This document shows positions 1 through 64,000 of a stretch of DNA of 64,000 bases, in pieces. Position 1 is the stretch's first letter. Every line of letters begins with the position of its first letter. The notes under the pieces are model-generated. The model was not told the origin of the DNA, searched no databases, and worked only from the letters and a program-made list of their open reading frames with translations. The DNA lies in contig NZ_LOQG01000039.1 in assembly GCF_001517835.1 (NCBI RefSeq), forward strand, positions 1 to 64,000. Reading direction: 5' to 3'. Position numbers and translations under genes: made by a program. This DNA is from Caviibacter abscessus (GTDB taxonomy: Bacteria > Fusobacteriota > Fusobacteriia > Fusobacteriales > Leptotrichiaceae).

Positions 1-2790
1 TAAATCTATATTTGGATCTAGATTTTTTCCGTATAAGCTTACTTTTGCCGCTGATAAATCTGCAAATATATCGTAATTTGCATATACTCCATTTCTTTCT
101 ACTAATTCTACTCCAGCATCTACTTTCCCTTTTGTCCTTAAATTAAAGGCTTTATTCATATCTGTAAATATATCAAAATCTGAACTTCCTAGCAAATATT
201 TAAATTCCGTTTTATACATTATATTAACACCTGAAAATTCATTCTTATTAAATGCTACCGGTAGCTGAAATTCATTTCTTATCTCAAAGCTCTTATATGG
301 TCTATATGTTACCCCTATTTCTGGTGATAATATATTGTATATACTTCTCCATGAATTTTCTAATGGTTTCTTCTCTTTTTGTAAAGCATCGTCTGCATTG
401 AATTTTCTTTTTGAATTTTCTTTTTTCTTATCTTCAATTTTCTCCTTATTTTTAAACGCCTCATCTACTAGATGTTTCTCTGTAGTTTTACTTACATCTA
501 CAGATTTATCATTTAAATCTATAGGATTTCCTTTACTATCTCTTTTAACAACAGAAAGTTCATAATTTTTTCCATCTACCTTAAATGTTTCTGGCATTAT
601 ATATCCATATTCACCATAATGTGATAATCCTAAATCTATATCCCATTTTGAACCTGCTTTTATTCTGTATCCTAAATATGTTTGTGTTACTAAATTAAGA
701 TCCTTATATTTTAATACTATTTCTCTTTCTTTTTCCTTTTCTTTTTTATTTTTATTATTTTCAATATTTTTAACTTTATACTGTAAATTAATATCAGTGT
801 AAGTTGTATCTAAACTCGTTTGGGCTATGAAACCTTTATACATTCCTTGTACATTTATTCCTGCTGTGTGTTGGATTTTTGTAAAGTCTAATTTTTTGTC
901 ATCTGATTTAATATCTGTTCTATCATTTATTCTTGAATGTAGGTCAATTCTATATCCATTTCCAACATAACCTGCATTTAATTTTGCTGATATATTATTT
1001 GTTTGTTTCACATCTTTTATATCTTTTAAATCCGTTTTAATTTTTGCAAGTGTTTCTTCTACCTTAAATATATTTTTTTCTTTTTCACTTGCATGAAAGT
1101 ACATTGCTCTTGTTAGGTCTATTCCCCTCATCTCATATGGATTTTGCAATAATTCTGTTGCTTTTCCTAAAGCTTCTGGCACATTAAATATGTTTATGAA
1201 TTTAGTCCAACCACTTCCTTCTGTAAAATTTTTCGCTAAAGTTTGAAAACCATAATAATTTTCAAAATCTGGAAGTGAATAATTAAATAAATCTTCTCCA
1301 AGGTAATGCCAACGATTTTTTAGTTCATATTCTGCGTTAGATACCGTTAATGCTTGTGGCATTTCTGATTTTGGTTCTTTACTTGTTAAACTAAGTGATA
1401 GTGGTTTAGCTAAATTATTCGGTATTTTTGGATCATTATATGTAAATCCGTTGAAATATAGGTATGTTGGATCAAGTATTCCTGGATTTATTCCAAATAA
1501 ATCAAAGTTAGGCAATAAACCTGGAAATAGCTGTTTAAAATCATTTGGAACTTGTTTTATTAGTCCTAAATGTGAAGTTTTTCTTCCATATCCTATTCCT
1601 GCTCTATCTAGCATTTTTTGTGTTACTTTTGTTGCTATTAAGTTTATTGTAGCTTTATCTTTTGCTTCATTAATTAATTTTTGATATTGAAATCCATACT
1701 TAACACCTAAAGCTAAAATATTTGTTCCATTTTCAATATCTTTTAATAATCCTGAAATATGTTTAGTTTTATCATTACTATGTATCTCATCTAAAAAAGT
1801 ATTTACTGCTAATTTTACGGGGCTATCTCCAAATAATGAGCCTGAATAATATCCAAGTAGTCTATATGTTCCCTTATATCCTGATACTTCTGCTTTTTCT
1901 AAATCTGCTTTATCTTTTTCATATTCATTTTTAGTGCTTAAATTTACGTTTTTCTTCTCCCACTTCTTAAAATACTCTATTTTATCGTATCCAGGAGCTG
2001 CATATGATATATTTTCTATCTCTTCATTTACATCTAATTTTTCTCTATTGGTCGCAAATACCGGCCCTGCGTTAAAGTAAAAACCTTTGTATGCTCCTCC
2101 CAAACTTGGATTTATCTCTGCTCTTTTACCTTGTCCTCTTACATTTACAAAGGCTTGTATCGGATAATCTGCTAATGGATTAAATGTTACATTGTAGTCT
2201 ACTTCTTTATTCCCTATCTTGTCTTTCTCTTCTTCTATTTTATCTATTCCATACTTTTTCTTTTCTTCTCCAATTACGTAATACTTTAATGTTCCACTTA
2301 AATATTTATTCTCTGATGTTAATGTTAATCTTAACTTATCTATTTCATTTTTCTCAATAAAGTTTTCGTAATCATTATCTTTTCCTATTACATCTAATCC
2401 TAATCTTAATCCAAAATAATCTTCACTAAGTTTTATTCCAAGTCTTTTTCTAAACTTGTATTCTTTTGATATATATCTTATTGCTAAGTCTAAGTCTCTA
2501 TTTTCTGGATATTTTGGTAAATAGTAATTCCTCGATGTTTGTTGTGCTGTTTCTCCTACACTTTGATTTTTCGGTTCTTTCTTTTTGTCGTAATCTTGTA
2601 CTTTTTTTGCAAATATTAGATCCATTGCTGGAAATGCCATTCTTGATACCCTCTCTGCTGCGTCTGCTCCAAAATGGGTATCAATTCCAAAGGTAATTTC
2701 TGCCTTTACCTTGTCTTCAACCTTTGTATATGTCATCGTCGATGCACTTAATGCCGCTAATGACAGTAGTAATTTTTTATTTTTCTTCAT
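1..2790 (-). CDS. Large exported, probably outer-membrane protein (C-terminus cut by window edge)
   Basis: The frame is open without a stop for 930 codons from the ATG at 2790 to the window edge. The protein begins with a lysine-rich n-region and a hydrophobic stretch (KKLLLSLAALSAS), which looks like a Sec signal peptide. The rest alternates polar and aromatic residues in short strands separated by Gly/Asn/Asp turns, for example around SAKLNAGYVGNGYRIDLHS, which is typical of beta-rich outer-membrane or surface proteins. A Lys/Glu-rich charged segment lies at about residues 670-690 and another at about 785-810. I do not recognise the family. The C-terminus, where an autotransporter or porin barrel would be diagnostic, is missing. 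A TATAAT box lies about 45 bases upstream of the start. Confidence 0.75.
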   Translation of the reverse strand, partial: MKKNKKLLLSLAALSASTMTYTKVEDKVKAEITFGIDTHFGADAAERVSRMAFPAMDLIFAKKVQDYDKKKEPKNQSVGETAQQTSRNYYLPKYPENRDLDLAIRYISKEYKFRKRLGIKLSEDYFGLRLGLDVIGKDNDYENFIEKNEIDKLRLTLTSENKYLSGTLKYYVIGEEKKKYGIDKIEEEKDKIGNKEVDYNVTFNPLADYPIQAFVNVRGQGKRAEINPSLGGAYKGFYFNAGPVFATNREKLDVNEEIENISYAAPGYDKIEYFKKWEKKNVNLSTKNEYEKDKADLEKAEVSGYKGTYRLLGYYSGSLFGDSPVKLAVNTFLDEIHSNDKTKHISGLLKDIENGTNILALGVKYGFQYQKLINEAKDKATINLIATKVTQKMLDRAGIGYGRKTSHLGLIKQVPNDFKQLFPGLLPNFDLFGINPGILDPTYLYFNGFTYNDPKIPNNLAKPLSLSLTSKEPKSEMPQALTVSNAEYELKNRWHYLGEDLFNYSLPDFENYYGFQTLAKNFTEGSGWTKFINIFNVPEALGKATELLQNPYEMRGIDLTRAMYFHASEKEKNIFKVEETLAKIKTDLKDIKDVKQTNNISAKLNAGYVGNGYRIDLHSRINDRTDIKSDDKKLDFTKIQHTAGINVQGMYKGFIAQTSLDTTYTDINLQYKVKNIENNKNKKEKEKEREIVLKYKDLNLVTQTYLGYRIKAGSKWDIDLGLSHYGEYGYIMPETFKVDGKNYELSVVKRDSKGNPIDLNDKSVDVSKTTEKHLVDEAFKNKEKIEDKKKENSKRKFNADDALQKEKKPLENSWRSIYNILSPEIGVTYRPYKSFEIRNEFQLPVAFNKNEFSGVNIMYKTEFKYLLGSSDFDIFTDMNKAFNLRTKGKVDAGVELVERNGVYANYDIFADLSAAKVSLYGKNLDPNIDL

Positions 2791-3216
2791 GTTTTTTCTC
2801 TTTTCATTTTAATTTTTTTGTTTTAATCGCGTTTATTATATCATAATAAAAAAACATTTTATAAAAATTTATCTACCACTAATTTTACCAATATGTGAAA
2901 CTTACTAACAAAAAAAGTAGGACTTCCATCTTTTAACATGCAAAGTCCTAACACTTTTATTGCCATAATTTAATTGTATTTGTTGATTTAAAAATTTTCT
3001 CTGAAAATTAAATAATATAAAAAAATAAATACAAGATTGAAAAATTAAAAGAAAATTTATAAAATATATCTTTAACTAAATCAAAGTTTCTATTGAAAAC
3101 AACTTTACATCAACTATTTTCCTGAACCTGAAGCTCTCATAATTAATATAAATTCAAAGTCATCTATTTTGATATTTAACTTTATAAATTTTTGTCAATA
3201 ATATTTATGTGTTTTA
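2791..3216. other. Intergenic region with a -10 box and an unassigned hairpin
   Basis: AT-rich spacer between the surface-protein gene and the end of the PTS/aldolase locus. A minus-strand TATAAT at 2835-2840 probably serves the surface protein, but no good -35 is visible. An inverted repeat pairs 2913-2925 with 2943-2958 (core AGGACTT/AAGTCCT), with a loop of about 17 bases. No open frame or recognisable gene remnant was found in the rest. Confidence 0.4.
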
Positions 3217-3250
3217 TAAAAAAACTTCCACTCATTATTATGAATGGAAG
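3217..3250 (-). terminator. Intrinsic terminator of the PTS/aldolase locus
   Basis: Read on the minus strand, an 11-bp stem (CTTCCATTCAT with AUGAGUGGAAG, one U-G pair) with a 4-base loop is followed by a run of seven T. It lies 15 bases past the stop of the aldolase gene. Confidence 0.8.
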
Positions 3251-3264
3251 ATTTCATTAATATT

Positions 3265-3969
3265 TTATATAATAGTATATCCTAACCTCTTAGCATCATC
3301 AACAAACATTTGTACTGTTTCTTTCGATATTTGTTCTAAATCTTTCCCAAATTTCGAATACTTCAATATTAAATCTTTTGTAACTGTTATTATATCTACT
3401 CCAAGTTCATCTGCTTGAACTATATTATAAGCTTCTCTTGGACTTGCCCATAAAAGTTCTACTCCATTTTTTCTATTACATATTTCTTTTGCTTGTTTCA
3501 TATAAATTGTAGCATCTCTGCCTGAATCAGATATTCTTCCTGCAAAAACTGAAACTATATTTTTAGTACCATCTTTAAAACAATTTACAGCAAGTTTAAC
3601 TTGCTCAAGCGTTAATATAGCTGTTATATTTAACTTTATTCCCTTATTTGATAAATACGTTATAACATCATTTGAATAAACTCCTCTTGAATCCATTATT
3701 GGAATTTTTACATAAACATTGTCTCCCCAAGATGATATTATCTCAGCTTCTTTTTTCATAGTTTCAAAGTCATCTGAAAATACTTCAAATGATATAGGAA
3801 CATCTTTTATATTTTCTAAAACTTTTCGTGCAAATTCCTCATAATTTTTTATTCCTGCTTTTTTCATTAAGCTTGGATTAGTTGTAAAACCTTTGATAAA
3901 TGGATAATTATTGTAAAGTTCTAACATATCTTCTAATATTGCACCATCTGCATATATGTTTATACTCAT
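3265..3969 (-). CDS. Transaldolase / fructose-6-phosphate-aldolase family protein
   Basis: A 234-residue TIM-barrel aldolase of the small transaldolase/FSA family. It has the N-terminal IYADGA strand, the TTNPSLM motif, the VYVKIP strand carrying the expected Schiff-base lysine, and the ELLWASPREAYNI segment seen in TalB-like and FSA-like enzymes. Family members cleave or transfer three-carbon ketose units from sugar phosphates in the cytosol. It is the last gene of a locus with Ula-type PTS genes, 5 bases after the EIIC gene, so its substrate is probably the phosphorylated product of that transport or a derivative. It is intact although the regulator, EIIA and EIIC upstream are broken. A second, shorter paralogue lies at 46531-47184. 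Confidence 0.85.
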   Translation of the reverse strand: MSINIYADGAILEDMLELYNNYPFIKGFTTNPSLMKKAGIKNYEEFARKVLENIKDVPISFEVFSDDFETMKKEAEIISSWGDNVYVKIPIMDSRGVYSNDVITYLSNKGIKLNITAILTLEQVKLAVNCFKDGTKNIVSVFAGRISDSGRDATIYMKQAKEICNRKNGVELLWASPREAYNIVQADELGVDIITVTKDLILKYSKFGKDLEQISKETVQMFVDDAKRLGYTII

Positions 3970-3974
3970 TTTTA

Positions 3975-5328
3975 TTACTCACCTTCTTCAATATAATTAA
4001 TAACATTTGATTTAGTTTTAATAAAATTAGGAATTATTAAAATTGCAAGAATTATAACCACTATTATATATATTCCTAAATTACCTATAGTTCCAAATTT
4101 TCCTAAAAGTATTCCTAAAACTCCAAAGTCTGAATCTCCAAATGTTGTATTTGCAAATCCCAATTTCCCTAGTACAGGTAATAATAAAGCAGGTAAAAAT
4201 GTAATTAATAAACCATTGAAAAATGAACCAATTATAGCTCCTTTTTTACCTCCTGTTGCATTTCCATATATACCTGCTGTTGCTCCGCAGAAAAAATGAG
4301 GTACTAAACCTGGTATAATCAAAATGGAACCTGAAAAACCTAAAATTAACATTCCTATTATTCCACCTAAAAAACTAAATATGAATCCAATTATAACAGC
4401 AGTTTGTGCATATGTAAAAAATACAGCACAATCTATTGCCGGAATTGCATTAGGTATTACTTTTTTAGCTATACCTTGAAATGCAGGGATTAAATCAGTT
4501 AATATCATTCTTACACCTGAATAAACAATAGTAACTCCTATAGCAAATTTAAATGATGTCATTACTAAGAAAACCAAAGGTGGCTGACCATCAGAAAGAG
4601 TTAAAACAAATGAAAAGCTCGCAACTAAACCACACACTATTTAAAATATTAACATTGTTATAGCAGTTGATATAGTTGTATTTCTTAAAAATCCAAATTG
4701 TTCAGGTATTTTGATATCTTCTGTACTTTCTTTTGAATCTCCAACTTTACTTCCTATGAATGCAGATAAATAATATCCTAAACTTCCAAAATGTCCCATA
4801 GCTATTTCATCATTATCAGTTACTTTTAAAGTATAATTTTGACCAATAGCTGGCGATATTGCAGACCAAGCTCCTAGGAAAAATCCACCTAATAATATTA
4901 ATGAATAGCTTCTAAATCCTAATGCACCTAAAACTGCTGATAATAAACATGCCATAAAAAAGCTATGATGTCCTGTTAAAAATACATATTTATATTTTGT
5001 AAATCTAGCTATTAATATGTTTATAATAAGACCTGTAACTAATATTGACATTGTTTCTATACCAAATAATTTTTGTGCTGTTGCAACTACCGCTTCATTA
5101 TTTGGTATTACGCCACTAATCTTAAATCCATGTTCTATTAATTTTCCCAAAGGATCTAAACTAGATACAATAGCTCCAGCTCCTATTCCAAGCATTATAT
5201 ACCCTAATATAGGTCCTAAAGTTCCCACTAATATTTCTAAGTGAAACTAAACCTATTAACGAAACTATACCTAAAAGTAATGCAGGTTCCTTTAATATAT
5301 CTCTTAAAAAACTAAGAAAATGACTCAT
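3975..5328 (-). pseudogene. Ascorbate-type PTS EIIC (UlaA/SgaT family), broken twice
   Basis: The remnant clearly follows UlaA: GVVPNNEA-like, LTGHHSFFMACL, MGHFGSLGYYL, GLVPHFFCGATAGIYGNATGG and LGFANTTF segments are all present, together with many membrane helices. The ATG at 5328, with a GAGGAAAT Shine-Dalgarno sequence, opens an N-terminus (MSHFLSFLRDILKEPALLLG). That frame runs into a net frameshift near 5235-5250, where about five family residues also appear to be missing. The second frame ends at an in-frame TAA at 4641-4643, where the family has an aliphatic residue, and then continues in the same frame to 3975. A working EIIC would need both lesions bypassed. The family imports L-ascorbate or a related sugar acid; the substrate here is not known. 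Confidence 0.85.
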
Positions 5329-5342
5329 AATAATTTCCTCCT

Positions 5343-5621
5343 TTATTTTAATAACTCTCTAATTTTTATAATTACATCTTCTTTTATTTTCTTTTTATTC
5401 ACGTAACTTCTTATAACTACCGATTCAACCTCTTTTGGTAATTGTTCAATTAATTCTAGAGCACTGACATAAAGACCTGCTCCTTTTGAAAGTGCTGAAT
5501 TAAAATCTGAAGATTCTACTACTACGCCTAGAATACTTTCTTCTTCAAGAATTTCTTCAATTTTTAGTTTACACATAAGTGAGCTTCCTATACCATTACC
5601 ACATATTGTTACTATTTTCAT
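5343..5621 (-). CDS. PTS EIIB component, ascorbate (UlaB/SgaB) type
   Basis: A small cytosolic phosphocarrier of about 92 residues. It starts MKIVTICGNGIGSSLM, where the cysteine in TICGNGIGSS is the expected phosphorylation site of lactose/ascorbate-type EIIB. I chose the ATG at 5621 rather than 5636 because family members start at MKIV and a GGGG sequence lies about nine bases upstream. It sits between the broken EIIA and broken EIIC genes and overlaps the extreme end of the EIIA frame. The frame is intact, but without EIIA and EIIC partners it probably has no transport role unless served in trans. Confidence 0.85.
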   Translation of the reverse strand: MKIVTICGNGIGSSLMCKLKIEEILEEESILGVVVESSDFNSALSKGAGLYVSALELIEQLPKEVESVVIRSYVNKKKIKEDVIIKIRELLK

Positions 5622-5622
5622 A

Positions 5623-6048
5623 TTAGTTAACCCCATTTAAAATATTTATTATATCAATTTCATTATTTGATTTTATTAATGAATCTTTAAGTTTTTTATT
5701 TTGTATTATATCCATCAATCTTTTTAAAATATTTATATGTTAATCTGCATTTTTTGCTGCAATTACAAATATTAAATATACTTTTTCATTTCCATATAAA
5801 ACTGAATTATTTAATTTTAAAAATGAAATTCCTGTTTCACATACTCCATCTTCAGGTCTAGCATGAGGTATGGCAACATATTCATCTAAAACTATATAAA
5901 ATCCAAATTTATTGATGTTTTCAATTATTTTATCTACATAATTCCAATTTATATTTCCATTTTTTATTAATGGATTAGACGCCTCTTTTATACTTTCTCT
6001 CCAATCAGATACTTTATCTAAAATTATAGTATTATTTTTATTAAACAT
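5623..6048 (-). pseudogene. PTS EIIA (fructose/mannitol/ascorbate type), nonsense-truncated
   Basis: A type-2 EIIA domain with the active-site region YVAIPHARPEDGV, whose histidine is the phosphorylation site. The frame from the ATG at 6048 (GTGAGG upstream) stops at TAA 5740-5742 right after VIAAKNAD. The same frame then continues for 38 codons (starting HINILKRLMDII) to a second stop at 5623-5625, and this continuation matches the usual C-terminal helix of the family. Family proteins usually have a serine or similar residue at the stop position (TCA to TAA would suffice). The truncated product lacks about the last 39 residues. Confidence 0.8.
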
Positions 6049-7962
6049 TATATTGAACCTCACTTTGAATTAAGTAATTTATAAAATCATTTGCATTATT
6101 AATATTATCTAAATTGTCTAAAAAATCCTTGTTAAGTATTAAATTATAAAATTCTTTTAAAAAGCTTAAATGTTCATATTTATTTGTACTACTGTATCCA
6201 AAAAAAATTTTTGCTTTTTTATTTCCAAATTTTATAAATTTTTTTAATATAAGTATAGAAAAATCTGTTTTATATGCTTCTGTTTCAAGATTAGAATGAG
6301 GTATAGCAATACCGTCTTCAACAATAATATACGAACCAAATTTTCTAACATTTTCTATCATTCCATTTACATATTTTACGCTACAAGTTTTATTTTTTAT
6401 AAGTATATTTCCTACTTCCTTTATAGCCTCCTCAAATGTAGGAATACTATTAATAACCCTAACATTATTTTCATTTATCATATTAATTAAAAAACTATAT
6501 TTCATTTGATTTGTATAAAAATATTCACCATATATTTTTAATAAATATTTTTTTAATTCTTTATTTTCAACACCTAAATTATTTTTAATGTCTTCTACGA
6601 AACTATCAACTAAAATTTTTCTCTTTTTATTTTTTATTCCTAAGTTCATAAGTTTTTTATAATCTTCTTCTTTTAATAAGGGATTTATTTTTATCGCATT
6701 AATGTTATCTAAATCTGATGTAGTTAAAATATAATCAATATTTTTATCATTTAACAAACTTTCATTTAACATATGTATAGGTAAGACATCTAATATATCT
6801 ATATCAAAATTTTCTTTCAAATTATATTCTAAAACTTTTGAACTACCATATCCTAATGCACAGACTAATACAACTTTTTTTCTATCTTTATAAATTACCC
6901 TTTCTAATGAAGCATTAAAATGAAAACATAATAATGATATTTCAATTTTTGTAAATACTATATTGTATATTTTTTCTATCTCCTGTATTTCTTCAGTAAT
7001 TAAATGAAACATTTTGTCATGTTTATTTATTAAATCAACATAATATGTATTATCCAATGAAATATTTTTTTTAAGTCTATATATTGCAATCTTTAAATGC
7101 GATAAAAGAAAATTATATAAAATTTGATCTTTTGTTAAATCTACATTTATTCTTTTACTTACTGAATATATTAATTTTCCTAACAAAAACTTTCATTTAT
7201 CCAAGATTCTATATCAGGTATTAGGGATAAACCAATTATTAAATCAGAAATTGAATTAACTTTATCTTTATTATTAAAACAACTAATATATATATCAGAA
7301 ATTATTTTAAATTCTTTATAATTAACAAAATTATTCGGTTTATCACTTTGTTCAAAAGTAATATAACAATAAATATATGATATTAAATTAATATATAAAG
7401 AATAATTTAATTTTAAATCAATTTTATTTGATACTTTATTTATAAATTCTTTTATTTTATTTATTATGTCTTTTTCAATTACAACATACGTATATTTGCT
7501 TATATCATTATCATTTAGTATGTCATATAACAATTTTGCTCTATCTTTTAATTTAAGATTAATAAATCTTCCATCTTTATATTCATAATTTAAATTTCTT
7601 ATCATATAGCTAATTGTGTTTCTTGAAATATATATGGTAGATGATAATTTTGATATATTAAGTCCTAGTTTAGAAAAAACAGCATATAAAAATATTAAAT
7701 TTTTTATACTATTTTTAGACATATTTTGATTATTACAATATTTATCTAGTAATTTTTTCATATCATTTTTATAAAAAATTACTGTATTATTTTTTACACG
7801 TATTTTATTTAATTTTTCTTTTAATAATACTGTATTTATGCCTTTTAAATAATACCAAAAAGTTCTTTTACTAATATTTAAATATTTTAAATAGTTCTCA
7901 ATTATTTCATTTTCACTACTTAAAAATAAATTTATAATTTCTCTTTCTCTTTCCCGTAACAT
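6041..7962 (-). pseudogene. PRD-containing PTS transcription regulator (LicR/MtlR type), frameshifted
   Basis: Two abutting frames, 7180-7962 and 6041-7186, together make one regulator of about 640 residues. The order is an N-terminal winged-helix region (starting MLREREREI), PRD1, PRD2 (FLLSHLKIAIYRLKKNI), an EIIB-like domain (LVCALGYGSSKVLE) and an EIIA-like domain (EDGIAIPHSNLE). The first frame ends at TAG shortly after the SWINESF segment. Restoring one T to the T5 run at about 7187-7190 joins the frames as SFLLGKLIYSV. The regulator heads the Ula-type locus and would have activated it in response to PTS phosphorylation. The break could be real decay or a single-base sequencing error. 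Confidence 0.8.
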
Positions 7963-7983
7963 TCTATCACCTACTTTATTACC

Positions 7984-8012
7984 AGTATAACTAAAAAAAA
8001 CATAAAGTAAAT
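7984..8012 (-). promoter_or_regulatory. Possible promoter of the PRD regulator locus
   Basis: On the minus strand, TATACT (7984-7989) is preceded at 16 bases by TTTACT (8006-8011). It lies about 20 bases upstream of the regulator start. The -35 match is weak. Confidence 0.4.
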
Positions 8013-8084
8013 TTCAAATATATTACATAAAATAGTGCAAAAAATATTCAAAAAAGAATCTGTTGCAAAATAAGCTAGGTAAAG

Positions 8085-8258
8085 AAAGCAAAAATTTAAA
8101 CTTCCTTTTTTCAACAAAAATCCCAACAAAATCCAGTGAATTAATGTAGTTATTCAAATTCTATATCTTTTTGATAAAGATTCATATGAACCAAATCCAT
8201 CAAAATATTTTTGTGATATCTGTGCTTTAAACTCTAGGGTATATGGTGATTTTTCAAT
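8085..8258 (-). mobile_element. Remnant of IS3/IS150-type transposase OrfA
   Basis: Reading down from 8258, the minus strand encodes SPYTLEFKAQISQKYF, then DGFGSYESLSKRYRI. This is the N-terminal helix-turn-helix of IS3-family OrfA proteins, which usually read EFK..VV..YL.G.GS...A..YGI. A TGA follows at once, and only about 25 further codons (ITTLIHWI...) are recognisable. No terminal inverted repeats or OrfB were found, so this is a scrap and not a working element. Confidence 0.55.
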
Positions 8259-8308
8259 AAAAAAACTCCATAAGTAGTTTTGGTTATTTTCCTTTTCTAC
8301 TTATGGGG
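8259..8308 (-). terminator. Intrinsic terminator after the decayed exporter
   Basis: A 12-bp stem pairs 8266-8277 (CTCCATAAGTAG) with 8297-8308, with one G-T pair. On the minus strand it is followed by seven T at 8259-8265. It lies just past the stop of the exporter remnant. Confidence 0.75.
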
Positions 8309-8315
8309 TATCATG

Positions 8316-9072
8316 TCAGATTTTATCTTGTAAGATAATATTACAACATCCATCCTTAGTTTCATAAACCACATCACAATAGTCTAACACTTTAAATCTA
8401 CGAGTTATTACAATCACAATTTTGTCATTCAAACTCTTCAAAATATTTTTTGTAATTTCTTCTTCGTTACATATGTCTAAATTTGATGTGAATTCATCCA
8501 ATATCAATACATCTTTGTTTTTCAGCAGTGCTTTAGCCAAACATAATCTTTGTTTTTCTCCTACTGACATAGAAAACTCTTAATCAATAATAGAATCTAT
8601 TCCCTTTTCCAATCGGCTTATTTTGTCATGCAAATTAACATCCTTTAAAATTTCATTTGTGTATTTAATTCCTCAATTATTGAACGCCTTGCATAGAATA
8701 CTATACTATCAATATACCGAATAATTTAATATTCATGTTAATTAAAAATATAGACGCAAAAATCCCCATCAAAAAATATTATTGTAAAAGAAGCACCGAT
8801 TTGTTCTAAATCATCACTTATAAAATTAACAACCTTTCCGGTGGTATATTTAGAAAGAAATTCTCCATTGATATTTCTAATTTTATCAGGTATATCCATT
8901 ATTTTTTTGAGCAAATAATTTTTTTCAATTTAACCCTATTGTTTTTAACACATAAGGTAGTGTTAACATCAATAATATGCTAATAAAAGAAAATCCGAAA
9001 CATATTGCTTGCTCTATTTTAAAATTTCTAAATTTTTTTATTATATCTAACAATACTATTATTTTCTGTCAT
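8316..9072 (-). pseudogene. Bacteriocin/lantibiotic-type ABC exporter, decayed
   Basis: Fragments of one ABC exporter lie in order on the minus strand. Near 9000 is an N-terminal membrane segment (FGFSFISILLMLTLPYVLK). Then comes a transmembrane-domain piece (DKIRNINGEFLSKYTTGKVV, FISDDLEQIG). Last is an ATPase C-terminal half with the signature and Walker B (SVGEKQRLCLAKALL, DVLILDEFTSNLD) at 8316-8570. The Walker A region is missing, an in-frame TAA lies directly before the ATPase piece (about 8580), and at least two frameshifts occur upstream. The putative ATG at 9072 overlaps the end of the BceB-like permease gene, so it was once the third gene of that operon. Confidence 0.7.
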
Positions 9073-10972
9073 ATAAGATTCTTAGTAAACTTATCCTATA
9101 ACCAATCATAATAAACAAATACAAACAAAACGAGACTATGCTAAACACCAAAATATACATATCTTTATCTAAATAATCTTTCACCAATAAGTATAGTGAG
9201 ATAGTAGCAATAACCAAACTTAATAATGTCATATATATAGAATTTTCATAATATTTCTTAATTCTATAAGTATTATACCTGTTAATCTCTTCCGAATTCC
9301 AACCAAGATTAAAATATATTTTGTTTTCTCTATCAATTTTTTCCAAATTTTTAATACTAAAAAATGCAATATTACTAATGGCTATCAGCATTAAAATAGA
9401 TCCTAAAAAAATACCAAAAATTGTAAATATAGATAATGCAACTAAACCATTTAATCTAGTCCATTCTTTTAAAACAACTTTAATTGTTATATGGTCCTTA
9501 TCCCTATCTATCACTAAATTAGACGACGAATTTAATACTTCAAATAATTTTCTCTTTAATTGTGGGGCAGGTTTATTGTTAAATTCTACTATAAATACAT
9601 TTCTTATTACAGGAAGATTCATTCTGTCAATCTCTTCGTCATTGAATACAAGTAATTCAAATTGACCATTTATGTTAGACTGTAAAAATGGAAAATTTTG
9701 TATTTCTTTATTCATAAAATACTTTTCATTCTTTATTATACGTTGAGTATCATGAACTTCCTTTTTAATTTTATTTTCAACTGAAACATCTTCTACCTGT
9801 ATTAAGTATTGCTTCTTCTCCAAATTAATTGGTTCTTTTTTTAGTAATTTACGCAAATAGTTGTAATCACTAAGTTTTATAAACTGTTTAGGTAAATTAC
9901 TTTTTTCCATGTCTTCATTCAAGTATATCTTATATTCAATTTCATCAGATATATTTTCAGCATCTATATTCTTCTTTACATCTGCAAAGCTAACATTTTT
10001 AGCATCAACTGATATCGCTAAATCAAAAGGAGCTTCCTTAGCAATATTTTCTTTATATGAATATCCAATTGTCAGTGATACAAATAAAAGCACACAAGCT
10101 AAAGAAAGAATCGTTATAGATATACACTGATTTGTATAATAATTTTTCCAATTTCTTTTTACCTCATTCGAAAAAACATATTCAAAAAGTTTCCTTGGCA
10201 AAAATTTCAAATTTCTATTCAATTTTACTATAAGTATAATTTTAGTAATTCTATAAATAACACAACTTATAAGCACCAAGCTAATCATAATATAATATAT
10301 GCTTACACTGTAAGTTATATTCTTTATTGATAACAAAATAAAAAAAACGGTTAAGTATAATATGCAAAGCGTAATAATTGAATACTGTTGTATATTTGTT
10401 CTTTTTATAATAGCGTCTTCAACTTTTAAAATATTTTCATGATACATTAAATCTTTAATATCCTTTTTGTTAAGGATTAGACATGCTATAAAATAATTAG
10501 TTTGTATTACAGATACAATCAAGAAGCAATATTCAAGCATAATTTTTATGCCTATAATATTTACAGATATATTCGAAATTCCAAATATTAATTCTAAAAG
10601 TGAGATTATAAAGTAGCTATATACAATTCCTAACACTGCTCCAAAAATTGATGCTAAAAATACACTTTTTACCAAATCAACTGTTATAATATAAGCCAAG
10701 TAAATATTCTTACAACCCGCCAAAGAATATATTCCTAACTTTTCTTTATGATTTATTAAAACATGCATTATTCCATCCATTGCAAATTTCATTGAAACAA
10801 TAAATGCAACAATAACTATTAAAGGAAATAGGCTTTTAACCTCTTCCATATTATCTGCTAATTCATATATTTTTTCGTTATTTATTAAAATAAGAACGGA
10901 ATAAAAAAACATAAATATCAAGGACATGCTAAACATGTAATAATATTTTTTATCACCTCTATTATTCTGCAT
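9059..10972 (-). CDS. BceB-like FtsX-family ABC transporter permease
   Basis: A 637-residue membrane protein with an N-terminal helix, three further helices in the first 170 residues, a helix pair near 200-245, a large extracytoplasmic domain (about 310-510) and three C-terminal helices. This is the FtsX/MacB arrangement of BceB-type permeases, which with a BceA ATPase protect against cell-wall-active peptides by freeing lipid targets. The gene starts 4 bases after the ATPase gene, whose last codons contain its GGAGGTG Shine-Dalgarno sequence. No adjacent two-component sensor was seen. The substrate is not known. Confidence 0.8.
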   Translation of the reverse strand: MQNNRGDKKYYYMFSMSLIFMFFYSVLILINNEKIYELADNMEEVKSLFPLIVIVAFIVSMKFAMDGIMHVLINHKEKLGIYSLAGCKNIYLAYIITVDLVKSVFLASIFGAVLGIVYSYFIISLLELIFGISNISVNIIGIKIMLEYCFLIVSVIQTNYFIACLILNKKDIKDLMYHENILKVEDAIIKRTNIQQYSIITLCILYLTVFFILLSIKNITYSVSIYYIMISLVLISCVIYRITKIILIVKLNRNLKFLPRKLFEYVFSNEVKRNWKNYYTNQCISITILSLACVLLFVSLTIGYSYKENIAKEAPFDLAISVDAKNVSFADVKKNIDAENISDEIEYKIYLNEDMEKSNLPKQFIKLSDYNYLRKLLKKEPINLEKKQYLIQVEDVSVENKIKKEVHDTQRIIKNEKYFMNKEIQNFPFLQSNINGQFELLVFNDEEIDRMNLPVIRNVFIVEFNNKPAPQLKRKLFEVLNSSSNLVIDRDKDHITIKVVLKEWTRLNGLVALSIFTIFGIFLGSILMLIAISNIAFFSIKNLEKIDRENKIYFNLGWNSEEINRYNTYRIKKYYENSIYMTLLSLVIATISLYLLVKDYLDKDMYILVFSIVSFCLYLFIMIGYRISLLRILYDRK

Positions 10973-10976
10973 TTAT

Positions 10977-11681
10977 TTAAATTTCACCACCTTCAAAAAA
11001 TAATGCTTTCGCCTTCTCTAAATCACTAAGTTTAATCAACTTTTTATCTTTTATAAAATATACCGAATTACAAACTTTAGCAATATTAAGATCATGAGTT
11101 ACCATCAATAAGGTTATGTTAAATTTGGTAACTACTGCATCTAAGTATCTGATAAGTTCTCTAGAAGTTTGAATATCCAGTGCAGATGTAATCTCATCAG
11201 CAATAACTAGTGTAGGTCTCTTAATAATAGCTCTAGCAATAGCAACTCTTTGTTTCTCTCCACCAGATAGTTCTGAAGGATATTTTAACAAGAAATCCTT
11301 AATATTGAGCACTTTTATAAGTTTATTAAAATATTCATCTTTTTTTATATCAATCCCTGCACTTCTGGTAGGAAGTAATATATTTTCTTCAACATTAAAA
11401 TTCTCTAAAAGCCCAAAATCTTGGAAAATAAATCCTAGTTTATCTCGTCGCAACTCAGACAGCTCAAAATTTTTTAATTTACGTAAACATTTATCGTATA
11501 CATATATATTCCCTTCATAATTTGTATCTATAGTTGATATTATATTTAATAACGTTGTTTTTCCACTTCCACTCTTTCCAAGTATCACCACTCTTTCTCC
11601 TTGAATAACATCAAGATTTATATTTTTTAATATATTCTTATCAGAATATGATTTACTAACATTTTCCAATTTAATTATCAT
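10977..11681 (-). CDS. BceA-like ABC transporter ATP-binding protein
   Basis: A 234-residue ATPase of the LolD/MacB/BceA group. It has the Walker A GKSGSGKTT, the Q-loop region IFQDFGLL, the signature LSGGEKQRVAIARA, the Walker B LVIADEITSALD and the switch histidine VTHDLNIA, so it should be active. It is the first intact gene of an operon with the BceB-like permease and, originally, an ABC exporter. Together they form an export or target-protection system against antimicrobial peptides at the cytoplasmic membrane. It is flanked upstream by the remnant of another immunity-type ATPase. Confidence 0.85.
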   Translation of the reverse strand: MIIKLENVSKSYSDKNILKNINLDVIQGERVVILGKSGSGKTTLLNIISTIDTNYEGNIYVYDKCLRKLKNFELSELRRDKLGFIFQDFGLLENFNVEENILLPTRSAGIDIKKDEYFNKLIKVLNIKDFLLKYPSELSGGEKQRVAIARAIIKRPTLVIADEITSALDIQTSRELIRYLDAVVTKFNITLLMVTHDLNIAKVCNSVYFIKDKKLIKLSDLEKAKALFFEGGEI

Positions 11682-11809
11682 TCATTTCTCACTCCTAACA
11701 ATTTGTTACACCTGTCTTTAAATCATTAATTAAGTTAAACTAAACTTATAATATCTTTTGATTTTTTCAAAAAAATTTTCTTATGATAGTAAAATTCCCT
11801 TCCAAATTA

Positions 11810-12365
11810 TTATTTAAAAATTTCATTAAACTCAGAAATACACTCTGAACCTATTCCCTTGGCATACAGTAGTATTTTGGCTCTCTCAATTTTTCTTACA
11901 AAAACTCGAACACCACTATTTTCTTTATTTTTCCATTCTTGCACTATGATTTCTTAAATTTTCCAGAATCAATAATCCCTATACGATCGGCTAAACTCTC
12001 CAATTCGGATAAGATATCTTGATATCAATATACTTTACCTCTGCAATACCAATAGGATCTAACCCATTTATGGATTCATCCAAAACCAAAATATCGGGAT
12101 TATGCATAATTGCATTTGCAATAGCTAATCTCTTCTTCATTCACAATGAATACTTCGAAAATAGCTTTTTATCTTTATATGGTAAATTTACCAATTCTAA
12201 AGCTTTCTTCACAGAAAGTTGATCTATTCCTCTTAATTTAGTTCAGTCCCTGTTAAATTAGGATAAAAAAACGGATTTTCTATTATGCACCCTACTCTCT
12301 TTAATACTGTTCTCTCTGAATTTATACTCATATTCTTTCCTATATAACTTCTGATATTTTTACCT
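11810..12365 (-). pseudogene. LanF/BcrA-type immunity ABC ATPase, decayed
   Basis: Minus-strand pieces match lantibiotic-protection ATPases in order: GCIIENPFFYPNLTG, LRGIDQLSVKKALELVNLPY, KKRLAIANAIMHNPDILVLD, then ESINGLDPIGIAEVK and SLADRIGIIDSGKF. The Walker A end is absent. Stops interrupt the frame after NLTGTELN and after LFSKYSL, where the signature motif should be, and a frameshift or deletion lies between the first two pieces. It is upstream of the intact BceAB-like pair on the same strand. The rest of the 11682-12648 gap holds nothing else that I can identify. Confidence 0.7.
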
Positions 12366-12607
12366 CCTCGTATAATATACTTACAGTTAAAAAACTACAT
12401 TTTATTATTTTCTATTCCATATTATTTATAAGATCATGACAGTATATATGGGTCGTTACTATCTCTTAATTTAAGAAATTAGCAAAATAAGTGCAAACAG
12501 CAGTTAAATTTTAAAATATTTGTTACACGCCTGTTATGATCAATAATTTTTTCTAATATGGTGATACCATGTTTTTATTAAAAAATCAAATTTGAATCTC
12601 CTTAAAT

Positions 12608-12646
12608 AAAAAAAACTGTAACCACTAAAATTACAGCAGTTACAGT
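12608..12646 (-). terminator. Intrinsic terminator of the mraZ-rsmH-ftsL operon
   Basis: ACTGTAAC (12615-12622) pairs with GTTACAGT (12639-12646). On the minus strand a run of eight T follows. The hairpin lies 2 bases beyond the ftsL stop. Confidence 0.8.
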
Positions 12647-12648
12647 GC

Positions 12649-12972
12649 CTATTTAACATAATTTATTTTTTGATTATATACAAACCCTAATTCTTCAGAT
12701 TTTTGTTGTATTTCACGAATATTTTGTATATTTGCTTTAACAACTTCAAGTCTTGAATTTTCTTTTTCTAATACTTTTAATTCTTTTCTTAATGCTTCGT
12801 TACTTTGTGCATTTGAATAAAGGCTATTTCCTGTTATTATATTTGCTGATGCTATTATTAATACTAATATACAAGCTAAAAATACTTCTACTAAAGTTTT
12901 ATTTATCGTCTTTGCCTTTATTTTAGGGATTGCTACACTCTTTTGTTTTACATTTACTCTTATATTATTCAT
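12649..12972 (-). CDS. ftsL: FtsL-like cell-division protein
   Basis: A 107-residue protein with a short basic cytoplasmic N-terminus, one membrane helix (about residues 28-47, VEVFLACILVLIIASANII) and a leucine/glutamate-rich coiled coil (ALRKELKVLEKENSRLEVV). This is the plan of FtsL, the bitopic divisome protein that pairs with FtsB/DivIC. FtsL proteins share little sequence, so the call rests on topology and on position directly after rsmH, with which it overlaps by 4 bases. Confidence 0.65.
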   Translation of the reverse strand: MNNIRVNVKQKSVAIPKIKAKTINKTLVEVFLACILVLIIASANIITGNSLYSNAQSNEALRKELKVLEKENSRLEVVKANIQNIREIQQKSEELGFVYNQKINYVK

Positions 12973-13895
12973 TTTTCTTTCCTTTCAAATATTCTAAGTT
13001 TTGCTGAATGAGCTCTATTATTCTTATTAAGCTCATCTTGTTTAGCTATAATTGCTTTTTTATTTAAAATCTTGCCATATGATTTTTTATTACATATACA
13101 TACTGGTATATCTTTAGGACAAGTACATGGATTTTCATAATATCTAAACTTTTCCTTAACAATTCTATCCTCTAATGAATGGAATGTTATTATTAAAAGT
13201 CTTCCATTATCATTTAATAAATTCATTGCTTTATCTATTGCTTTTTCTAAAACTTCTAATTCATTATTTACATATATTCTTATAGCTTGAAAAGTTCTTT
13301 TTGCAGGGTGTTTTTTCATTTTTTTACCTATTGCTTTTATAATTATATTCGCAAGTTCAACTGTTGTTTCTATATTTTTTTCTTGTCTTGCTCTTACGAT
13401 ATAGTTTGCAATTTTTCTTGATTTTGGTTCTTCACCATATTTATAAATAATATCTGCTAATTCTTTTTCACTATATTCATTTATTACTTTATATGCTGTA
13501 AGCTCTTGCTCTTCATTCATTCTCATATCTAATTTAGCATCATATTTATATGAGAAACCTCTGTCAACATCATCTAATTGTTTAGAAGAAACTCCTATAT
13601 CCATTAATATTCTGTCAACTTTATCAAAGCCTGCCAAGTATACAACTGTATCCATATTTTGAAAATTATTTTTAAAAATTTTCATTTTATTTTCATATTC
13701 TTTTAAATTTTCTTTAACATAGTTTATTGCGTTTTGATCTTGATCTATTGCTATTAAAATTGAATTTTTTGATGAATTTTCTAAAATTCCTCTACTATGA
13801 CCTCCACCACCTAAAGTGCAGTCTAAATATATGCTATCTTTATTTGAAATAATATTTTCAATTACTTCATCATATAATACGGCTTTATGATACAT
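12969..13895 (-). CDS. rsmH: 16S rRNA (cytosine(1402)-N(4))-methyltransferase RsmH
   Basis: A 308-residue SAM-dependent methyltransferase. It has the N-terminal H-K-AVLYDEV start, the SAM-binding motif DCTLGGGGHSRGIL, the MDIGVSSKQLD motif and the C-terminal RLLIITFHSLEDRIVK segment, all diagnostic of MraW/RsmH. It N4-methylates C1402 of 16S rRNA in the decoding centre. It lies between mraZ and ftsL in the usual dcw-cluster order. The rest of the dcw cluster (pbp, mra, mur genes) is not present downstream. Confidence 0.95.
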   Translation of the reverse strand: MYHKAVLYDEVIENIISNKDSIYLDCTLGGGGHSRGILENSSKNSILIAIDQDQNAINYVKENLKEYENKMKIFKNNFQNMDTVVYLAGFDKVDRILMDIGVSSKQLDDVDRGFSYKYDAKLDMRMNEEQELTAYKVINEYSEKELADIIYKYGEEPKSRKIANYIVRARQEKNIETTVELANIIIKAIGKKMKKHPAKRTFQAIRIYVNNELEVLEKAIDKAMNLLNDNGRLLIITFHSLEDRIVKEKFRYYENPCTCPKDIPVCICNKKSYGKILNKKAIIAKQDELNKNNRAHSAKLRIFERKEK

Positions 13896-13904
13896 TTATA
13901 CCCC

Positions 13905-14321
13905 TTAAATATCATCTGCTAATTCTTCAATATTTTCTAGATTTTCTTCAAGATATTTGTTCCAAACATCTTTAGACCAAATTTCAATTCTGTCAATATT
14001 TCCAGTAACTATGATTTCTTTTTCTAATTTAGAGTATTCTATTAATGATTGCGGAATATTTATTCTTCCCTGTGTATCAAAATTTAACTCTGTTGCAGCT
14101 GATAATATAAATCTTGAATATGCTCTATGATTTTTATTTGTATACTTCATATTTTCAATTTGTTTAGTTTGTTCATTCCATTTTTCAAGTGTAAATAAAT
14201 TGATACAGTTATCAAGTCCTCTTGTGATGACAAAATTATCTGTTAATTGTTCTCTAAATTTAGCTGGAAAAGTTATTCTACCTTTTGAATCCATTTTACA
14301 ATTAAATTCACCAATAAACAT
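13905..14321 (-). CDS. mraZ: Transcriptional regulator MraZ
   Basis: A 138-residue protein with two SpoVT/AbrB-like DRGRI repeats: KMDSKGRITFPAKFRE near the start and NFDTQGRINIPQSL near residue 80. MraZ is a ring-forming DNA-binding protein that represses its own operon by binding direct repeats upstream. The operator is visible 10 bases upstream (14331-14365). The gene starts the mraZ-rsmH-ftsL operon. Confidence 0.93.
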   Translation of the reverse strand: MFIGEFNCKMDSKGRITFPAKFREQLTDNFVITRGLDNCINLFTLEKWNEQTKQIENMKYTNKNHRAYSRFILSAATELNFDTQGRINIPQSLIEYSKLEKEIIVTGNIDRIEIWSKDVWNKYLEENLENIEELADDI

Positions 14322-14330
14322 ATAATCTCA

Positions 14331-14365
14331 CCCCACAATCTTCCACTTTTTTCCATTTTTTCCCA
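14331..14365 (-). promoter_or_regulatory. MraZ box: four direct repeats at exact 10-bp spacing
   Basis: On the minus strand the pentamers TGGGA, TGGAA, TGGAA and TGGGG begin every 10 bases (plus-strand starts 14331, 14341, 14351 and 14361), each followed by a 5-base A/G-rich spacer. This is the known TGGGN5 repeat pattern bound by MraZ. It sits between the likely promoter and the mraZ start. Confidence 0.85.
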
Positions 14366-14375
14366 CTCTTAATAG

Positions 14376-14404
14376 AATATACATTATTATTTTGCTAAAA
14401 GCAA
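14376..14404 (-). promoter_or_regulatory. Promoter of mraZ operon
   Basis: On the minus strand, TTGCTT (14399-14404) and TATATT (14376-14381) are separated by 17 bases. The MraZ box begins about 10 bases downstream, where bound repressor could block initiation. Confidence 0.6.
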
Positions 14405-14492
14405 CATCATTTATTTACAATTTAGTAGAAAAAACTATATTTTTCACATATTTTTGCTATTTTATTTATAAATATTGCTTTTTGTTTACTTT

Positions 14493-14504
14493 TAGTGTAC
14501 ACTA
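14493..14504. promoter_or_regulatory. Palindromic operator candidate of the S24 repressor
   Basis: A perfect 12-bp palindrome, TAGTGTACACTA, overlaps the likely -10 region (TATATT at 14503-14508) of the repressor gene, 25 bases before its start. Position and symmetry suggest autoregulation. Confidence 0.6.
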
Positions 14505-14528
14505 TATTAGAAAAAGGAGGTGCAAAAT

Positions 14529-15152
14529 ATGCCTAAGAAAAATGAGCGGTTAATACTATTAAGAAGTCAGTCTAAATTAACTCAACAAGAATTAGCCGAT
14601 AAACTAAAAGTAACCAAAAGTGCTATATCAATGTATGAAAATGGACTTAGACAGCCTAAATTTAATGTATTAAAAGAAATATGTGAATTATTTAAAGTAG
14701 ATATGGATTATCTTATGGGATATTCAAATATAAAGCGTTCAAATACATATACTAATATTTCTTATGATAAATATGAAAATGTTAGCATGATTCCTTTATA
14801 TTCAAGTATAAGTGCAGGATATGGAAGGCTTGATACTGATTTCGTTGATTTTATTCCTGCTATTGTTAGAGGAGATGAAAAAACATATTTTGCATTCAAA
14901 GTAAAAGGAGATAGCATGTTTCCAAGAATACCTAATAATTCAACTATAGTTATAAAGCAAAATGTACTTATAGAAAATAATGAAATTGGGGCATTTAGAT
15001 TAAATGGCGAAAATTTTGTTAAACAGAAAAAAATTGGAAATGGAAAATTAATCCTTCATTCTTTAAATGATAATTATGATGATATGATAGTTAATGAATA
15101 TGATGAATTTGTTGAATATGGAAAAGTTGTAAAAGTAATAATCGACTTATAA
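14529..15152 (+). CDS. XRE-type repressor with self-cleaving S24 (LexA-like) domain
   Basis: A 207-residue protein when started at the ATG at 14529, which has AAAGGAGG eight bases upstream; an in-frame GTG at 14520 overlaps that Shine-Dalgarno sequence. Residues 7-65 form an XRE helix-turn-helix (LTQQELADKLKVTKSAISMYE). Residues 90-205 form an S24 peptidase domain with the cleavage site Ala96-Gly97 (SISAGYG), the nucleophile Ser129 (GDSMFPRI) and the general base Lys165 (NFVKQKK). This is the layout of LexA, CI and HdiR, whose self-cleavage on RecA filaments relieves repression in the SOS response. It is the main plus-strand gene in this area and ends at a bidirectional terminator. Confidence 0.88.
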   Translation: MPKKNERLILLRSQSKLTQQELADKLKVTKSAISMYENGLRQPKFNVLKEICELFKVDMDYLMGYSNIKRSNTYTNISYDKYENVSMIPLYSSISAGYGRLDTDFVDFIPAIVRGDEKTYFAFKVKGDSMFPRIPNNSTIVIKQNVLIENNEIGAFRLNGENFVKQKKIGNGKLILHSLNDNYDDMIVNEYDEFVEYGKVVKVIIDL

Positions 15153-15178
15153 AAAAAAGACACAGCTGTGTCTTTTTA
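15153..15178. terminator. Bidirectional intrinsic terminator
   Basis: A perfect 11-bp palindromic stem (AAAAGACACAG/CTGTGTCTTTT) has T-runs on both strands. It lies between the convergent S24 repressor and PspC-domain genes. Confidence 0.85.
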
Positions 15179-15181
15179 ATT

Positions 15182-15379
15182 TTAACCCCAGTAATTTGGT
15201 TTTTCTGGTATTACAAATAAAAGTAAAATGTAAAATATAATAGGAGCTCCTAAAAATGCAGATAGTAACCACAATATTATTATTATAGTCGGATCAACAT
15301 CAAGAAATTCTCCAATTCCACCTGCAATTCCAAAAATTATTCTGTTTTTTCTACTACGATATAATTTTTTAACTGGCAT
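15182..15379 (-). CDS. Small PspC-domain membrane protein
   Basis: A 65-residue protein that is one complete PspC domain: KKLYRSRKNRIIFGIAGGIGE, then FLDVDPTIIIILWLLSAF and a second hydrophobic helix ending FVIPEKP. PspC-domain proteins are small inner-membrane proteins linked to envelope stress. The arginine-rich N-terminus is expected in the cytoplasm. The gene follows the acetyltransferase gene by 11 bases and probably shares its transcript. Confidence 0.85.
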   Translation of the reverse strand: MPVKKLYRSRKNRIIFGIAGGIGEFLDVDPTIIIILWLLSAFLGAPIIFYILLLFVIPEKPNYWG

Positions 15380-15390
15380 ATATACACCTC

Positions 15391-15837
15391 CTAATTATCA
15401 ATTACCATTTGTAAATAATCTAAAATTTTAAAGTCAATTTTTTCATATAATTTTTTTGCTTCAGTATTTTTCTTCTCTACTTCTAGTCTTAATCTTTTAT
15501 AGTCGCTATAACTTTCTTTTAAAAATTCAAATACTTTTGTTCCTATACCTTGACCTCTAAATTTCTCTCTTATATATACCTCTTCAATTAATAATACCAT
15601 ACCTGACACTTCTTGTGAATAGGTTTTTGATACTAAACAGTACCCAGAAACCTCATTATTACATTCTAAAATGTAACAAGAAGCATACGTATCAGTTTTC
15701 ATTAAATAGTTAAAAGTATCTGTAAAATAATGGTTAGGTACTGTATGAAGTACTGCATTTGAATTATAAAATTCATTTGTTAATTGCAAATAAATATCTT
15801 TATCTTTTTCTTTTATTTTTCTAATTATTAGATTCAT
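15391..15837 (-). CDS. GNAT family N-acetyltransferase
   Basis: A 148-residue single GNAT domain. It has the core strand VLLIEEVYIREKFRG followed by QGIGTKVFEFLKE, which is motif A with the acetyl-CoA pyrophosphate-binding loop R-G-Q-G-I-G. Its C-terminal end has the usual EKKNTEAKKLYEKIDF. The acceptor substrate is not predictable. It sits between the ribosomal-protein operon terminator and the PspC gene. Confidence 0.88.
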   Translation of the reverse strand: MNLIIRKIKEKDKDIYLQLTNEFYNSNAVLHTVPNHYFTDTFNYLMKTDTYASCYILECNNEVSGYCLVSKTYSQEVSGMVLLIEEVYIREKFRGQGIGTKVFEFLKESYSDYKRLRLEVEKKNTEAKKLYEKIDFKILDYLQMVIDN

Positions 15838-15851
15838 AATTATTTCCTTTT

Positions 15852-15877
15852 AAAAAAAACTCCCATATAAATGGGAG
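15852..15877 (-). terminator. Terminator of the infA-rplQ ribosomal operon
   Basis: CTCCCAT (15860-15866) pairs with ATGGGAG (15871-15877) around a 4-base loop, and on the minus strand eight T follow. It lies 10 bases after the rplQ stop. Confidence 0.88.
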
Positions 15878-15887
15878 AATTTATTTA

Positions 15888-16262
15888 TTAAACTAATTCA
15901 ATTATTGCCATTTCAGCAGAATCTCCACGCCTTACATCAGTTTTGATGATTCTTGTGTATCCACCATTTCTTTCCATATATCTAGGAGCAATTTCTTTGA
16001 ATATCTTAACAACTGCTGCTTCATTTCTTAAGAATGCAAATGCTTGTCTTCTTAAATGTATTTGTCTTGCAGTATCATCAGTTGCATTGAATTTCTTTCC
16101 TAAAGTTATAGCTTTTTCTGCAAATTTTCTAAGTTCTTTAGCTCTTGTTACTGTTGTTTCAATTTTTTCAGCTGTTACTAAAGAAATTGTCATATTTTTT
16201 AACATCGCTAATCTATGATCCGTTCTTCTTCCTAATTTTCTATATGATTTATTATGATTCAT
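15888..16262 (-). CDS. rplQ: 50S ribosomal protein L17
   Basis: A 124-residue L17 with the diagnostic start [20 protein letters not shown] and a C-terminus [12 protein letters not shown]. It binds 23S rRNA near the peptide exit. It is the last gene of the infA-rpmJ-rpsM-rpsK-rpsD-rpoA operon, 21 bases after rpoA. Confidence 0.97.
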
Positions 16263-16283
16263 TTTAAGTACTAACCTCCAATC

Positions 16284-17252
16284 TTAGTCTCTTGAATTAC
16301 TTTCTACGTCAAAGCCACACTCTTTTAACTTTTCAATTATCTCATTTAAAGAAACTTTACCAAGATTTTTGATTTTTTCTAATTCAGCTAAAGTCATTTT
16401 AGATAAATCAGAAACTGTGTTTATATTGGCTCTTTTTAAACCATTATAAGCTCTTACTGAAAATTGTAATTCTTCAATTTTTAAATCTGAATAAGCGTTA
16501 CGTATATCTGTAGTTGTAACTAATTCATCGTCACTATCCCCTCTATATTTTGCCATAGAAGTTCCTATATTTGTAAACGGTTTTACGTGTGTAAGAAGTA
16601 ATTCAACCGCATATGATAATGCATCATAAATTTCAACAGAACCATCTGTTTCAATTTCAAGTATTAATTTATCATAATTTGTTACACGTCCAACCATGGT
16701 ATCTGTAACTATATAATTTACTTTTTTTATTGGAGTATATATTGCATCAACTGCTAAGAAATCTAATGGCCAACCATCTTTGTTTATTTCATCTGAAACA
16801 ACAAAGCCTTCTCCAGAATCAACTAAAAACTCCATATTTATTTCTCTATCTGTTGTTACTGTTGCTATTACTTGATCAGGATTAATTATATTTATTCCTA
16901 ATTCAGGCGTTATGTCAGCAGCAGTTATAACTTTAGGTCCTTTAACAGATAAAGACATCTTTTTTTCACCTGGTTCATCAAGCTCTATTATAATTTCTTT
17001 AACATTCAAAATTATGTCAGTAACAGCTTCTTTTACACCTTCAATTGTAGAAAATTCATTTAGAACTCCTTCAATTCTTAAACCTTTTATAGCTGAACCA
17101 GGTATTGAAGATAATAATATTCTTCTTAAGGCATTTCCTATTGTATTACCATAACCTCTATAAAGTGGTTCTAAAGTATATTGGGCTGCATATTTACTGC
17201 TTTTTTCTTCTGTTAATTTTATATTTTTAGCTATCTTTTCTATATTTAGCAA
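16284..17252 (-). CDS. rpoA: DNA-directed RNA polymerase alpha subunit
   Basis: A 322-residue alpha subunit. The N-terminal assembly domain carries GNTIGNALRRILLSSIPG and ends near residue 235. After a linker, the C-terminal domain (about 255-315) has the helix-hairpin-helix FSVRAYNGLKRANINTVSDL and LEKIKNLGKVSLNEI, the part that contacts UP elements and activators. Length and order match the standard alpha operon. Confidence 0.97.
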   Translation of the reverse strand: MLNIEKIAKNIKLTEEKSSKYAAQYTLEPLYRGYGNTIGNALRRILLSSIPGSAIKGLRIEGVLNEFSTIEGVKEAVTDIILNVKEIIIELDEPGEKKMSLSVKGPKVITAADITPELGINIINPDQVIATVTTDREINMEFLVDSGEGFVVSDEINKDGWPLDFLAVDAIYTPIKKVNYIVTDTMVGRVTNYDKLILEIETDGSVEIYDALSYAVELLLTHVKPFTNIGTSMAKYRGDSDDELVTTTDIRNAYSDLKIEELQFSVRAYNGLKRANINTVSDLSKMTLAELEKIKNLGKVSLNEIIEKLKECGFDVESNSRD

Positions 17253-17294
17253 GATAAATCAACTCCTTAGTTAGATATATTATAACAATTATTA

Positions 17295-17882
17295 TTATCT
17301 TGAATAGAATTCTATTATCATTGCTTCATCAATTTCAAAATCAACAACATCTCTTGTTGGATTTTCTAAAACTTTCCCTGCTCTTTTTGCTTCTTCTAAT
17401 TCAAGCCAAGCTGGTATAGCTTTTGAACCTAAAGAATTTTTTACTACATCTAATTCTTTTGAATTTTCTTTCATTTCAATTACATCACCTTGTTTAACTC
17501 TATATGATGCAACGTCTACTCTTTTTCCATTTACAAGTATATGTCCGTGGTTTACTAATTGTCTTGCTTGTCTTCTTGTTGCTCCTAAACCTAATCTATA
17601 TACTACATTATCTAATCTTCTTTCTAGATATTGAAGTAAAAGTTCCCCTGTTACTCCTTCTTTTCTAGTAGCTTCTTCATATAATTTATAGAATTGTTTT
17701 TCCATAACTCCATAAACAAATTTAGCTTTTTGTTTTTCTCTTAATTGTATTCCATATTCTGTCAGTTTCTTATTTGCATTTGGTCTTATATTTCTTTTTG
17801 ATTTTTTATTTACTCCTAATACAACTGGATCAAGTCCAAGTGTTCTACATTTTTTTAGAACGGGTTGTGTATTTCTTGCCAT
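17295..17882 (-). CDS. rpsD: 30S ribosomal protein S4
   Basis: A 195-residue S4. It has an S4 RNA-binding domain ([20 protein letters not shown], then [20 protein letters not shown]) and the C-terminal IIEFYSR. The N-terminal region has no CXXC-type zinc motif, so it is of the zinc-independent kind. S4 nucleates 30S assembly and in many bacteria represses the alpha operon translationally. It lies between rpsK and rpoA. Confidence 0.97.
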
Positions 17883-17906
17883 TAGTCATTTTCCTCCCTT
17901 ACACTA

Positions 17907-18293
17907 TTATATTCTTTTTTTAGGTGGTCTAGCCCCATTATGAGGAACTGGTGTTATATCAACTATTCTAGTTACCTCTAATTCTGTTGCTTGTATAGAT
18001 CTTATTGATGCTTCTCTTCCTGATCCAGGACCTTTAATTTTTATTTCAATTTTTTTCATTCCATTTTCAATTGCAGTACGTGCTGCTTGTTCTGCTGCTA
18101 TTTGAGCTGCAAAAGGTGTTCCTTTTTTAGTTCCTTTAAACCCTGATGTTCCACCTGATTTCCAAGCAATAACCTTTCCTTCAGTATCTGTAATTGTAAC
18201 AACAGTGTTGTTAAATGTTGAATGTATATATGCTATACCGTTTGGTATATTTTTTAATTTTTTCTTTTTTGAAACTACTGTTTTCTTAGCCAC
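17907..18293 (-). CDS. rpsK: 30S ribosomal protein S11
   Basis: A 128-residue S11 with the conserved [18 protein letters not shown] and [12 protein letters not shown] segments and the C-terminal [17 protein letters not shown]. It forms part of the platform of the 30S subunit. It sits between rpsM and rpsD in the usual order. Confidence 0.97.
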
Positions 18294-18316
18294 TTACGGT
18301 TTCCTCCTATTCCTTA

Positions 18317-18682
18317 TTACTTCTTCTTAGCAACAGCCATTTTTGCTGGACCTTTTCTTGTTCTAGCGTTAGTTTTAGTTTTTTGTCCTCTAACTGGCAG
18401 TCCCATTCTATGTCTTAAACCTCTATAACATTTTATATCAGTTAATCTCTTTATATTAAGTCTAATTTCTTTTCTTAATTCACCTTCAATTTTATATTCG
18501 TCGATGATTTTTCTGATTTTTCCTAATTCTTCTTCTGTTAAATCTTTTACTTTAGTATCTTTATTTACTCCAGCTTTTTTTAAGATTTCATTTGATGTGC
18601 TTCTTCCAACACCAAATACATAAGTTAGTGAAATTTCAACTCTTTTGTTTCTTGGAATGTCTACTCCTGCTATTCTAGCCAA
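18317..18682 (-). CDS. rpsM: 30S ribosomal protein S13
   Basis: A 121-residue S13 that starts [19 protein letters not shown] and carries the C-terminal [20 protein letters not shown] tail that contacts the P-site and S19. The Shine-Dalgarno sequence AAGGAGG is directly upstream. It is separated by about 145 bases from rpmJ, a longer gap than usual, in which I saw no gene. Confidence 0.97.
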
Positions 18683-18828
18683 TTTTTTCCTCCTTAATTT
18701 TGATATTTACCTTCTTCAATATGCCTTACCCTATAACCGATAAGAATAAGCCCTACGGCTAAACATACTTTTACAATTTTATATCAATTGTCTCTGCAAT
18801 TAATGTCTATAAAATCTATATGTTTTAT

Positions 18829-18942
18829 TTATCCTTGTTTTTGGTTATGTTTAGGGTTTTCGCATATTACTCTTACGATACCAGATCTTTTAATTATCTT
18901 ACATTTATCGCAAATACTTTTTACAGATGCTCTTACTTTCAT
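18829..18942 (-). CDS. rpmJ: 50S ribosomal protein L36
   Basis: A 37-residue protein, [20 protein letters not shown] and then [17 protein letters not shown]. The four zinc ligands C-x2-C ... C-x4-H are all present, so this is the C+ form of L36. AGGAGGG lies upstream of the ATG at 18942. It falls 18 bases after infA. Confidence 0.95.
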
Positions 18943-18960
18943 AAAAACCCTCCTTATTTT

Positions 18961-19179
18961 TTATTTCTTTCTATATACTATTCTACCACGTGATAAGTCA
19001 TATGGTGATATTTCAACTGTTACCTTATCACCTGGTAAAATTTTAATATAATTCATTCTCATTTTTCCAGAGATATGTCCTAAAACTTCGTGTCCATTTT
19101 CAAGCTTAACTTGAAACATAGCATTAGGTAAAGCTTCTAATATTACACCTTCAAGCTCTAAAACGTCTTGTTTTGCCAC
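18961..19179 (-). CDS. infA: Translation initiation factor IF-1
   Basis: A 72-residue OB-fold protein, (M)[19 protein letters not shown] through [15 protein letters not shown]. The start is the GTG at 19179, with GAGGTG six bases upstream; a longer in-frame extension to 19221 has no family support. IF-1 occupies the 30S A site during initiation. It is the first gene of the ribosomal operon here, and the usual upstream neighbours (secY, adk, map) are replaced by the McrBC island. Confidence 0.93.
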
Positions 19180-19214
19180 CTTAATCACCTCGTATTCTAA
19201 TAATATAAAAAGTC

Positions 19215-19229
19215 GTTGCAAATTGCAAC
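19215..19229. repeat. Palindrome in the infA leader
   Basis: GTTGCAA and TTGCAAC flank one central base. It lies downstream of the predicted infA -10 box, in the 5' untranslated region. It could be an RNA hairpin or an operator; its role is not known. Confidence 0.45.
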
Positions 19230-19236
19230 CTTAGTG

Positions 19237-19245
19237 ATTATAGCA
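19237..19245 (-). promoter_or_regulatory. Extended -10 promoter of the infA operon
   Basis: The minus strand reads TGCTATAAT, an extended -10 box, about 60 bases upstream of the GTG start of infA. No clear -35 is present, as is common with extended -10 promoters. Confidence 0.65.
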
Positions 19246-19371
19246 TAAAAATTTTACAATTACTATAGTTTTTAATCATTTCTTCTAAAAATTTTAATGA
19301 GACTAGAACTTACTTTTGTTACTTTATTAAATATTAATAAAAAGAAACTATTATTAATCTATTTTTCTATC

Positions 19372-19419
19372 AAAAAACTCCATAAACCTTTTTTATTATT
19401 TAACATGTTATTTATGGAG
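19372..19419 (-). terminator. Terminator of the mcrBC operon
   Basis: CTCCATAAA (19378-19386) pairs with TTTATGGAG (19411-19419), and on the minus strand six T follow. It lies 12 bases after the McrC stop and insulates the infA promoter. Confidence 0.8.
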
Positions 19420-19430
19420 TATTTATATTT

Positions 19431-20468
19431 TCAATCATCATAAAAAAATTCTTTTGCTATATTGTCCAACTGTTGTGCAATTTCACTAAATTCACAATCA
19501 AGATTAAGTGTTCTTACACTTATCTTGTTTCCACTCATTTTATATGTACTCTTTGGAATTATTAATTCATCCGTTTTTGCATATAAAATCATTCCTGATA
19601 CTTGGTGATCAGTATCTAAAAATTCTAATTCTTTATTCTTTACATAAGTAAAAATTTGATATAAATTACCTGAATGAATTGTATGGACATTAAAGTGTGA
19701 CTGTGTAATTTTAGAATAATATTTAGCATCAATAATCAATACTTTATTTCCTTTACTAAGTGTAATGTCAGTTTGCATAACCGGTAACATATCATCGATT
19801 CCATCATCTAATTGCCATGGTATTTGAGAAGCATTTGCTTTAAGTTTTGGATGCTCTTTACGATAATATTCTAAAATAAATCTTTCATAGAGTTTACACA
19901 TTCTTTGCTCATCTATAAACTCCATCATTTTGGTATTACCTTCATTATTTGTCTGAAGTAATCCTTTAATGACTAAATAACAAATAGAAATTAACATTCT
20001 ATAAGTCTGATTATTTCTATTATACTGTTGGTTCCAATTTATTGTATAAATATCAATGTCACTCACTTCATCTAAGAAAACAAGTAACTTTTTAAGTTCT
20101 TTTTTCCTATTTTTAGAAATATCTGCATGTATTAAAAATTTTATTGTTGCTTTAATAATTTGATTCATTTTAGAATCAACTGAAAAATCATCATACGTAC
20201 AAATCATTCTTCCTTTATACATAGACATTGTTTTTATAGATTCTGATACATCTATTTTGCCTCGTAAAGATGATAATACTTCCGTTTCAGATATATACTC
20301 TCTGCCAATTCCTTTCTTTAATTGTACCGATACACCCTTTGATAAGATAGCCGCATATAACTCTGCAACATTATTAAATCGTTCATTAGCCATATTCTTG
20401 TAGCCATTTTCATTCAAAACTTTAAAAGCATATGATAACATGTAATATACATTCCTTACTGGTATCAT
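19431..20468 (-). CDS. McrC-like subunit of a type IV McrBC restriction system
   Basis: A 345-residue protein that starts MIPVRNVYYMLSYAF, the N-terminal signature of McrC-type proteins, which bring the endonuclease to McrB. The C-terminal half has a PD-(D/E)XK nuclease core with LPVMQTDITLSKGNKVLIID and, directly after, AKYY: the aspartate of QTDI and D-x-K of IIDAKYY are the expected catalytic residues. It overlaps the McrB-like gene by 4 bases. Together they would cut modified DNA in a GTP-dependent way. The sites recognised cannot be read from the sequence. Confidence 0.88.
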   Translation of the reverse strand: MIPVRNVYYMLSYAFKVLNENGYKNMANERFNNVAELYAAILSKGVSVQLKKGIGREYISETEVLSSLRGKIDVSESIKTMSMYKGRMICTYDDFSVDSKMNQIIKATIKFLIHADISKNRKKELKKLLVFLDEVSDIDIYTINWNQQYNRNNQTYRMLISICYLVIKGLLQTNNEGNTKMMEFIDEQRMCKLYERFILEYYRKEHPKLKANASQIPWQLDDGIDDMLPVMQTDITLSKGNKVLIIDAKYYSKITQSHFNVHTIHSGNLYQIFTYVKNKELEFLDTDHQVSGMILYAKTDELIIPKSTYKMSGNKISVRTLNLDCEFSEIAQQLDNIAKEFFYDD

Positions 20469-22624
20469 TTAATCGATCTCCTTAGATTTTCTGACCAATC
20501 TTTTACTTTAAATAGTTCATCAAACCAGTATTCTTTTAACATTGGTATAAGTTCATACTCTACAATATTCATAAGTATTTCATCATTTATTTCATTTAAA
20601 TTGCAAAAATAGCTATGTCCAATACAAAAACCTTCACCTAAGGACTCATCTGAAGAAATAACATAGTTAAGATTTTCAACGCAATTGATTAAAGAGTTAA
20701 ATTTATTATCATCAAAAGTCATTCTATATTTTCTAAATCCATCTGTATCAAAACCTGGTCTCATTTCATAGAATGCAAATCTTCTACGCAATGCATAGTC
20801 AAGCATTGCTAAACTACGGTCTGCGGTATTCATCATACCAATAATATATACATTTCTAGGTACAAAAAATTTTTCATCCGAATATAAAAGTTGCAATGCA
20901 TTTCCACGTTTATCGCTCTCTATAAGCATAAACAATTCTCCAAAAATTTTACTTAAATTACCTCTATTAATTTCATCAATTATGAAAAAATAATCTTTAT
21001 CTAAATCATCTGCTGCTCTTTTACAAAAATTATAAAAAGAGCCTTTTTTAATATCAAAATTTCCATTTCCTATGGGTCTAAATCCTTCAATAAAATCTTC
21101 ATAAGAATAACTTTGATGAAACTGAACCATCATAACTCGTTCTTGATCTTTACACCCCATAATAGAATATGCTAAACGTTTGGCAGCAAATGTTTTACCA
21201 ACGCCAGGTGCTCCTTGAAGTATTACATTTTTCTTACTTTTAATTAAACCTACAAGTGTATTATATTGATCATTACTCATAAATACATCTTCAAGAAATT
21301 TTGCTTTATCATATACAGGATAAACTATATCAGGAGTTTCATCTTCTACTTTTTCTATTTCGTCATTGTCAAATAAAATCCTTAATTTTTCTATATATTC
21401 TGTATACACAGTAATATCTGTTAATGTCTTCATAACAACTTGACCAGGATGTAACCATTCTCCTTTATGTGTCCAATTTACTTTACGAATATTTTTATAA
21501 TCATCTTTACGTTCAGAATCAAACACATAATCAGACTCAACAATTCCTCTTCCTATAAGTTGATACGTCCCTTTTTTTACATATACAATATCACCTATTT
21601 TCATTTCGTTTGCAAATTGCCATGTAGCAAGAGCTGTATTTCTATAGCTTTTAGTTGGGTCATAAACTTTTTTTAATTCCATTTTCATTTCATCTTTTGA
21701 ATTAAATAAAGATAAATCACCAATTTCACTCCAACCAATAGCCATCACTCCAGTATCATAAAATTCTTCCCACATATTTGAATTTTCTCCAGGAGAATAT
21801 ATCCAATAATGAATTGTGTCTACATCATCATCTGCAAGTGCCTCGCCTTTTTCATCCCGCTTAGCCTTATTTTTTTCATTAACTTTATTTGAATAATTCC
21901 ATGCTGCAAAAGATAATTCTTTAAAATCTTTTAGTTGACTGCTATCACTTTGAAGATAGGTTTTAATTTTTTCAGAAATATCAAAATAATTCTTAGCTTT
22001 AATTTTTGATTTTATCTTAGGTAAATTCATAATAACTTCTTCAGGAATTTTTTTAGTTTCATAAATATACCATTCATTTTTTCTATCAAGATTAAGAAAT
22101 ACATTCGGAGAAATCCAATAAAGACCCATTGTAACTTTACTATTATCATTTCCCTTTTTGTTAATAACTATATCAAAGTATTTTGATACAATACTACGAT
22201 TTTCTTCAGATGGATTTTCTGAATATTTTAGAGCACTTTCAAATAATAACCATAATTCATTAATATCATTTTCTGATACATCATTAAAAGAATAAAAAGT
22301 TGCGTTTTGATTATTAAGAACTGGTATACTGGCAAATGAAGTGGGTATATTGACATTAATTTGTAGTTTTTTAACAAATGATGATATTATTTTAACCCTA
22401 TTAGATTCTTTCATAGAACTCTTATTAAATAGTCCAAAAACTGTAAATGGATCAATATCTATAATATTATTGTCTTTTTCAAGTGTTGGCATATTGATAT
22501 CTATTTCTTCATAAATATTTTTAATTATATCAATTAACTCATTACGTTTATTTTTATATGCCAATAAACTATTAGCAAACGCCTTATAAAAATCCACCCA
22601 ATCAAATATATTGTTATTATCCAT
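20465..22624 (-). CDS. McrB-like AAA+ GTPase with an EVE domain
   Basis: A 719-residue protein in three parts. Residues 1-250 are an unassigned helical region. Residues about 271-415 form an EVE/PUA-like domain (IHYWIYSPGENSNMWEEF, MAIGWSEIGDLS, GDIVYVKKGTYQLIGRGIV), a fold that reads modified cytosines and is found in McrB-like proteins. Residues 450-719 are the McrB AAA+ domain with Walker A GAPGVGKT (471-478), Walker B FFIIDEINRG (546-555) and the McrB signature MMNTADRS (597-604). The EVE module suggests recognition of modified DNA or RNA bases. It is transcribed with mcrC from a strong promoter 144 bases upstream. Confidence 0.9.
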   Translation of the reverse strand: MDNNNIFDWVDFYKAFANSLLAYKNKRNELIDIIKNIYEEIDINMPTLEKDNNIIDIDPFTVFGLFNKSSMKESNRVKIISSFVKKLQINVNIPTSFASIPVLNNQNATFYSFNDVSENDINELWLLFESALKYSENPSEENRSIVSKYFDIVINKKGNDNSKVTMGLYWISPNVFLNLDRKNEWYIYETKKIPEEVIMNLPKIKSKIKAKNYFDISEKIKTYLQSDSSQLKDFKELSFAAWNYSNKVNEKNKAKRDEKGEALADDDVDTIHYWIYSPGENSNMWEEFYDTGVMAIGWSEIGDLSLFNSKDEMKMELKKVYDPTKSYRNTALATWQFANEMKIGDIVYVKKGTYQLIGRGIVESDYVFDSERKDDYKNIRKVNWTHKGEWLHPGQVVMKTLTDITVYTEYIEKLRILFDNDEIEKVEDETPDIVYPVYDKAKFLEDVFMSNDQYNTLVGLIKSKKNVILQGAPGVGKTFAAKRLAYSIMGCKDQERVMMVQFHQSYSYEDFIEGFRPIGNGNFDIKKGSFYNFCKRAADDLDKDYFFIIDEINRGNLSKIFGELFMLIESDKRGNALQLLYSDEKFFVPRNVYIIGMMNTADRSLAMLDYALRRRFAFYEMRPGFDTDGFRKYRMTFDDNKFNSLINCVENLNYVISSDESLGEGFCIGHSYFCNLNEINDEILMNIVEYELIPMLKEYWFDELFKVKDWSENLRRSIK

Positions 22625-22767
22625 TTTTTCTCCTAATAAAAAAACATATCTAAAAAATCCACATTAAGCTTTTATTCATGTTTTTATTTATTAAAATATT
22701 TCATAATCCATTATAACTTTCATATAATTATCTCTCATCTATAAGTTTATGAAATTTTTATATAAAT

Positions 22768-22796
22768 ATTATACCACTTTTGAAGTCTTGTTTCAA
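22768..22796 (-). promoter_or_regulatory. Promoter of the mcrBC operon
   Basis: On the minus strand, TTGAAA (22791-22796) and TATAAT (22768-22773) are separated by exactly 17 bases, with a TGG before the -10. It leaves a leader of about 140 bases before the McrB start. Confidence 0.8.
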
Positions 22797-22801
22797 AGAC
22801 T
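22784..22801. promoter_or_regulatory. Inverted repeat over the mcrBC -35 box
   Basis: AGTCTT and AAGACT flank six bases and cover the -35 box of the mcrBC promoter. Such a site could be an operator for a defence-system regulator. No candidate regulator gene is adjacent. Confidence 0.4.
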
Positions 22802-23139
22802 AAAATATTTTAATTATATTCCTTTCATTCTTCTAAACAACAACGAATGCACATCCCACAGCCCTTTAAATAGATTTCTTCTTATCATTAATATCATTTT
22901 TATAAATCATTCCTGTTTAATTTACTCGTTTGGCTATATAATTTAAGTTGTTTGTAACGTTATATAAATCTCAAAAGATATCATTAAAGAGAATAGTAGT
23001 ATATGTATTGATGAGCTACCTAAAATAAAGAATTTTATATCGTCAAATTATAAATATGAAATCTATAATTAGTGTCAGAATATGGAGCATTAATAAATGT
23101 TGTTTGTAAACAATATGCCTAAATACATCCTATCATAAT
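22802..23139. other. Intergenic stretch without an identified feature
   Basis: AT-rich sequence between the mcrBC promoter and the IS30 remnant. Both strands are full of stops, and I found no remnant, repeat or RNA gene. Confidence 0.4.
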
Positions 23140-24152
23140 AAGTGCAACACTAATAATAGCCCATAGAAATAGACTATGTTAAAATGTAAGTGACCAAACA
23201 AACATTTTAAAAGAGAATATTCTATGAGCTATACACATCTTACCACAGAAGAGAGAGATTGTGTCTATCAATTTATTAATTTAGGAATGAGTATCCGAAA
23301 AATTGCCACAGCTCTACACAGCTCCCCAAGTACAATTTCTAGAGAGATTAAACGAAATTCATGTACTTCAAAGAATGTTCATGCATCGTTTACTAAGTAT
23401 TTCCCAATCCTTGCAAATAATAAATATCGATGCCGTAGGCACCTAAGTAAACGAAATAATAATTTGATGAGTGTTCATTAAAATATGTGGAATCAAAACC
23501 CTTAGAACATTGGTCTCCCGAACAAATTTCACATCGGTAAACTGATGCAATAAACTTTATCCCCTTTACTTCAACAATCTACCGTTTCATTCAAAGGAAA
23601 GTTTAAGAGACCCTCGGAAAAAAAGTGAAGTTCAATGATAATAGTAGAACAATAAAAAAATTGTCCAAAGGAAGTATTTAAACGTGAAGAATTGGGTCAT
23701 TGGAAATGTGACACCGTAAAGTCTGGAAGAATTAAGCTCGTATTGTTTTATTACTTTAGCGGAAAGAAAATCGATATTTTATTTGGCTATTCTGGTAAAA
23801 AATCAAACAGAAAACATAGTGACAAGGTCTATAATAAATGCTTTGAAAAAGTTTCCGAAAGAGTTGGTAAAGACAATAACTTTTGACCTAGGAAAAGAGT
23901 TCGCGGGATATATAGCACTTGGATTGCAAAACATATTTTTGTGATCCTTATTGTGCATGGCAGAAGGGTACAAACGAAAACTCGAATGGATTACTGCGAG
24001 AATTTTATTCCAAAGGAATGAATTTATCCTATGTAAATGTTGAAGATCTAAAACTAAATTTGGAAAAACTAAATAACAGACCAAGAAAATGTATCCAATA
24101 CAAAACACCTAATTAAGTACTTTTTCGGTAACTTACATTAGGTGTTGCACTT
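23140..24152 (+). mobile_element. IS30-family insertion sequence, inactive remnant
   Basis: The ends carry matching inverted repeats, AAGTGCAACAC at 23140-23150 and GTGTTGCACTT at 24142-24152, giving an element of about 1.0 kb. The plus strand encodes an IS30 transposase in pieces. The N-terminal helix-turn-helix is MSYTHLTTEERDCVYQFINL then SPSTISREIKRN (from 23224). A DDE core follows (ELGHWKCDTV, and later NENSNGLLREFYSKG) to 24116. At least three stops or frameshifts split the frame (about 23481, 23540-23640 and 23886), so no active transposase is made. No target-site duplication was identified. Confidence 0.8.
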
Positions 24153-24156
24153 GAAT

Positions 24157-24515
24157 TGACAATTCATCATCAAAAAATGAAAGTAACAAACTTAAACAAA
24201 AGATGATTTATGTTCACCCTATAAAATTTATTTTTTTCTAATCATAAATTTTGCTATTTTCATAGTAAAATTTTAAAAAAAATTCAATTTCAATAAATGC
24301 AAAAAGACTATAACAACTAAGCTACGGTCTCATTTTTTTATATTCAATTGCAAGTACGAAACTATTCCTTAACTTCTCAATAACCAGTCTTATTAGAGCC
24401 TACTCGTTTATATAACCATACTCTTTCAAAAATCTAATATTATTTTCAATAGCGGTAATCCTTATACCTATAACAAGAAAATTAAGAGTTAGACATTTTT
24501 CTGTTTCTTTTATAT
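24157..24515. other. Spacer with an unassigned coding remnant
   Basis: The minus strand at about 24335-24500 keeps a short open stretch (GIRITAIENNIRFLKEYGYI, then a stop, then ALIRLVIEKLRNSF) that looks like a gene scrap, but I do not recognise it. The remainder shows nothing. Confidence 0.25.
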
Positions 24516-26753
24516 CTACTGATGGTTAGACAACACTTTTACATCATTATATATTTTATATAGATACTTCAATGACATATCGAGAATTGGCTCAAACATA
24601 AATGAATTCAAATGGATATTTTCTGGTGTTATCATTGCTACAATCTCTAAAATATTCATTGCATCATCATTTATATACTTTTTATACGCTTTGATAAGCC
24701 ATGCACTCTGATTTTTTTTGCTGAATACATCTTTCAATATATCATGTCCATTTGATAAATCAGATATTATTTTATTCTGCATATATGACTCGCCTATCAA
24801 TCTTATTGCCATAGATAAGATAAGTTTATTCTCAATTTCCAACTTTTCTATATCTGTAATTTTTTCGCTTTCTTGAATTAAAATATTATACACTAATTCA
24901 TTTTCTCTACCTACTGCAAATGTAGCAGGTTCTTTTTTGCACCAATATTTATTAAAAATATCTTGAATTTGATTTAAAGTAATCTTTTTTGTATTCTCCT
25001 TGCAATGCAAAACACTTGTAAGAGTCAAGTAGTCTTCATTATCATCACCTTCCGTATATTCAATTAGGTTACGAACAAACGGTATGGATGCAACCATAAT
25101 ATTATCACTATATTTTTTAACCAGACTATTTTTATAGTACATGAAAATATTTTTTGTATACTGCCCTTTTTCTAATTTTATTTTGTCTGAATCTACAAAA
25201 GCTATAAAAGAATTACTGCGTTTTGTGATTCTCGAAGATACTGTTCTATAAAAATCAAAATTATGTGTTAGTAATAAAATTTTAAATAATTTTTCATCAT
25301 TTGTATCAGTGTATTCCGAAATATCACTAATATACTCTATAATTGCATATTTATTTTTGTAATCAAAAGATTCAGAAATATCATCAAGTATAACCAAACA
25401 TTCTTTACCTTGTTTTTTTGCAACTAAGATTTGAAAAATCATATTTAATATATAGTATGCCCTACGCTCACCTGTACTTAAAACATCAAGCAAATTATCT
25501 TTCGTTACTTCTTTTTTCCCTCGATCATCCGAAAAAATATATTTAAAACTTGGTAATTCCATATTCAAAATAACATCTTCCTGATTCGATGGTTCAATTG
25601 AAAAAGGGACAAAAAATCTTTCTTTAAATAAATCTAACGCTTTCTTCCAATCTGTGACTTGTTCCCTTGCTTCATCATACAATTTCTTTAAATCTTTTTG
25701 TGCTTTGTTATAATTATCTAGCAATTCATCTAGTAAATGCTCATAATAAAGAAAAGCTTTAACCCACACTTTTTTCTTGAATAAATCTATATCTTTATAC
25801 TCTACGATTATATCTTGATGGGTTTGTAAGAAGGTATTAAATGCTTGTGTATCTTTGTTTTTACTGATTGCTTTGTTGATTTTTTCGAATAAATCCTTAA
25901 TTTCCTTTGAATCTAGTACTTGTTCTTTTTCTTTTTTTATAAGATCATCTAATTCCTTTTGCTCTTTTAATGTTATAGATGCACTTCCGTCTTTAGCTTT
26001 TAGTATAACCTCATTATTGGCTGCAAAAAAGCCGTTAGTATTCAATGCATTACTTATATTCCCATAATTATTGTGGTCAATAATACCTTGTTGCATATAT
26101 AGAGATTTGGCAACCAACTCTCTGTACTTATTTTCATACGCTTCTATTAATTCTCCTGTTTTTCCAGTTTTTATCATTGAGTAAACTTTGTCATTAAATA
26201 ATGAAGCATACTCCAAATCATCTTCATGTAATGAGCAAACCATTGCTGGATTGTGTAGTAACTCTTTTATTTTAATTAAACAATCATATTCTTTCTTTGA
26301 TGTTAACTCCCAATCATTCAGCATGGTATTTTTAACATCGAAATTATTGCGAGTTGAATACCCAAACTTCTCTTTTATTTTACTGTACAATGATTCTTTT
26401 TTAGACTCTATTGAATCATGGATACTTAGATATGCTTTTCTCAAGGACTCGTTAGCCATCAATAATCCCTGACCTTCATATGCATTTTCATCAAATGGGT
26501 TTATTACTATAATTTTATCTTTTAAAATTGCTACATTATCTTCATCGAAAATATTACACAAACTCTTTAATCCATATATTTTTTCCTCAACTTGCCTGTC
26601 ATCTCTTATAGCTTCAAATGTTTTTGCCAATGAAGACTTCATTGTGCCATTTGGTGCATAGATAATAGCAACATTATTATTTGAATAATCAATAGTTTCG
26701 TTCATTTTCTTAATTCCATAACAATTTTCCAATTCTAGCTTTAGTTCTTGCAT
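24516..26753 (-). CDS. ABC/SMC-like ATPase with atypical P-loop, possible defence protein
   Basis: A 745-residue protein with a split ABC-type ATPase. The P-loop is APNGTMKSS (33-41), where the usual second glycine of NGxGKS is methionine but the lysine is kept. A long helical region (about 100-390, with Lys/Glu-rich coiled coil near 260-370) is followed by the signature LSTGERR (425-431), Walker B CLVILDD (452-458) and the switch region LLTHNFDF (494-501). The C-terminal 240 residues are helical and unassigned. The layout resembles PrrC/RloC-type and other AAA_13-like proteins of prokaryotic defence. The start has an AAAGAAAGG Shine-Dalgarno sequence. Two decayed genes lie directly upstream on the same strand, one PD-(D/E)XK-like, suggesting a former three-gene operon. 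The activity is not known. Confidence 0.7.
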   Translation of the reverse strand: MQELKLELENCYGIKKMNETIDYSNNNVAIIYAPNGTMKSSLAKTFEAIRDDRQVEEKIYGLKSLCNIFDEDNVAILKDKIIVINPFDENAYEGQGLLMANESLRKAYLSIHDSIESKKESLYSKIKEKFGYSTRNNFDVKNTMLNDWELTSKKEYDCLIKIKELLHNPAMVCSLHEDDLEYASLFNDKVYSMIKTGKTGELIEAYENKYRELVAKSLYMQQGIIDHNNYGNISNALNTNGFFAANNEVILKAKDGSASITLKEQKELDDLIKKEKEQVLDSKEIKDLFEKINKAISKNKDTQAFNTFLQTHQDIIVEYKDIDLFKKKVWVKAFLYYEHLLDELLDNYNKAQKDLKKLYDEAREQVTDWKKALDLFKERFFVPFSIEPSNQEDVILNMELPSFKYIFSDDRGKKEVTKDNLLDVLSTGERRAYYILNMIFQILVAKKQGKECLVILDDISESFDYKNKYAIIEYISDISEYTDTNDEKLFKILLLTHNFDFYRTVSSRITKRSNSFIAFVDSDKIKLEKGQYTKNIFMYYKNSLVKKYSDNIMVASIPFVRNLIEYTEGDDNEDYLTLTSVLHCKENTKKITLNQIQDIFNKYWCKKEPATFAVGRENELVYNILIQESEKITDIEKLEIENKLILSMAIRLIGESYMQNKIISDLSNGHDILKDVFSKKNQSAWLIKAYKKYINDDAMNILEIVAMITPENIHLNSFMFEPILDMSLKYLYKIYNDVKVLSNHQ

Positions 26754-26814
26754 TTTATAAACCTTTCTTTTTTATTTAAACATTTCTAAATTTTAGGTAC
26801 AATAGAATGGTTAT

Positions 26815-27287
26815 CTATCCCATCTTTAGTGACATCCCATCTGGCAACTTTAATTTTTTTAATTCTTTTTCCGCTTCCATAATCAAGCAAATCTTCTCTA
26901 TTAAATTATTAAAAACTTTTTTCAGACTACCCAAACAACCAGAGGATAATAGATATGCTTCTGCAGAATTGCAAAATTTACAATATATTAATAATTGCCC
27001 TAAGTTTTGATAATTTAAAGCTGTCTTTTTTGCTTCAACAAGATAAATTTCGGCTCTATCTTTCTATTTTACAATTCCTAAAACATCAATTTCAATTTTC
27101 AATCCAACAACTGGTTGATAATATTGTATCACATCATATTTGTCTAAAATTGAATCCAAATATACAAAATGACAATCTAGTACAAATACTTCTCACATTT
27201 TGTTTTTAAACTTGCCTTTAAGTATGTATTTAACCATTTGCACATACCTAGATATAAATCAAATTCACTTCTTATGTTATTCACCAT
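26815..27287 (-). pseudogene. Decayed PD-(D/E)XK nuclease-like gene
   Basis: The ATG at 27287 opens MVNNIRSEFDLYLGMCKWLN, which shifts frame near 27185 and continues as VLDCHFVYLDSILDKYDVIQ. The next part has the motif EIDVLGIVK, a TAG stop (about 27067), then AEIYLVEAKKTA. The D-x(n)-ExK pattern and the following QNLGQLLIYCKF helix fit a PD-(D/E)XK nuclease core. A third lesion lies near 26910. The ATG overlaps the stop of the gene upstream and the gene ends about 60 bases before the ABC-like ATPase start, so the three were probably co-translated. Confidence 0.6.
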
Positions 27288-27785
27288 ATCCCAACTCCTT
27301 TGCTAATTGAGTACATGAATCAAAATGCTTACCTATTATTTTTTCATGCAAGCTATCATCATTTTCCATAAGATGAATAGACTTATTTATTAACCTGACA
27401 GGTTTTTCCCAGTAAAATTGATGCGTTTTATTTTTGTCTAAATAATCAAGCAGTTCTTCAACATATCTTTCTAACGCCCTTTACCTATGAACAATATTAA
27501 ATCCTATAGGCAAAAATTAATTTTCCCATATCTTTACTTTATGTTCCTTTTTCCAATAATTTGGTTTACCTTCCTTATATTTTTTTAAATTTAAATCTCT
27601 AAAATTTGGATGTCCAAAATCTATTATCTGTACTGGTAGTATATCTAATGTTTTCAGCATATTAACTATATCAATAACAAATTGCCAATTACCTGGTATC
27701 TCGATATATAATACTCTGTGACAACTATATTATCCAAAAGCAATATTACTATTTCTAATGTATCCTGTTACATAAGTTTTGACAT
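27277..27785 (-). pseudogene. Decayed gene of unknown function, first of a three-gene set
   Basis: One frame reads KTYVTGYIRNSNIAFG, a stop, YSCHRVLYIEIPGNWQFVID, LKTLDILPVQIIDFGHPNF, KEGKPNYWKKEHKVKIWEN, a stop, and LERYVEELLDYLDKN through LAKELGYGE. It has three in-frame stops and probably a one-base shift at its start codon (27785). I do not recognise the family. Its terminal TAA overlaps the ATG of the PD-(D/E)XK-like gene, a translational-coupling arrangement. Confidence 0.5.
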
Positions 27786-27849
27786 AATTATCCTCCAGCT
27801 CTATTATTATATCATTTTTATTATAACATATAAATATAACTTATAACAG

Positions 27850-28985
27850 ATTCTTTTTTCTCATTTTTTTCTTTCTCATTCATATTAACTTTCAGATACT
27901 CCAATTCCCCATACTATACTAATAATGAATTATGTTTCTTGGCAATCTCCTATTATTTTACCTGTAAATTCTTAGAATGCTCATTCAATTTCCTGAAAAG
28001 ATTTTTACCTGATTTTGTCTTCAACTCTCCTAACCTAAAGTGTGGAAATTGCTTAAGAAAAATATCTATTTCCTCATAGGATTTTCTGATAGGCTTCCAC
28101 ATCTTTTCGGTTCATCATCATATAAATTTTATCATTCGGATTTTTACGATACCCCCTCGTAATATTCTCTTTTGCTAATACAGATTTGAATATGCTTAAC
28201 TATTTCCTTTATCCTCTTTTGTTCCAATGAAAGTTTATAAATTTCTCATTTCAATTCATTTTTTGAAATGATATTTTTTGGATTCCTTTTTCCAATGCTT
28301 CCATAAAATTAAAGCCTTTATCCCTTATTTTTAATAAAATTTTTGATGCTACTTGCATGTTGGTATGAACTACCCCAATCCTGATTTTCGTATTTCGTTT
28401 TATCAACAAACTCTCCTATTTCATTGTCTTTATTTCGGATTCTTTCTTTAATTTTTTCTTCTGTGTAATTAGTCCATATAGTTTTCGCTCTGGTAAATCT
28501 CTACTGATTTTTTTGTTTGAAATGAATATCATATCCATATTGTTCCATTATTTTAAGAAAATGTTCCCAGTTTATTGCTCTCTATCCATATCAAATTGAA
28601 GCCTTGATTTATAATTGTTTCCCTTTTTATCTTCATTATTGTCATCCCAATTCACAAATTTTCTTCGCTTAATTTCATTGATTTATCTTTACGTTTCCAC
28701 ATCTATTACTGATAAATTATATTCCTTGCGAAGTCTATCACTTTGATTTCTGATGTCCATGTATGAACCATAATAGGAATGATAAACTTTGCCCTTATCA
28801 ACAACTATGGAATTATAAATGATGTGATTATGGATATGGTTTTTGTCTATATGAGTAGCTAAAACATATTCATATTCCCGCCTAAAATCTTTTCACAGAG
28901 TTCAATTCCAACTTGATGTACTTCTTCAAAACTGACCTCTTCCGGAACAAATAATTGCACATTCGGTCTTTCAAACATGAGAGAT
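27850..28985 (-). pseudogene. Conjugative relaxase (MobA/VirD2-type), decayed
   Basis: The minus strand carries relaxase pieces in order: LFVPEEVSFEEVHQVGIELC, then after a frameshift REYEYVLATHIDKNHIHNHI with IYNS, the three-histidine HUH metal site. These are followed by SYMDIRNQSDRLRKEYNLSV, KSRLQFDMDR, FVDKTKYENQ and NPNDKIYMMMNRKDVEAYQK. More than six stops or frameshifts break it. The N-terminal end is missing at the junction near 28985. It is the last trace of an integrative or mobilizable element; no integrase was seen. Confidence 0.75.
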
Positions 28986-29012
28986 TTTGTATTATTTATA
29001 TATGAACTGGCT

Positions 29013-29351
29013 ATGACAAAAGAAATAGGGTTTAAAATAATTGTGAAAGACAAATTCCCCAATAATGACATTGAAACCGATGAAAATAAGTGGAATGTTA
29101 ATCTTGTATTTTATGGTAATGACAAAGAACTTCCGTTTAATGCTAATGTATGTAACACCTTAAAGTAACTATCGGATAATCTGTTCGACTTAGAGTCCTA
29201 CTCTATTACAAAAGAGCAATTTGATTCCAGTAAAAATAAATCTGTAGAATATTACTCTCTATCACTAACACAAAAAGAGTTTGAAGAACTTTCAAGAGAT
29301 GAGATTATAAAAAAGAAAATTGAATATCTGAAACAAAATAATTTGCTGTAA
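29013..29351 (+). pseudogene. Small plus-strand gene with one internal stop, unknown function
   Basis: The ATG at 29013 opens MTKEIGFKIIVKDKFPNNDI and continues to VCNTLK, where TAA (29166-29168) interrupts. The same frame then runs on (LSDNLFDLESYSITKEQF ... KKKIEYLKQNNLL) to a second TAA at 29349-29351, for 111 sense codons in total. The acidic, soluble composition and the small genes after it would suit an immunity or antitoxin protein, but I do not recognise a family. Confidence 0.4.
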
Positions 29352-29371
29352 ATTAATTATTAGGAGGACAA

Positions 29372-29724
29372 ATAGATAAAGAACTATATAACCTAATAAC
29401 ATCATGTACTGGAAAAAAATCAAATATACCTGTATAAATAAAACAGATATAGATTTTAAAACTACTGATGAAATTATAAAATTTTTATACAAAAATAGAA
29501 GTGATATTCAAAAAAACATACACTCTTTATTATATTTCAATATGAGATATATGGTCAAAATACATTGGTTAAATAATTTCTCAGAAACAACAAAAGAAGT
29601 TGGTTATATTATGTCCTTCAAGAAAAAAGATGATATTTTAGTTGAATATTCTATGGACGTTACGGCTGACTATATGGTCTACTCTGTCATGTTTAATTAT
29701 ATGCAATATTTGGAATTATCATAA
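29372..29724 (+). pseudogene. Small plus-strand gene with damaged start, unknown function
   Basis: A strong Shine-Dalgarno sequence, TAGGAGG (29361-29367), is followed at five bases by ATA where a start codon is expected, opening DKELYNLITSCTGKKSNIP, then a stop. A one-base shift leads into INKTDIDFKTTDEIIKFLYK and an open frame to 29724. An in-frame ATG at 29404 would give 106 residues but lacks a Shine-Dalgarno sequence. The protein is not recognised. The context suggests one of a run of small accessory genes. Confidence 0.4.
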
Positions 29725-29738
29725 AAAAATATTTTATC

Positions 29739-29990
29739 TTACAGCAATTCAAAAGTTCCATACACTCACGATAAAAATGCTTTATGGGAAACTACAAAAC
29801 CAGTAATCGAAAAAATATTCGGAAAAAATGAAATTGAAATATCAATTATTGATTCAATAATTAAATCTATATTCCCCAAAAATAGCATATCTATGGAGAC
29901 AAGGTAATGACAAATTCCTAATACTTTCACATTGGATTTGTATGTTGTAAAAATTTGGATTGATGTATTTGACACAATTATATACGATAC
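29739..29990 (+). pseudogene. Third small plus-strand remnant
   Basis: A frame reads VPYTHDKNALWETTKPVIEK and GKNEIEISIIDSIIKSIFPK up to TAA/TGA near 29907, and then a shifted continuation (FTLDLYVVKIWIDVFDTIIY). It follows the previous gene closely on the same strand. No start codon is preserved and no family is recognised. Confidence 0.3.
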
Positions 29991-30035
29991 CTACAATACG
30001 TAAAATATTTTGTATTAAAAGCCTATTTATTGAAC

Positions 30036-30069
30036 AAAAAATCACCCAAAGAATTGTTCTTCAGGTGAT
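30036..30069 (-). terminator. Terminator downstream of guaA
   Basis: ATCACC (30041-30046) pairs with GGTGAT (30064-30069), with AAGAA/TTCTT extending the stem. On the minus strand a T-run follows. It lies about 70 bases past the guaA stop. Confidence 0.75.
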
Positions 30070-30138
30070 ATATTTCTAAAATTTGCAAGCATATAACTCA
30101 TAAAACGTCTATTTATAAGGCTTTGGAGTCTATTTGCT

Positions 30139-31680
30139 CTACTCATACTCAATAGTACTCGCTGGTTTACTACTAATATCATAAACAGCTCTATTTATTC
30201 CACTTACTTCATTTACTATTCTATTTGATACTTTTTCTAAAAATTCATAAGGTAAATGTGCCCAAGTTGCAGTCATGAAATCTTCCGTAACAACGGCTCT
30301 AATACTTGCTATATATTCATAAGTTCTTTTATCTCCCATTACTCCTACAGATTTCACAGGAAATAATGCAACAAATGCTTGTGATACTTTGTCATAAAGA
30401 CCATCTGCGATTAATTCATCTATAAAAATATTGTCTGCATCTTGAAGTATTTGAACCTTTTCCTTTGTAACTTCTTCAAGTACTCTAATTCCAAGTCCAG
30501 GTCCAGGGAAAGGGTGTCTATTGATACTTTCAATAGGCATACCAAGTTTTATACCAAGTTTTCTAACTTCATCTTTAAACAATTCTCTTAAAGGTTCCAA
30601 TATTTTAAATTCAAGGTCTTCAGGAAGTCCTCCTACATTATGATGCGATTTTATAGTATGAGATGGTCCTTTAACAGATTGTGATTCAATAACATCAGGA
30701 TATATAGTTCCTTGTGCTAAGAACTCAATTTTGCCATCTGTTTTTAATTTTCTTTGCTCATCTCTAAATACTTCAACAAATTCACGTCCGATAATTTTTC
30801 TTTTTTGTTCAGGCTCCGTAATACCTTTTAACTTATCTAAAAATCTATCTTTAGCATCTACAAAAACTATATTCATATTATAGAATGTTCCATACAATTC
30901 TTTAACTTTTTTTGCTTCGTCTTTTCTTAAAAGCCCTGTGTCAACAAAAACACAAGTTAAATTTTCACCTATTGCCTTATTAATTAAAACAGCTGCAACT
31001 GATGAATCAACTCCACCTGAAAGTCCTAACATTACTTTTTTATTTCCAACTATTTCTCTAATTTGTTTTATTTTTTCTTCTATAAAATTATCCATTTTCC
31101 AGTTTTGAGTACATTTACAAATTTCAAATAAAAAATTTGAAATCATTTTCATACCTTGTTCAGAATGATATACTTCTGGATGAAATTGCAACGCATAAAC
31201 TCCTTTATCATTTGTAACAGCAGCATTTGAAGATGAAGTTTTTGCTATTTGTCTATATCCACAAGCCATTTTTGTAATATGATCTCCATGACTCATCCAT
31301 ATATTCGAAAATTTATTAACACCTAAAAATAGAGGGCATGTTTCATCAATTACTTCAAGTACAGCTTTACCAAATTCTCTTTTATCTGCTTTTTCAACTG
31401 TTCCTCCATTTAAATGAGTAATTAATTGCATACCGTAACATATTCCTAAAATTGGTATACTCATATCAAATATTCTTTTGTCAATAGTAGGAGAATTTTC
31501 TTCGTAAACTGATGCAGGTCCACCTGATAAAATTATACCCTTTACATTTTCTTTTATATCTTCAATTTTAATTTTTTCTACAAGCTCACAATATACTTGT
31601 AATTCTCTTATTCTTCTTGCTATAAGTTGACTGTACTGTGAACCAAAATCAACAATTAAAATTTTATCTCTATTTTCCAC
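30139..31680 (-). CDS. guaA: GMP synthase (glutamine-hydrolysing)
   Basis: A 513-residue enzyme that aminates XMP to GMP. The N-terminal class I glutamine amidotransferase has the nucleophile Cys in GICYGMQL and the His/Glu pair in LQFHPEVYHSEQG. The middle ATP-pyrophosphatase domain has the PP-loop LSGGVDSSVAA. The C-terminal dimerisation domain ends EVSGINRAVYDISSKPAST with TIEYE. Length and motifs are those of canonical GuaA. It is the last gene of a long minus-strand series from asp23 and lies 8 bases after copA. Confidence 0.97.
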   Translation of the reverse strand: MENRDKILIVDFGSQYSQLIARRIRELQVYCELVEKIKIEDIKENVKGIILSGGPASVYEENSPTIDKRIFDMSIPILGICYGMQLITHLNGGTVEKADKREFGKAVLEVIDETCPLFLGVNKFSNIWMSHGDHITKMACGYRQIAKTSSSNAAVTNDKGVYALQFHPEVYHSEQGMKMISNFLFEICKCTQNWKMDNFIEEKIKQIREIVGNKKVMLGLSGGVDSSVAAVLINKAIGENLTCVFVDTGLLRKDEAKKVKELYGTFYNMNIVFVDAKDRFLDKLKGITEPEQKRKIIGREFVEVFRDEQRKLKTDGKIEFLAQGTIYPDVIESQSVKGPSHTIKSHHNVGGLPEDLEFKILEPLRELFKDEVRKLGIKLGMPIESINRHPFPGPGLGIRVLEEVTKEKVQILQDADNIFIDELIADGLYDKVSQAFVALFPVKSVGVMGDKRTYEYIASIRAVVTEDFMTATWAHLPYEFLEKVSNRIVNEVSGINRAVYDISSKPASTIEYE

Positions 31681-31688
31681 TTTTCCTC

Positions 31689-33809
31689 CTACAATTTTTT
31701 AAATTTTAATTTTATTGCATTTAATAGAACTGATATTGAACTAAGCATCATAAATATAGCTGCTAACATTGGTGTTATTTCAAATTTAAAAACTCCTGTT
31801 GCAATAACAACTCCAAATATATTATATATAAATCCCCAAAATAGATTTTCTTTAATATTTAACATTGTATATTTACTCATCTTAATTAATTTATCTATAT
31901 CATTTAAATCATTTTTCATAAGTATTACATCACATGTTTTAAGTGCTATATCCACACCACTTCCAACTGCTATTGAGATATCAGCAACTGTGAATGCGGG
32001 AGTATCATTTATTCCATCTCCTACCATTGCAACTACTCTATTTTCACCTAATTTTTGCTCAACATATTTGCTTTTTTCATAAGGTAAAACTTGAGCATTA
32101 ACATCTTTAACATTTAATTTATTTGCGATATATTTTGATGTATTTATATTATCACCAGTCAGTATTGAAAACTTAATATCATTTCTTCTTTTTTTATTTA
32201 TAAACTTATATGAAGTTTCTCTTATATCATCAATTAATGTTAAAAGCCCTATTATTTTATTATCATATGCAACAAATATTACCGTTTTTCCTTCATTTGA
32301 ATATTCTAAATATTTATCACTCAAAATTGATATATCTATATTTTTTCTCTTCATAAGAGTTTCATTACCAATAACATAATTATCTGACATTACGCCCATA
32401 CCATTTAATGTTCTTACTTTACATTCTTTTTCTAGTATTTCATAATTTGCTTTTATATATTTAGTTATTGCTTTAGATATAGGATGTTCCACATATTTTT
32501 CAATATTATATATATCAACCATATTATTTTTTTCTAATAGTAAAATATCAATAACTTGTGGTGTACCGTTTGTTATAGTTCCTGTTTTATCCATAATTAT
32601 ATCAGTTATTTTATAGCTTTTTTCAAGAGCTACTCCATCTTTTATCAATATATTATTTTTGGCTAAAACTCCAGCTGAAACAATTATAGATGTCGGTGTT
32701 GCAAGTCCTATTGAACAAGGACACGCAATAACTAATATAGTTACAAAATGATTTATTGCTTTTGAGAAATCTCCTGTAAGTATATACCAATAAACAAAGG
32801 TAATTACTGCAATGAAAAATATACTTGGAACAAAATAAAGAGAAATTTTATCTATATATTTTGTTATAGGAGGCTTTATTTCTCCTGCAAGCTCAACTAT
32901 ATTAATTATTTTAGATATTAATGTATCTTCTCCTACTTTAGTAACTTTTACATTAACATTACCTTCAACTACAATACTTGAGCTTATCACTTCATCTCCA
33001 ATATTTTTTAAAATATATCGGCTTTCTCCTGTAATAACATTTTCATCAAAACTTGCACTACCTGATTCAATAATTCCATCAACAGGTGCTATTTGTCCTG
33101 CTTTTAAAACTAATATATCATCTTTTTTGATATCCTTTGTAAGTATTTTTATTATACTTCCATTTTCTAAAATATAACAAGTTGACGGTATTAAATTTGA
33201 TAGTTTAGATATTGTTTCATTAGTATTTTTTTTCAAGTTACTTTCAATTTTCTTGCCTAATAAAACAACAAATATTATTACGCAGACACCTTCAAAGTAT
33301 AATTTATGTAAGTCGTTATTAATTAAATTATAAGTACTATATAAATATGATGATATTACTCCAACAGATATCAAGGTATTCATATTAAATTCTATTTTAA
33401 AAATTTTACTTATACCATCTATTAAAATATATCGTGAAAATATGATTATACTTGTTGTTATTAAAAATTGAATAATTGCATTTCTCATATTAATATGAAT
33501 ATTAAGATTTATCATATGACCCATTGAAAGTACCATAATAATTACAGTAAAAAAACCTATTATATATAGCTTATTATTATTTTCATCAACCATTCTAGAA
33601 CTTTTATCATCAACTAACTCATACCCTATACTTTTTACAATATTTTTTATGTAATCTTCACTATGAATACTATCATCATATTCAACTATAAGTTTTTCAG
33701 ATATAAGATTGACTTTTGCCCTTATTTTATTCTTTTCTAAAATATTTTCAATTTTTGCACTGCAAGCACTGCAAGTCATGTTTTTTATTTTAAAAAATTT
33801 TTTTATCAT
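31689..33809 (-). CDS. copA: Copper-transporting P1B-type ATPase
   Basis: A 706-residue heavy-metal ATPase. One N-terminal HMA domain carries the metal site MTCSACSAKIE. The membrane part has the transport motif ACPCSIGLATPTSI, the CPC typical of Cu(I) pumps. The cytosolic part has the phosphorylation motif DKTGTITNG, the P1B histidine-proline (YVEHPISKA) and the hinge MVGDGINDTPAF. It should export Cu(I) across the inner membrane using ATP. The start overlaps the end of the phosphatase gene by 4 bases. No CopZ or CopY-type regulator is next to it. Confidence 0.93.
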   Translation of the reverse strand: MIKKFFKIKNMTCSACSAKIENILEKNKIRAKVNLISEKLIVEYDDSIHSEDYIKNIVKSIGYELVDDKSSRMVDENNNKLYIIGFFTVIIMVLSMGHMINLNIHINMRNAIIQFLITTSIIIFSRYILIDGISKIFKIEFNMNTLISVGVISSYLYSTYNLINNDLHKLYFEGVCVIIFVVLLGKKIESNLKKNTNETISKLSNLIPSTCYILENGSIIKILTKDIKKDDILVLKAGQIAPVDGIIESGSASFDENVITGESRYILKNIGDEVISSSIVVEGNVNVKVTKVGEDTLISKIINIVELAGEIKPPITKYIDKISLYFVPSIFFIAVITFVYWYILTGDFSKAINHFVTILVIACPCSIGLATPTSIIVSAGVLAKNNILIKDGVALEKSYKITDIIMDKTGTITNGTPQVIDILLLEKNNMVDIYNIEKYVEHPISKAITKYIKANYEILEKECKVRTLNGMGVMSDNYVIGNETLMKRKNIDISILSDKYLEYSNEGKTVIFVAYDNKIIGLLTLIDDIRETSYKFINKKRRNDIKFSILTGDNINTSKYIANKLNVKDVNAQVLPYEKSKYVEQKLGENRVVAMVGDGINDTPAFTVADISIAVGSGVDIALKTCDVILMKNDLNDIDKLIKMSKYTMLNIKENLFWGFIYNIFGVVIATGVFKFEITPMLAAIFMMLSSISVLLNAIKLKFKKL

Positions 33810-35221
33810 TTTTCCCTTTCTATAACTAATAAAGTTAAGTCATCAATTACAGTATAGTCTTTTGTACTTTTTTCAATTTCATAAATATTTGCATTTGTAT
33901 CTATAATTTCACGTTTTAATTTATCTATACCATAAAAATTTCCATTTTTATCTTGTGCTTCAGTTATACCATCAGTATAAAGAATAATTTTTGAGTTATT
34001 ATAAAAATCAAGTTGTTTTTCTTCAAATACTATCATATCTTTAAACATTTTTTTTGAAAAAACTCCAAGTATTTGACCACATGTTTCAAGTTCTTCTACA
34101 GAATTATCTTTAAAATAAAGTGCTGGTTCTTGAGAGGATCTACAATAACTAACCTTGTTTAAATTTGTGTCAATTATTAAATAAAACACAGAAACAAATT
34201 TCCCTTTTGGAAATACTTCAATTATTTTTTCATTTAAAATTTCTAAAAATTCATTTGTTTTATCATATTTATGTATTTCTGATTTAATAACCATATTTAA
34301 CATTGATGATAATAGTGCTGCCGGTATACCATGTCCTGCAATATCTGCAAATAATACTCCTATTCTATCATTATCAAGTTTTATAATATCTAAAAAATCT
34401 CCTCCTATATCTTGAGAAGGTTTAAAAATATATGATATTTTATAACCGTTAAACTCAACATTTTTGGGCGGTAATATACTTTGCTGAATATCTCTTGCTA
34501 ATTTTAATTCTTTATTAAGGTTTTTATATAAATTTTTTATTTTATTATTAAGACTGTTATTTTCTAAATATAAATTAGTTTGAATTGCAAGTTTTTTTAT
34601 TATCTTTAATAATTCTTCTTTATTAATAGGTTTTTCAATTATGCTATCAACACCAATATCTACTGTTTTAATTGCAGCTTCAGTTGATTTTGCACTTACA
34701 AGAAGTATGATATTTGTATGTGAATTTTTATTTTTTATTTTTATAATTTCATTTATTTTTTCTTGTTTATATGAATCATAATCTATTATGTATATATCTG
34801 TTGATTTACTATCATGTTCCTTATTTAAAAAGTTTGCTTCTCTTCTTTCCTTAATTCTAAAACCATTATTCATAAGCATATCTTTTAGTAAATTTCTCAT
34901 GTATTCATTGTTCATATACATTTTAACTTCAAAATTTGTATATATTCTCATATTAATAAATTCATTATAATCTTTAAAAATTTTAAAATATTTTTTAAAG
35001 TCAGTTAATATATGAGAGTTTTTTTCATTTTGTATAAAAAAAATAAGTTCAAATGAATTTTTTATAGAATATCTATAAAGTTTTAACATATAATTTAAGA
35101 AAGAAGGATTTATTTCTAAATCCTCTAAATCTAAAATTATTCTATCAAATTTTTCACTTAAATTTATAATTTCATTATATGTTTTATTAAAATCTACAAA
35201 TTTAATTATTTGTTCTTCCAT
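33806..35221 (-). CDS. PP2C-type (SpoIIE/RsbU) phosphatase with receiver-like domain
   Basis: A 471-residue protein. Residues 1-100 resemble a STAS-like fold (FDRIILDLEDLEINPSFLNY). Residues about 110-225 look like a response-regulator receiver (DIYIIDYDSYK, with NIILLVSAKSTEAAIK and SIIEKPINKEELLKII). After a coiled linker, residues 245-470 form a SpoIIE/PP2C domain with metal-binding residues in QDIGGDFLDI, FADIAGHGIPAAL, LYTDGITEAQD and IDDLTLL. Such proteins dephosphorylate STAS-domain anti-sigma antagonists in partner-switching signalling. No anti-sigma kinase or separate antagonist is in the window. It is translationally coupled to copA. Confidence 0.82.
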   Translation of the reverse strand: MEEQIIKFVDFNKTYNEIINLSEKFDRIILDLEDLEINPSFLNYMLKLYRYSIKNSFELIFFIQNEKNSHILTDFKKYFKIFKDYNEFINMRIYTNFEVKMYMNNEYMRNLLKDMLMNNGFRIKERREANFLNKEHDSKSTDIYIIDYDSYKQEKINEIIKIKNKNSHTNIILLVSAKSTEAAIKTVDIGVDSIIEKPINKEELLKIIKKLAIQTNLYLENNSLNNKIKNLYKNLNKELKLARDIQQSILPPKNVEFNGYKISYIFKPSQDIGGDFLDIIKLDNDRIGVLFADIAGHGIPAALLSSMLNMVIKSEIHKYDKTNEFLEILNEKIIEVFPKGKFVSVFYLIIDTNLNKVSYCRSSQEPALYFKDNSVEELETCGQILGVFSKKMFKDMIVFEEKQLDFYNNSKIILYTDGITEAQDKNGNFYGIDKLKREIIDTNANIYEIEKSTKDYTVIDDLTLLVIEREK

Positions 35222-35235
35222 AACATTTTGATCCT

Positions 35236-35628
35236 TTAATTATTCACCAGTCCTGCCAGTATACCGTTTATAAAATCTTTACTCTTTAAATCTCCATATA
35301 CTTTTGCAATTTCAATTGCTTCATTTATAACTATTTCATGCCCAGTGTCTTCAATTATTATCTCAAAAAATGACATTTTCAGAAGAACTTTTTCAACTAT
35401 TGCAAGACGCTCAAAAGTCCAACCATTTAATTTTTCTTTTATTTTCTCTATAACAATTTTTTCATTTTCAATATATTTTCTTATATATTTTATAAAAAAC
35501 TCTTGTTTACTTTCTGATAAACTATGACTACTTAAAAATTGATTTATTCTTTCATCAATATTAACTTCAATAAGTTCTCTTTCAAATAAAATCTTAAATA
35601 TTTCTTTTCTTAGTGTTCTTTGTTCCAT
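35236..35628 (-). CDS. nusB: Transcription antitermination factor NusB
   Basis: A 130-residue all-helical protein with the NusB pattern: RTLRKEIFKILFERE at the start, and ERLAIVEKVLLKMSFFEI and VINEAIEIAKVYGDLKSKDF plus INGILAGL near the end. NusB with S10 binds boxA RNA and prevents termination in rRNA operons. It lies in the asp23-amaP-nusB order common in Firmicutes and Fusobacteriota. Confidence 0.92.
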   Translation of the reverse strand: MEQRTLRKEIFKILFERELIEVNIDERINQFLSSHSLSESKQEFFIKYIRKYIENEKIVIEKIKEKLNGWTFERLAIVEKVLLKMSFFEIIIEDTGHEIVINEAIEIAKVYGDLKSKDFINGILAGLVNN

Positions 35629-35638
35629 ATTTCACCTC

Positions 35639-36229
35639 TTAAAGTATAACAGAATCTACGGTAATATCTTCTCCTATTACTTCTGTGTTTGATATATTTG
35701 TTGTTTCAATTACTTTTTCAGGATTAATTTTAGATACCTTAAGATTTATTCTATTAGGTTTAATTCCTGTCATTTTTTGAACATATTCGCCTAAATCTTC
35801 TTTTATTTTACCTAATTTTTCATTTAAATCTTCTACAGTATAGCATTCTAACACAGCAATAATATTAACACTTCCAAATCCGCTGTAAACTTTTAATTTT
35901 GCATATCTAATTATTTCTTTATTTTCTAAGAAATTTTTTGATAATGTTTCTACAGTATTCATTGTTATTTCAACAAAACCATTTTCATTTCTTACTTTAA
36001 TGCTTCCTGGTTTTTTAAATAATTTTTCAAGTAATGAAAGTACTAACAATGAAATATATGTAACTATTGATACAAAAATAATTATTTGCCCTAATTTTTC
36101 ATTAGAAAATATAGCAAGTTTTGTAAGTATCGTTGACACTAAAATAGGATTTACTACAATAAAATATAAAGTTGATAAAAGCCCTATTATTAACATGATG
36201 TTTATAATATATAAAATTACTAAAAACAT
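35639..36229 (-). CDS. amaP: AmaP-like membrane anchor of Asp23-family protein
   Basis: A 196-residue protein with two N-terminal membrane helices (about 1-30 and 48-68) joined by a short loop, then a soluble Asp23-like domain (GSIKVRNENGFVEITMNTVE, YAKLKVYSGFGSVNIIAVLE). This is the AmaP plan, which tethers Asp23/Gls24 proteins to the membrane. It follows the Asp23 gene by 2 bases. Confidence 0.82.
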   Translation of the reverse strand: MFLVILYIINIMLIIGLLSTLYFIVVNPILVSTILTKLAIFSNEKLGQIIIFVSIVTYISLLVLSLLEKLFKKPGSIKVRNENGFVEITMNTVETLSKNFLENKEIIRYAKLKVYSGFGSVNIIAVLECYTVEDLNEKLGKIKEDLGEYVQKMTGIKPNRINLKVSKINPEKVIETTNISNTEVIGEDITVDSVIL

Positions 36230-36231
36230 TA

Positions 36232-36576
36232 TTATTCCTCTCTTTCTTTAACAACTTGTTCTATTGTAACATTTATTTCTCTAACATTAATTTCTGTAAA
36301 TTCTTTTATTTTTTCCGCAACTTGTCTTTGCACTACTTCTGCTACTTTTCTTATTTCACAGCCATATGCAACAGCTATTGATAAGTCAACTACACACTCA
36401 GTTTCTCCCATTTCAACTTCTAAATTTCTTTTATCTGTTCCTTTTAGAAAGCTAACTATCTCATTTTTACCTGTTTGTGTTGATATACCTTTAACGTTTT
36501 CTATTTCCTTTAAAGTTTCTATTACTATGTCTTTTATAACATTTGGTGATATTATTATATTTCCTAAAAATTCCAT
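36232..36576 (-). CDS. Asp23/Gls24 family envelope stress protein
   Basis: A 114-residue single Asp23 domain (GNIIISPNVIKDIVIETLKE, VDLSIAVAYGCEIRKVAEVV, INVREINVTIEQVV). These proteins polymerise under the membrane and are linked to cell-wall homeostasis. The partner AmaP is encoded immediately downstream. A TATAAT at 36605-36610 on the minus strand could be its promoter, but co-transcription with dnaE is also possible since no terminator separates them. Confidence 0.88.
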   Translation of the reverse strand: MEFLGNIIISPNVIKDIVIETLKEIENVKGISTQTGKNEIVSFLKGTDKRNLEVEMGETECVVDLSIAVAYGCEIRKVAEVVQRQVAEKIKEFTEINVREINVTIEQVVKEREE

Positions 36577-36619
36577 ATTTAATCTCCCTTTAAGCTTTTC
36601 ATTTATTATATCATAAGTT

Positions 36620-39600
36620 TTAATTTTTTTTAATATTTACACGACTTAGATTTTTTATATATACGTTAATATTTTTAGAATTAACTATTAAAATCAATGT
36701 TTTTATAAAGTCATTGCTTAACTTCGCATATATTTTATTATTCATTTTTAATCTTTGTTTTTGTTTATAGAAATTAACTAACGAAAATCCACCTTGTTTA
36801 AATTGAGACTTTAATTTTTGTTTATTTTCATCACTTAAATCATCAATTAAAATATTTATACTTGTATTTTTTAAATTGGAAACTTCATCTATTGTAACTA
36901 TATCTTTTATTACATCATTATATACTTCAAATAAGCATATTTTATTTTTTAAATTAATATTTTGTATTTTTTCATATAAATTTGAAAATATTATATATTT
37001 TTTTATTTCCCCATTTTCATCTATAGTTAATTTTAGCATTTTTTCTTTTCTACGTGTCAAACTAATTTCAGAAGATAATACCAATCCCACTCTCAAATTA
37101 TCTTCTAAACGTAATATAGATAAAATATCACTACTCTCTTTTTTTAAGTCAATTGAAAGTAATAAACCTATACTTTCCATTTCTTTTTCTATTAATTCAT
37201 CCTCATTATATTCATCTATAAATTTATTTTCATATTTAAGTAAATTTTCTGTATTAGTTAAAAATAGACTTCTACCCACATTAATTTCATTATCATATTT
37301 TGTATAAGCAATGTCATATATTTCTTGTGAATAAATAAATATCTCTTTTCTACTTAAATTAAATTCATCAAACGCTCCTGAAAGTGCTAATACTTCAATA
37401 TGTTTTTTATTAAGATCGTATTTTATCATTCTATAACAAAAATCATTTATATTTTTAAATTCTCCATTTATGTCTCTTTCTGTTTCTATTGATTTTGCTA
37501 TATTTTCACTAATACCTTTTATTGAATAAATTCCATAAATTACATTATCATTATATACCTTAAAATAACAATTTGATTTATTTACGCTAGGTTTTAATAT
37601 TTGGTGCTTATATTTTTTTAATTCTATCTCATATTTTCTTAATTTCTTATAATCATTTATATCACTATTTAATAATGAACATATATATTCCAATGTATAA
37701 TTTGTTTTTAAATATGCTGTATAATAGCATAACATTGAATAAGGTATGGTATGTGATTTATTAAAACCGTAACCTCCAAAACTTTCAATCATTGAATAAA
37801 GATTTATTACTTTTTGCTTATCATACCCTTTGGATATTGCTTTTGATACAAATTGATCCTTATGTAGTTTTAATATTTCAATTTTTTTCTTACTTATTGC
37901 TTTTCTTAAATCATCTGCCTCAAGCAAAGTATATCCTGCAATAATGCTTGCAATTTTCATTATTTGTTCTTGATATATTATTACTCCATAAGTATCCTTT
38001 AATATTTCCTCAAGTTCAGGAAAAATATAGTCTATATTTTCACTATGTTTTCTTTTAATTGCTTCATATGTCATACCACTATTTAATGGTCCCGGTCTAT
38101 ATAAAGCAAGTATTGCCGAAATATCCAAAAAATTTTCAACTTTAAACTTTGTTATTAAATCTACCATCCCTGGTGATTCGGATTGAAATACTCCTAAAGT
38201 ATTACCTGTATTAAACATTTCAAAAGTTTTTTTATCATTTAAATCAATATCTGATAATTTAATTTTTACTGCATTTATTGTTTGTTTTATAACCTCTAAG
38301 TTCTTAAGTGCTAAAAGGTCAATTTTAAGTAACCCTAAATATTCCAATTCTTCCATCTGATACTGAGTTACATTAATATTTAACTTATCATCTCTATATG
38401 TTGGAACTTCATCAATTAATGGATATTTTGATATAACTACTCCTGATGGATGTATAGAACTATGTCTTACATTACCCTCTAATTTTTCAAGTGCTTGCTT
38501 TATAACCCTGCTACTATTTCCTAAAACTCTTTCTAAATCTTTTTGTAATTGCTTTTCTTGAAGTCTTGAAAAAACTATTATATTTGAAACATATTCCATA
38601 CCATATTTTTGCATTAAATAATGAACTACTTCATCTCTTCTACTAGGTTCAAAATCTATGTCTATATCTGGCATTGATTTTCTACCAGAATTTAAAAATC
38701 TTTCAAAAATTAATCCATATTTTATAGGGTCGACTTTTGTTATATCTAATGTATATGAAACTATACTTCCTGAAGCAGAACCCCTACCTGGACCTATTAA
38801 TATATCATTTTCATTCGCGTATTTAACTATGTCTGAAACAATTATAAAGTAACCATTAAATCCCATATTATCAATGACTGATAATTCATATTCGATACGA
38901 TTTATTACTTCATCTGATAAATTTTTATATTTAATCTTAGCCCCATTATAAACCAAGTCTCTTAAGTATTCTTTTTCACTTACATCTAATTTTAATTTAG
39001 GAAATTTAAATTCAATTTGTGGCATTTCTAATTTGCATATTTCAGATATTTTTTCCGTATTTAAAATACCTTGATTTACAAACTCTAAATCTTCTTCTTT
39101 AAAACTTTTTATTATTTGCTCTGTTGTTTTTAAATATAAGTCATTATATGGATAAGCTTTTTTTACTCTATCAATACTAACATTTTCCTTTATTGCACTT
39201 ACTATTTTTTGAAGGTAAAAGTCATTACTATCAGCATAATATACATCATTTGTTATTACATAGGGCACCTTTAATTCCTTTACTATTTGTATGTACTTAT
39301 CTAAATGCCTTTTCTTTATTTCAAATGCAGGTATTTCCACATAAAAATTTTGAAATATTTGAGAATATTTCATAATTATTTTTCTTGCATAATCATATTC
39401 CATCTCAACTATGGCTTTTAGTATTTCTGAATTTACTCCACCAGTTATGCAAACTAAATTACTGCTGTTTTTTTGTATTTCCTGTATATCTATTATAGGT
39501 CTTCCACTAACATATCTTGAATAAGAAAGTGTACTTAATTTCACTAATTTCTTATATCCTTCATATCCTATTGCATAAACATTTATACTATATTCACCTT

Positions 39601-39820
39601 CAATAAATAAGCCATATGAGAAAAGTTCTAGACCAATTACAGGTGATATATTATTTTTTTTGCAAGAATTATAGAATTTTATAGCAGAAAACATTGAAGT
39701 ATCTGTTATCCCTAGATACTTTGAGTTATTTAATTTGGCTTTTTGTATATATGTATCTACAGTACTTACACCTTCAAGTAAACTGTAATCCGTATGTAAT
39801 TTAAGATTTACAAATTCCAT
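36620..39820 (-). CDS. dnaE: DNA polymerase III alpha subunit
   Basis: A 1066-residue C-family replicative polymerase. The N-terminal PHP domain starts FVNLKLHTDYSLLEGVSTVD. The palm has catalytic aspartates in MPDIDIDFEPSRRDEV, the GPGRGSASGS motif and FNKSHTIPYSMLCYYTAYLK. It is shorter than E. coli DnaE, as is normal for DnaE of this type. It makes up the leading-strand or lagging-strand polymerase core depending on whether the genome also has PolC, which the window does not show. It is preceded by its own promoter. Confidence 0.96.
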   Translation of the reverse strand: MEFVNLKLHTDYSLLEGVSTVDTYIQKAKLNNSKYLGITDTSMFSAIKFYNSCKKNNISPVIGLELFSYGLFIEGEYSINVYAIGYEGYKKLVKLSTLSYSRYVSGRPIIDIQEIQKNSSNLVCITGGVNSEILKAIVEMEYDYARKIIMKYSQIFQNFYVEIPAFEIKKRHLDKYIQIVKELKVPYVITNDVYYADSNDFYLQKIVSAIKENVSIDRVKKAYPYNDLYLKTTEQIIKSFKEEDLEFVNQGILNTEKISEICKLEMPQIEFKFPKLKLDVSEKEYLRDLVYNGAKIKYKNLSDEVINRIEYELSVIDNMGFNGYFIIVSDIVKYANENDILIGPGRGSASGSIVSYTLDITKVDPIKYGLIFERFLNSGRKSMPDIDIDFEPSRRDEVVHYLMQKYGMEYVSNIIVFSRLQEKQLQKDLERVLGNSSRVIKQALEKLEGNVRHSSIHPSGVVISKYPLIDEVPTYRDDKLNINVTQYQMEELEYLGLLKIDLLALKNLEVIKQTINAVKIKLSDIDLNDKKTFEMFNTGNTLGVFQSESPGMVDLITKFKVENFLDISAILALYRPGPLNSGMTYEAIKRKHSENIDYIFPELEEILKDTYGVIIYQEQIMKIASIIAGYTLLEADDLRKAISKKKIEILKLHKDQFVSKAISKGYDKQKVINLYSMIESFGGYGFNKSHTIPYSMLCYYTAYLKTNYTLEYICSLLNSDINDYKKLRKYEIELKKYKHQILKPSVNKSNCYFKVYNDNVIYGIYSIKGISENIAKSIETERDINGEFKNINDFCYRMIKYDLNKKHIEVLALSGAFDEFNLSRKEIFIYSQEIYDIAYTKYDNEINVGRSLFLTNTENLLKYENKFIDEYNEDELIEKEMESIGLLLSIDLKKESSDILSILRLEDNLRVGLVLSSEISLTRRKEKMLKLTIDENGEIKKYIIFSNLYEKIQNINLKNKICLFEVYNDVIKDIVTIDEVSNLKNTSINILIDDLSDENKQKLKSQFKQGGFSLVNFYKQKQRLKMNNKIYAKLSNDFIKTLILIVNSKNINVYIKNLSRVNIKKN

Positions 39821-39852
39821 AACTTCTTACCACCTATTTATCGTTTATTTTT

Positions 39853-39881
39853 ATTATACTTTATTTACTTTCAATTAGCAA
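39853..39881 (-). promoter_or_regulatory. Promoter of dnaE
   Basis: On the minus strand, TTGCTA (39876-39881) and TATAAT (39853-39858) are 17 bases apart, 33 bases upstream of the dnaE ATG. Confidence 0.7.
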
Positions 39882-39885
39882 ATTT

Positions 39886-39912
39886 AAAAAGGTAAATCAT
39901 AAGCGATTTACC
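39886..39912 (-). terminator. Terminator of the SAM-hydrolase/ECF/nifS/CPBP series
   Basis: GGTAAATC (39891-39898) pairs with GATTTACC (39905-39912), and on the minus strand five T follow. It lies 5 bases after the CPBP gene stop. Confidence 0.75.
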
Positions 39913-39917
39913 ATTAT

Positions 39918-40610
39918 TTAAATTCCAAATATCCATAAAATTGTAAGACCAAAAATATCTGCCAAAGCATGTGCTATAAAAAACGGAAAAAGATTTTTGT
40001 CTTGTGATTTATAATAAAACCAAAGCATATATATTCCATATACAATTCCTATACCTATAGCTACAATAATTCCCTGATATGTATGAAAACTTACACGAAT
40101 AATTAAAGAAAATAAGATTGACCATTTTAATTGTTTGGGTGATACTGCAAGACATATACCTAAAAAATATATCTCTTCATAAATACCATTAAAAATAGCA
40201 TATATAACATCTGATACATTTTGATTTAAAAAAAATATACTTATTCTTCCAGGAAATGGTAAATTTTCTACGATAGGATTTGTAATAAATGAATATATAT
40301 CAAATACTAATCCTGAACCAATAAACAACAAAACTCCGTATATTATTGCTTTTAAGCTTAAATGAATGTTCCAAGTTTTAAAATTAAATTTTCTAATTAT
40401 AAGATAAAATATAGCTATTAAAAATAAAACTATCTGTTTTAATAACATCGTATAATTATCTAATGCTGTAAAAGTAGTCATTTCTTCTATAGTTGAACTT
40501 CCTTTAATAAGTTCTAAATAACATTGTGTCGATTCTTGTATTGCTGCTCCCCATAAAATAAAAGTTAAAATTAAAATATCAAACCATTTAAGTTTATCCG
40601 TTTTTTTCAT
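39918..40610 (-). CDS. CPBP-family intramembrane metalloprotease
   Basis: About 230 residues with six or more membrane helices. The ABI/CAAX-protease motifs are present: the glutamate pair in IFNGIYEEIYFLG, RVSFHTYQG (motif 2 histidine) and FFIAHALADIFG (motif 3 histidine). Bacterial members include bacteriocin-immunity and prenyl-protein protease relatives; no substrate is evident. I placed the start at the ATG at 40610, since the longer frame begins with TTG inside the HAD gene end. It is the last gene of the series. Confidence 0.83.
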   Translation of the reverse strand: MKKTDKLKWFDILILTFILWGAAIQESTQCYLELIKGSSTIEEMTTFTALDNYTMLLKQIVLFLIAIFYLIIRKFNFKTWNIHLSLKAIIYGVLLFIGSGLVFDIYSFITNPIVENLPFPGRISIFFLNQNVSDVIYAIFNGIYEEIYFLGICLAVSPKQLKWSILFSLIIRVSFHTYQGIIVAIGIGIVYGIYMLWFYYKSQDKNLFPFFIAHALADIFGLTILWIFGI

Positions 40611-40620
40611 ATTTTTCCAT

Positions 40621-41424
40621 TTATATACCAAATATCACTTCATTAATTTTATTTAGTACACCTTGCTCTTTTGTGTGTCCTGCTATTTTATTTTCATCAA
40701 ATAAATCTTTTAATTCTTGTTTTGCATTTCCCATTATATAACCATGTCCTACATATTTTAGCATGTCATAATCATTATTTTGATCGCCAAATGCCATAGC
40801 CTCATTTTTATCTACGCCATATTTGTTCAACACAAACTTAACTCCATTAACTTTATTAGCTTTTTCATTTAACACTTCTAAATAATTTGGTGTTGATCTA
40901 ACTATATAAATATTTGATATTCTACTTTCAATTTTTTTCTTTAATTCATCTAATACATCCGTTTCATCAATAAAAAGACACTTAATTGAAAATTCATTGT
41001 CATAGTCATCAAAATCTCTGATTATAAGACCTTGTAATGTTTTACTCATATAATCTTTTATATGCTCATCATATTTTTCAACATAAATAGTATCGTTATA
41101 GTATAAATTTAAATGTACATTTTCTTCTCTTGAAATTTTTATAAGTTCTCTATATACTTTCTTATCAACTAAATTATTTAATAAAATATTTCCATTTACA
41201 TCTACAACAACAGCACCATTATATAATATTAACTCGTCTTTTATACCTAATGCTTTAGCAACTGGAACAGTTGAAACATATCCCCTTCCTGTTGCTAAAT
41301 GAACTTTTATCCCTTTTTCTTGCATTTCACTTATTCTTTTAATTAGGTCAGTACTTATTGTACTATTGTCATTATTTTGTAAAATCGTATCATCAATATC
41401 AAAAAAAACTCTTTTTATGTTCAC
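40621..41424 (-). CDS. Cof-type HAD-superfamily phosphatase
   Basis: A 267-residue HAD hydrolase of the Cof/YbjI group. It has motif I FFDIDDTILQNND (nucleophilic Asp in the DxD), the HLATGRGYV motif II region, a C2B cap domain in the middle, and motif IV AFGDQNNDYDML. Family members dephosphorylate sugar phosphates, flavins or pyridoxal phosphate with broad range. It lies 4 bases after the cysteine desulfurase gene. Confidence 0.9.
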   Translation of the reverse strand: MNIKRVFFDIDDTILQNNDNSTISTDLIKRISEMQEKGIKVHLATGRGYVSTVPVAKALGIKDELILYNGAVVVDVNGNILLNNLVDKKVYRELIKISREENVHLNLYYNDTIYVEKYDEHIKDYMSKTLQGLIIRDFDDYDNEFSIKCLFIDETDVLDELKKKIESRISNIYIVRSTPNYLEVLNEKANKVNGVKFVLNKYGVDKNEAMAFGDQNNDYDMLKYVGHGYIMGNAKQELKDLFDENKIAGHTKEQGVLNKINEVIFGI

Positions 41425-41428
41425 TTAT

Positions 41429-42547
41429 TTATTCTCCTTCACATATATTTTTTAAAGTATCAATTAAATATTTTATTTCTTCTTTTGTATTATATATACT
41501 AAAACTTATCCTAACAGAAGATAATGCCTGTTTTTCACTAAGTCCCATATTAATTAAAGTTTGTGACGCTTTTAAACTTCCTGACATACATGCAGAACCT
41601 CCACTTACATATATACCTCTCATATCAAGCATAGGTAATAATAGCTGTATATCTTGATTTTCTATTTGTATACTTATTATACTATTTACTCTGTTTTCAC
41701 CATTTATTTTTATATAATTTAATTTACTTACTTCACTAATAAAATAATCCATCAAATCTTGTAGATATTTATTATCTTTTTCCATATTTTGAACACTTAA
41801 ATCAAGTGCAAGTGAAGTTGCAAGAATGGAATTAATATTTTCTGTTCCAGCCCTTTTATTTCTTTCTTGGCTTCCACCATACATTAATTTTGATATTTCA
41901 ATATCATCTTTAATATACAGTAATCCTATGCCCTTAGGTCCATAAAATTTATGTGGTGATGCACTAAAACTATCTAATCCCAATTCATAAGGGTTAAAAT
42001 ATTCTTTTGATATTAATTGAACAGCATCACTGTGAAAATATATATTTTTACCTTTTATTAAATCAGAAATTTTATCAAGTGGTTGTTTCACACCAGTTTC
42101 ATTATTTACTGCCATTACTGTTATAAGTGCAGTATCATCACTTATTTGAGTTTTTAAATGTTCTATATCAATTTCTCCATTAGGCTTTATATTTATATAC
42201 TTAACTTTATATCCTTCTTTTGAAAGTTCATCGCAAAGTGTTAGTATACTTGAATGTTCTATACTTGAACATATTATTTCCTTTTTTTCACTTTTTAATA
42301 AAATCCCTCTAATTGCAAGATTATTTGATTCTGTTGCTCCCGATGTAAATATTAAATCATTGGGTTTAATATTTAATTTACTGGCAATATTTTTTCGTGC
42401 ATTTTCAAGTAAAGCTCTTGCATTTCTGCCATAAGTATGAACAGCAGAAGGATTTGCATAAACATTATTATAACTTTCACATAAAAAATCAATTACTTCT
42501 TGTCGCATTTTTGTTGATGCGGCATTATCAAAATATATATTTCTCAT
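41429..42547 (-). CDS. Cysteine desulfurase, NifS/IscS family
   Basis: A 372-residue PLP enzyme. It has the N-terminal MRNIYFDNAASTKM, the PLP histidine in SSIEHSSIL, the Schiff-base lysine in SASPHKFYGPKGIG and the persulfide cysteine in SGGSACMSGSLKASQ. It removes sulfur from cysteine for iron-sulfur clusters, thiamine or tRNA thiolation. The active-site loop is of the long IscS/NifS type. No scaffold, ThiI or MnmA gene is adjacent, so its acceptor cannot be assigned. Confidence 0.93.
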   Translation of the reverse strand: MRNIYFDNAASTKMRQEVIDFLCESYNNVYANPSAVHTYGRNARALLENARKNIASKLNIKPNDLIFTSGATESNNLAIRGILLKSEKKEIICSSIEHSSILTLCDELSKEGYKVKYINIKPNGEIDIEHLKTQISDDTALITVMAVNNETGVKQPLDKISDLIKGKNIYFHSDAVQLISKEYFNPYELGLDSFSASPHKFYGPKGIGLLYIKDDIEISKLMYGGSQERNKRAGTENINSILATSLALDLSVQNMEKDNKYLQDLMDYFISEVSKLNYIKINGENRVNSIISIQIENQDIQLLLPMLDMRGIYVSGGSACMSGSLKASQTLINMGLSEKQALSSVRISFSIYNTKEEIKYLIDTLKNICEGE

Positions 42548-42550
42548 TTT

Positions 42551-43378
42551 TTACCTCATAAATGGATTATAGAATCTTGAGCCATCTTTAAACGTAATAT
42601 ATAAACAAAATATGACAATAATAAGTGTAACTATAATTGAAATATAGTCTGATAATCTCAACTCTCTATAACTATACCAAGTTCTTTTATTTTTTTTACC
42701 AAATCCTCTAAGTTCCATAGCAGTACTTATATTTTCAATTCTTTCAATACTTGTAAATATTAATGGAAATAATATAGGTATGGTATTTGTTATTCTTTTT
42801 AATAAATTTTGTTTTGAAGAAAGTTCTATTCCCCTTGCTTCTTTTGTATTTTTTATATTATAAAAATCCTGTTGTATATCTGGAATATATCTAAACGCAA
42901 TATTTATAGCATAACAGATTGAGTAAGGTACACCTATTCTATTTAAACTTGACCCAAGTTCACTTGGATCTGTTGTAGATATAAATATTAAAGCAACAGG
43001 TGCAACAACCATATATTTTAAAAATACATTTACTTCATAAAATACTTGCTCCAATGTTAGGTCATAAATATTACCAAAATTAGTTATTTTTGTCATACTA
43101 TGATATATTTTTACTCCTTCTTGTGGAGAAAAAATATAAATAGTTACAGTATTTAAAATTAAAAATATTAATATTACCCAAAAAACAAAAGAAACATCTT
43201 TATATTTAATCTTTGAAATGTAAAGAACAATTAAACTGGATATCAACATAAAAAATAGGACATATGTATTATATGTCAACATACCAAGAGTTGACCATAA
43301 TAAAAATATTACTAATTTTGTAACACCATTTAAGTCATGAATAAATGTCTTTTTATATTCATACCCGAATATTCTCAT
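42551..43378 (-). CDS. ecfT: ECF transporter transmembrane (T) component
   Basis: A 275-residue membrane protein of the CbiQ/EcfT family with four or more N-terminal helices, followed by the cytoplasmic coupling motif KEARGIELSSKQ and the second conserved segment AMELRGFGKKNKR. It links the two ATPase domains to the S component. The start overlaps the ATPase gene by 4 bases. Confidence 0.92.
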   Translation of the reverse strand: MRIFGYEYKKTFIHDLNGVTKLVIFLLWSTLGMLTYNTYVLFFMLISSLIVLYISKIKYKDVSFVFWVILIFLILNTVTIYIFSPQEGVKIYHSMTKITNFGNIYDLTLEQVFYEVNVFLKYMVVAPVALIFISTTDPSELGSSLNRIGVPYSICYAINIAFRYIPDIQQDFYNIKNTKEARGIELSSKQNLLKRITNTIPILFPLIFTSIERIENISTAMELRGFGKKNKRTWYSYRELRLSDYISIIVTLIIVIFCLYITFKDGSRFYNPFMR

Positions 43379-45036
43379 ATTTTTAATCCTCTTTCATAGT
43401 TTATAAAATTATATACAAAACTATATTCATCAATATCTAATTTTTTAGCCAATTTGTATAATGAAGGTATTTTAAGATTTGCTCTTTCAATAATATCATT
43501 ATTAGCTAAAGTTTTTATGCAACTATCATTTGAAATAATACAACCATCTAATAAAGTAATAGCTCTGCTTGTATATTCAAGCATTAAATGCATATCATGT
43601 GTTATCATTATTATAGTAATACCCAATTTTTCATTTATACTTTTAATAAATTCCATTATTTCAAGGTAATGAACATAATCTTGTGCGGCCGTTGGTTCAT
43701 CTAATATAAGTATTTTAGGATTTGTAGCTAATATACTTGCAATAGTAACTCTTTTTTTCTGACCATAACTAAGTGATGATATTGGCCAATTTCTATACGG
43801 ATAAAGTCCACATATTTTAAGTATGCTATTTACTTTTTCACTAATTACTTTTTCTTCTTCTCCTTTAACTTTAAGTGAAAATGAAACTTCTTCATTTACT
43901 AAATTTTGAGAAATCATTTGATTTGGATTTTGCATCACATAACCTATCATATCTCCTCTTTCCTTTATAGAAAAATTTGATATATCATAACCGTCAACAA
44001 ATATTTTTCCTGTATAATCTTTTTCAAATCCACATATAATTTTAGCAAGTGTACTCTTTCCTGCTCCATTTTTTCCAACGATACTTATTATTTCAGATTT
44101 TTTTACTGTAAAATTAATATTTTTTAAAACTTTTTTATCTGTATATGAAAATGAAACATCTTCAAATACTAATATATCTTCTTTTTTTATTTCTTTTTTA
44201 GGTATATCTATACTTTTATACCAATTTGTAACTTTTTCTTTATATAAATTAATATCTATATTATCAAGTTTACTTGGCATTACTCTCTTCTCAATATTAA
44301 CACCGCTATACTTCATTGCTGTTATATACAAAGGTTCTCTTATACCTATTTTAGGTAATATGTTTATCGCTATTATTTCGTCTATATCTCCATCTGCAAC
44401 TATAATTCCATCATCAATAACTATTATTCTATCTAAATCTATAAACAAAACATCTTCTATTCTATGTTCTATTATTATAGTTGTTGCATTTGTTCTTTTA
44501 TGTACATCATTTATTAATTTGATTGCATCAATACCTGTTTTAGGATCTAGATTTGCAAGAGGTTCATCAAATAAAAGTATATCTACATCTTCTATTAAAA
44601 CTCCGGCAAGAGCCACTCTTTGTTTTTGACCTCCTGATAAATTTTGAGGTTTTGATAGCAAAAAATCACTCATATCTACAAATGAACTTATTGTTTTTAC
44701 CTTATTAGTCATTTCATTTTTGTTTATACAATCATTTTCAAGTGCAAATGCAATGTCTTCACCAACATTCATACCAACAAATTGACTATCGCTATCTTGA
44801 AGTATAGTTCCTATATTTTTTGAATTTATTTTTACTTCTCCAGTTATAGTACCTTTATATACTCTAGGTATTAACTTATTTATACATTTTGCAAGAGTAC
44901 TTTTTCCACATCCTGATTTACCAACTATTAGTATTTTTTGGCCTTCATATATATCAAGATTTATATTTTTTAAAGTTGGATTTGCATTATTTTTATAACT
45001 AAAAGTAAAATTTTTAAATTCAATTATTTTTTTCAT
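43375..45036 (-). CDS. ECF transporter double ATP-binding protein
   Basis: A 553-residue fusion of two ABC ATPases, like YkoD. The first domain has Walker A GKSGCGKSTLA, signature LSGGQKQRVALAG and Walker B DILLFDEPLANLD. The second has GKNGAGKSTLAK, LSYGQKKRVTIAS and ILILDEPTAAQD. Both look competent. It energises the ECF transporter whose S and T components are encoded on either side, 2 bases and 4 bases away. Fused ATPases are typical of dedicated (group I-like) ECF systems rather than shared modules. Confidence 0.92.
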   Translation of the reverse strand: MKKIIEFKNFTFSYKNNANPTLKNINLDIYEGQKILIVGKSGCGKSTLAKCINKLIPRVYKGTITGEVKINSKNIGTILQDSDSQFVGMNVGEDIAFALENDCINKNEMTNKVKTISSFVDMSDFLLSKPQNLSGGQKQRVALAGVLIEDVDILLFDEPLANLDPKTGIDAIKLINDVHKRTNATTIIIEHRIEDVLFIDLDRIIVIDDGIIVADGDIDEIIAINILPKIGIREPLYITAMKYSGVNIEKRVMPSKLDNIDINLYKEKVTNWYKSIDIPKKEIKKEDILVFEDVSFSYTDKKVLKNINFTVKKSEIISIVGKNGAGKSTLAKIICGFEKDYTGKIFVDGYDISNFSIKERGDMIGYVMQNPNQMISQNLVNEEVSFSLKVKGEEEKVISEKVNSILKICGLYPYRNWPISSLSYGQKKRVTIASILATNPKILILDEPTAAQDYVHYLEIMEFIKSINEKLGITIIMITHDMHLMLEYTSRAITLLDGCIISNDSCIKTLANNDIIERANLKIPSLYKLAKKLDIDEYSFVYNFINYERGLKI

Positions 45037-45038
45037 TA

Positions 45039-45587
45039 TTAATCTTCCTTGGTTAAGTTATTATTACCCGCTTTAGATTTTGAATAATATTTTATAATTA
45101 TAGTTCCAATTACTAAAACTGTAAACGAATTTACTATAAATGAAATTATACCTTGAAAATATACTTTATCTAAAGGTTCTTTATACATTAATATATCCAA
45201 CGTAGGTGCTAAAAATATCCAACATACTGAATTTGCTATTATTTGAATCCCATTAAAGTATATTATATTTTTAATATCAAACAGCTTATTTTCTACGTCA
45301 AGTTGTTTATAAAATAATCCAATTAATAGTCCTAATGCTCCATCTGCAATAACCCAACTCCACCATATTGAACCCCATTGAAAAGCATCAGCAAGAGCAT
45401 GTCCTAAAGTACCAATTGAAAATCCTACAATTGGACCAAATACTATACTAAAAAACGATAGTATTGCTATTCTTGGTTGTATACTTGTGTTAGGTACACC
45501 TGTAGGAATAATTAAATATGATAATACAATAAATAATGCTGTTCCTATTCCTATTGCTGTTATTTTTTTAATTGATAATAACTTCAT
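45039..45587 (-). CDS. ECF transporter substrate-binding (S) component, UPF0397 type
   Basis: A 182-residue protein with five to six membrane helices and the UPF0397 segments KKITAIGIGTALFIVLSYL, FGPIVGFSIGTLGHALADAF and SIWWSWVIADGALGLLIGLF. S components bind a vitamin or small metabolite. Members are often annotated as riboflavin-type, but the substrate of this group is not settled. It sits in one operon with a SAM hydroxide adenosyltransferase, which points to an adenosine- or methionine-related ligand as an alternative. Confidence 0.82.
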   Translation of the reverse strand: MKLLSIKKITAIGIGTALFIVLSYLIIPTGVPNTSIQPRIAILSFFSIVFGPIVGFSIGTLGHALADAFQWGSIWWSWVIADGALGLLIGLFYKQLDVENKLFDIKNIIYFNGIQIIANSVCWIFLAPTLDILMYKEPLDKVYFQGIISFIVNSFTVLVIGTIIIKYYSKSKAGNNNLTKED

Positions 45588-45599
45588 AACCTATCTCCT

Positions 45600-46433
45600 T
45601 TATTTTTTAAATGATATTTTCCAATTTATTCCGGTTTTAATATTATATGCTTTTGCAAATGAACCTTGGTTTATTGCAAGTCCTATATTATTTAATGAGT
45701 TTATATATATTAAAGGTTCTCCTATTCTAACATCCGAAAAACTTGTTTTAAAATAAATAAAATTTTGATAAAGTACTCTATCTGAATGAGTAATCGTTAC
45801 TTCAACTTTATCTCCAACTGATATATTTAATTTTTTAAAATCTTCATAAGGTATATTTGACCAAAGACTTCCATATCTTACATCTAACACATCAATAGTC
45901 CCCGTTACCTTATTTTCTTCTATAATAGGTGAAACTGTTTTAAGCTCTATTATACTAGATACTCCTATTTTAGGTCCTATTTCTTCAAATTTAATTTTTC
46001 CTGATGCAAGTCTTGCACCAGTATATGCATATACATCACGTCCATGAAAAGTGTAAGATAATTCTTGGATGGGTAAATGATTTTTCGTTTCTTCAAGAAG
46101 CCTTACTTCTTCAATTCCAAGCATTTTTTTGACATGTGTTAAAGTTCCATTATCCGGAGTTACAATTAACTGTCCTGTAGTTGTTTTTACGACAACACTT
46201 CTTCTACTACTTCCAACACCTGGATCTACAACTGATACAAAAACACTTCCACTTGGCCAAAAAGATATAGATTGAATTAATCTATATGATGCTTCCCATA
46301 TATCATATTGTGGAATATCATGTGTCAGATTATATATTTTTAAATTTGAATCTTGACTATATGCTACACCATGCATTGCTGCAACAGCTCCATCACATAC
46401 ACCAAAATCTGATTGAAAAATTAAAGCATTCAC
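45600..46433 (-). CDS. SAM hydroxide adenosyltransferase (DUF62 family)
   Basis: About 277 residues with the family's N-terminal TDFG-like segment (QSDFGVCDGAVAAMHGV), LTHDIPQYDI, SVVDPGVGSSRR, TPDNGTLTHV and the FHGRDVYAYTGARLASG motif. These enzymes hydrolyse S-adenosyl-L-methionine to adenosine and L-methionine; fluorinases and chlorinases are relatives. The start is taken as GTG 46433, because GAGGTG lies six bases before it and the upstream GTG is part of that Shine-Dalgarno sequence. It is the first gene of the ECF operon, 12 bases before the S component. Confidence 0.88.
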   Translation of the reverse strand: MNALIFQSDFGVCDGAVAAMHGVAYSQDSNLKIYNLTHDIPQYDIWEASYRLIQSISFWPSGSVFVSVVDPGVGSSRRSVVVKTTTGQLIVTPDNGTLTHVKKMLGIEEVRLLEETKNHLPIQELSYTFHGRDVYAYTGARLASGKIKFEEIGPKIGVSSIIELKTVSPIIEENKVTGTIDVLDVRYGSLWSNIPYEDFKKLNISVGDKVEVTITHSDRVLYQNFIYFKTSFSDVRIGEPLIYINSLNNIGLAINQGSFAKAYNIKTGINWKISFKK

Positions 46434-46450
46434 TATAATCACCTCATTTT

Positions 46451-46456
46451 ATTATA
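46451..46456 (-). promoter_or_regulatory. -10 box of the SAM-hydrolase/ECF operon
   Basis: The minus strand reads TATAAT about 18 bases before the GTG start. The -35 region is T-rich (TTCTTT at 17 bases) and weak. Confidence 0.45.
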
Positions 46457-46498
46457 TCAAAAATATATAAAAAAAAGAATAAAAATTAATAAATAAAT

Positions 46499-46521
46499 CA
46501 GTTCAGCTAATTGCTGAACTG
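46499..46521 (-). terminator. Terminator of the glycyl-radical operon
   Basis: CAGTTCAGC (46499-46507) pairs with GCTGAACTG (46513-46521) around five bases. On the minus strand a T-rich stretch follows. It lies 10 bases past the aldolase stop. Confidence 0.78.
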
Positions 46522-46530
46522 CTATAAAAT

Positions 46531-47184
46531 TTATATAGTAACTTTACCATCCTCATTAAACACTTTTATTGCATTTAATGCTATTTGTTTATCAATCATT
46601 TGAACTAAAATATCATACGGAATTGTCGCTGTGTGTGCCCCATTAACTAATGAATCAACTACTTGATTAGAGTTTTTAAAACTTGCAGCCAATATTTTAG
46701 TTTTTACGTTTCTATCATCAATAAAAGTTCTTATTTTACTTATTTCAAGAATAGAATCAATTGAATTATTTTGCATTCTGTTTACATATGGTGCCAAATA
46801 ATCACAACCTGCAACAGCTCCAAGTATTGCTTGATCTGACGAATAAACAGCCGTTCCTAACACTACTCTACTACTATCTTCTTTTTTTATTTTTGATACA
46901 GTTTCAAGCCCTGCAAAACTTAAAGGAACCTTTAAACTCAATTTAAATCCTATTTCTTTTTCAAATTTTTTTAAATTTTCAAAATCTAAAATCATTTCTT
47001 CAGAAGTTTCACCTAAAAGTTGAATAAATAATTCTTGAACTCCAAGTGATAATATTTCTTTTATTTGTTCTTTTCTATTTTTATTTTCTTTTTTAAGTAT
47101 AGTAGGATTTGTTGTTACTCCTTTTATTACACCCGTTTTTAATGCTTTTTCTATTTCAATTAAATTCGCAGTATCAATATACAT
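46531..47184 (-). CDS. Fructose-6-phosphate-aldolase-like (TalC/FsaB) protein
   Basis: A 217-residue FSA-family aldolase. It has MYIDTANLIEIEKALKTG, the KGVTTNPTILKKE motif, the Schiff-base lysine strand FKLSLKVPLS, LGTAVYSSDQAILGAVAGCD and APYVNRM. The family cleaves ketose phosphates to glyceraldehyde 3-phosphate and a three-carbon ketone (dihydroxyacetone or hydroxyacetone). It is the last gene of the operon, 17 bases after the glycyl-radical enzyme, the same pairing as E. coli pflD/talC-type and streptococcal pfl2/talC-type clusters. In that setting it would cleave the product of the radical enzyme. Confidence 0.9.
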   Translation of the reverse strand: MYIDTANLIEIEKALKTGVIKGVTTNPTILKKENKNRKEQIKEILSLGVQELFIQLLGETSEEMILDFENLKKFEKEIGFKLSLKVPLSFAGLETVSKIKKEDSSRVVLGTAVYSSDQAILGAVAGCDYLAPYVNRMQNNSIDSILEISKIRTFIDDRNVKTKILAASFKNSNQVVDSLVNGAHTATIPYDILVQMIDKQIALNAIKVFNEDGKVTI

Positions 47185-47201
47185 TATGCCTCCTAAATTA
47201 G

Positions 47202-49613
47202 TTACAGACTTTGTTCTGTTCTTTCTATTATATCATCTTGAGTTTTCTTAGATAAAACATTAAAGAACGCTGAATATCCTGCAACTCTTACTATTAAATC
47301 TCTGTGTTTTTCTGGATTTTTTTGTGCATCTCTTAATGTTTCTCTTGAAACAACATTATATTGAACATGAAATCCATTTAATTTATTAAAGAATGTTCTA
47401 ATTAACATAATAAGCTTCATTTTATCCTCTTCATTTGAAATAGTTTGAGGATTAACCTTTTGATTTAACAGTATTCCTCCTGTTATATCCATAACAGGTA
47501 ATTTTGATATTGTTTTAAATACAGCCGTTGGTCCATTTATATCAGCATTATGACAAGGTGCACAACCTTCAGCAAGAGGTTCTCCTGCAAATCTTCCATC
47601 AGGTGTTGCAAGTGTTCCAAGTCCTTGACCTACATTTGCAGATATTGATGATGTTCCTGCATAATAATTTCCACCTATAGGACCTCTACCAAATCTGGTA
47701 TTATTGTATTTTTTAATTTCAACTATATGTGAATCATATGCTTCTCTTATTAAGCTATCAACATAGTCATCATCATTACCATATTTATGTGGATTTTCAA
47801 GTAAAATACGTCTAACTCTAGCTCCTTCTTCACCTTCAAAATTATTCATAAGAGCTTGCCACAATTCTTTTGTAGTTATACTTTTATCTTCAAATACACA
47901 TTTTTTTATACAAGATAACGAATCTGCTAAGTTTGCAATTCCTACTTGTAAATCAGATATCATATCATAAACAGCTCCACCTTCTTTTAAGCTTAAACCT
48001 CTGTCTATGCAATCATCTACTAATGCAGAACATAAAACATCCATAGTTGTTTTTTCAAGTGTTCTGTCAACTGATGTATCCATTATTACTTGTTCTCTTG
48101 TAAATTGTTTTATTATATTGTCCCAAGCTTTTTTCATATCATCATAACTTGTGTAATCAGTAAATTTACCTGTACCTTCCATTAATTTTTTACCGGTTTT
48201 AGGATCTACTCCATCATTCATAGCAATAAGTAAAACTTTAGGATAATTTAAAAAGCTCATACCTGTACATCTATATCCCCATTTTGCAGGAACAGCAACT
48301 TCTACACAACCTATAGCACTATAATTATATGCATCTTCAACTGAAACACCTTTATCTATTAAAGATGGGATTATAATCTCATCAGAATTAAATGCAGGCA
48401 TTCCTGTTCCAAGTTTCATAAGTTCTATAGCTTCTTTCATAAATCTATCATCAAGTCCTGCATGATATCTAATTGTTAAATTAGGTTGAGGTAAATGCAC
48501 TTGTGCATCTGATTTTATTATCGCATATGTAAGTTCATTTACTGCATCTTCACCAAATTTTGTTTGTCCTCCTATAGTTACATTTTGATAAAGAGGACTT
48601 CCTGCTGAATATTGAGTATGACTCCAAGATCTAATTTTATTTATAGTATATGTCTTTATCCATAAGTTTGATAATAATTCTATAGCTTCATCTTCACTAA
48701 TTACACCTGATTTTATATCGTTAATATAGAAATCATATAAATACTGGTCCATTCTTCCATATGAAAGTGAGTGCCCATTACTTTCAATTTGTAATACTAA
48801 ATGAACTATCCATATTGATTGAATTGCTTCATAAAAGTTTTCTGCTGGCTCATACGGAACTTTATCCAATGTATTAGCTATTCTTTGTAATTCTTTTTTT
48901 CTTTTTTCACAATCAGTTTTTTCTATTAATTCTCTTGCTAAATCTGCATATCTTTTTGCAAATTTAACTGTTGCTTCAATAGTTGTTAATATTCCTTTAT
49001 AAAAATGCATTTTTTCTTGATTTTCATAAGTTGACATATCAAGTTTTTGCGTTGCTTCTTTAGTTTGTTTTTCAAAACTCTTAAGTCCTTCTCTTATAAG
49101 TCTTGAATAATTTACAGATAAATGAGCATCTCCTGCTGTAATATTTCCTTCAGCTTTAATTATACCTAAATCATAGAATAATCTACTTTCTTCTGGCATT
49201 GCAGAAAGAGCTATTTCTTTTACTGTTTTACCTTTCCAAAATGGAGCTATATCACGTAAAATTTGTTTATTTTCTTCAGTTATAAAAAATACATCTCCAT
49301 CTCTTTTTTCAAATTTATCTAATTCATCAATAACCCAATCCATTGCGTATTCAGGAAATATTGGTGCTGCACAATTTGAAGAAGCCTGATTTCCTGCTAG
49401 TAATGATTCATCTTCTATGTATATACTCATATTAGATAATATATTTTTTAACATTTCAGCTCTTTTTATAGCTAAAGGCATCGCTGCATATTTATCATAA
49501 GCTTGTGTAGTATAAATTGCCCTTTCAACGCATACCATTCTTTTTGTTTCTAATACATCATTTCTGTATTTATTCATTCTGTCTGTTAAGTTTCCAAAAT
49601 AATTGTTACTCAT
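47202..49613 (-). CDS. Glycyl radical enzyme of the PflD / glycerol-dehydratase-like group
   Basis: About 803 residues from the ATG at 49613, chosen because AAGGGAGG lies five bases upstream; the longer frame begins inside the DeoR gene end. The catalytic cysteine and base glutamate are in YSAIGCVEVAVPAKWG (C436, E438). The glycyl radical site is RVAGYSAFF near the C-terminus (G779). Single-cysteine GCVE enzymes are dehydratases, lyases or isomerases, not true pyruvate formate-lyases, which have CC. With a glucose-type PTS and an FSA-type aldolase in the operon, ring opening of 1,5-anhydroglucitol 6-phosphate is the most attractive assignment, but active-site residues were not modelled. Confidence 0.9.
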   Translation of the reverse strand: MSNNYFGNLTDRMNKYRNDVLETKRMVCVERAIYTTQAYDKYAAMPLAIKRAEMLKNILSNMSIYIEDESLLAGNQASSNCAAPIFPEYAMDWVIDELDKFEKRDGDVFFITEENKQILRDIAPFWKGKTVKEIALSAMPEESRLFYDLGIIKAEGNITAGDAHLSVNYSRLIREGLKSFEKQTKEATQKLDMSTYENQEKMHFYKGILTTIEATVKFAKRYADLARELIEKTDCEKRKKELQRIANTLDKVPYEPAENFYEAIQSIWIVHLVLQIESNGHSLSYGRMDQYLYDFYINDIKSGVISEDEAIELLSNLWIKTYTINKIRSWSHTQYSAGSPLYQNVTIGGQTKFGEDAVNELTYAIIKSDAQVHLPQPNLTIRYHAGLDDRFMKEAIELMKLGTGMPAFNSDEIIIPSLIDKGVSVEDAYNYSAIGCVEVAVPAKWGYRCTGMSFLNYPKVLLIAMNDGVDPKTGKKLMEGTGKFTDYTSYDDMKKAWDNIIKQFTREQVIMDTSVDRTLEKTTMDVLCSALVDDCIDRGLSLKEGGAVYDMISDLQVGIANLADSLSCIKKCVFEDKSITTKELWQALMNNFEGEEGARVRRILLENPHKYGNDDDYVDSLIREAYDSHIVEIKKYNNTRFGRGPIGGNYYAGTSSISANVGQGLGTLATPDGRFAGEPLAEGCAPCHNADINGPTAVFKTISKLPVMDITGGILLNQKVNPQTISNEEDKMKLIMLIRTFFNKLNGFHVQYNVVSRETLRDAQKNPEKHRDLIVRVAGYSAFFNVLSKKTQDDIIERTEQSL

Positions 49614-49626
49614 TATGCCTCCCTTA

Positions 49627-50373
49627 TTATTTTGCAATATTTACTTCTATATTTTGTTCCCTTAAGAATTTTATTACTTTTTCAGAAGTAGAACAATCCG
49701 TATAAACCGCATATACTTCTTCAGGTTTGAATAACTTAACTAAACCTCTTTCTTTAAATTTTTCAGATGTAGTTAGAACTATAACTTTTTTAGCACATTC
49801 CGACATATCTTTAACTGCATAAGTTCTTAAAATATCTGCACCAAAAAAACCAAATTTTTCATCAAATCCATCTACACCAAGAAATAATTTATCGACCATA
49901 TACTGTTCAGCACATAATCTTGTAATAGGTCCTGTGTTTACTTGAGAAATACTTTGAAACTCTCCACCTAAGATTGTTATATCAACATTTCTATATTCTC
50001 TTAAAAAATTAGCTATAAAGATTGAGTTTGTAATTATTTTTATATTTTTTTTAGTTTTACATAACTCTTCAGCAAGTAATGCACATGTAGAACCAGATTC
50101 TATCATAATAATTTCACCGTCTGACACAGTTTGTGCTGCAAGTTTAGCTATTTTTAATTTTATTGAATAATTATGAACTAATCTATTCGATATATCATCG
50201 TTACTTAAAGTTAATGCATATCCGTATTCTCTTGTTATTAGACCTTTTGAAACCAAATAATCTAAATCTTTTCTAATAGTAACTTGCGATACTCTCATTT
50301 TTTCAGCTAAATCTACAACAGAAATTTTTCCTTCTGATACTATTAAATCTAAAATCTGATCTCTTCTTTTCAA
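49627..50373 (-). CDS. DeoR-family transcriptional regulator
   Basis: A 248-residue DeoR/GlpR-type regulator. The N-terminal winged helix is RRDQILDLIVSEGKISVVDL with VSQVTIRKDLDYLVSKGLI. The C-terminal sugar-phosphate sensor has MIESGSTCALLAEEL, VDKLFLGVDGFDEKFGFFG and KVIVLTTSEKFKERG. These proteins usually repress sugar operons until a phosphosugar binds. The start is a TTG at 50373; an in-frame TAA directly precedes it and the next Met is inside the recognition helix. Its own promoter is upstream, and its likely operator is repeated at all three promoters of the cluster. Confidence 0.9.
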   Translation of the reverse strand: MKRRDQILDLIVSEGKISVVDLAEKMRVSQVTIRKDLDYLVSKGLITREYGYALTLSNDDISNRLVHNYSIKLKIAKLAAQTVSDGEIIMIESGSTCALLAEELCKTKKNIKIITNSIFIANFLREYRNVDITILGGEFQSISQVNTGPITRLCAEQYMVDKLFLGVDGFDEKFGFFGADILRTYAVKDMSECAKKVIVLTTSEKFKERGLVKLFKPEEVYAVYTDCSTSEKVIKFLREQNIEVNIAK

Positions 50374-50408
50374 TTACAACACTTCTTTCTTTCATATATT
50401 ATGAAATA

Positions 50409-50437
50409 AGTATATAATTAAGTTTTAGTTCTGTCAA
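50409..50437 (-). promoter_or_regulatory. Promoter of deoR-like gene, GRE and aldolase
   Basis: On the minus strand, TTGACA (50432-50437) and TATACT (50409-50414) are 17 bases apart. No terminator or better promoter lies before the radical-enzyme gene, so this probably also drives it and the aldolase. Confidence 0.75.
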
Positions 50438-50445
50438 TTCAAACC
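50434..50445. promoter_or_regulatory. Operator-like site at the deoR promoter
   Basis: GTTTGAATTGAC on the minus strand overlaps the -35 box. It matches the GTTTCAATTG element of the other two promoters in this cluster except for one base. Confidence 0.45.
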
Positions 50446-50453
50446 GTTAAAGT

Positions 50454-52589
50454 TTACTTTTTATTTATTGAAATTTTATCTTTGTCTCCTGCACTCACTT
50501 CTCCCTCTTTTACTTCTACAAAGCAAGTGTCTTCTAATTCAGGATATGCAAATATCATTTCTGTACTATATCCTTGTGATTTTATTTTTTCTAAATTTAC
50601 TTCCGCTATTTTTTGTCCCATTTTTACTTTATCGCCAACATTACATAAAATATTGAAACCTTCTCCATTCATATTTACTGTATCAAGTCCCATATGAATA
50701 AGCATTTCGTCTCCTGAAGCTGTAGATATAGAAATTGCATGTTTTGTATCTGATATTATTGTTATTTCTCCATCAACAGGTGAATATATATTTCCATCTT
50801 TAGGTATTAATACATATCCATCACCTAACATTTTACTTGCAAATCCTTCGTCACTACATTTATTGATACATAATAATTCACCATTAACTGGAACTACCAT
50901 ATCACATCTTAATTGTCTTTCTTTTGGCAATTCTTTTTCTTTTTTGATTTCTTCAAATTCTTTTTCAGTGATTTCTTGATCTTCCAAATGTGTACTCATA
51001 TAATCGTCTAAATTTGATTTTACTATTGATACTCTTGGTCCATATACAACTTGAATAGCTGTATTTCTCTTTATTACTCCACTTGCTCCTGTTGCCTTTA
51101 ATATCTCATCATCTATTAAAGTTCCATTTACTACAGTTACTCTTAATCTTGTAGCACAATTATCTACATCAAGTATGTTCTCTCTTCCTCCAAGACCCTT
51201 TATTATTAATTCAGAAACTAAGTCTTCTTTTTCATGAGCATTTTTTGCAAGATAATCAGCTTTAGTATAAAGTTTAGAATTTTCATTATCTCTACCCGGA
51301 ACTTTAACATCCCATTTAATTATTAAATATTTAAACATTACATAATATATTACAAAATATACTAACATAAGCACTACAAGTAGTGGCCATCTAGTTTTTT
51401 CTATTCCTTGTAATAAACCGAACATTGTAAAATCTATAAGCCCGTCAGAGAATGTTGTACCAACTGCGATATTTAGAACATGACAAGATATAAATGCAAA
51501 TCCGGCACATATAACGTGAATAACAAACAATAAAGGAGAAAGGAATAAGAAAGTAAATTCTATTGGTTCAGTTATTCCAGTTAAAAAAGTTGTAAGTCCT
51601 GCTCCTAAATAAAGACCTTTTACTCTTTTTCTATTTTCTTTAGGTACACAATGATACATTGCAAGAGCTGCACCTGGAAGTCCACCCATCATAAATGGAT
51701 ATTTACCTACTAAAAATCTAACTGCATTAATTGAAAATGATGTTGTATTTGGATCTTGTAATTGTGCAAAATATATGCTTTGTGCACCTGAAACTATTTT
51801 ACCAGCAACTTCCATTGAACCTCCAAGTTCAGTAGTCCAAATAGGTAAATAGAATGCGTGATGTAATCCAAACGGTATTAAACCTCTTTCAGTTGCGCCA
51901 AATATGAAAGTACCCAAATATCCTGAATTTATTACAACATTTCCAAGTTTACTTATACCTGCTTGTATAAAAGGCCAAAATAAATAAAAGAATATTCCAA
52001 TAAAAACTCCAAAAATTATTGAAATGATAGGAACAAATTTAGTCCCTCCAAAAAATGAAAGAGCTGATGGTAATTCAATTTTGTAATATTTATTATGTAA
52101 ATATGCCACTACCATCCCAACAACTATACCACCAAAAACTCCTATTTGAAGTGATTGTATACCTAAAACTGATGTTATTGAACCTAAAGGTACATCAGAA
52201 CTTATACTTCCATCTGCTAATATTTCCCCACTGCTTACAAGCAATTTATTTACTGTAATATTCATTACAAGATAAGAAACAGCAGAAGCCATTGCAGCAA
52301 CTTCTTTATTTTGTCTAGCAAGTCCTATTGCAACTGCTATTGCAAAAAATAAAGGTAGATTTCCAAAGACAACTTCTCCAACACCACTAAATATTTTTAA
52401 AAGTATGTTTAGAAATGTTCCATCTGCTAGTATTGTTTCTAAACCTAAACTTTTGATATTTGCTGGATTAGTAAATGAAGCTCCTATCCCTAAAAATATA
52501 CCTGCAAAAGGTAAAATTGAAATTGGTAAAAAGAATGATTTACTCATTTTTTGAAGTAATTCAAAAATTCTTGACTCTTGTTTTTCCAT
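50454..52589 (-). CDS. PTS glucose/N-acetylglucosamine-type EIICBA permease
   Basis: A 711-residue fused PTS permease. Residues 1-about 430 are the EIIC membrane domain (ILPFAGIFLGIGASF, GLIPFGLHHAFYLPIW, GITEPIEFTFLF). Residues about 455-535 are EIIB with the phosphocysteine in DVDNCATRLRV. Residues about 560-705 are a glucose-type EIIA with the active histidine in MLIHMGLDTV. It imports and 6-phosphorylates a hexose-like sugar. The operon context (glycyl-radical enzyme, aldolase) suggests an anhydro- or deoxy-sugar such as 1,5-anhydroglucitol rather than glucose. It has its own promoter and operator pair. Confidence 0.92.
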   Translation of the reverse strand: MEKQESRIFELLQKMSKSFFLPISILPFAGIFLGIGASFTNPANIKSLGLETILADGTFLNILLKIFSGVGEVVFGNLPLFFAIAVAIGLARQNKEVAAMASAVSYLVMNITVNKLLVSSGEILADGSISSDVPLGSITSVLGIQSLQIGVFGGIVVGMVVAYLHNKYYKIELPSALSFFGGTKFVPIISIIFGVFIGIFFYLFWPFIQAGISKLGNVVINSGYLGTFIFGATERGLIPFGLHHAFYLPIWTTELGGSMEVAGKIVSGAQSIYFAQLQDPNTTSFSINAVRFLVGKYPFMMGGLPGAALAMYHCVPKENRKRVKGLYLGAGLTTFLTGITEPIEFTFLFLSPLLFVIHVICAGFAFISCHVLNIAVGTTFSDGLIDFTMFGLLQGIEKTRWPLLVVLMLVYFVIYYVMFKYLIIKWDVKVPGRDNENSKLYTKADYLAKNAHEKEDLVSELIIKGLGGRENILDVDNCATRLRVTVVNGTLIDDEILKATGASGVIKRNTAIQVVYGPRVSIVKSNLDDYMSTHLEDQEITEKEFEEIKKEKELPKERQLRCDMVVPVNGELLCINKCSDEGFASKMLGDGYVLIPKDGNIYSPVDGEITIISDTKHAISISTASGDEMLIHMGLDTVNMNGEGFNILCNVGDKVKMGQKIAEVNLEKIKSQGYSTEMIFAYPELEDTCFVEVKEGEVSAGDKDKISINKK

Positions 52590-52639
52590 GAAATTTTTCT
52601 CCTTTAAATAGATTGTTATTTTTTTATCTTTCTATCCAA

Positions 52640-52667
52640 AGTATACCCTGTATATTTCAATTGTCAA
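52640..52667 (-). promoter_or_regulatory. Promoter of the PTS EIICBA gene
   Basis: On the minus strand, TTGACA (52662-52667) and TATACT (52640-52645) are 16 bases apart, about 50 bases upstream of the ATG. Confidence 0.78.
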
Positions 52668-52688
52668 TATCAGAAGTTACAATTGAAA
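52655..52688. promoter_or_regulatory. Inverted pair of operator sites at the PTS promoter
   Basis: TTTCAATTGT (52655-52664) and ACAATTGAAA (52679-52688) form a perfect inverted pair separated by 14 bases, each with a CAATTG core. The first covers the -35 box. The arrangement fits a dimeric DeoR-type repressor binding two half-sites. Confidence 0.6.
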
Positions 52689-52709
52689 CTTTTTTCATTT
52701 CAAATATAT

Positions 52710-53636
52710 CTATTTAACATTTAAACCAGCATCAACAAAAATCCTTTTATATTCAATAAATTTTTCATCATCTTTATGTAATTGTTCAACATCTTCATAT
52801 TCATAAGGAATATTTAAAAGTTTATATTTATTTTCTCCGAAATTATGATAAGGCAACAATTCTACATTTTTTATTCCTAATTCAACCAATAATTCAGATA
52901 TCTTTTTAGCATCTTCAATCGTATAATTAAATTTAGGTATAACTGGAATTCTACCTATAACTTCCAACGTTTTAACACTGGTAGCATATTTAATATTACT
53001 TTTTATTCTATCAAGAGGAACTCCCAATATTCTTTTACTCTTCTCATTATCCCAATGCTTCACATCGCACAATAAAAGATCAAGTTGTTCAACAAATTTA
53101 ATAAATTTATTTTCAGGAGCATAACAAGTTGTTTCAGCAGCAGTATGTATACCTTCTTCTTTACATCTTTTAAGTAATTGTGTCGCAATATCTGCCTGTG
53201 TCAAAACTTCGCCACCTGAGACAGTTACGCCCCCACCAGATTGTTCGTAAAAAGGCATATCTTTTTTTATTTCAGAAATTATATCCTCAAGATCTTTATC
53301 ATAACCTTCATATGAAATAGAACCCGTTTTACATCTTTTTTTCAAAAATATAGCTTCTTCTTCCGTTATTTTCTTCAAATTAACATAACGTTGATTATCA
53401 CCTTTTTTTAACTTTTCTCCATCTTTTGACAACCATAATAGTTCAGTAATACCACAATCTTCACAATAATTACATTTATTATCTTTCCAAACAAGTTGTA
53501 TCTCTTTTTTTTGCGATTCAGGATTAGAACACCAAGGGCATTTTAAAGGACAACCTTTAAAAAATACAACAGTTCTAATTCCCGGACCATCATGCAAACT
53601 AAATTTTTGTAAATTAAATATCCTAGCTTTTTTCAA
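52710..53636 (-). CDS. Glycyl-radical-enzyme activating protein (radical SAM)
   Basis: About 308 residues. It has KARIFNLQKFSLHDGPGIRT, the radical-SAM cluster motif C-x3-C-x2-C in FKGCPLKCPWCSNPE, and the SAM-binding GGG in QSGGGVTVSGGEVL. Between them lies an insert with CNYCEDC and one later Cys (KKRCKTG), enough for one auxiliary cluster; many activases of this group have eight such cysteines for two. It generates the glycyl radical on the enzyme at 47202-49613. The start is taken as TTG 53636, because GGGGTG lies six bases before it and the in-frame GTG at 53645 is part of that Shine-Dalgarno sequence. Confidence 0.9.
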   Translation of the reverse strand: MKKARIFNLQKFSLHDGPGIRTVVFFKGCPLKCPWCSNPESQKKEIQLVWKDNKCNYCEDCGITELLWLSKDGEKLKKGDNQRYVNLKKITEEEAIFLKKRCKTGSISYEGYDKDLEDIISEIKKDMPFYEQSGGGVTVSGGEVLTQADIATQLLKRCKEEGIHTAAETTCYAPENKFIKFVEQLDLLLCDVKHWDNEKSKRILGVPLDRIKSNIKYATSVKTLEVIGRIPVIPKFNYTIEDAKKISELLVELGIKNVELLPYHNFGENKYKLLNIPYEYEDVEQLHKDDEKFIEYKRIFVDAGLNVK

Positions 53637-53658
53637 AACAATCACCCCAGTTTAATAT

Positions 53659-53687
53659 ATTATACCACGATTATCTTGCGTTTTCAA
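53659..53687 (-). promoter_or_regulatory. Promoter of the activase gene
   Basis: On the minus strand, TTGAAA (53682-53687) and TATAAT (53659-53664) are exactly 17 bases apart, with GTGG before the -10. Confidence 0.8.
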
Positions 53688-53693
53688 TTGAAA
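53682..53693. promoter_or_regulatory. Palindromic operator at the activase promoter
   Basis: A perfect 12-bp palindrome, TTTCAATTGAAA, covers the -35 box. Its half TTTCAATTG is repeated at the PTS promoter and, with one change, at the deoR promoter. Confidence 0.6.
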
Positions 53694-53730
53694 CATATTT
53701 ATATTTCAATCATAAAACAAAAAATAAATT

Positions 53731-53765
53731 TAAAAGGAATTACTTTATAAAACCCAAGTAATTCC
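53731..53765 (-). terminator. Terminator of the amino-acid transporter region
   Basis: GGAATTACTT (53736-53745) pairs perfectly with AAGTAATTCC (53756-53765), and on the minus strand TTTTAAATTTATTTTTT follows. It lies 11 bases past the end of the ABC exporter remnant. Confidence 0.75.
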
Positions 53766-53776
53766 TATATTATTTG

Positions 53777-54284
53777 TTATATATTAATAACATTACTATG
53801 TGAAATTATAATTACTGTTCTATCATTCAAATATTTATTAAATATATTATTCCAATTAATTTGTATACTTTATATAGTACAACCGTATACACTACTATCA
53901 TCATGAAATTTTTTAAATTCCTTAATGAAACATCATAAATACTTCTAATCAAAAAATAGCCTTCTTGAATTAAATTTTGTATTTCCCCTAAATTTAAGAA
54001 TTCAAAATAATTCTTATTTTGGATTCCTCTCTAAAGTATTAATTTTGAATATTTCTTATTTTTTGTATAATATAGTTATTATAAAATCCTAAAAATTCTT
54101 CTACTATTAAAGAAATAATAAAAGAAAAATAAAATATTTATTTTTATGAACTATACTGTTACTTATAAAAAGTGGTTGTAACACTGATAATATATACACA
54201 ATAATTAATACAAAAATATACGTAATTAACTTTTTATAACCAATTTTTTTAATAACTATAATAAATATTTATAATTATTGCTCA
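53777..54284 (-). pseudogene. ABC exporter remnant (membrane start and ATPase tail only)
   Basis: Directly after, and overlapping, the end of the GlnQ-like gene, the minus strand reads KIGYKKLITYIFVLIIVYIL with SVLQPLFISNS. This is the first helix and Q-P-L-F element of ABC exporters. A middle piece (EIQNLIQEGYFLIRSIYDVS) and an ATPase tail (FNKYLNDRTVIIISHSNV) with the switch histidine follow to a stop at 53777-53779. The bulk of the membrane and Walker regions is deleted and several stops interrupt the rest. It fills most of the gap between the transporter and the activase promoter. Confidence 0.55.
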
Positions 54285-55018
54285 TAATTTTTTTCCTTAT
54301 TCAAAAATTCTTTTATTCTATCATTTGTAGGATTATTTAAAACTTCATCAGCTGTTCCATCTTGCAGTATTTTACCTTTATCTAAAAATATTACTCTGCT
54401 TGATACATTTCTTGCAAAATCCATCTCATGTGTTACTACAATCATAGTTATTCCATCTTTTGCAAGTTCATTCATTGTTTTTAAAACTTCATTTACCATT
54501 TCAGGATCAAGTGCTGATGTTGGTTCATCAAACAAAATAATTTCAGGTTTCATACATAATGCTCTTGCAATTGCAACTCTTTGCTTTTGTCCACCTGACA
54601 AATGTTTAGGTTTTGCATTTATATACTTTTCCATACCAACTTTTTTTAAGTACATATTTGCCATTGTAACTGCTTCTTCTCTTGACATTTTTAATATTTT
54701 TGTTGGAGCCAATATACAATTTTCAAGTACAGTTAAATTATTAAATAAATTAAAATTTTGAAATACCATACCGACTTTTTGACGATATTGTTCCTTTGTT
54801 ATATCTCCTGTCATAATATTTTCATTATGAAAAAGAATTTCTGCACTTGTAGGAACTTCAAGTAAATTTATACATTTTAAAAATGTTGATTTACCACTAC
54901 CTGATGAACCTATTATACTTATAACTTCTTTTTCTTTTACCGTTATACTTATATTATCTAACACAGTTCTATTTCCATACATTACTGTTAAATTATTTAT
55001 TTTTAATATTTCGTTCAT
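54275..55018 (-). CDS. Polar amino-acid ABC transporter ATPase (GlnQ type), predicted lysine
   Basis: About 247 residues. It has Walker A GSSGSGKSTFLKC, the Q-loop VFQNFNLF, the signature LSGGQKQRVAIARAL, Walker B IILFDEPTSALDPE and VVTHEMDFARNV. This is the canonical GlnQ/HisP family. The ATG at 55018 is preferred over the TTG at 55024, as TAGGAG lies eight bases before it. It follows the permease fusion by 11 bases and is controlled with it by the lysine riboswitch. Confidence 0.9.
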   Translation of the reverse strand: MNEILKINNLTVMYGNRTVLDNISITVKEKEVISIIGSSGSGKSTFLKCINLLEVPTSAEILFHNENIMTGDITKEQYRQKVGMVFQNFNLFNNLTVLENCILAPTKILKMSREEAVTMANMYLKKVGMEKYINAKPKHLSGGQKQRVAIARALCMKPEIILFDEPTSALDPEMVNEVLKTMNELAKDGITMIVVTHEMDFARNVSSRVIFLDKGKILQDGTADEVLNNPTNDRIKEFLNKEKNYEQ

Positions 55019-55029
55019 TTTCAAAACTC

Positions 55030-56571
55030 CTATTCCACTATTTCATATGTATTGCTTCCGTCCATTTTTACTTCAATATATTTAAGTATTTTACTTAAAA
55101 CTGTAGTAAGTACAAAATATATTACACAAGTAATAATAAAGACTTCATAATATCTAAAATTAGTTCCTGCTATTTGTTTTGAAACTGTATAAAGCTCTGT
55201 TACTCCTATTGCAAATAACACAGCTGAGTCTTTTATATTTATAATAAACTCATTACCTACTGAAGGTAAAATATTTCTAATAGCTTGTGGTAAAATTATA
55301 TATATCATTGATTGTCTATGTGTAAATCCTAATGATTGTGCAGCATCATATTGACCTTTATCAACAGATTCAATTCCACCTCTTATTATTTCAGAAAGAT
55401 ATGCACCTGTATTTATTGATATTATTATCATTGCAGCAACTATAGGAGATAAATTAATGTCAAATACTTGTCCTAAACCATAATAAAATATCATGGCTTG
55501 AACTATCATAGGTGTTCCTCTAAACACAGAAATATATATCCAATTTAATTTTTTAAGTATTTTATATATTATATTATGAACTTTTCTTCTGCTATCTTCA
55601 GTTGATACTGTATTAACAAGGGCAACTATTAAACCTATTATAAACCCAGCACTAGTACCTATTATTGCAAGATAAACCGTAGTTAAAGTCCCAAGTAAGT
55701 ATCTATTGCCATAATTAATCAATATATATTTTACCCAAGAAAAAAATCCATTTGGTCCATTATTTTGAATATTTTCTTTTGATGATGATAAAGGTTGGTT
55801 TTTTATTGCATCTTCCATTAATTTTTCACGAACTTCTTTAGGTATTTCAGAAAGTGCTCTATTTACTTCATTAAGTAATTTTATATTACCTTTTTTTACA
55901 CCTATTGCAACATTTACTTCATTTTTATCATATTCAAACCCATTATCCTTAAATTTAATAAATGTAATATTAGGATCTGAAAAACTTGCTGACAATGCAC
56001 TTGGGTTCTCAGCTATATAACCATCAATTTTATTTGAATTAAGAGCAACTATCATAGCCGGAAAATTTTCCATTGCAACTTGCTTTTTAGCTCCTTTTAA
56101 TTGTTTTATAAGTCCATAATGAAGTGTATTTAATTGACCTGTTATTCTGGCATGTCTAAAATCATTTAGTCTTTTAGCCATATTATATTTACTATCTTTT
56201 TTTACAACAACTACTATATCTGATTCATAATATGATTTTGTAAAATCTATACTTTTTCTTCTCTCAAGTGTTGGTGACATTCCTGCAATAACCAAATCAA
56301 TTTTTGAAGAATTTAATGCTGGTCCAAGTAAAGAATCCCAATCACTTGGAACTATTACCAATTTTTTACCTAATTTTTCAGCAATTAATTTTGCAATTTG
56401 AACATCATATCCATTTGCATATCCTGACGGTATTTTAACAGCATTGTGTTTATCATCCTTTTGATACCAGTTAAATGGAGCATAACCAACTTCCATTCCA
56501 ACTCTTAATGTACCTTCTGCGTTTATAATAATAGATATTGTAGTAATAAGTACAACAATAAGTTTTTTCAT
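55030..56571 (-). CDS. Amino-acid ABC transporter: substrate-binding protein fused to permease, predicted lysine
   Basis: A 513-residue fusion. Residues 1-18 are a signal sequence (KKLIVVLITTISIIINAEG). Residues 19-255 are a family-3 solute-binding domain (LRVGMEVGYAPFNWYQ, SGYANGYDVQIAKLIAEKLG, DLVIAGMSPTLERRKSIDF). Residues about 280-505 are a HisM/GlnP-type permease with the EAA coupling loop AAQSLGFTHRQSMIYIILPQ. The tethered binding domain would lie on the outer face of the inner membrane. A lysine riboswitch in its leader makes lysine the predicted substrate. Confidence 0.9.
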   Translation of the reverse strand: MKKLIVVLITTISIIINAEGTLRVGMEVGYAPFNWYQKDDKHNAVKIPSGYANGYDVQIAKLIAEKLGKKLVIVPSDWDSLLGPALNSSKIDLVIAGMSPTLERRKSIDFTKSYYESDIVVVVKKDSKYNMAKRLNDFRHARITGQLNTLHYGLIKQLKGAKKQVAMENFPAMIVALNSNKIDGYIAENPSALSASFSDPNITFIKFKDNGFEYDKNEVNVAIGVKKGNIKLLNEVNRALSEIPKEVREKLMEDAIKNQPLSSSKENIQNNGPNGFFSWVKYILINYGNRYLLGTLTTVYLAIIGTSAGFIIGLIVALVNTVSTEDSRRKVHNIIYKILKKLNWIYISVFRGTPMIVQAMIFYYGLGQVFDINLSPIVAAMIIISINTGAYLSEIIRGGIESVDKGQYDAAQSLGFTHRQSMIYIILPQAIRNILPSVGNEFIINIKDSAVLFAIGVTELYTVSKQIAGTNFRYYEVFIITCVIYFVLTTVLSKILKYIEVKMDGSNTYEIVE

Positions 56572-56591
56572 TGCTAATCTTCCTTTCTTAT

Positions 56592-56774
56592 AAAAAAAAC
56601 TGATAGATTAGCTATCAGTGTATAACAAAAAATATTTTATATACATTTGATAGCACTCCATTATTTCTAATGACAGTTATACGCGTATTTCACGTATACC
56701 CAATATCAGGGCTTGCAACCCGGATATTTCGGCAAAATTTCCTTTCATTAACTTCTTTGGTTGCCACCTCCATC
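56592..56774 (-). ncRNA. Lysine riboswitch (L box) with intrinsic terminator
   Basis: The aptamer spans about 56649-56774 on the minus strand. In order it shows GGAGGUGGCAACC, AGAAGU, GAAAGG, GCCGAA, ACUGUCA and UGGAGUGCUAUC, which are the conserved L-box blocks in the right order. P1 pairs GAUGG (56770-56774) with CUAUC (56649-56653). Downstream, ACTGATAG (56599-56606 region) and CTATCAGT (56612-56619) form a terminator with seven T at 56592-56598. The UGCUAUCA of the aptamer can alternatively pair with UGAUAGC of the terminator stem, giving the antiterminator. Lysine binding would favour P1 and termination, shutting off the transporter. Confidence 0.88.
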
Positions 56775-56810
56775 AATTACTAATAAATTTTGCACCTCTA
56801 TCCTCTTTAT

Positions 56811-57173
56811 TTATTCTTTTATTGCAATAGCTTCAATTTCAACTAAAGCATTTTTAGGTAAATCTTTTACTGCAAATGCTGATCTTGCAGGATATGGTTC
56901 ACTAAAAAAGCTTGCATATATTTCATTTACTTTTGAGAAATCTGAAATATCACTAAGTAATACGGTAGTTTTAATCACATTACTCATATTAAAACCATTT
57001 AATTCCAATATATTCTTTAAATTATTTAATGATTGTTTTGCCTGTTCTTCAACTGTCTTTTCTAACATATTTGTATTAGGCTCTAAACCTAGTTGACCTG
57101 AAATGTAAATAGTGTTGCCAATTACTCTATATGCACTATATGGACCGACAGCTTTTGGTATTAAGTTTTCCAT
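56811..57173 (-). CDS. ridA: RidA-family reactive intermediate deaminase
   Basis: A 120-residue YjgF/YER057c/UK114 protein. It has LIPKAVGPYSAYRVIGNTIY, ISGQLGLEPNT and the C-terminal PARSAFAVKDLPKNALVEIE, where the arginine after the PA turn is the substrate-binding residue and the last glutamate the conserved E. RidA trimers hydrolyse 2-aminoacrylate and related enamines. It lies 11 bases after rpoD. Confidence 0.93.
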   Translation of the reverse strand: MENLIPKAVGPYSAYRVIGNTIYISGQLGLEPNTNMLEKTVEEQAKQSLNNLKNILELNGFNMSNVIKTTVLLSDISDFSKVNEIYASFFSEPYPARSAFAVKDLPKNALVEIEAIAIKE

Positions 57174-57184
57174 AATATAAACTC

Positions 57185-58330
57185 CTAATGAATCCTATAA
57201 TTTTCTAAACTCTTTTTATTTTTATTAAATGTTAATTTTTTTATTGCTTTAACTTCTATTTGTCTTATTCTTTCTCTTGTTACTTCAAAAATTTTGCCCA
57301 CTTCTTCAAGCGTTTTTGGAGAACCGTCATCAAGACCAAATCTATGTCTTAAAACTTGTTCCTCTCTTTCATTTAAAGTATCTTTTAATATATCTTCAAG
57401 TTTTTCACGAAGTAAAACTCTTGTAGTTGCATCATATGGATTTAAGAATTTATCATCTTCAACAAAATCACCAAGTTCACTATCATCTTCACTTCCAACA
57501 GGAGTTTCAAGTGATATAGGATCTTGATTCATTTCAAGTATACTTTTAACTTTATCAACAGGAATTTCAAGCTTCATTGATAATTCTTCTGGAGTAGGTT
57601 CCTTTCCTGTTTCTTGAAGTATTATTCTACTTTCTTTTTTTATTTTGTTTATAGTTTCTATCATATGAACCGGTATTCTTATTGTTCTACCTTGATCTGC
57701 TATAGCTCTTGTTATTGCTTGTCTAATCCACCAAGTAGCATATGTTGAAAATTTAAATCCTTTTTCATATTCAAACTTTTCAACTGCTTTCATAAGTCCC
57801 ATGTTACCTTCTTGTATCAAATCAAGTAATTTTAGACCTCTATTTGTATGTTTTTTCGCAATACTTACAACTAATCTTAAATTTGATTCAATTAATTTTT
57901 GCTTAGCCATAGCGTCACCTTCAAGAACTTTTTGCGCTAGTTCAATTTCTTCCTCATGTGTTAATAAAGGAATTTGACCTATTTCACGAAGGTACATTTT
58001 TATAGGTTCATCTACATCCATATTTTCAGCGATTTTCATTATATCATCGCTTAACATTTTTTCTATTTCAGTATCATCTATTTTTTCATATGGTATAGTT
58101 ACTATTTCGGCTGGTTTAACTACTTTCTTTTCTACAGGTACTTGTTGTGTATCATCAACTACAGTAATTCCTTCACTTTTTATTTTAGAAATTAATTGTG
58201 ATATTTTTTCTTTACTAAATTTATTTGAAAGTAGATCTTTTATTTCTTTTGCATTGATTGTTTTATCTTCTCTAGCTTTTTTTAATAACATTAATAAATT
58301 ACTTTTTAGATTTTTTCTTTTCTCAGACAT
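57185..58330 (-). CDS. rpoD: Primary RNA polymerase sigma factor
   Basis: A 381-residue sigma-70. A short basic N-terminal region replaces most of region 1.1. Region 1.2 is [20 protein letters not shown]. Region 2 has [20 protein letters not shown] and [20 protein letters not shown] for -10 recognition. Region 4 ends [20 protein letters not shown] for -35 recognition. It overlaps the end of dnaG by 25 bases. The TTGACA/TATAAT promoters found across the window agree with this factor. Confidence 0.96.
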
Positions 58331-60120
58331 TCAAGCTCCCTTTCTTTATATTTTAGATATGTTCCATATATTTGTTGTAGTTTTTCAATATCACGACTTT
58401 TTTCAACTAATTTTAATTGTTTTTTCATTTCTATTGTTCTTTCATAAACTTCAAGTGGTAAAAGATTAATTCCACCATATTGTTGTATAATCATTTCTAT
58501 TGCCTGATTTACTTCCTTTTTTATCCACTCTCTGTAAAGAACGGCATGATTATTTTTTATATTTTCATTATTGTGTTTTGTCATTATTATTTGAAAGTAT
58601 ATTTTTTCCTCTTCACCGTTAAAATCAATATCTTTTATATTTTCAAATTTACTATCCGTAAGTTTAACAAATATATTTTCAAGATATGGATTTGTAAAAT
58701 TAAAGTCCTTATATAACGGCAAATATTCTTTATTTTTAAACAGTAATCTTATAGTTTCTAATTCTAGATGCGTTTGCTTTGATTTTATTGACTGTTCTAT
58801 TTCATTATCTTCTTTTTTTGTTTCTTCTGTTTTTATTGTAATATTTTGCTTTTTATATTTCAAATTATTTAAAATATCTTTAACATCAAGATTTAATTTT
58901 TGTGCCAATTTTTTTGCATATTCATTGTAATAAATATTATCTGATATTGAAGCAAAAAATTGTTTTAATTTTTCAATTATTTCTCTTTTTGCCGGTAATT
59001 TTTCAATATCATAATCTGATTTATAATAATTAAAAACAAAATCAAAAGAATCTTGTGAATTTTTAATTTTTTCAAGAAAATCCTCAACTGTATATTTTCT
59101 TAGAAATTCATCGGGATCTTTTGCCATTTTATCAAGACTTAAAACTTTAATATTAAAACCATATTTATTCAATATTAAAATCGTTCTTATCTTCGCTTCA
59201 AAACCTGCTGCATCATCATCATATGCAATTATTACATTATTTGTAAACTTTTTTAAAAGTTTTGCTTGGTTATCAGTAAATGATGTTCCAAGACTTGCAA
59301 CAGTTTCAACAAATCCATTTTTATGTAGACTTAGTACGTCGAAAAAGCCTTCAACTAAAAAACAATATTTTTTGTCTGTTATTGTTTTACCGCCGTCAAA
59401 TATACCAAAAAGTTCATTCCCTTTTTTAAATATTATACTTTCCTTTGAGTTTATATATTTAGGTTTATCTTTTTCATCGCCTATATATCTTCCACCAAAA
59501 CCAATAATTTTTTTTCTAGTATTGTATATAGGAAAAGTAATTCTTTTTCTAAAAACATCATATATTGTAGAATTACTTGATTTTATAAGTCCAAGTTCTT
59601 CTAATTCCTTAATATCATATTTACCTTTAAGTTCAGTATACAGCTTGTCCCAGTCATCTGTTGCATACCCTATACCAAATTTTTCTATTTGTTCTTTTGT
59701 ATAATTTCTATGCGACAAATATTCTTTGGCAAGTTCATCGTTTTCTACGTTTTTTTGAAAAATACAATTAGCATCGTACATTAGATTATATAATTTTTCA
59801 TATCTAACATCATAACCATTTTTAATTGTTATACTTTTTATATTAACATTGTATTTTTTCGCAAGCTCTGATACAGCTTGTGTATAAGTAAAATTATTCA
59901 CTTTCATGTAAAAAGTGATAGCGTCACCACCTATATTAGAACTAAAATCTTTAAATATTTTTTTGTCAGGGCTTACCATAAACGAAGGAGTATTCTCCTG
60001 TTTAAAAGGCGAATAACCTTTATAACCTGAACCAGATTTTTGCAAATCTACATATTCACTTATAAGATCTACTATATCTATTTTAGATAATAACTCGTTT
60101 TTTTCTTCTGCTGTAATCAT
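58306..60120 (-). CDS. dnaG: DNA primase, zinc ligands of the CHC2 domain replaced
   Basis: A 604-residue DnaG. The N-terminal CHC2-like fold is [20 protein letters not shown], then [20 protein letters not shown]. The family's four zinc ligands (C-PF-H ... C-FG-C) are replaced by S37, K40, D58 and S61, although the surrounding TPSF-VSP and GGD motifs are kept. The TOPRIM catalytic domain is intact: [16 protein letters not shown] (Glu) and [13 protein letters not shown] (DxD). The C-terminal helicase-binding part is divergent. It makes RNA primers at the fork. The zinc loss may be a lineage trait. Confidence 0.93.
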
Positions 60121-60172
60121 AATTTATATACCTCTTACATCAAGTATAATGCGATATTTAAGATTGTCAAGC

Positions 60173-60358
60173 TTAAACTTCTTCAATTGTTATTTCATCA
60201 TCAATAATTTCTTGAAAAACTATATCCATTACTTTATGTTTTGGAGTTCCAGCTACAAATTTTTCTCTTGCAGCTTTTCCACATGCAATAGCCAACTCAT
60301 ATTTATTTGGAATTTTTTTTATTAAATCATCAATGTTTATTTTTTTATTTTCCATCAT
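60173..60358 (-). CDS. rpoZ: DNA-directed RNA polymerase omega subunit
   Basis: About 61 residues, with INIDDLIKKIPNKYELAIAC and GKAAREKF. This is the RpoZ core that clamps the beta-prime C-terminus. I place the start at the tandem ATG (60358 or 60355), since the longer frame begins inside gmk. It overlaps the end of gmk, the usual gmk-rpoZ pairing. Confidence 0.88.
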   Translation of the reverse strand: MMENKKINIDDLIKKIPNKYELAIACGKAAREKFVAGTPKHKVMDIVFQEIIDDEITIEEV

Positions 60359-60905
60359 TATCACCATTTATTATATCTATTAATTTATTTATTGATTCAT
60401 TTAAATCCTTATTAATAATTACATAATCGTACTGATTTTCATATTCTAATTCTTTTTTTGCATTTTCAAGCCTTTTTGCAATAATTTCTTCGTCATCTGT
60501 ATTTCTATTTCTTAGACGTTTTTCTAAAATTATTTCATTTTCTGTTTTACAAAAAACTAAAACTGCATCAGGTCTTTTACTTTTTGCAATAAGTCCACCT
60601 TGAACATCAATTTCAAGTATTACATTTTTACCGTTTGATAATTCCTTATCAATTTGAGATATTAACGTTCCATAATAATTTCCGTGAACATTCGCATATT
60701 CAAAAAATTCCTTATTTTTTATTTTAGTTTCAAATTCTTCAACTGATAAAAAATAATAATCTTTCCCATCAATTTCTCCAACTCTTGCTTTTCTTGTAGT
60801 TGCTGAAATAGATAGTGGTATATTTAATATATCCCTAACTTTTTTTGTTATCGTTGATTTACCAGAACCTGATGGTCCGGAAACAATAAATAATTTTCCC
60901 TTCAT
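60345..60905 (-). CDS. gmk: Guanylate kinase
   Basis: A 186-residue enzyme that phosphorylates GMP to GDP with ATP. The P-loop is LFIVSGPSGSGKSTI. The GMP-binding region follows with SISATTRKARVGEIDGKDYY and FEYANVHGNYYGTL, and the lid with LRNRNTDDEEIIAKRLENA. Length and motifs are canonical. It is 72 bases after rpoC and overlaps rpoZ. Confidence 0.96.
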   Translation of the reverse strand: MKGKLFIVSGPSGSGKSTITKKVRDILNIPLSISATTRKARVGEIDGKDYYFLSVEEFETKIKNKEFFEYANVHGNYYGTLISQIDKELSNGKNVILEIDVQGGLIAKSKRPDAVLVFCKTENEIILEKRLRNRNTDDEEIIAKRLENAKKELEYENQYDYVIINKDLNESINKLIDIINGDNDGK

Positions 60906-60927
60906 TGTAGCCCCTTATATTCAAACA

Positions 60928-60947
60928 AGGGAGAACAAGTTCTCCCT
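60928..60947 (-). terminator. Hairpin between rpoC and gmk
   Basis: AGGGAGAAC (60928-60936) pairs with GTTCTCCCT (60939-60947) with a very short loop. On the minus strand only a weak T-tract (TTGTTTG) follows, so it may be an attenuator or partial terminator of rpoBC. Confidence 0.55.
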
Positions 60948-60977
60948 GTTTAAATTTGAAACATTCATCTGTATTTT

Positions 60978-63900
60978 TTATTCTTTTATAATTACATTTA
61001 TATCTTGGTAATCTCTAAATCCAGTACCACTAGGTATTTTCTTACCAATAATTACATTTTCTTTTAACCCTTCAAGTCTGTCAACTTTACCTTCAACAGC
61101 AGCATTTGCTAATACTTTCGTTGTTTCTTGGAAAGAAGATGCAGATATAAAGCTTTCTGTATTTACGGCAGCCTTTGTTATACCTTGTATTATTGGTTCA
61201 TATGTAGCTAATTCTTTACCTTTAGATTTAAGAACTTCATTTTCTTTTTCTATTACTTTTCTGTCAACTAATTCGTCTTCTAGGAATAGTGAAGACCCAG
61301 AACTTACTATTCTTACTTTTTGGAACATTTGTTTTACAATAATTTCAATGTGTTTGTCATTAACTGAAACTCCTTGTCCTCTATATACACCTTGTACAGA
61401 TTCAAGTATAAATTGTTGTGCCGCAACTGAACCTTTAATTCTTAATATATCATGTGGTGATATAGGTCCATCAGTTATTTTTGCACCTTTTTCAATTAAC
61501 ATCTCATTAGTTATTACTAATCTTTCTCCACCTTGAATTGTATATTGCTTAATTTCATTTCCGGTTTCAGGATCAACTATTGATATTGAACGAGTTCCTT
61601 TTTTATTTTTAGAGTCATCATTAAATATTATTCTTCCTGAATAATCAGCAAGAGTTGCCTTACCTTTAGGATTTCTTGCTTCAAATAGTTCTTGAACTCT
61701 TGGAAGTCCTCCTGTTATATCCTTATTACCTTCATTTGTTTTTATAATCTTAGCAATTATATCTCCAGATTTAACTTTATCGCTTTCATTAAACATTAAA
61801 TATGATCCATAAGGTATACTATATTCTGCAACTTTTTTATTGTTTTTACCATATATTATTGCTCTTGGATTTATTTCAATGTTTTCAGATGGTTTAACTG
61901 CTAATTTTTCAGTTACATTATATTTTATATCATGATTTTCTTTGATATATATATCTCTAAATTCAATTTTACCTGACTCAGTAGTAATAATTGGTGTTTG
62001 ATATGGATCAAATTCTGCAATTATTTGACCTTTCTTAACTGTATCTCCATTTTTAAACATTAATTTGGAACCACTTGGTATTTCATATCTATGTTTTCCA
62101 ATTATTGCTTTAGTTGTTTGTGATGCTACAACTTCTGCTCCAGTTTCATCTTCTATTAATACTAAATCAGTATATTTAATTTTACCATTTACATCTGCTT
62201 TATAATTTGATTGCACACTTGCAGCAGTTGCAACCCCTCCAGTATGGAATGTACGCATTGTAAGTTGTGTTCCTGGTTCCCCAATTGATTGTGCTGCTAT
62301 AACTCCAACTGCTTCACCTTTTAGTATTTCCTTATGGTTAGATAAATCTATACCATAACATTTTTTACATACACCCTTTTCCAATTTACATGTTAAAGGC
62401 GATCTTACCATAACTTCAGTTATTTCAAGATTTTCAACTTTAACTATTAATTCATCTGTAACTAATTCATTGTATTTTGCAATGATTTCTCCATCATGAA
62501 TTAAATCTTTTGCAAGATGTCTTCCATATATCCTTTCAGAAAGTTTTTCTATTAATTCTCCAGATTCCATTAAATCAGAAACTAAAATTCCTTCTTCAAA
62601 GCACCCACAGTCATCTTTATTAACTATAACTTCATGTGATATATCAACCAATCTTCTTGTTAAATATCCTGAATCGGCAGTTCTTAAAGCTGTATCCGCT
62701 GATCCTTTTCTTGCTCCGTGTGATGACATGAAAAAGTCTAGTACGCTTAATCCTTCTCTAAAGTTTGCCTTGATTGGTTTTTCAATTATTCTACCTTGAG
62801 TATCTGCCATAAGTCCTCTCATACCACCTAATTGACGCATTTGTGCTATTGATCCTCTGGCTCCTGATGTTGCCATCATAAATACTGGGTTAAATTCATC
62901 AAGATTATCCATCATATCATTTGTAACTTTATTAGTTACTTCAGACCAGATTTCAACTGTTCTTCTATATCTTTCTTCGTTTATTATCTTACCTTCTCTA
63001 TACTCATTTTCTATTTCTGCAACTTTTTTCTCAGCTGCTTCAAGTAAAACTTTTTTAGTTTTAGGTATTTCAAGATCTTCAACACTTACTGTTACTCCTG
63101 CAAGTGTACCGTAATGGTATCCAAACTCTTTTATTTTATCAAGTAATTCAGATGTTTTTTGCGGTCCGAATTTTTTATATAAAGTACTTATTAAATTTCC
63201 TATCTCTTTTTTACCATATGTTTTGTTATAATCTCTTACTTCTTTTGGAAGCATTGTTGCAAATATTAGTCTTCCTGGTGTTGTTGTTATTATTTCATCA
63301 TCTATTCTAACATCAACTAATGCGTGTGTACCAACTTTATCATTTTGATAAGCCGTTATCATTTGATTTTTGTTAGAAAATCTTAATCCTTCTCCTTTTT
63401 CACCACTTCTTGGCTTAGTCATATAGTAGCATCCCATAACCATATCTTGAGAAGGAACAGCTATAGGTTTTCCGCTTGAAGGTGCTAATAAATTATTTGT
63501 TGATAACATTAGTATTTTTGCTTCCATTTGTGCTTCTGGAGATAATACCAAGTGAACTGCCATTTGGTCTCCATCAAAGTCAGCATTAAAAGCTGAACAA
63601 ACTAATGGGTGTAATCTTATCGCTTTACCTTCTATTAATGTAGGTTCAAATGCTTGTATTGAAAGTCTATGCAATGTAGGGGCTCTGTTTAAAAGAACCG
63701 GATGATTTTTAATAATTTCTTCTATTAATTCCCACACATTTTCATTTTCTTCTTCAACCATTTTCTTAGCTATTTTAATATTTGAAGCTAATTCTCTTTT
63801 AACAAGTTCTCTCATTAAAAATGGTTTATATAATTCAAGTGCCATTTTCTTAGGTAATCCACATTGATTCATTTTAAGAGATGGTCCAACTACTATAACC

Positions 63901-64000
63901 GATCTTCCTGAATAATCAACACGTTTCCCAAGTAAGTTTTGCCTAAATCTACCTTGTTTACCTTTTAACATTGATGATAATGATTTAAGCTCTCTATTAT
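60978..64000 (-). CDS. rpoC: DNA-directed RNA polymerase beta-prime subunit (N-terminus outside window)
   Basis: The visible 1007 residues begin [20 protein letters not shown], in the segment just before the active site, so about the first 300 residues are beyond the right edge. The catalytic Mg-binding motif is [15 protein letters not shown]. The bridge-helix region has [20 protein letters not shown], the trigger loop [16 protein letters not shown], and the second zinc site has cysteines in [10 protein letters not shown] and [14 protein letters not shown]. The frame is intact to the TAA at 60978. Confidence 0.98.

Follow-up and report, generated by a model that had tools for sequence, protein, structure and literature searches.

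The window, by which we mean the whole 64,000-nucleotide stretch of Caviibacter abscessus DNA that was analyzed, carries on its minus strand (24516-26753) an intact gene for a 745-residue ABC/SMC-like ATPase, with an uninterrupted reading frame of 745 codons, as the first-pass annotation had stated, and a single copy in its own genome (1.22 Mb, 40 contigs). The ABC signature LSTGE (residues 425-429, 25467-25481), the Walker B segment CLVILDDISESFD (residues 452-464, 25362-25400), and the switch histidine in LLTHNFD (residues 494-500, 25254-25274) are all kept, as had been claimed, and in an alignment of 85 family members the L, S, G, and E of the signature, D457 and D458 of Walker B, and H497 of the switch are invariant (85/85 each). 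The P-loop, APNGTMKSS (residues 33-41, 26631-26657), does contain the methionine pointed out earlier (NGTMKS, with Met at residue 38), but this is not peculiar to the window copy: the position is Met in 76 of the 85 aligned members, Leu in 9, and Gly in none. A decay mutation of the window copy is thus ruled out, and the Met/Leu substitution is a fixed trait of the family, not damage. Furthermore, dN/dS between the window ATPase and two copies 89-90% identical to it is 0.13-0.19, indicating that the gene is kept by purifying selection.

The sequence of the ATPase is RecF/SMC-like, and no solved homologue was found by profile search; single-sequence matches to a tape measure protein were rejected as chance coiled-coil similarity. 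A whole-protein model predicted with AlphaFold2 on the family alignment (pLDDT 88.6) retrieved Rad50, SMC/cohesin, Lamassu LmuB, and retron/Septu PtuA ATPases in a fold search. In the model the protein ends in an all-helical C-terminal domain (residues 534-745, 24519-25154, minus strand), which we presume to be the effector.

With respect to the surroundings, an intact pair of McrC-like and McrB-like genes lies at 19431-22624 on the minus strand (Pfam McrBC, E = 5e-37; AAA_5, E = 4e-24), and between this pair and the ATPase there is a broken IS30-like transposase (23224-24116, plus strand) with a SISREIKRN-type HTH start and later pieces that are out of frame, so that the McrBC and IS30 neighbors named in the first-pass annotation are confirmed. 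The middle part of the McrB-like protein also matches the PADLOC PDC-S02 and REase_II models. On the other side, a relic of a relaxase/mobilization protein, ERPNVQLFVPEEVSFEEVHQVGIELCEKI, is found on the minus strand at 28859-29071 and beyond, which suggests from its sequence an arrival on a mobilizable element. One ATPase copy in another genome (L014) has a NikA-like mobilization gene upstream.

Two broken genes, here called A and B, precede the ATPase on the same strand, as had been reported. The relic of gene A (27286-27771) is interrupted by stops and frameshifts and corresponds to codons 129-290 of about 292, and the relic of gene B (26786-27287), a PD-(D/E)XK-type protein, contains frameshifts and an in-frame stop. 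Compared with intact homologues at locus L104, relic A shows 57% identity over 164 amino acids (E = 8e-57) and relic B 40% identity over 100 amino acids (E = 3e-18), while both together are 87.8% identical at the DNA level over 992 bp to locus L247, from a genome (G095) of the same family as that of the window. Two of the boundaries proposed earlier had to be moved: homology to A begins at codon 129 (window 27771), the MSKL start at 27785 belonging to another gene, and B ends with a TAG at 26786 instead of at 26815. The proposal of coupled translation holds, since A and B overlap in the window and also in the intact pair (by 8 bp); 32 bp separate them from the ATPase downstream. The PD-(D/E)XK-like core read in relic B likewise proves sound, with EID...VEAKK matching the invariant I-D...E-A-K of intact homologues, among which the D...ExK of PD-(D/E)XK nucleases is invariant. 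Neither relic has a match in Pfam or PADLOC, and for gene A even the intact copies have none in Pfam or PDB; two LAGLIDADG-like motifs can be made out in A by eye (LLGMIxGNGEI and LRGIADVTGYIR), which may make it a hitherto undescribed subunit of a restriction enzyme.

Matches in other genomes reveal what these relics are. They match two Lactiplantibacillus plantarum plasmids, where A corresponds to residues 129-290 of a 292-amino-acid protein, B is the next gene, and both follow an EcoRI-methylase/C5-methylase fusion; no ATPase gene of this kind is present on these complete plasmids of 6.5 and 8.8 kb. Two phage contigs carry two methyltransferases together with A and B (L106, 1652-5185; L107, 3814-7364), two gut phages carry a methyltransferase, A, and B (L248, 355-4165, with an HTH controller in front; L249, 609-4110), and G095 has a damaged version of the same trio (L247, 4672-7626); the methyltransferase-A-B cassette of L104 spans 690-4316. 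Cassettes with gene A and without the ATPase occur in six other independent places, with A intact in five and broken in G095. The cassette order is HTH controller, methyltransferase, A, B, and a variable tail gene, which as read from sequence is a PHP/TrlF-like ATPase in G095, DUF262-like in L248, and a set of small genes in L249, with GIY-YIG or no gene at all also among the variants; in the window and in an Atopobium locus (L024) it is the ATPase described here. The relics in the window are homologous to A and B, overlap, and stand in the same order, and the two broken genes are therefore the restriction half of a separate restriction-modification (R-M) cassette.

The upstream edge of relic A shows how this operon broke. 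Window positions 27769-27868 (minus strand) align with positions 331-431 of a Veillonella locus, L019 (72% over 104 bp), which cover the promoter and the initial MSKL codons of the HTH controller heading a C5-methyltransferase/LlaJI-type R-M operon, while homology to A stops at 27773, placing the junction of a controller-A deletion at about 27769-27773. The L019 operon also ends in a copy of the ATPase gene, 89.5% identical in DNA to the window copy. No methyltransferase match was found in the window, and elsewhere in its genome there is only a distant C5 methylase. The simplest account, judging from these alignments, is that an internal deletion took out the body of the controller, the methyltransferase, and A up to codon 128, and that the ATPase is the surviving tail gene of a former R-M operon.

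The first-pass annotation could not match the three genes to any named system and had suggested running defense-system finders. The relics belong to an R-M cassette, and the ATPase matches over its full length the PADLOC family PDC-S46, a single-gene phage defense candidate (E = 1e-227, residues 1-741 to profile positions 1-718 of 719), with its residues 262-598 also matching the sister family PDC-S06. According to a paper on archaeal immunity, PDCs are candidates of one gene each that emerged from a "guilt-by-embedding" screen and for the most part lack experimental validation (PMC12988326); we found no published function, mechanism, or phage-protection assay for PDC-S46 and no paper naming the family. 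Homologues were retrieved by tblastn on 25 plasmid records and on one phage-like contig, and a scan of a genome collection gave at least 428 confirmed loci, with nine loci on viral contigs. The 25 plasmid records and the at least 428 genome loci show the same ATPase architecture without the two partners. The distribution within the phylum is patchy (3 of 98 genomes, one of them a weak, interrupted fragment), and DNA of the ATPase at 89% identity is common to distant taxa. The two closest copies, in Veillonella (L019, 6001-8221) and Atopobium (L024, 6001-8225), have one frameshift each, unlike the window copy, which reflects either real decay or assembly error. On one Pseudomonas contig, PDC-S06 and PDC-S46 genes lie about 18 kb apart (L209, G144:C56:60968-63079, and G144:C56:42083-42574), an arrangement consistent with a defense island.

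Among 80 ATPase loci examined, no common neighbor was found, and immediate neighbors differ in every close relative of the window ATPase. After clustering of neighbors within 4 kb, none of the families is present at more than 7 of about 85 loci, and those that recur resemble type I R-M genes. Summed across Pfam families, R-M proteins belonging to type I, II, or III account for at least about 20 of 115 immediate neighbors, with S and M subunits of type I, Mod and Res of type III, HsdR, DpnII, and MmeI among them. There is thus no fixed partner, in line with a single-gene family, and only R-M genes recur; a linked PtuB HNH nuclease is likewise absent as a recurrent partner. The relic pieces and intact A and B were compared by tblastn with all (about 90) other ATPase loci and are absent from them, except for a 37-amino-acid stretch of B beside the ATPase in Atopobium L024, a locus about 89% identical to the window in DNA over 2.4 kb. 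The first-pass annotation had proposed a three-gene defense system and a search for intact A and B genes beside the ATPase; none was found, the ATPase standing without these partners at about 90 loci, which is the outcome that the annotation had named as refuting its proposal, and gene-A cassettes standing without the ATPase in six other places. The ATPase is not tied to A and B, and the window copy is an intact gene under selection that belongs to a large single-gene family. Taken together, the family assignment, the solo status, and the identity of the relics are held with high confidence. The defense-island setting and the probable defense role of the ATPase that had been suggested earlier are both supported by the PDC-S46 match and the frequent R-M neighbors of its relatives, and on these sequence-based grounds such a role is likely.

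How the ATPase might act is suggested mainly by its relationship to RloC. Against the RloC-type AAA_13 profile it scores 97.4% in hhalign (E = 1.4e-11), and family members reach PF13166 at E = 1e-11 to 1e-12, so that kinship of the ATPase head to that of RloC is significant at the level of sequence profiles. The C-terminal domain behaves differently: on its own it reaches RloC at E = 0.085 (hhalign), with some column shuffles scoring higher, and a second, narrower segment test was negative. Fold searches of PDB and BFVD with its predicted structure (AlphaFold2, pLDDT 92.4, pTM 0.90) gave nothing significant; no HEPN-like match was found in either, and no PDB hit fell below E = 0.18, in a search run without a RloC-domain positive control. 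Conservation within the domain is strong, with R561, N562, H583, R651, H714, and N716 invariant in 85 members and two near-invariant glutamates, E565 (83/85) and E655 (84/85). Two profile alignments, of which the second falls short of significance, place the R561-x3-E565 pair (25059-25073; R 85/85, E 83/85) on the R-x3-E of RloC, and the candidate active-site histidine H583 (25005-25007) is present in 85/85 PDC-S46 and 4/6 PDC-S06 proteins. An alternative histidine, His714, lies in the ENIHLNSFMFEPILD motif (residues 711-725, 24579-24623), in which H714, N716, F718, M719, E721, P722, and D725 are invariant (85/85). The candidate active site could be R561/E565/H583 or R651/E655/H714. In RloC, mutation showed the triad Arg692/Glu696/His737 to be essential for tRNase activity (PMC2610378), and the PrrC and RloC domains have been assigned to HEPN (PMC3710099). 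The E-to-His spacing is 17 or 58 in the ATPase versus 36-52 in RloC and 31 in PrrC, and no CxxC zinc hook occurs in its 745 residues. A motif-based reading of the C-terminal domain as a proven RloC-type nuclease was downgraded by the shuffle-controlled profile tests and the empty fold searches. Because of the negative domain-only tests and the lack of a HEPN-like match, we state that the ATPase may work like RloC and PrrC and do not file it as a member of that group.

The explanation we favor, with moderate confidence, is a solo PDC-S46 defense ATPase that was once the last gene of an R-M operon and whose mechanism may resemble that of RloC and PrrC. The ATPase would act as a second line of defense: two subunits would dimerize via ATP-binding heads of the Rad50/SMC type, enclosing a ligand that arises during infection, for which DNA ends, replication intermediates, or an anti-restriction event are candidates. 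Binding of ATP, with hydrolysis that is probably slow because of the Met/Leu in the P-loop and the Asp where Walker B would otherwise have Glu, would then release or order the C-terminal helical domain. This domain, in which Arg and His residues are invariant and Glu residues nearly so, may cleave RNA, possibly tRNA, and would in that way halt translation and phage growth in the manner of RloC and PrrC. An RNase or tRNase as the C-terminal effector is by itself a tentative assignment, made by analogy. It is doubtful, though conceivable, that PDC-S46 represents a new class of single-protein abortive-infection effectors in which an ABC clamp with a fixed Met/Leu Walker A is switched by the binding of ATP and not by its turnover, the effector is a new all-helical RNase or other toxin domain with no relation to HEPN, and the gene often occupies the tail slot of R-M operons as insurance against anti-restriction.

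The best whole-model neighbors (Rad50, cohesin, LmuB, and PtuA) would suit an SMC/Rad50-like sensor acting on DNA, with a C-terminal domain that would bind incoming DNA, cut it, or bring in a nuclease of the host, in the manner of Lamassu, Septu, or SbcC. These fold matches, however, stem from the head and the coiled coil of the ATPase, no gene for a nuclease partner is seen repeatedly beside it, and the C-terminal domain has no DNase motif and is unlike any known DNase, so that we regard action on DNA as rather unlikely. Slightly less probable still is a guard like PrrC, silenced by R-M proteins and released once a phage disables them; in its favor, the ATPase gene comes last after different R-M operons (window, L024, and L019) and lies inside type I R-M loci, as for prrC (PMC3710099), but most family members are not beside an R-M gene, and in the window an intact ATPase under purifying selection stands next to a dead R-M partner, which makes a strict dependence on the window R-M system unlikely. 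A non-defense ATPase for DNA repair or plasmid maintenance, hitchhiking in islands, would fit the RecF/SMC-like sequence and the fact that no experimental proof of defense was found; it is improbable given the patchy distribution in the phylum (3/98 genomes), the 89% DNA identity across distant taxa, and the presence on plasmids and phages and beside R-M genes. The weakest reading, a dedicated and now decaying system of A, B, and an ATPase that activates the nuclease effector B, has in its favor the A/B overlap 32 bp before the window ATPase and the B remnant in Atopobium L024, by which the linkage predates the window genome, but A and B are missing at about 90 other ATPase loci, six other gene-A cassettes have a methyltransferase and no such ATPase, the tail gene after B varies, and the ATPase is intact where A and B are dead, which refutes it as a general system and leaves it very improbable here.

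With the favored solo ATPase, a false three-gene system can be struck from the list, and there remains a large candidate defense family whose P-loop departs from the Walker A rule in all members examined. The cassette tail slot, filled by different defense genes in different genomes, is a handle for finding more such genes and raises the question of whether tail genes guard the R-M system.

Compared with known systems, the Septu/retron PtuA and Lamassu LmuB ATPases share with PDC-S46 the ATPase head and coiled-coil fold, but they need partners (PtuB HNH; the LmuA nuclease and LmuC), none of which recurs at PDC-S46 loci. PDC-S06, a single-gene ATPase with matches on 908 plasmid records, mostly from E. 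coli, is a homologue of PDC-S46, with an hhalign alignment of 546 columns that takes in the R-x3-E region (E = 3e-14); it differs in its canonical NGTGK[ST] P-loop, in a replaced H583 equivalent in two of six proteins, and in a diverged C-terminal end (NETYHIENEF). An identification of PDC-S06 with IbfA was ruled out, the latter being a 518-amino-acid ATPase-TOPRIM protein (PMC12111858). On one E. coli IncF plasmid (L239, 1-1537 and 3001-5139), a PDC-S06 ATPase lies 1.5 kb from an AAA ATPase of IbfA size (518 amino acids). RloC and PrrC (AAA_13, PF13166) share with PDC-S46 an ABC head interrupted by a long helical insertion, the Walker B Asp-Asp (VIDDPVSSLD in RloC), a C-terminal helical domain after the switch His with a similarly placed R-x3-E, and linkage to R-M genes, whereas PDC-S46 has Met or Leu for the P-loop Gly (85/85), lacks the CxxC zinc hook, has another E-to-His spacing, and shows neither significant nuclease-domain homology nor a HEPN match. 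For the relics, the type II-like R-M cassette of L. plantarum plasmid p9 (methyltransferase fusion, A, and B) is the source type of both; the window version has lost the methyltransferase and codons 1-128 of A, and its A and B are broken. The window ATPase itself corresponds to PDC-S46 in size, P-loop, signature, Walker B, and C-terminal motifs, and differs from it in nothing essential.
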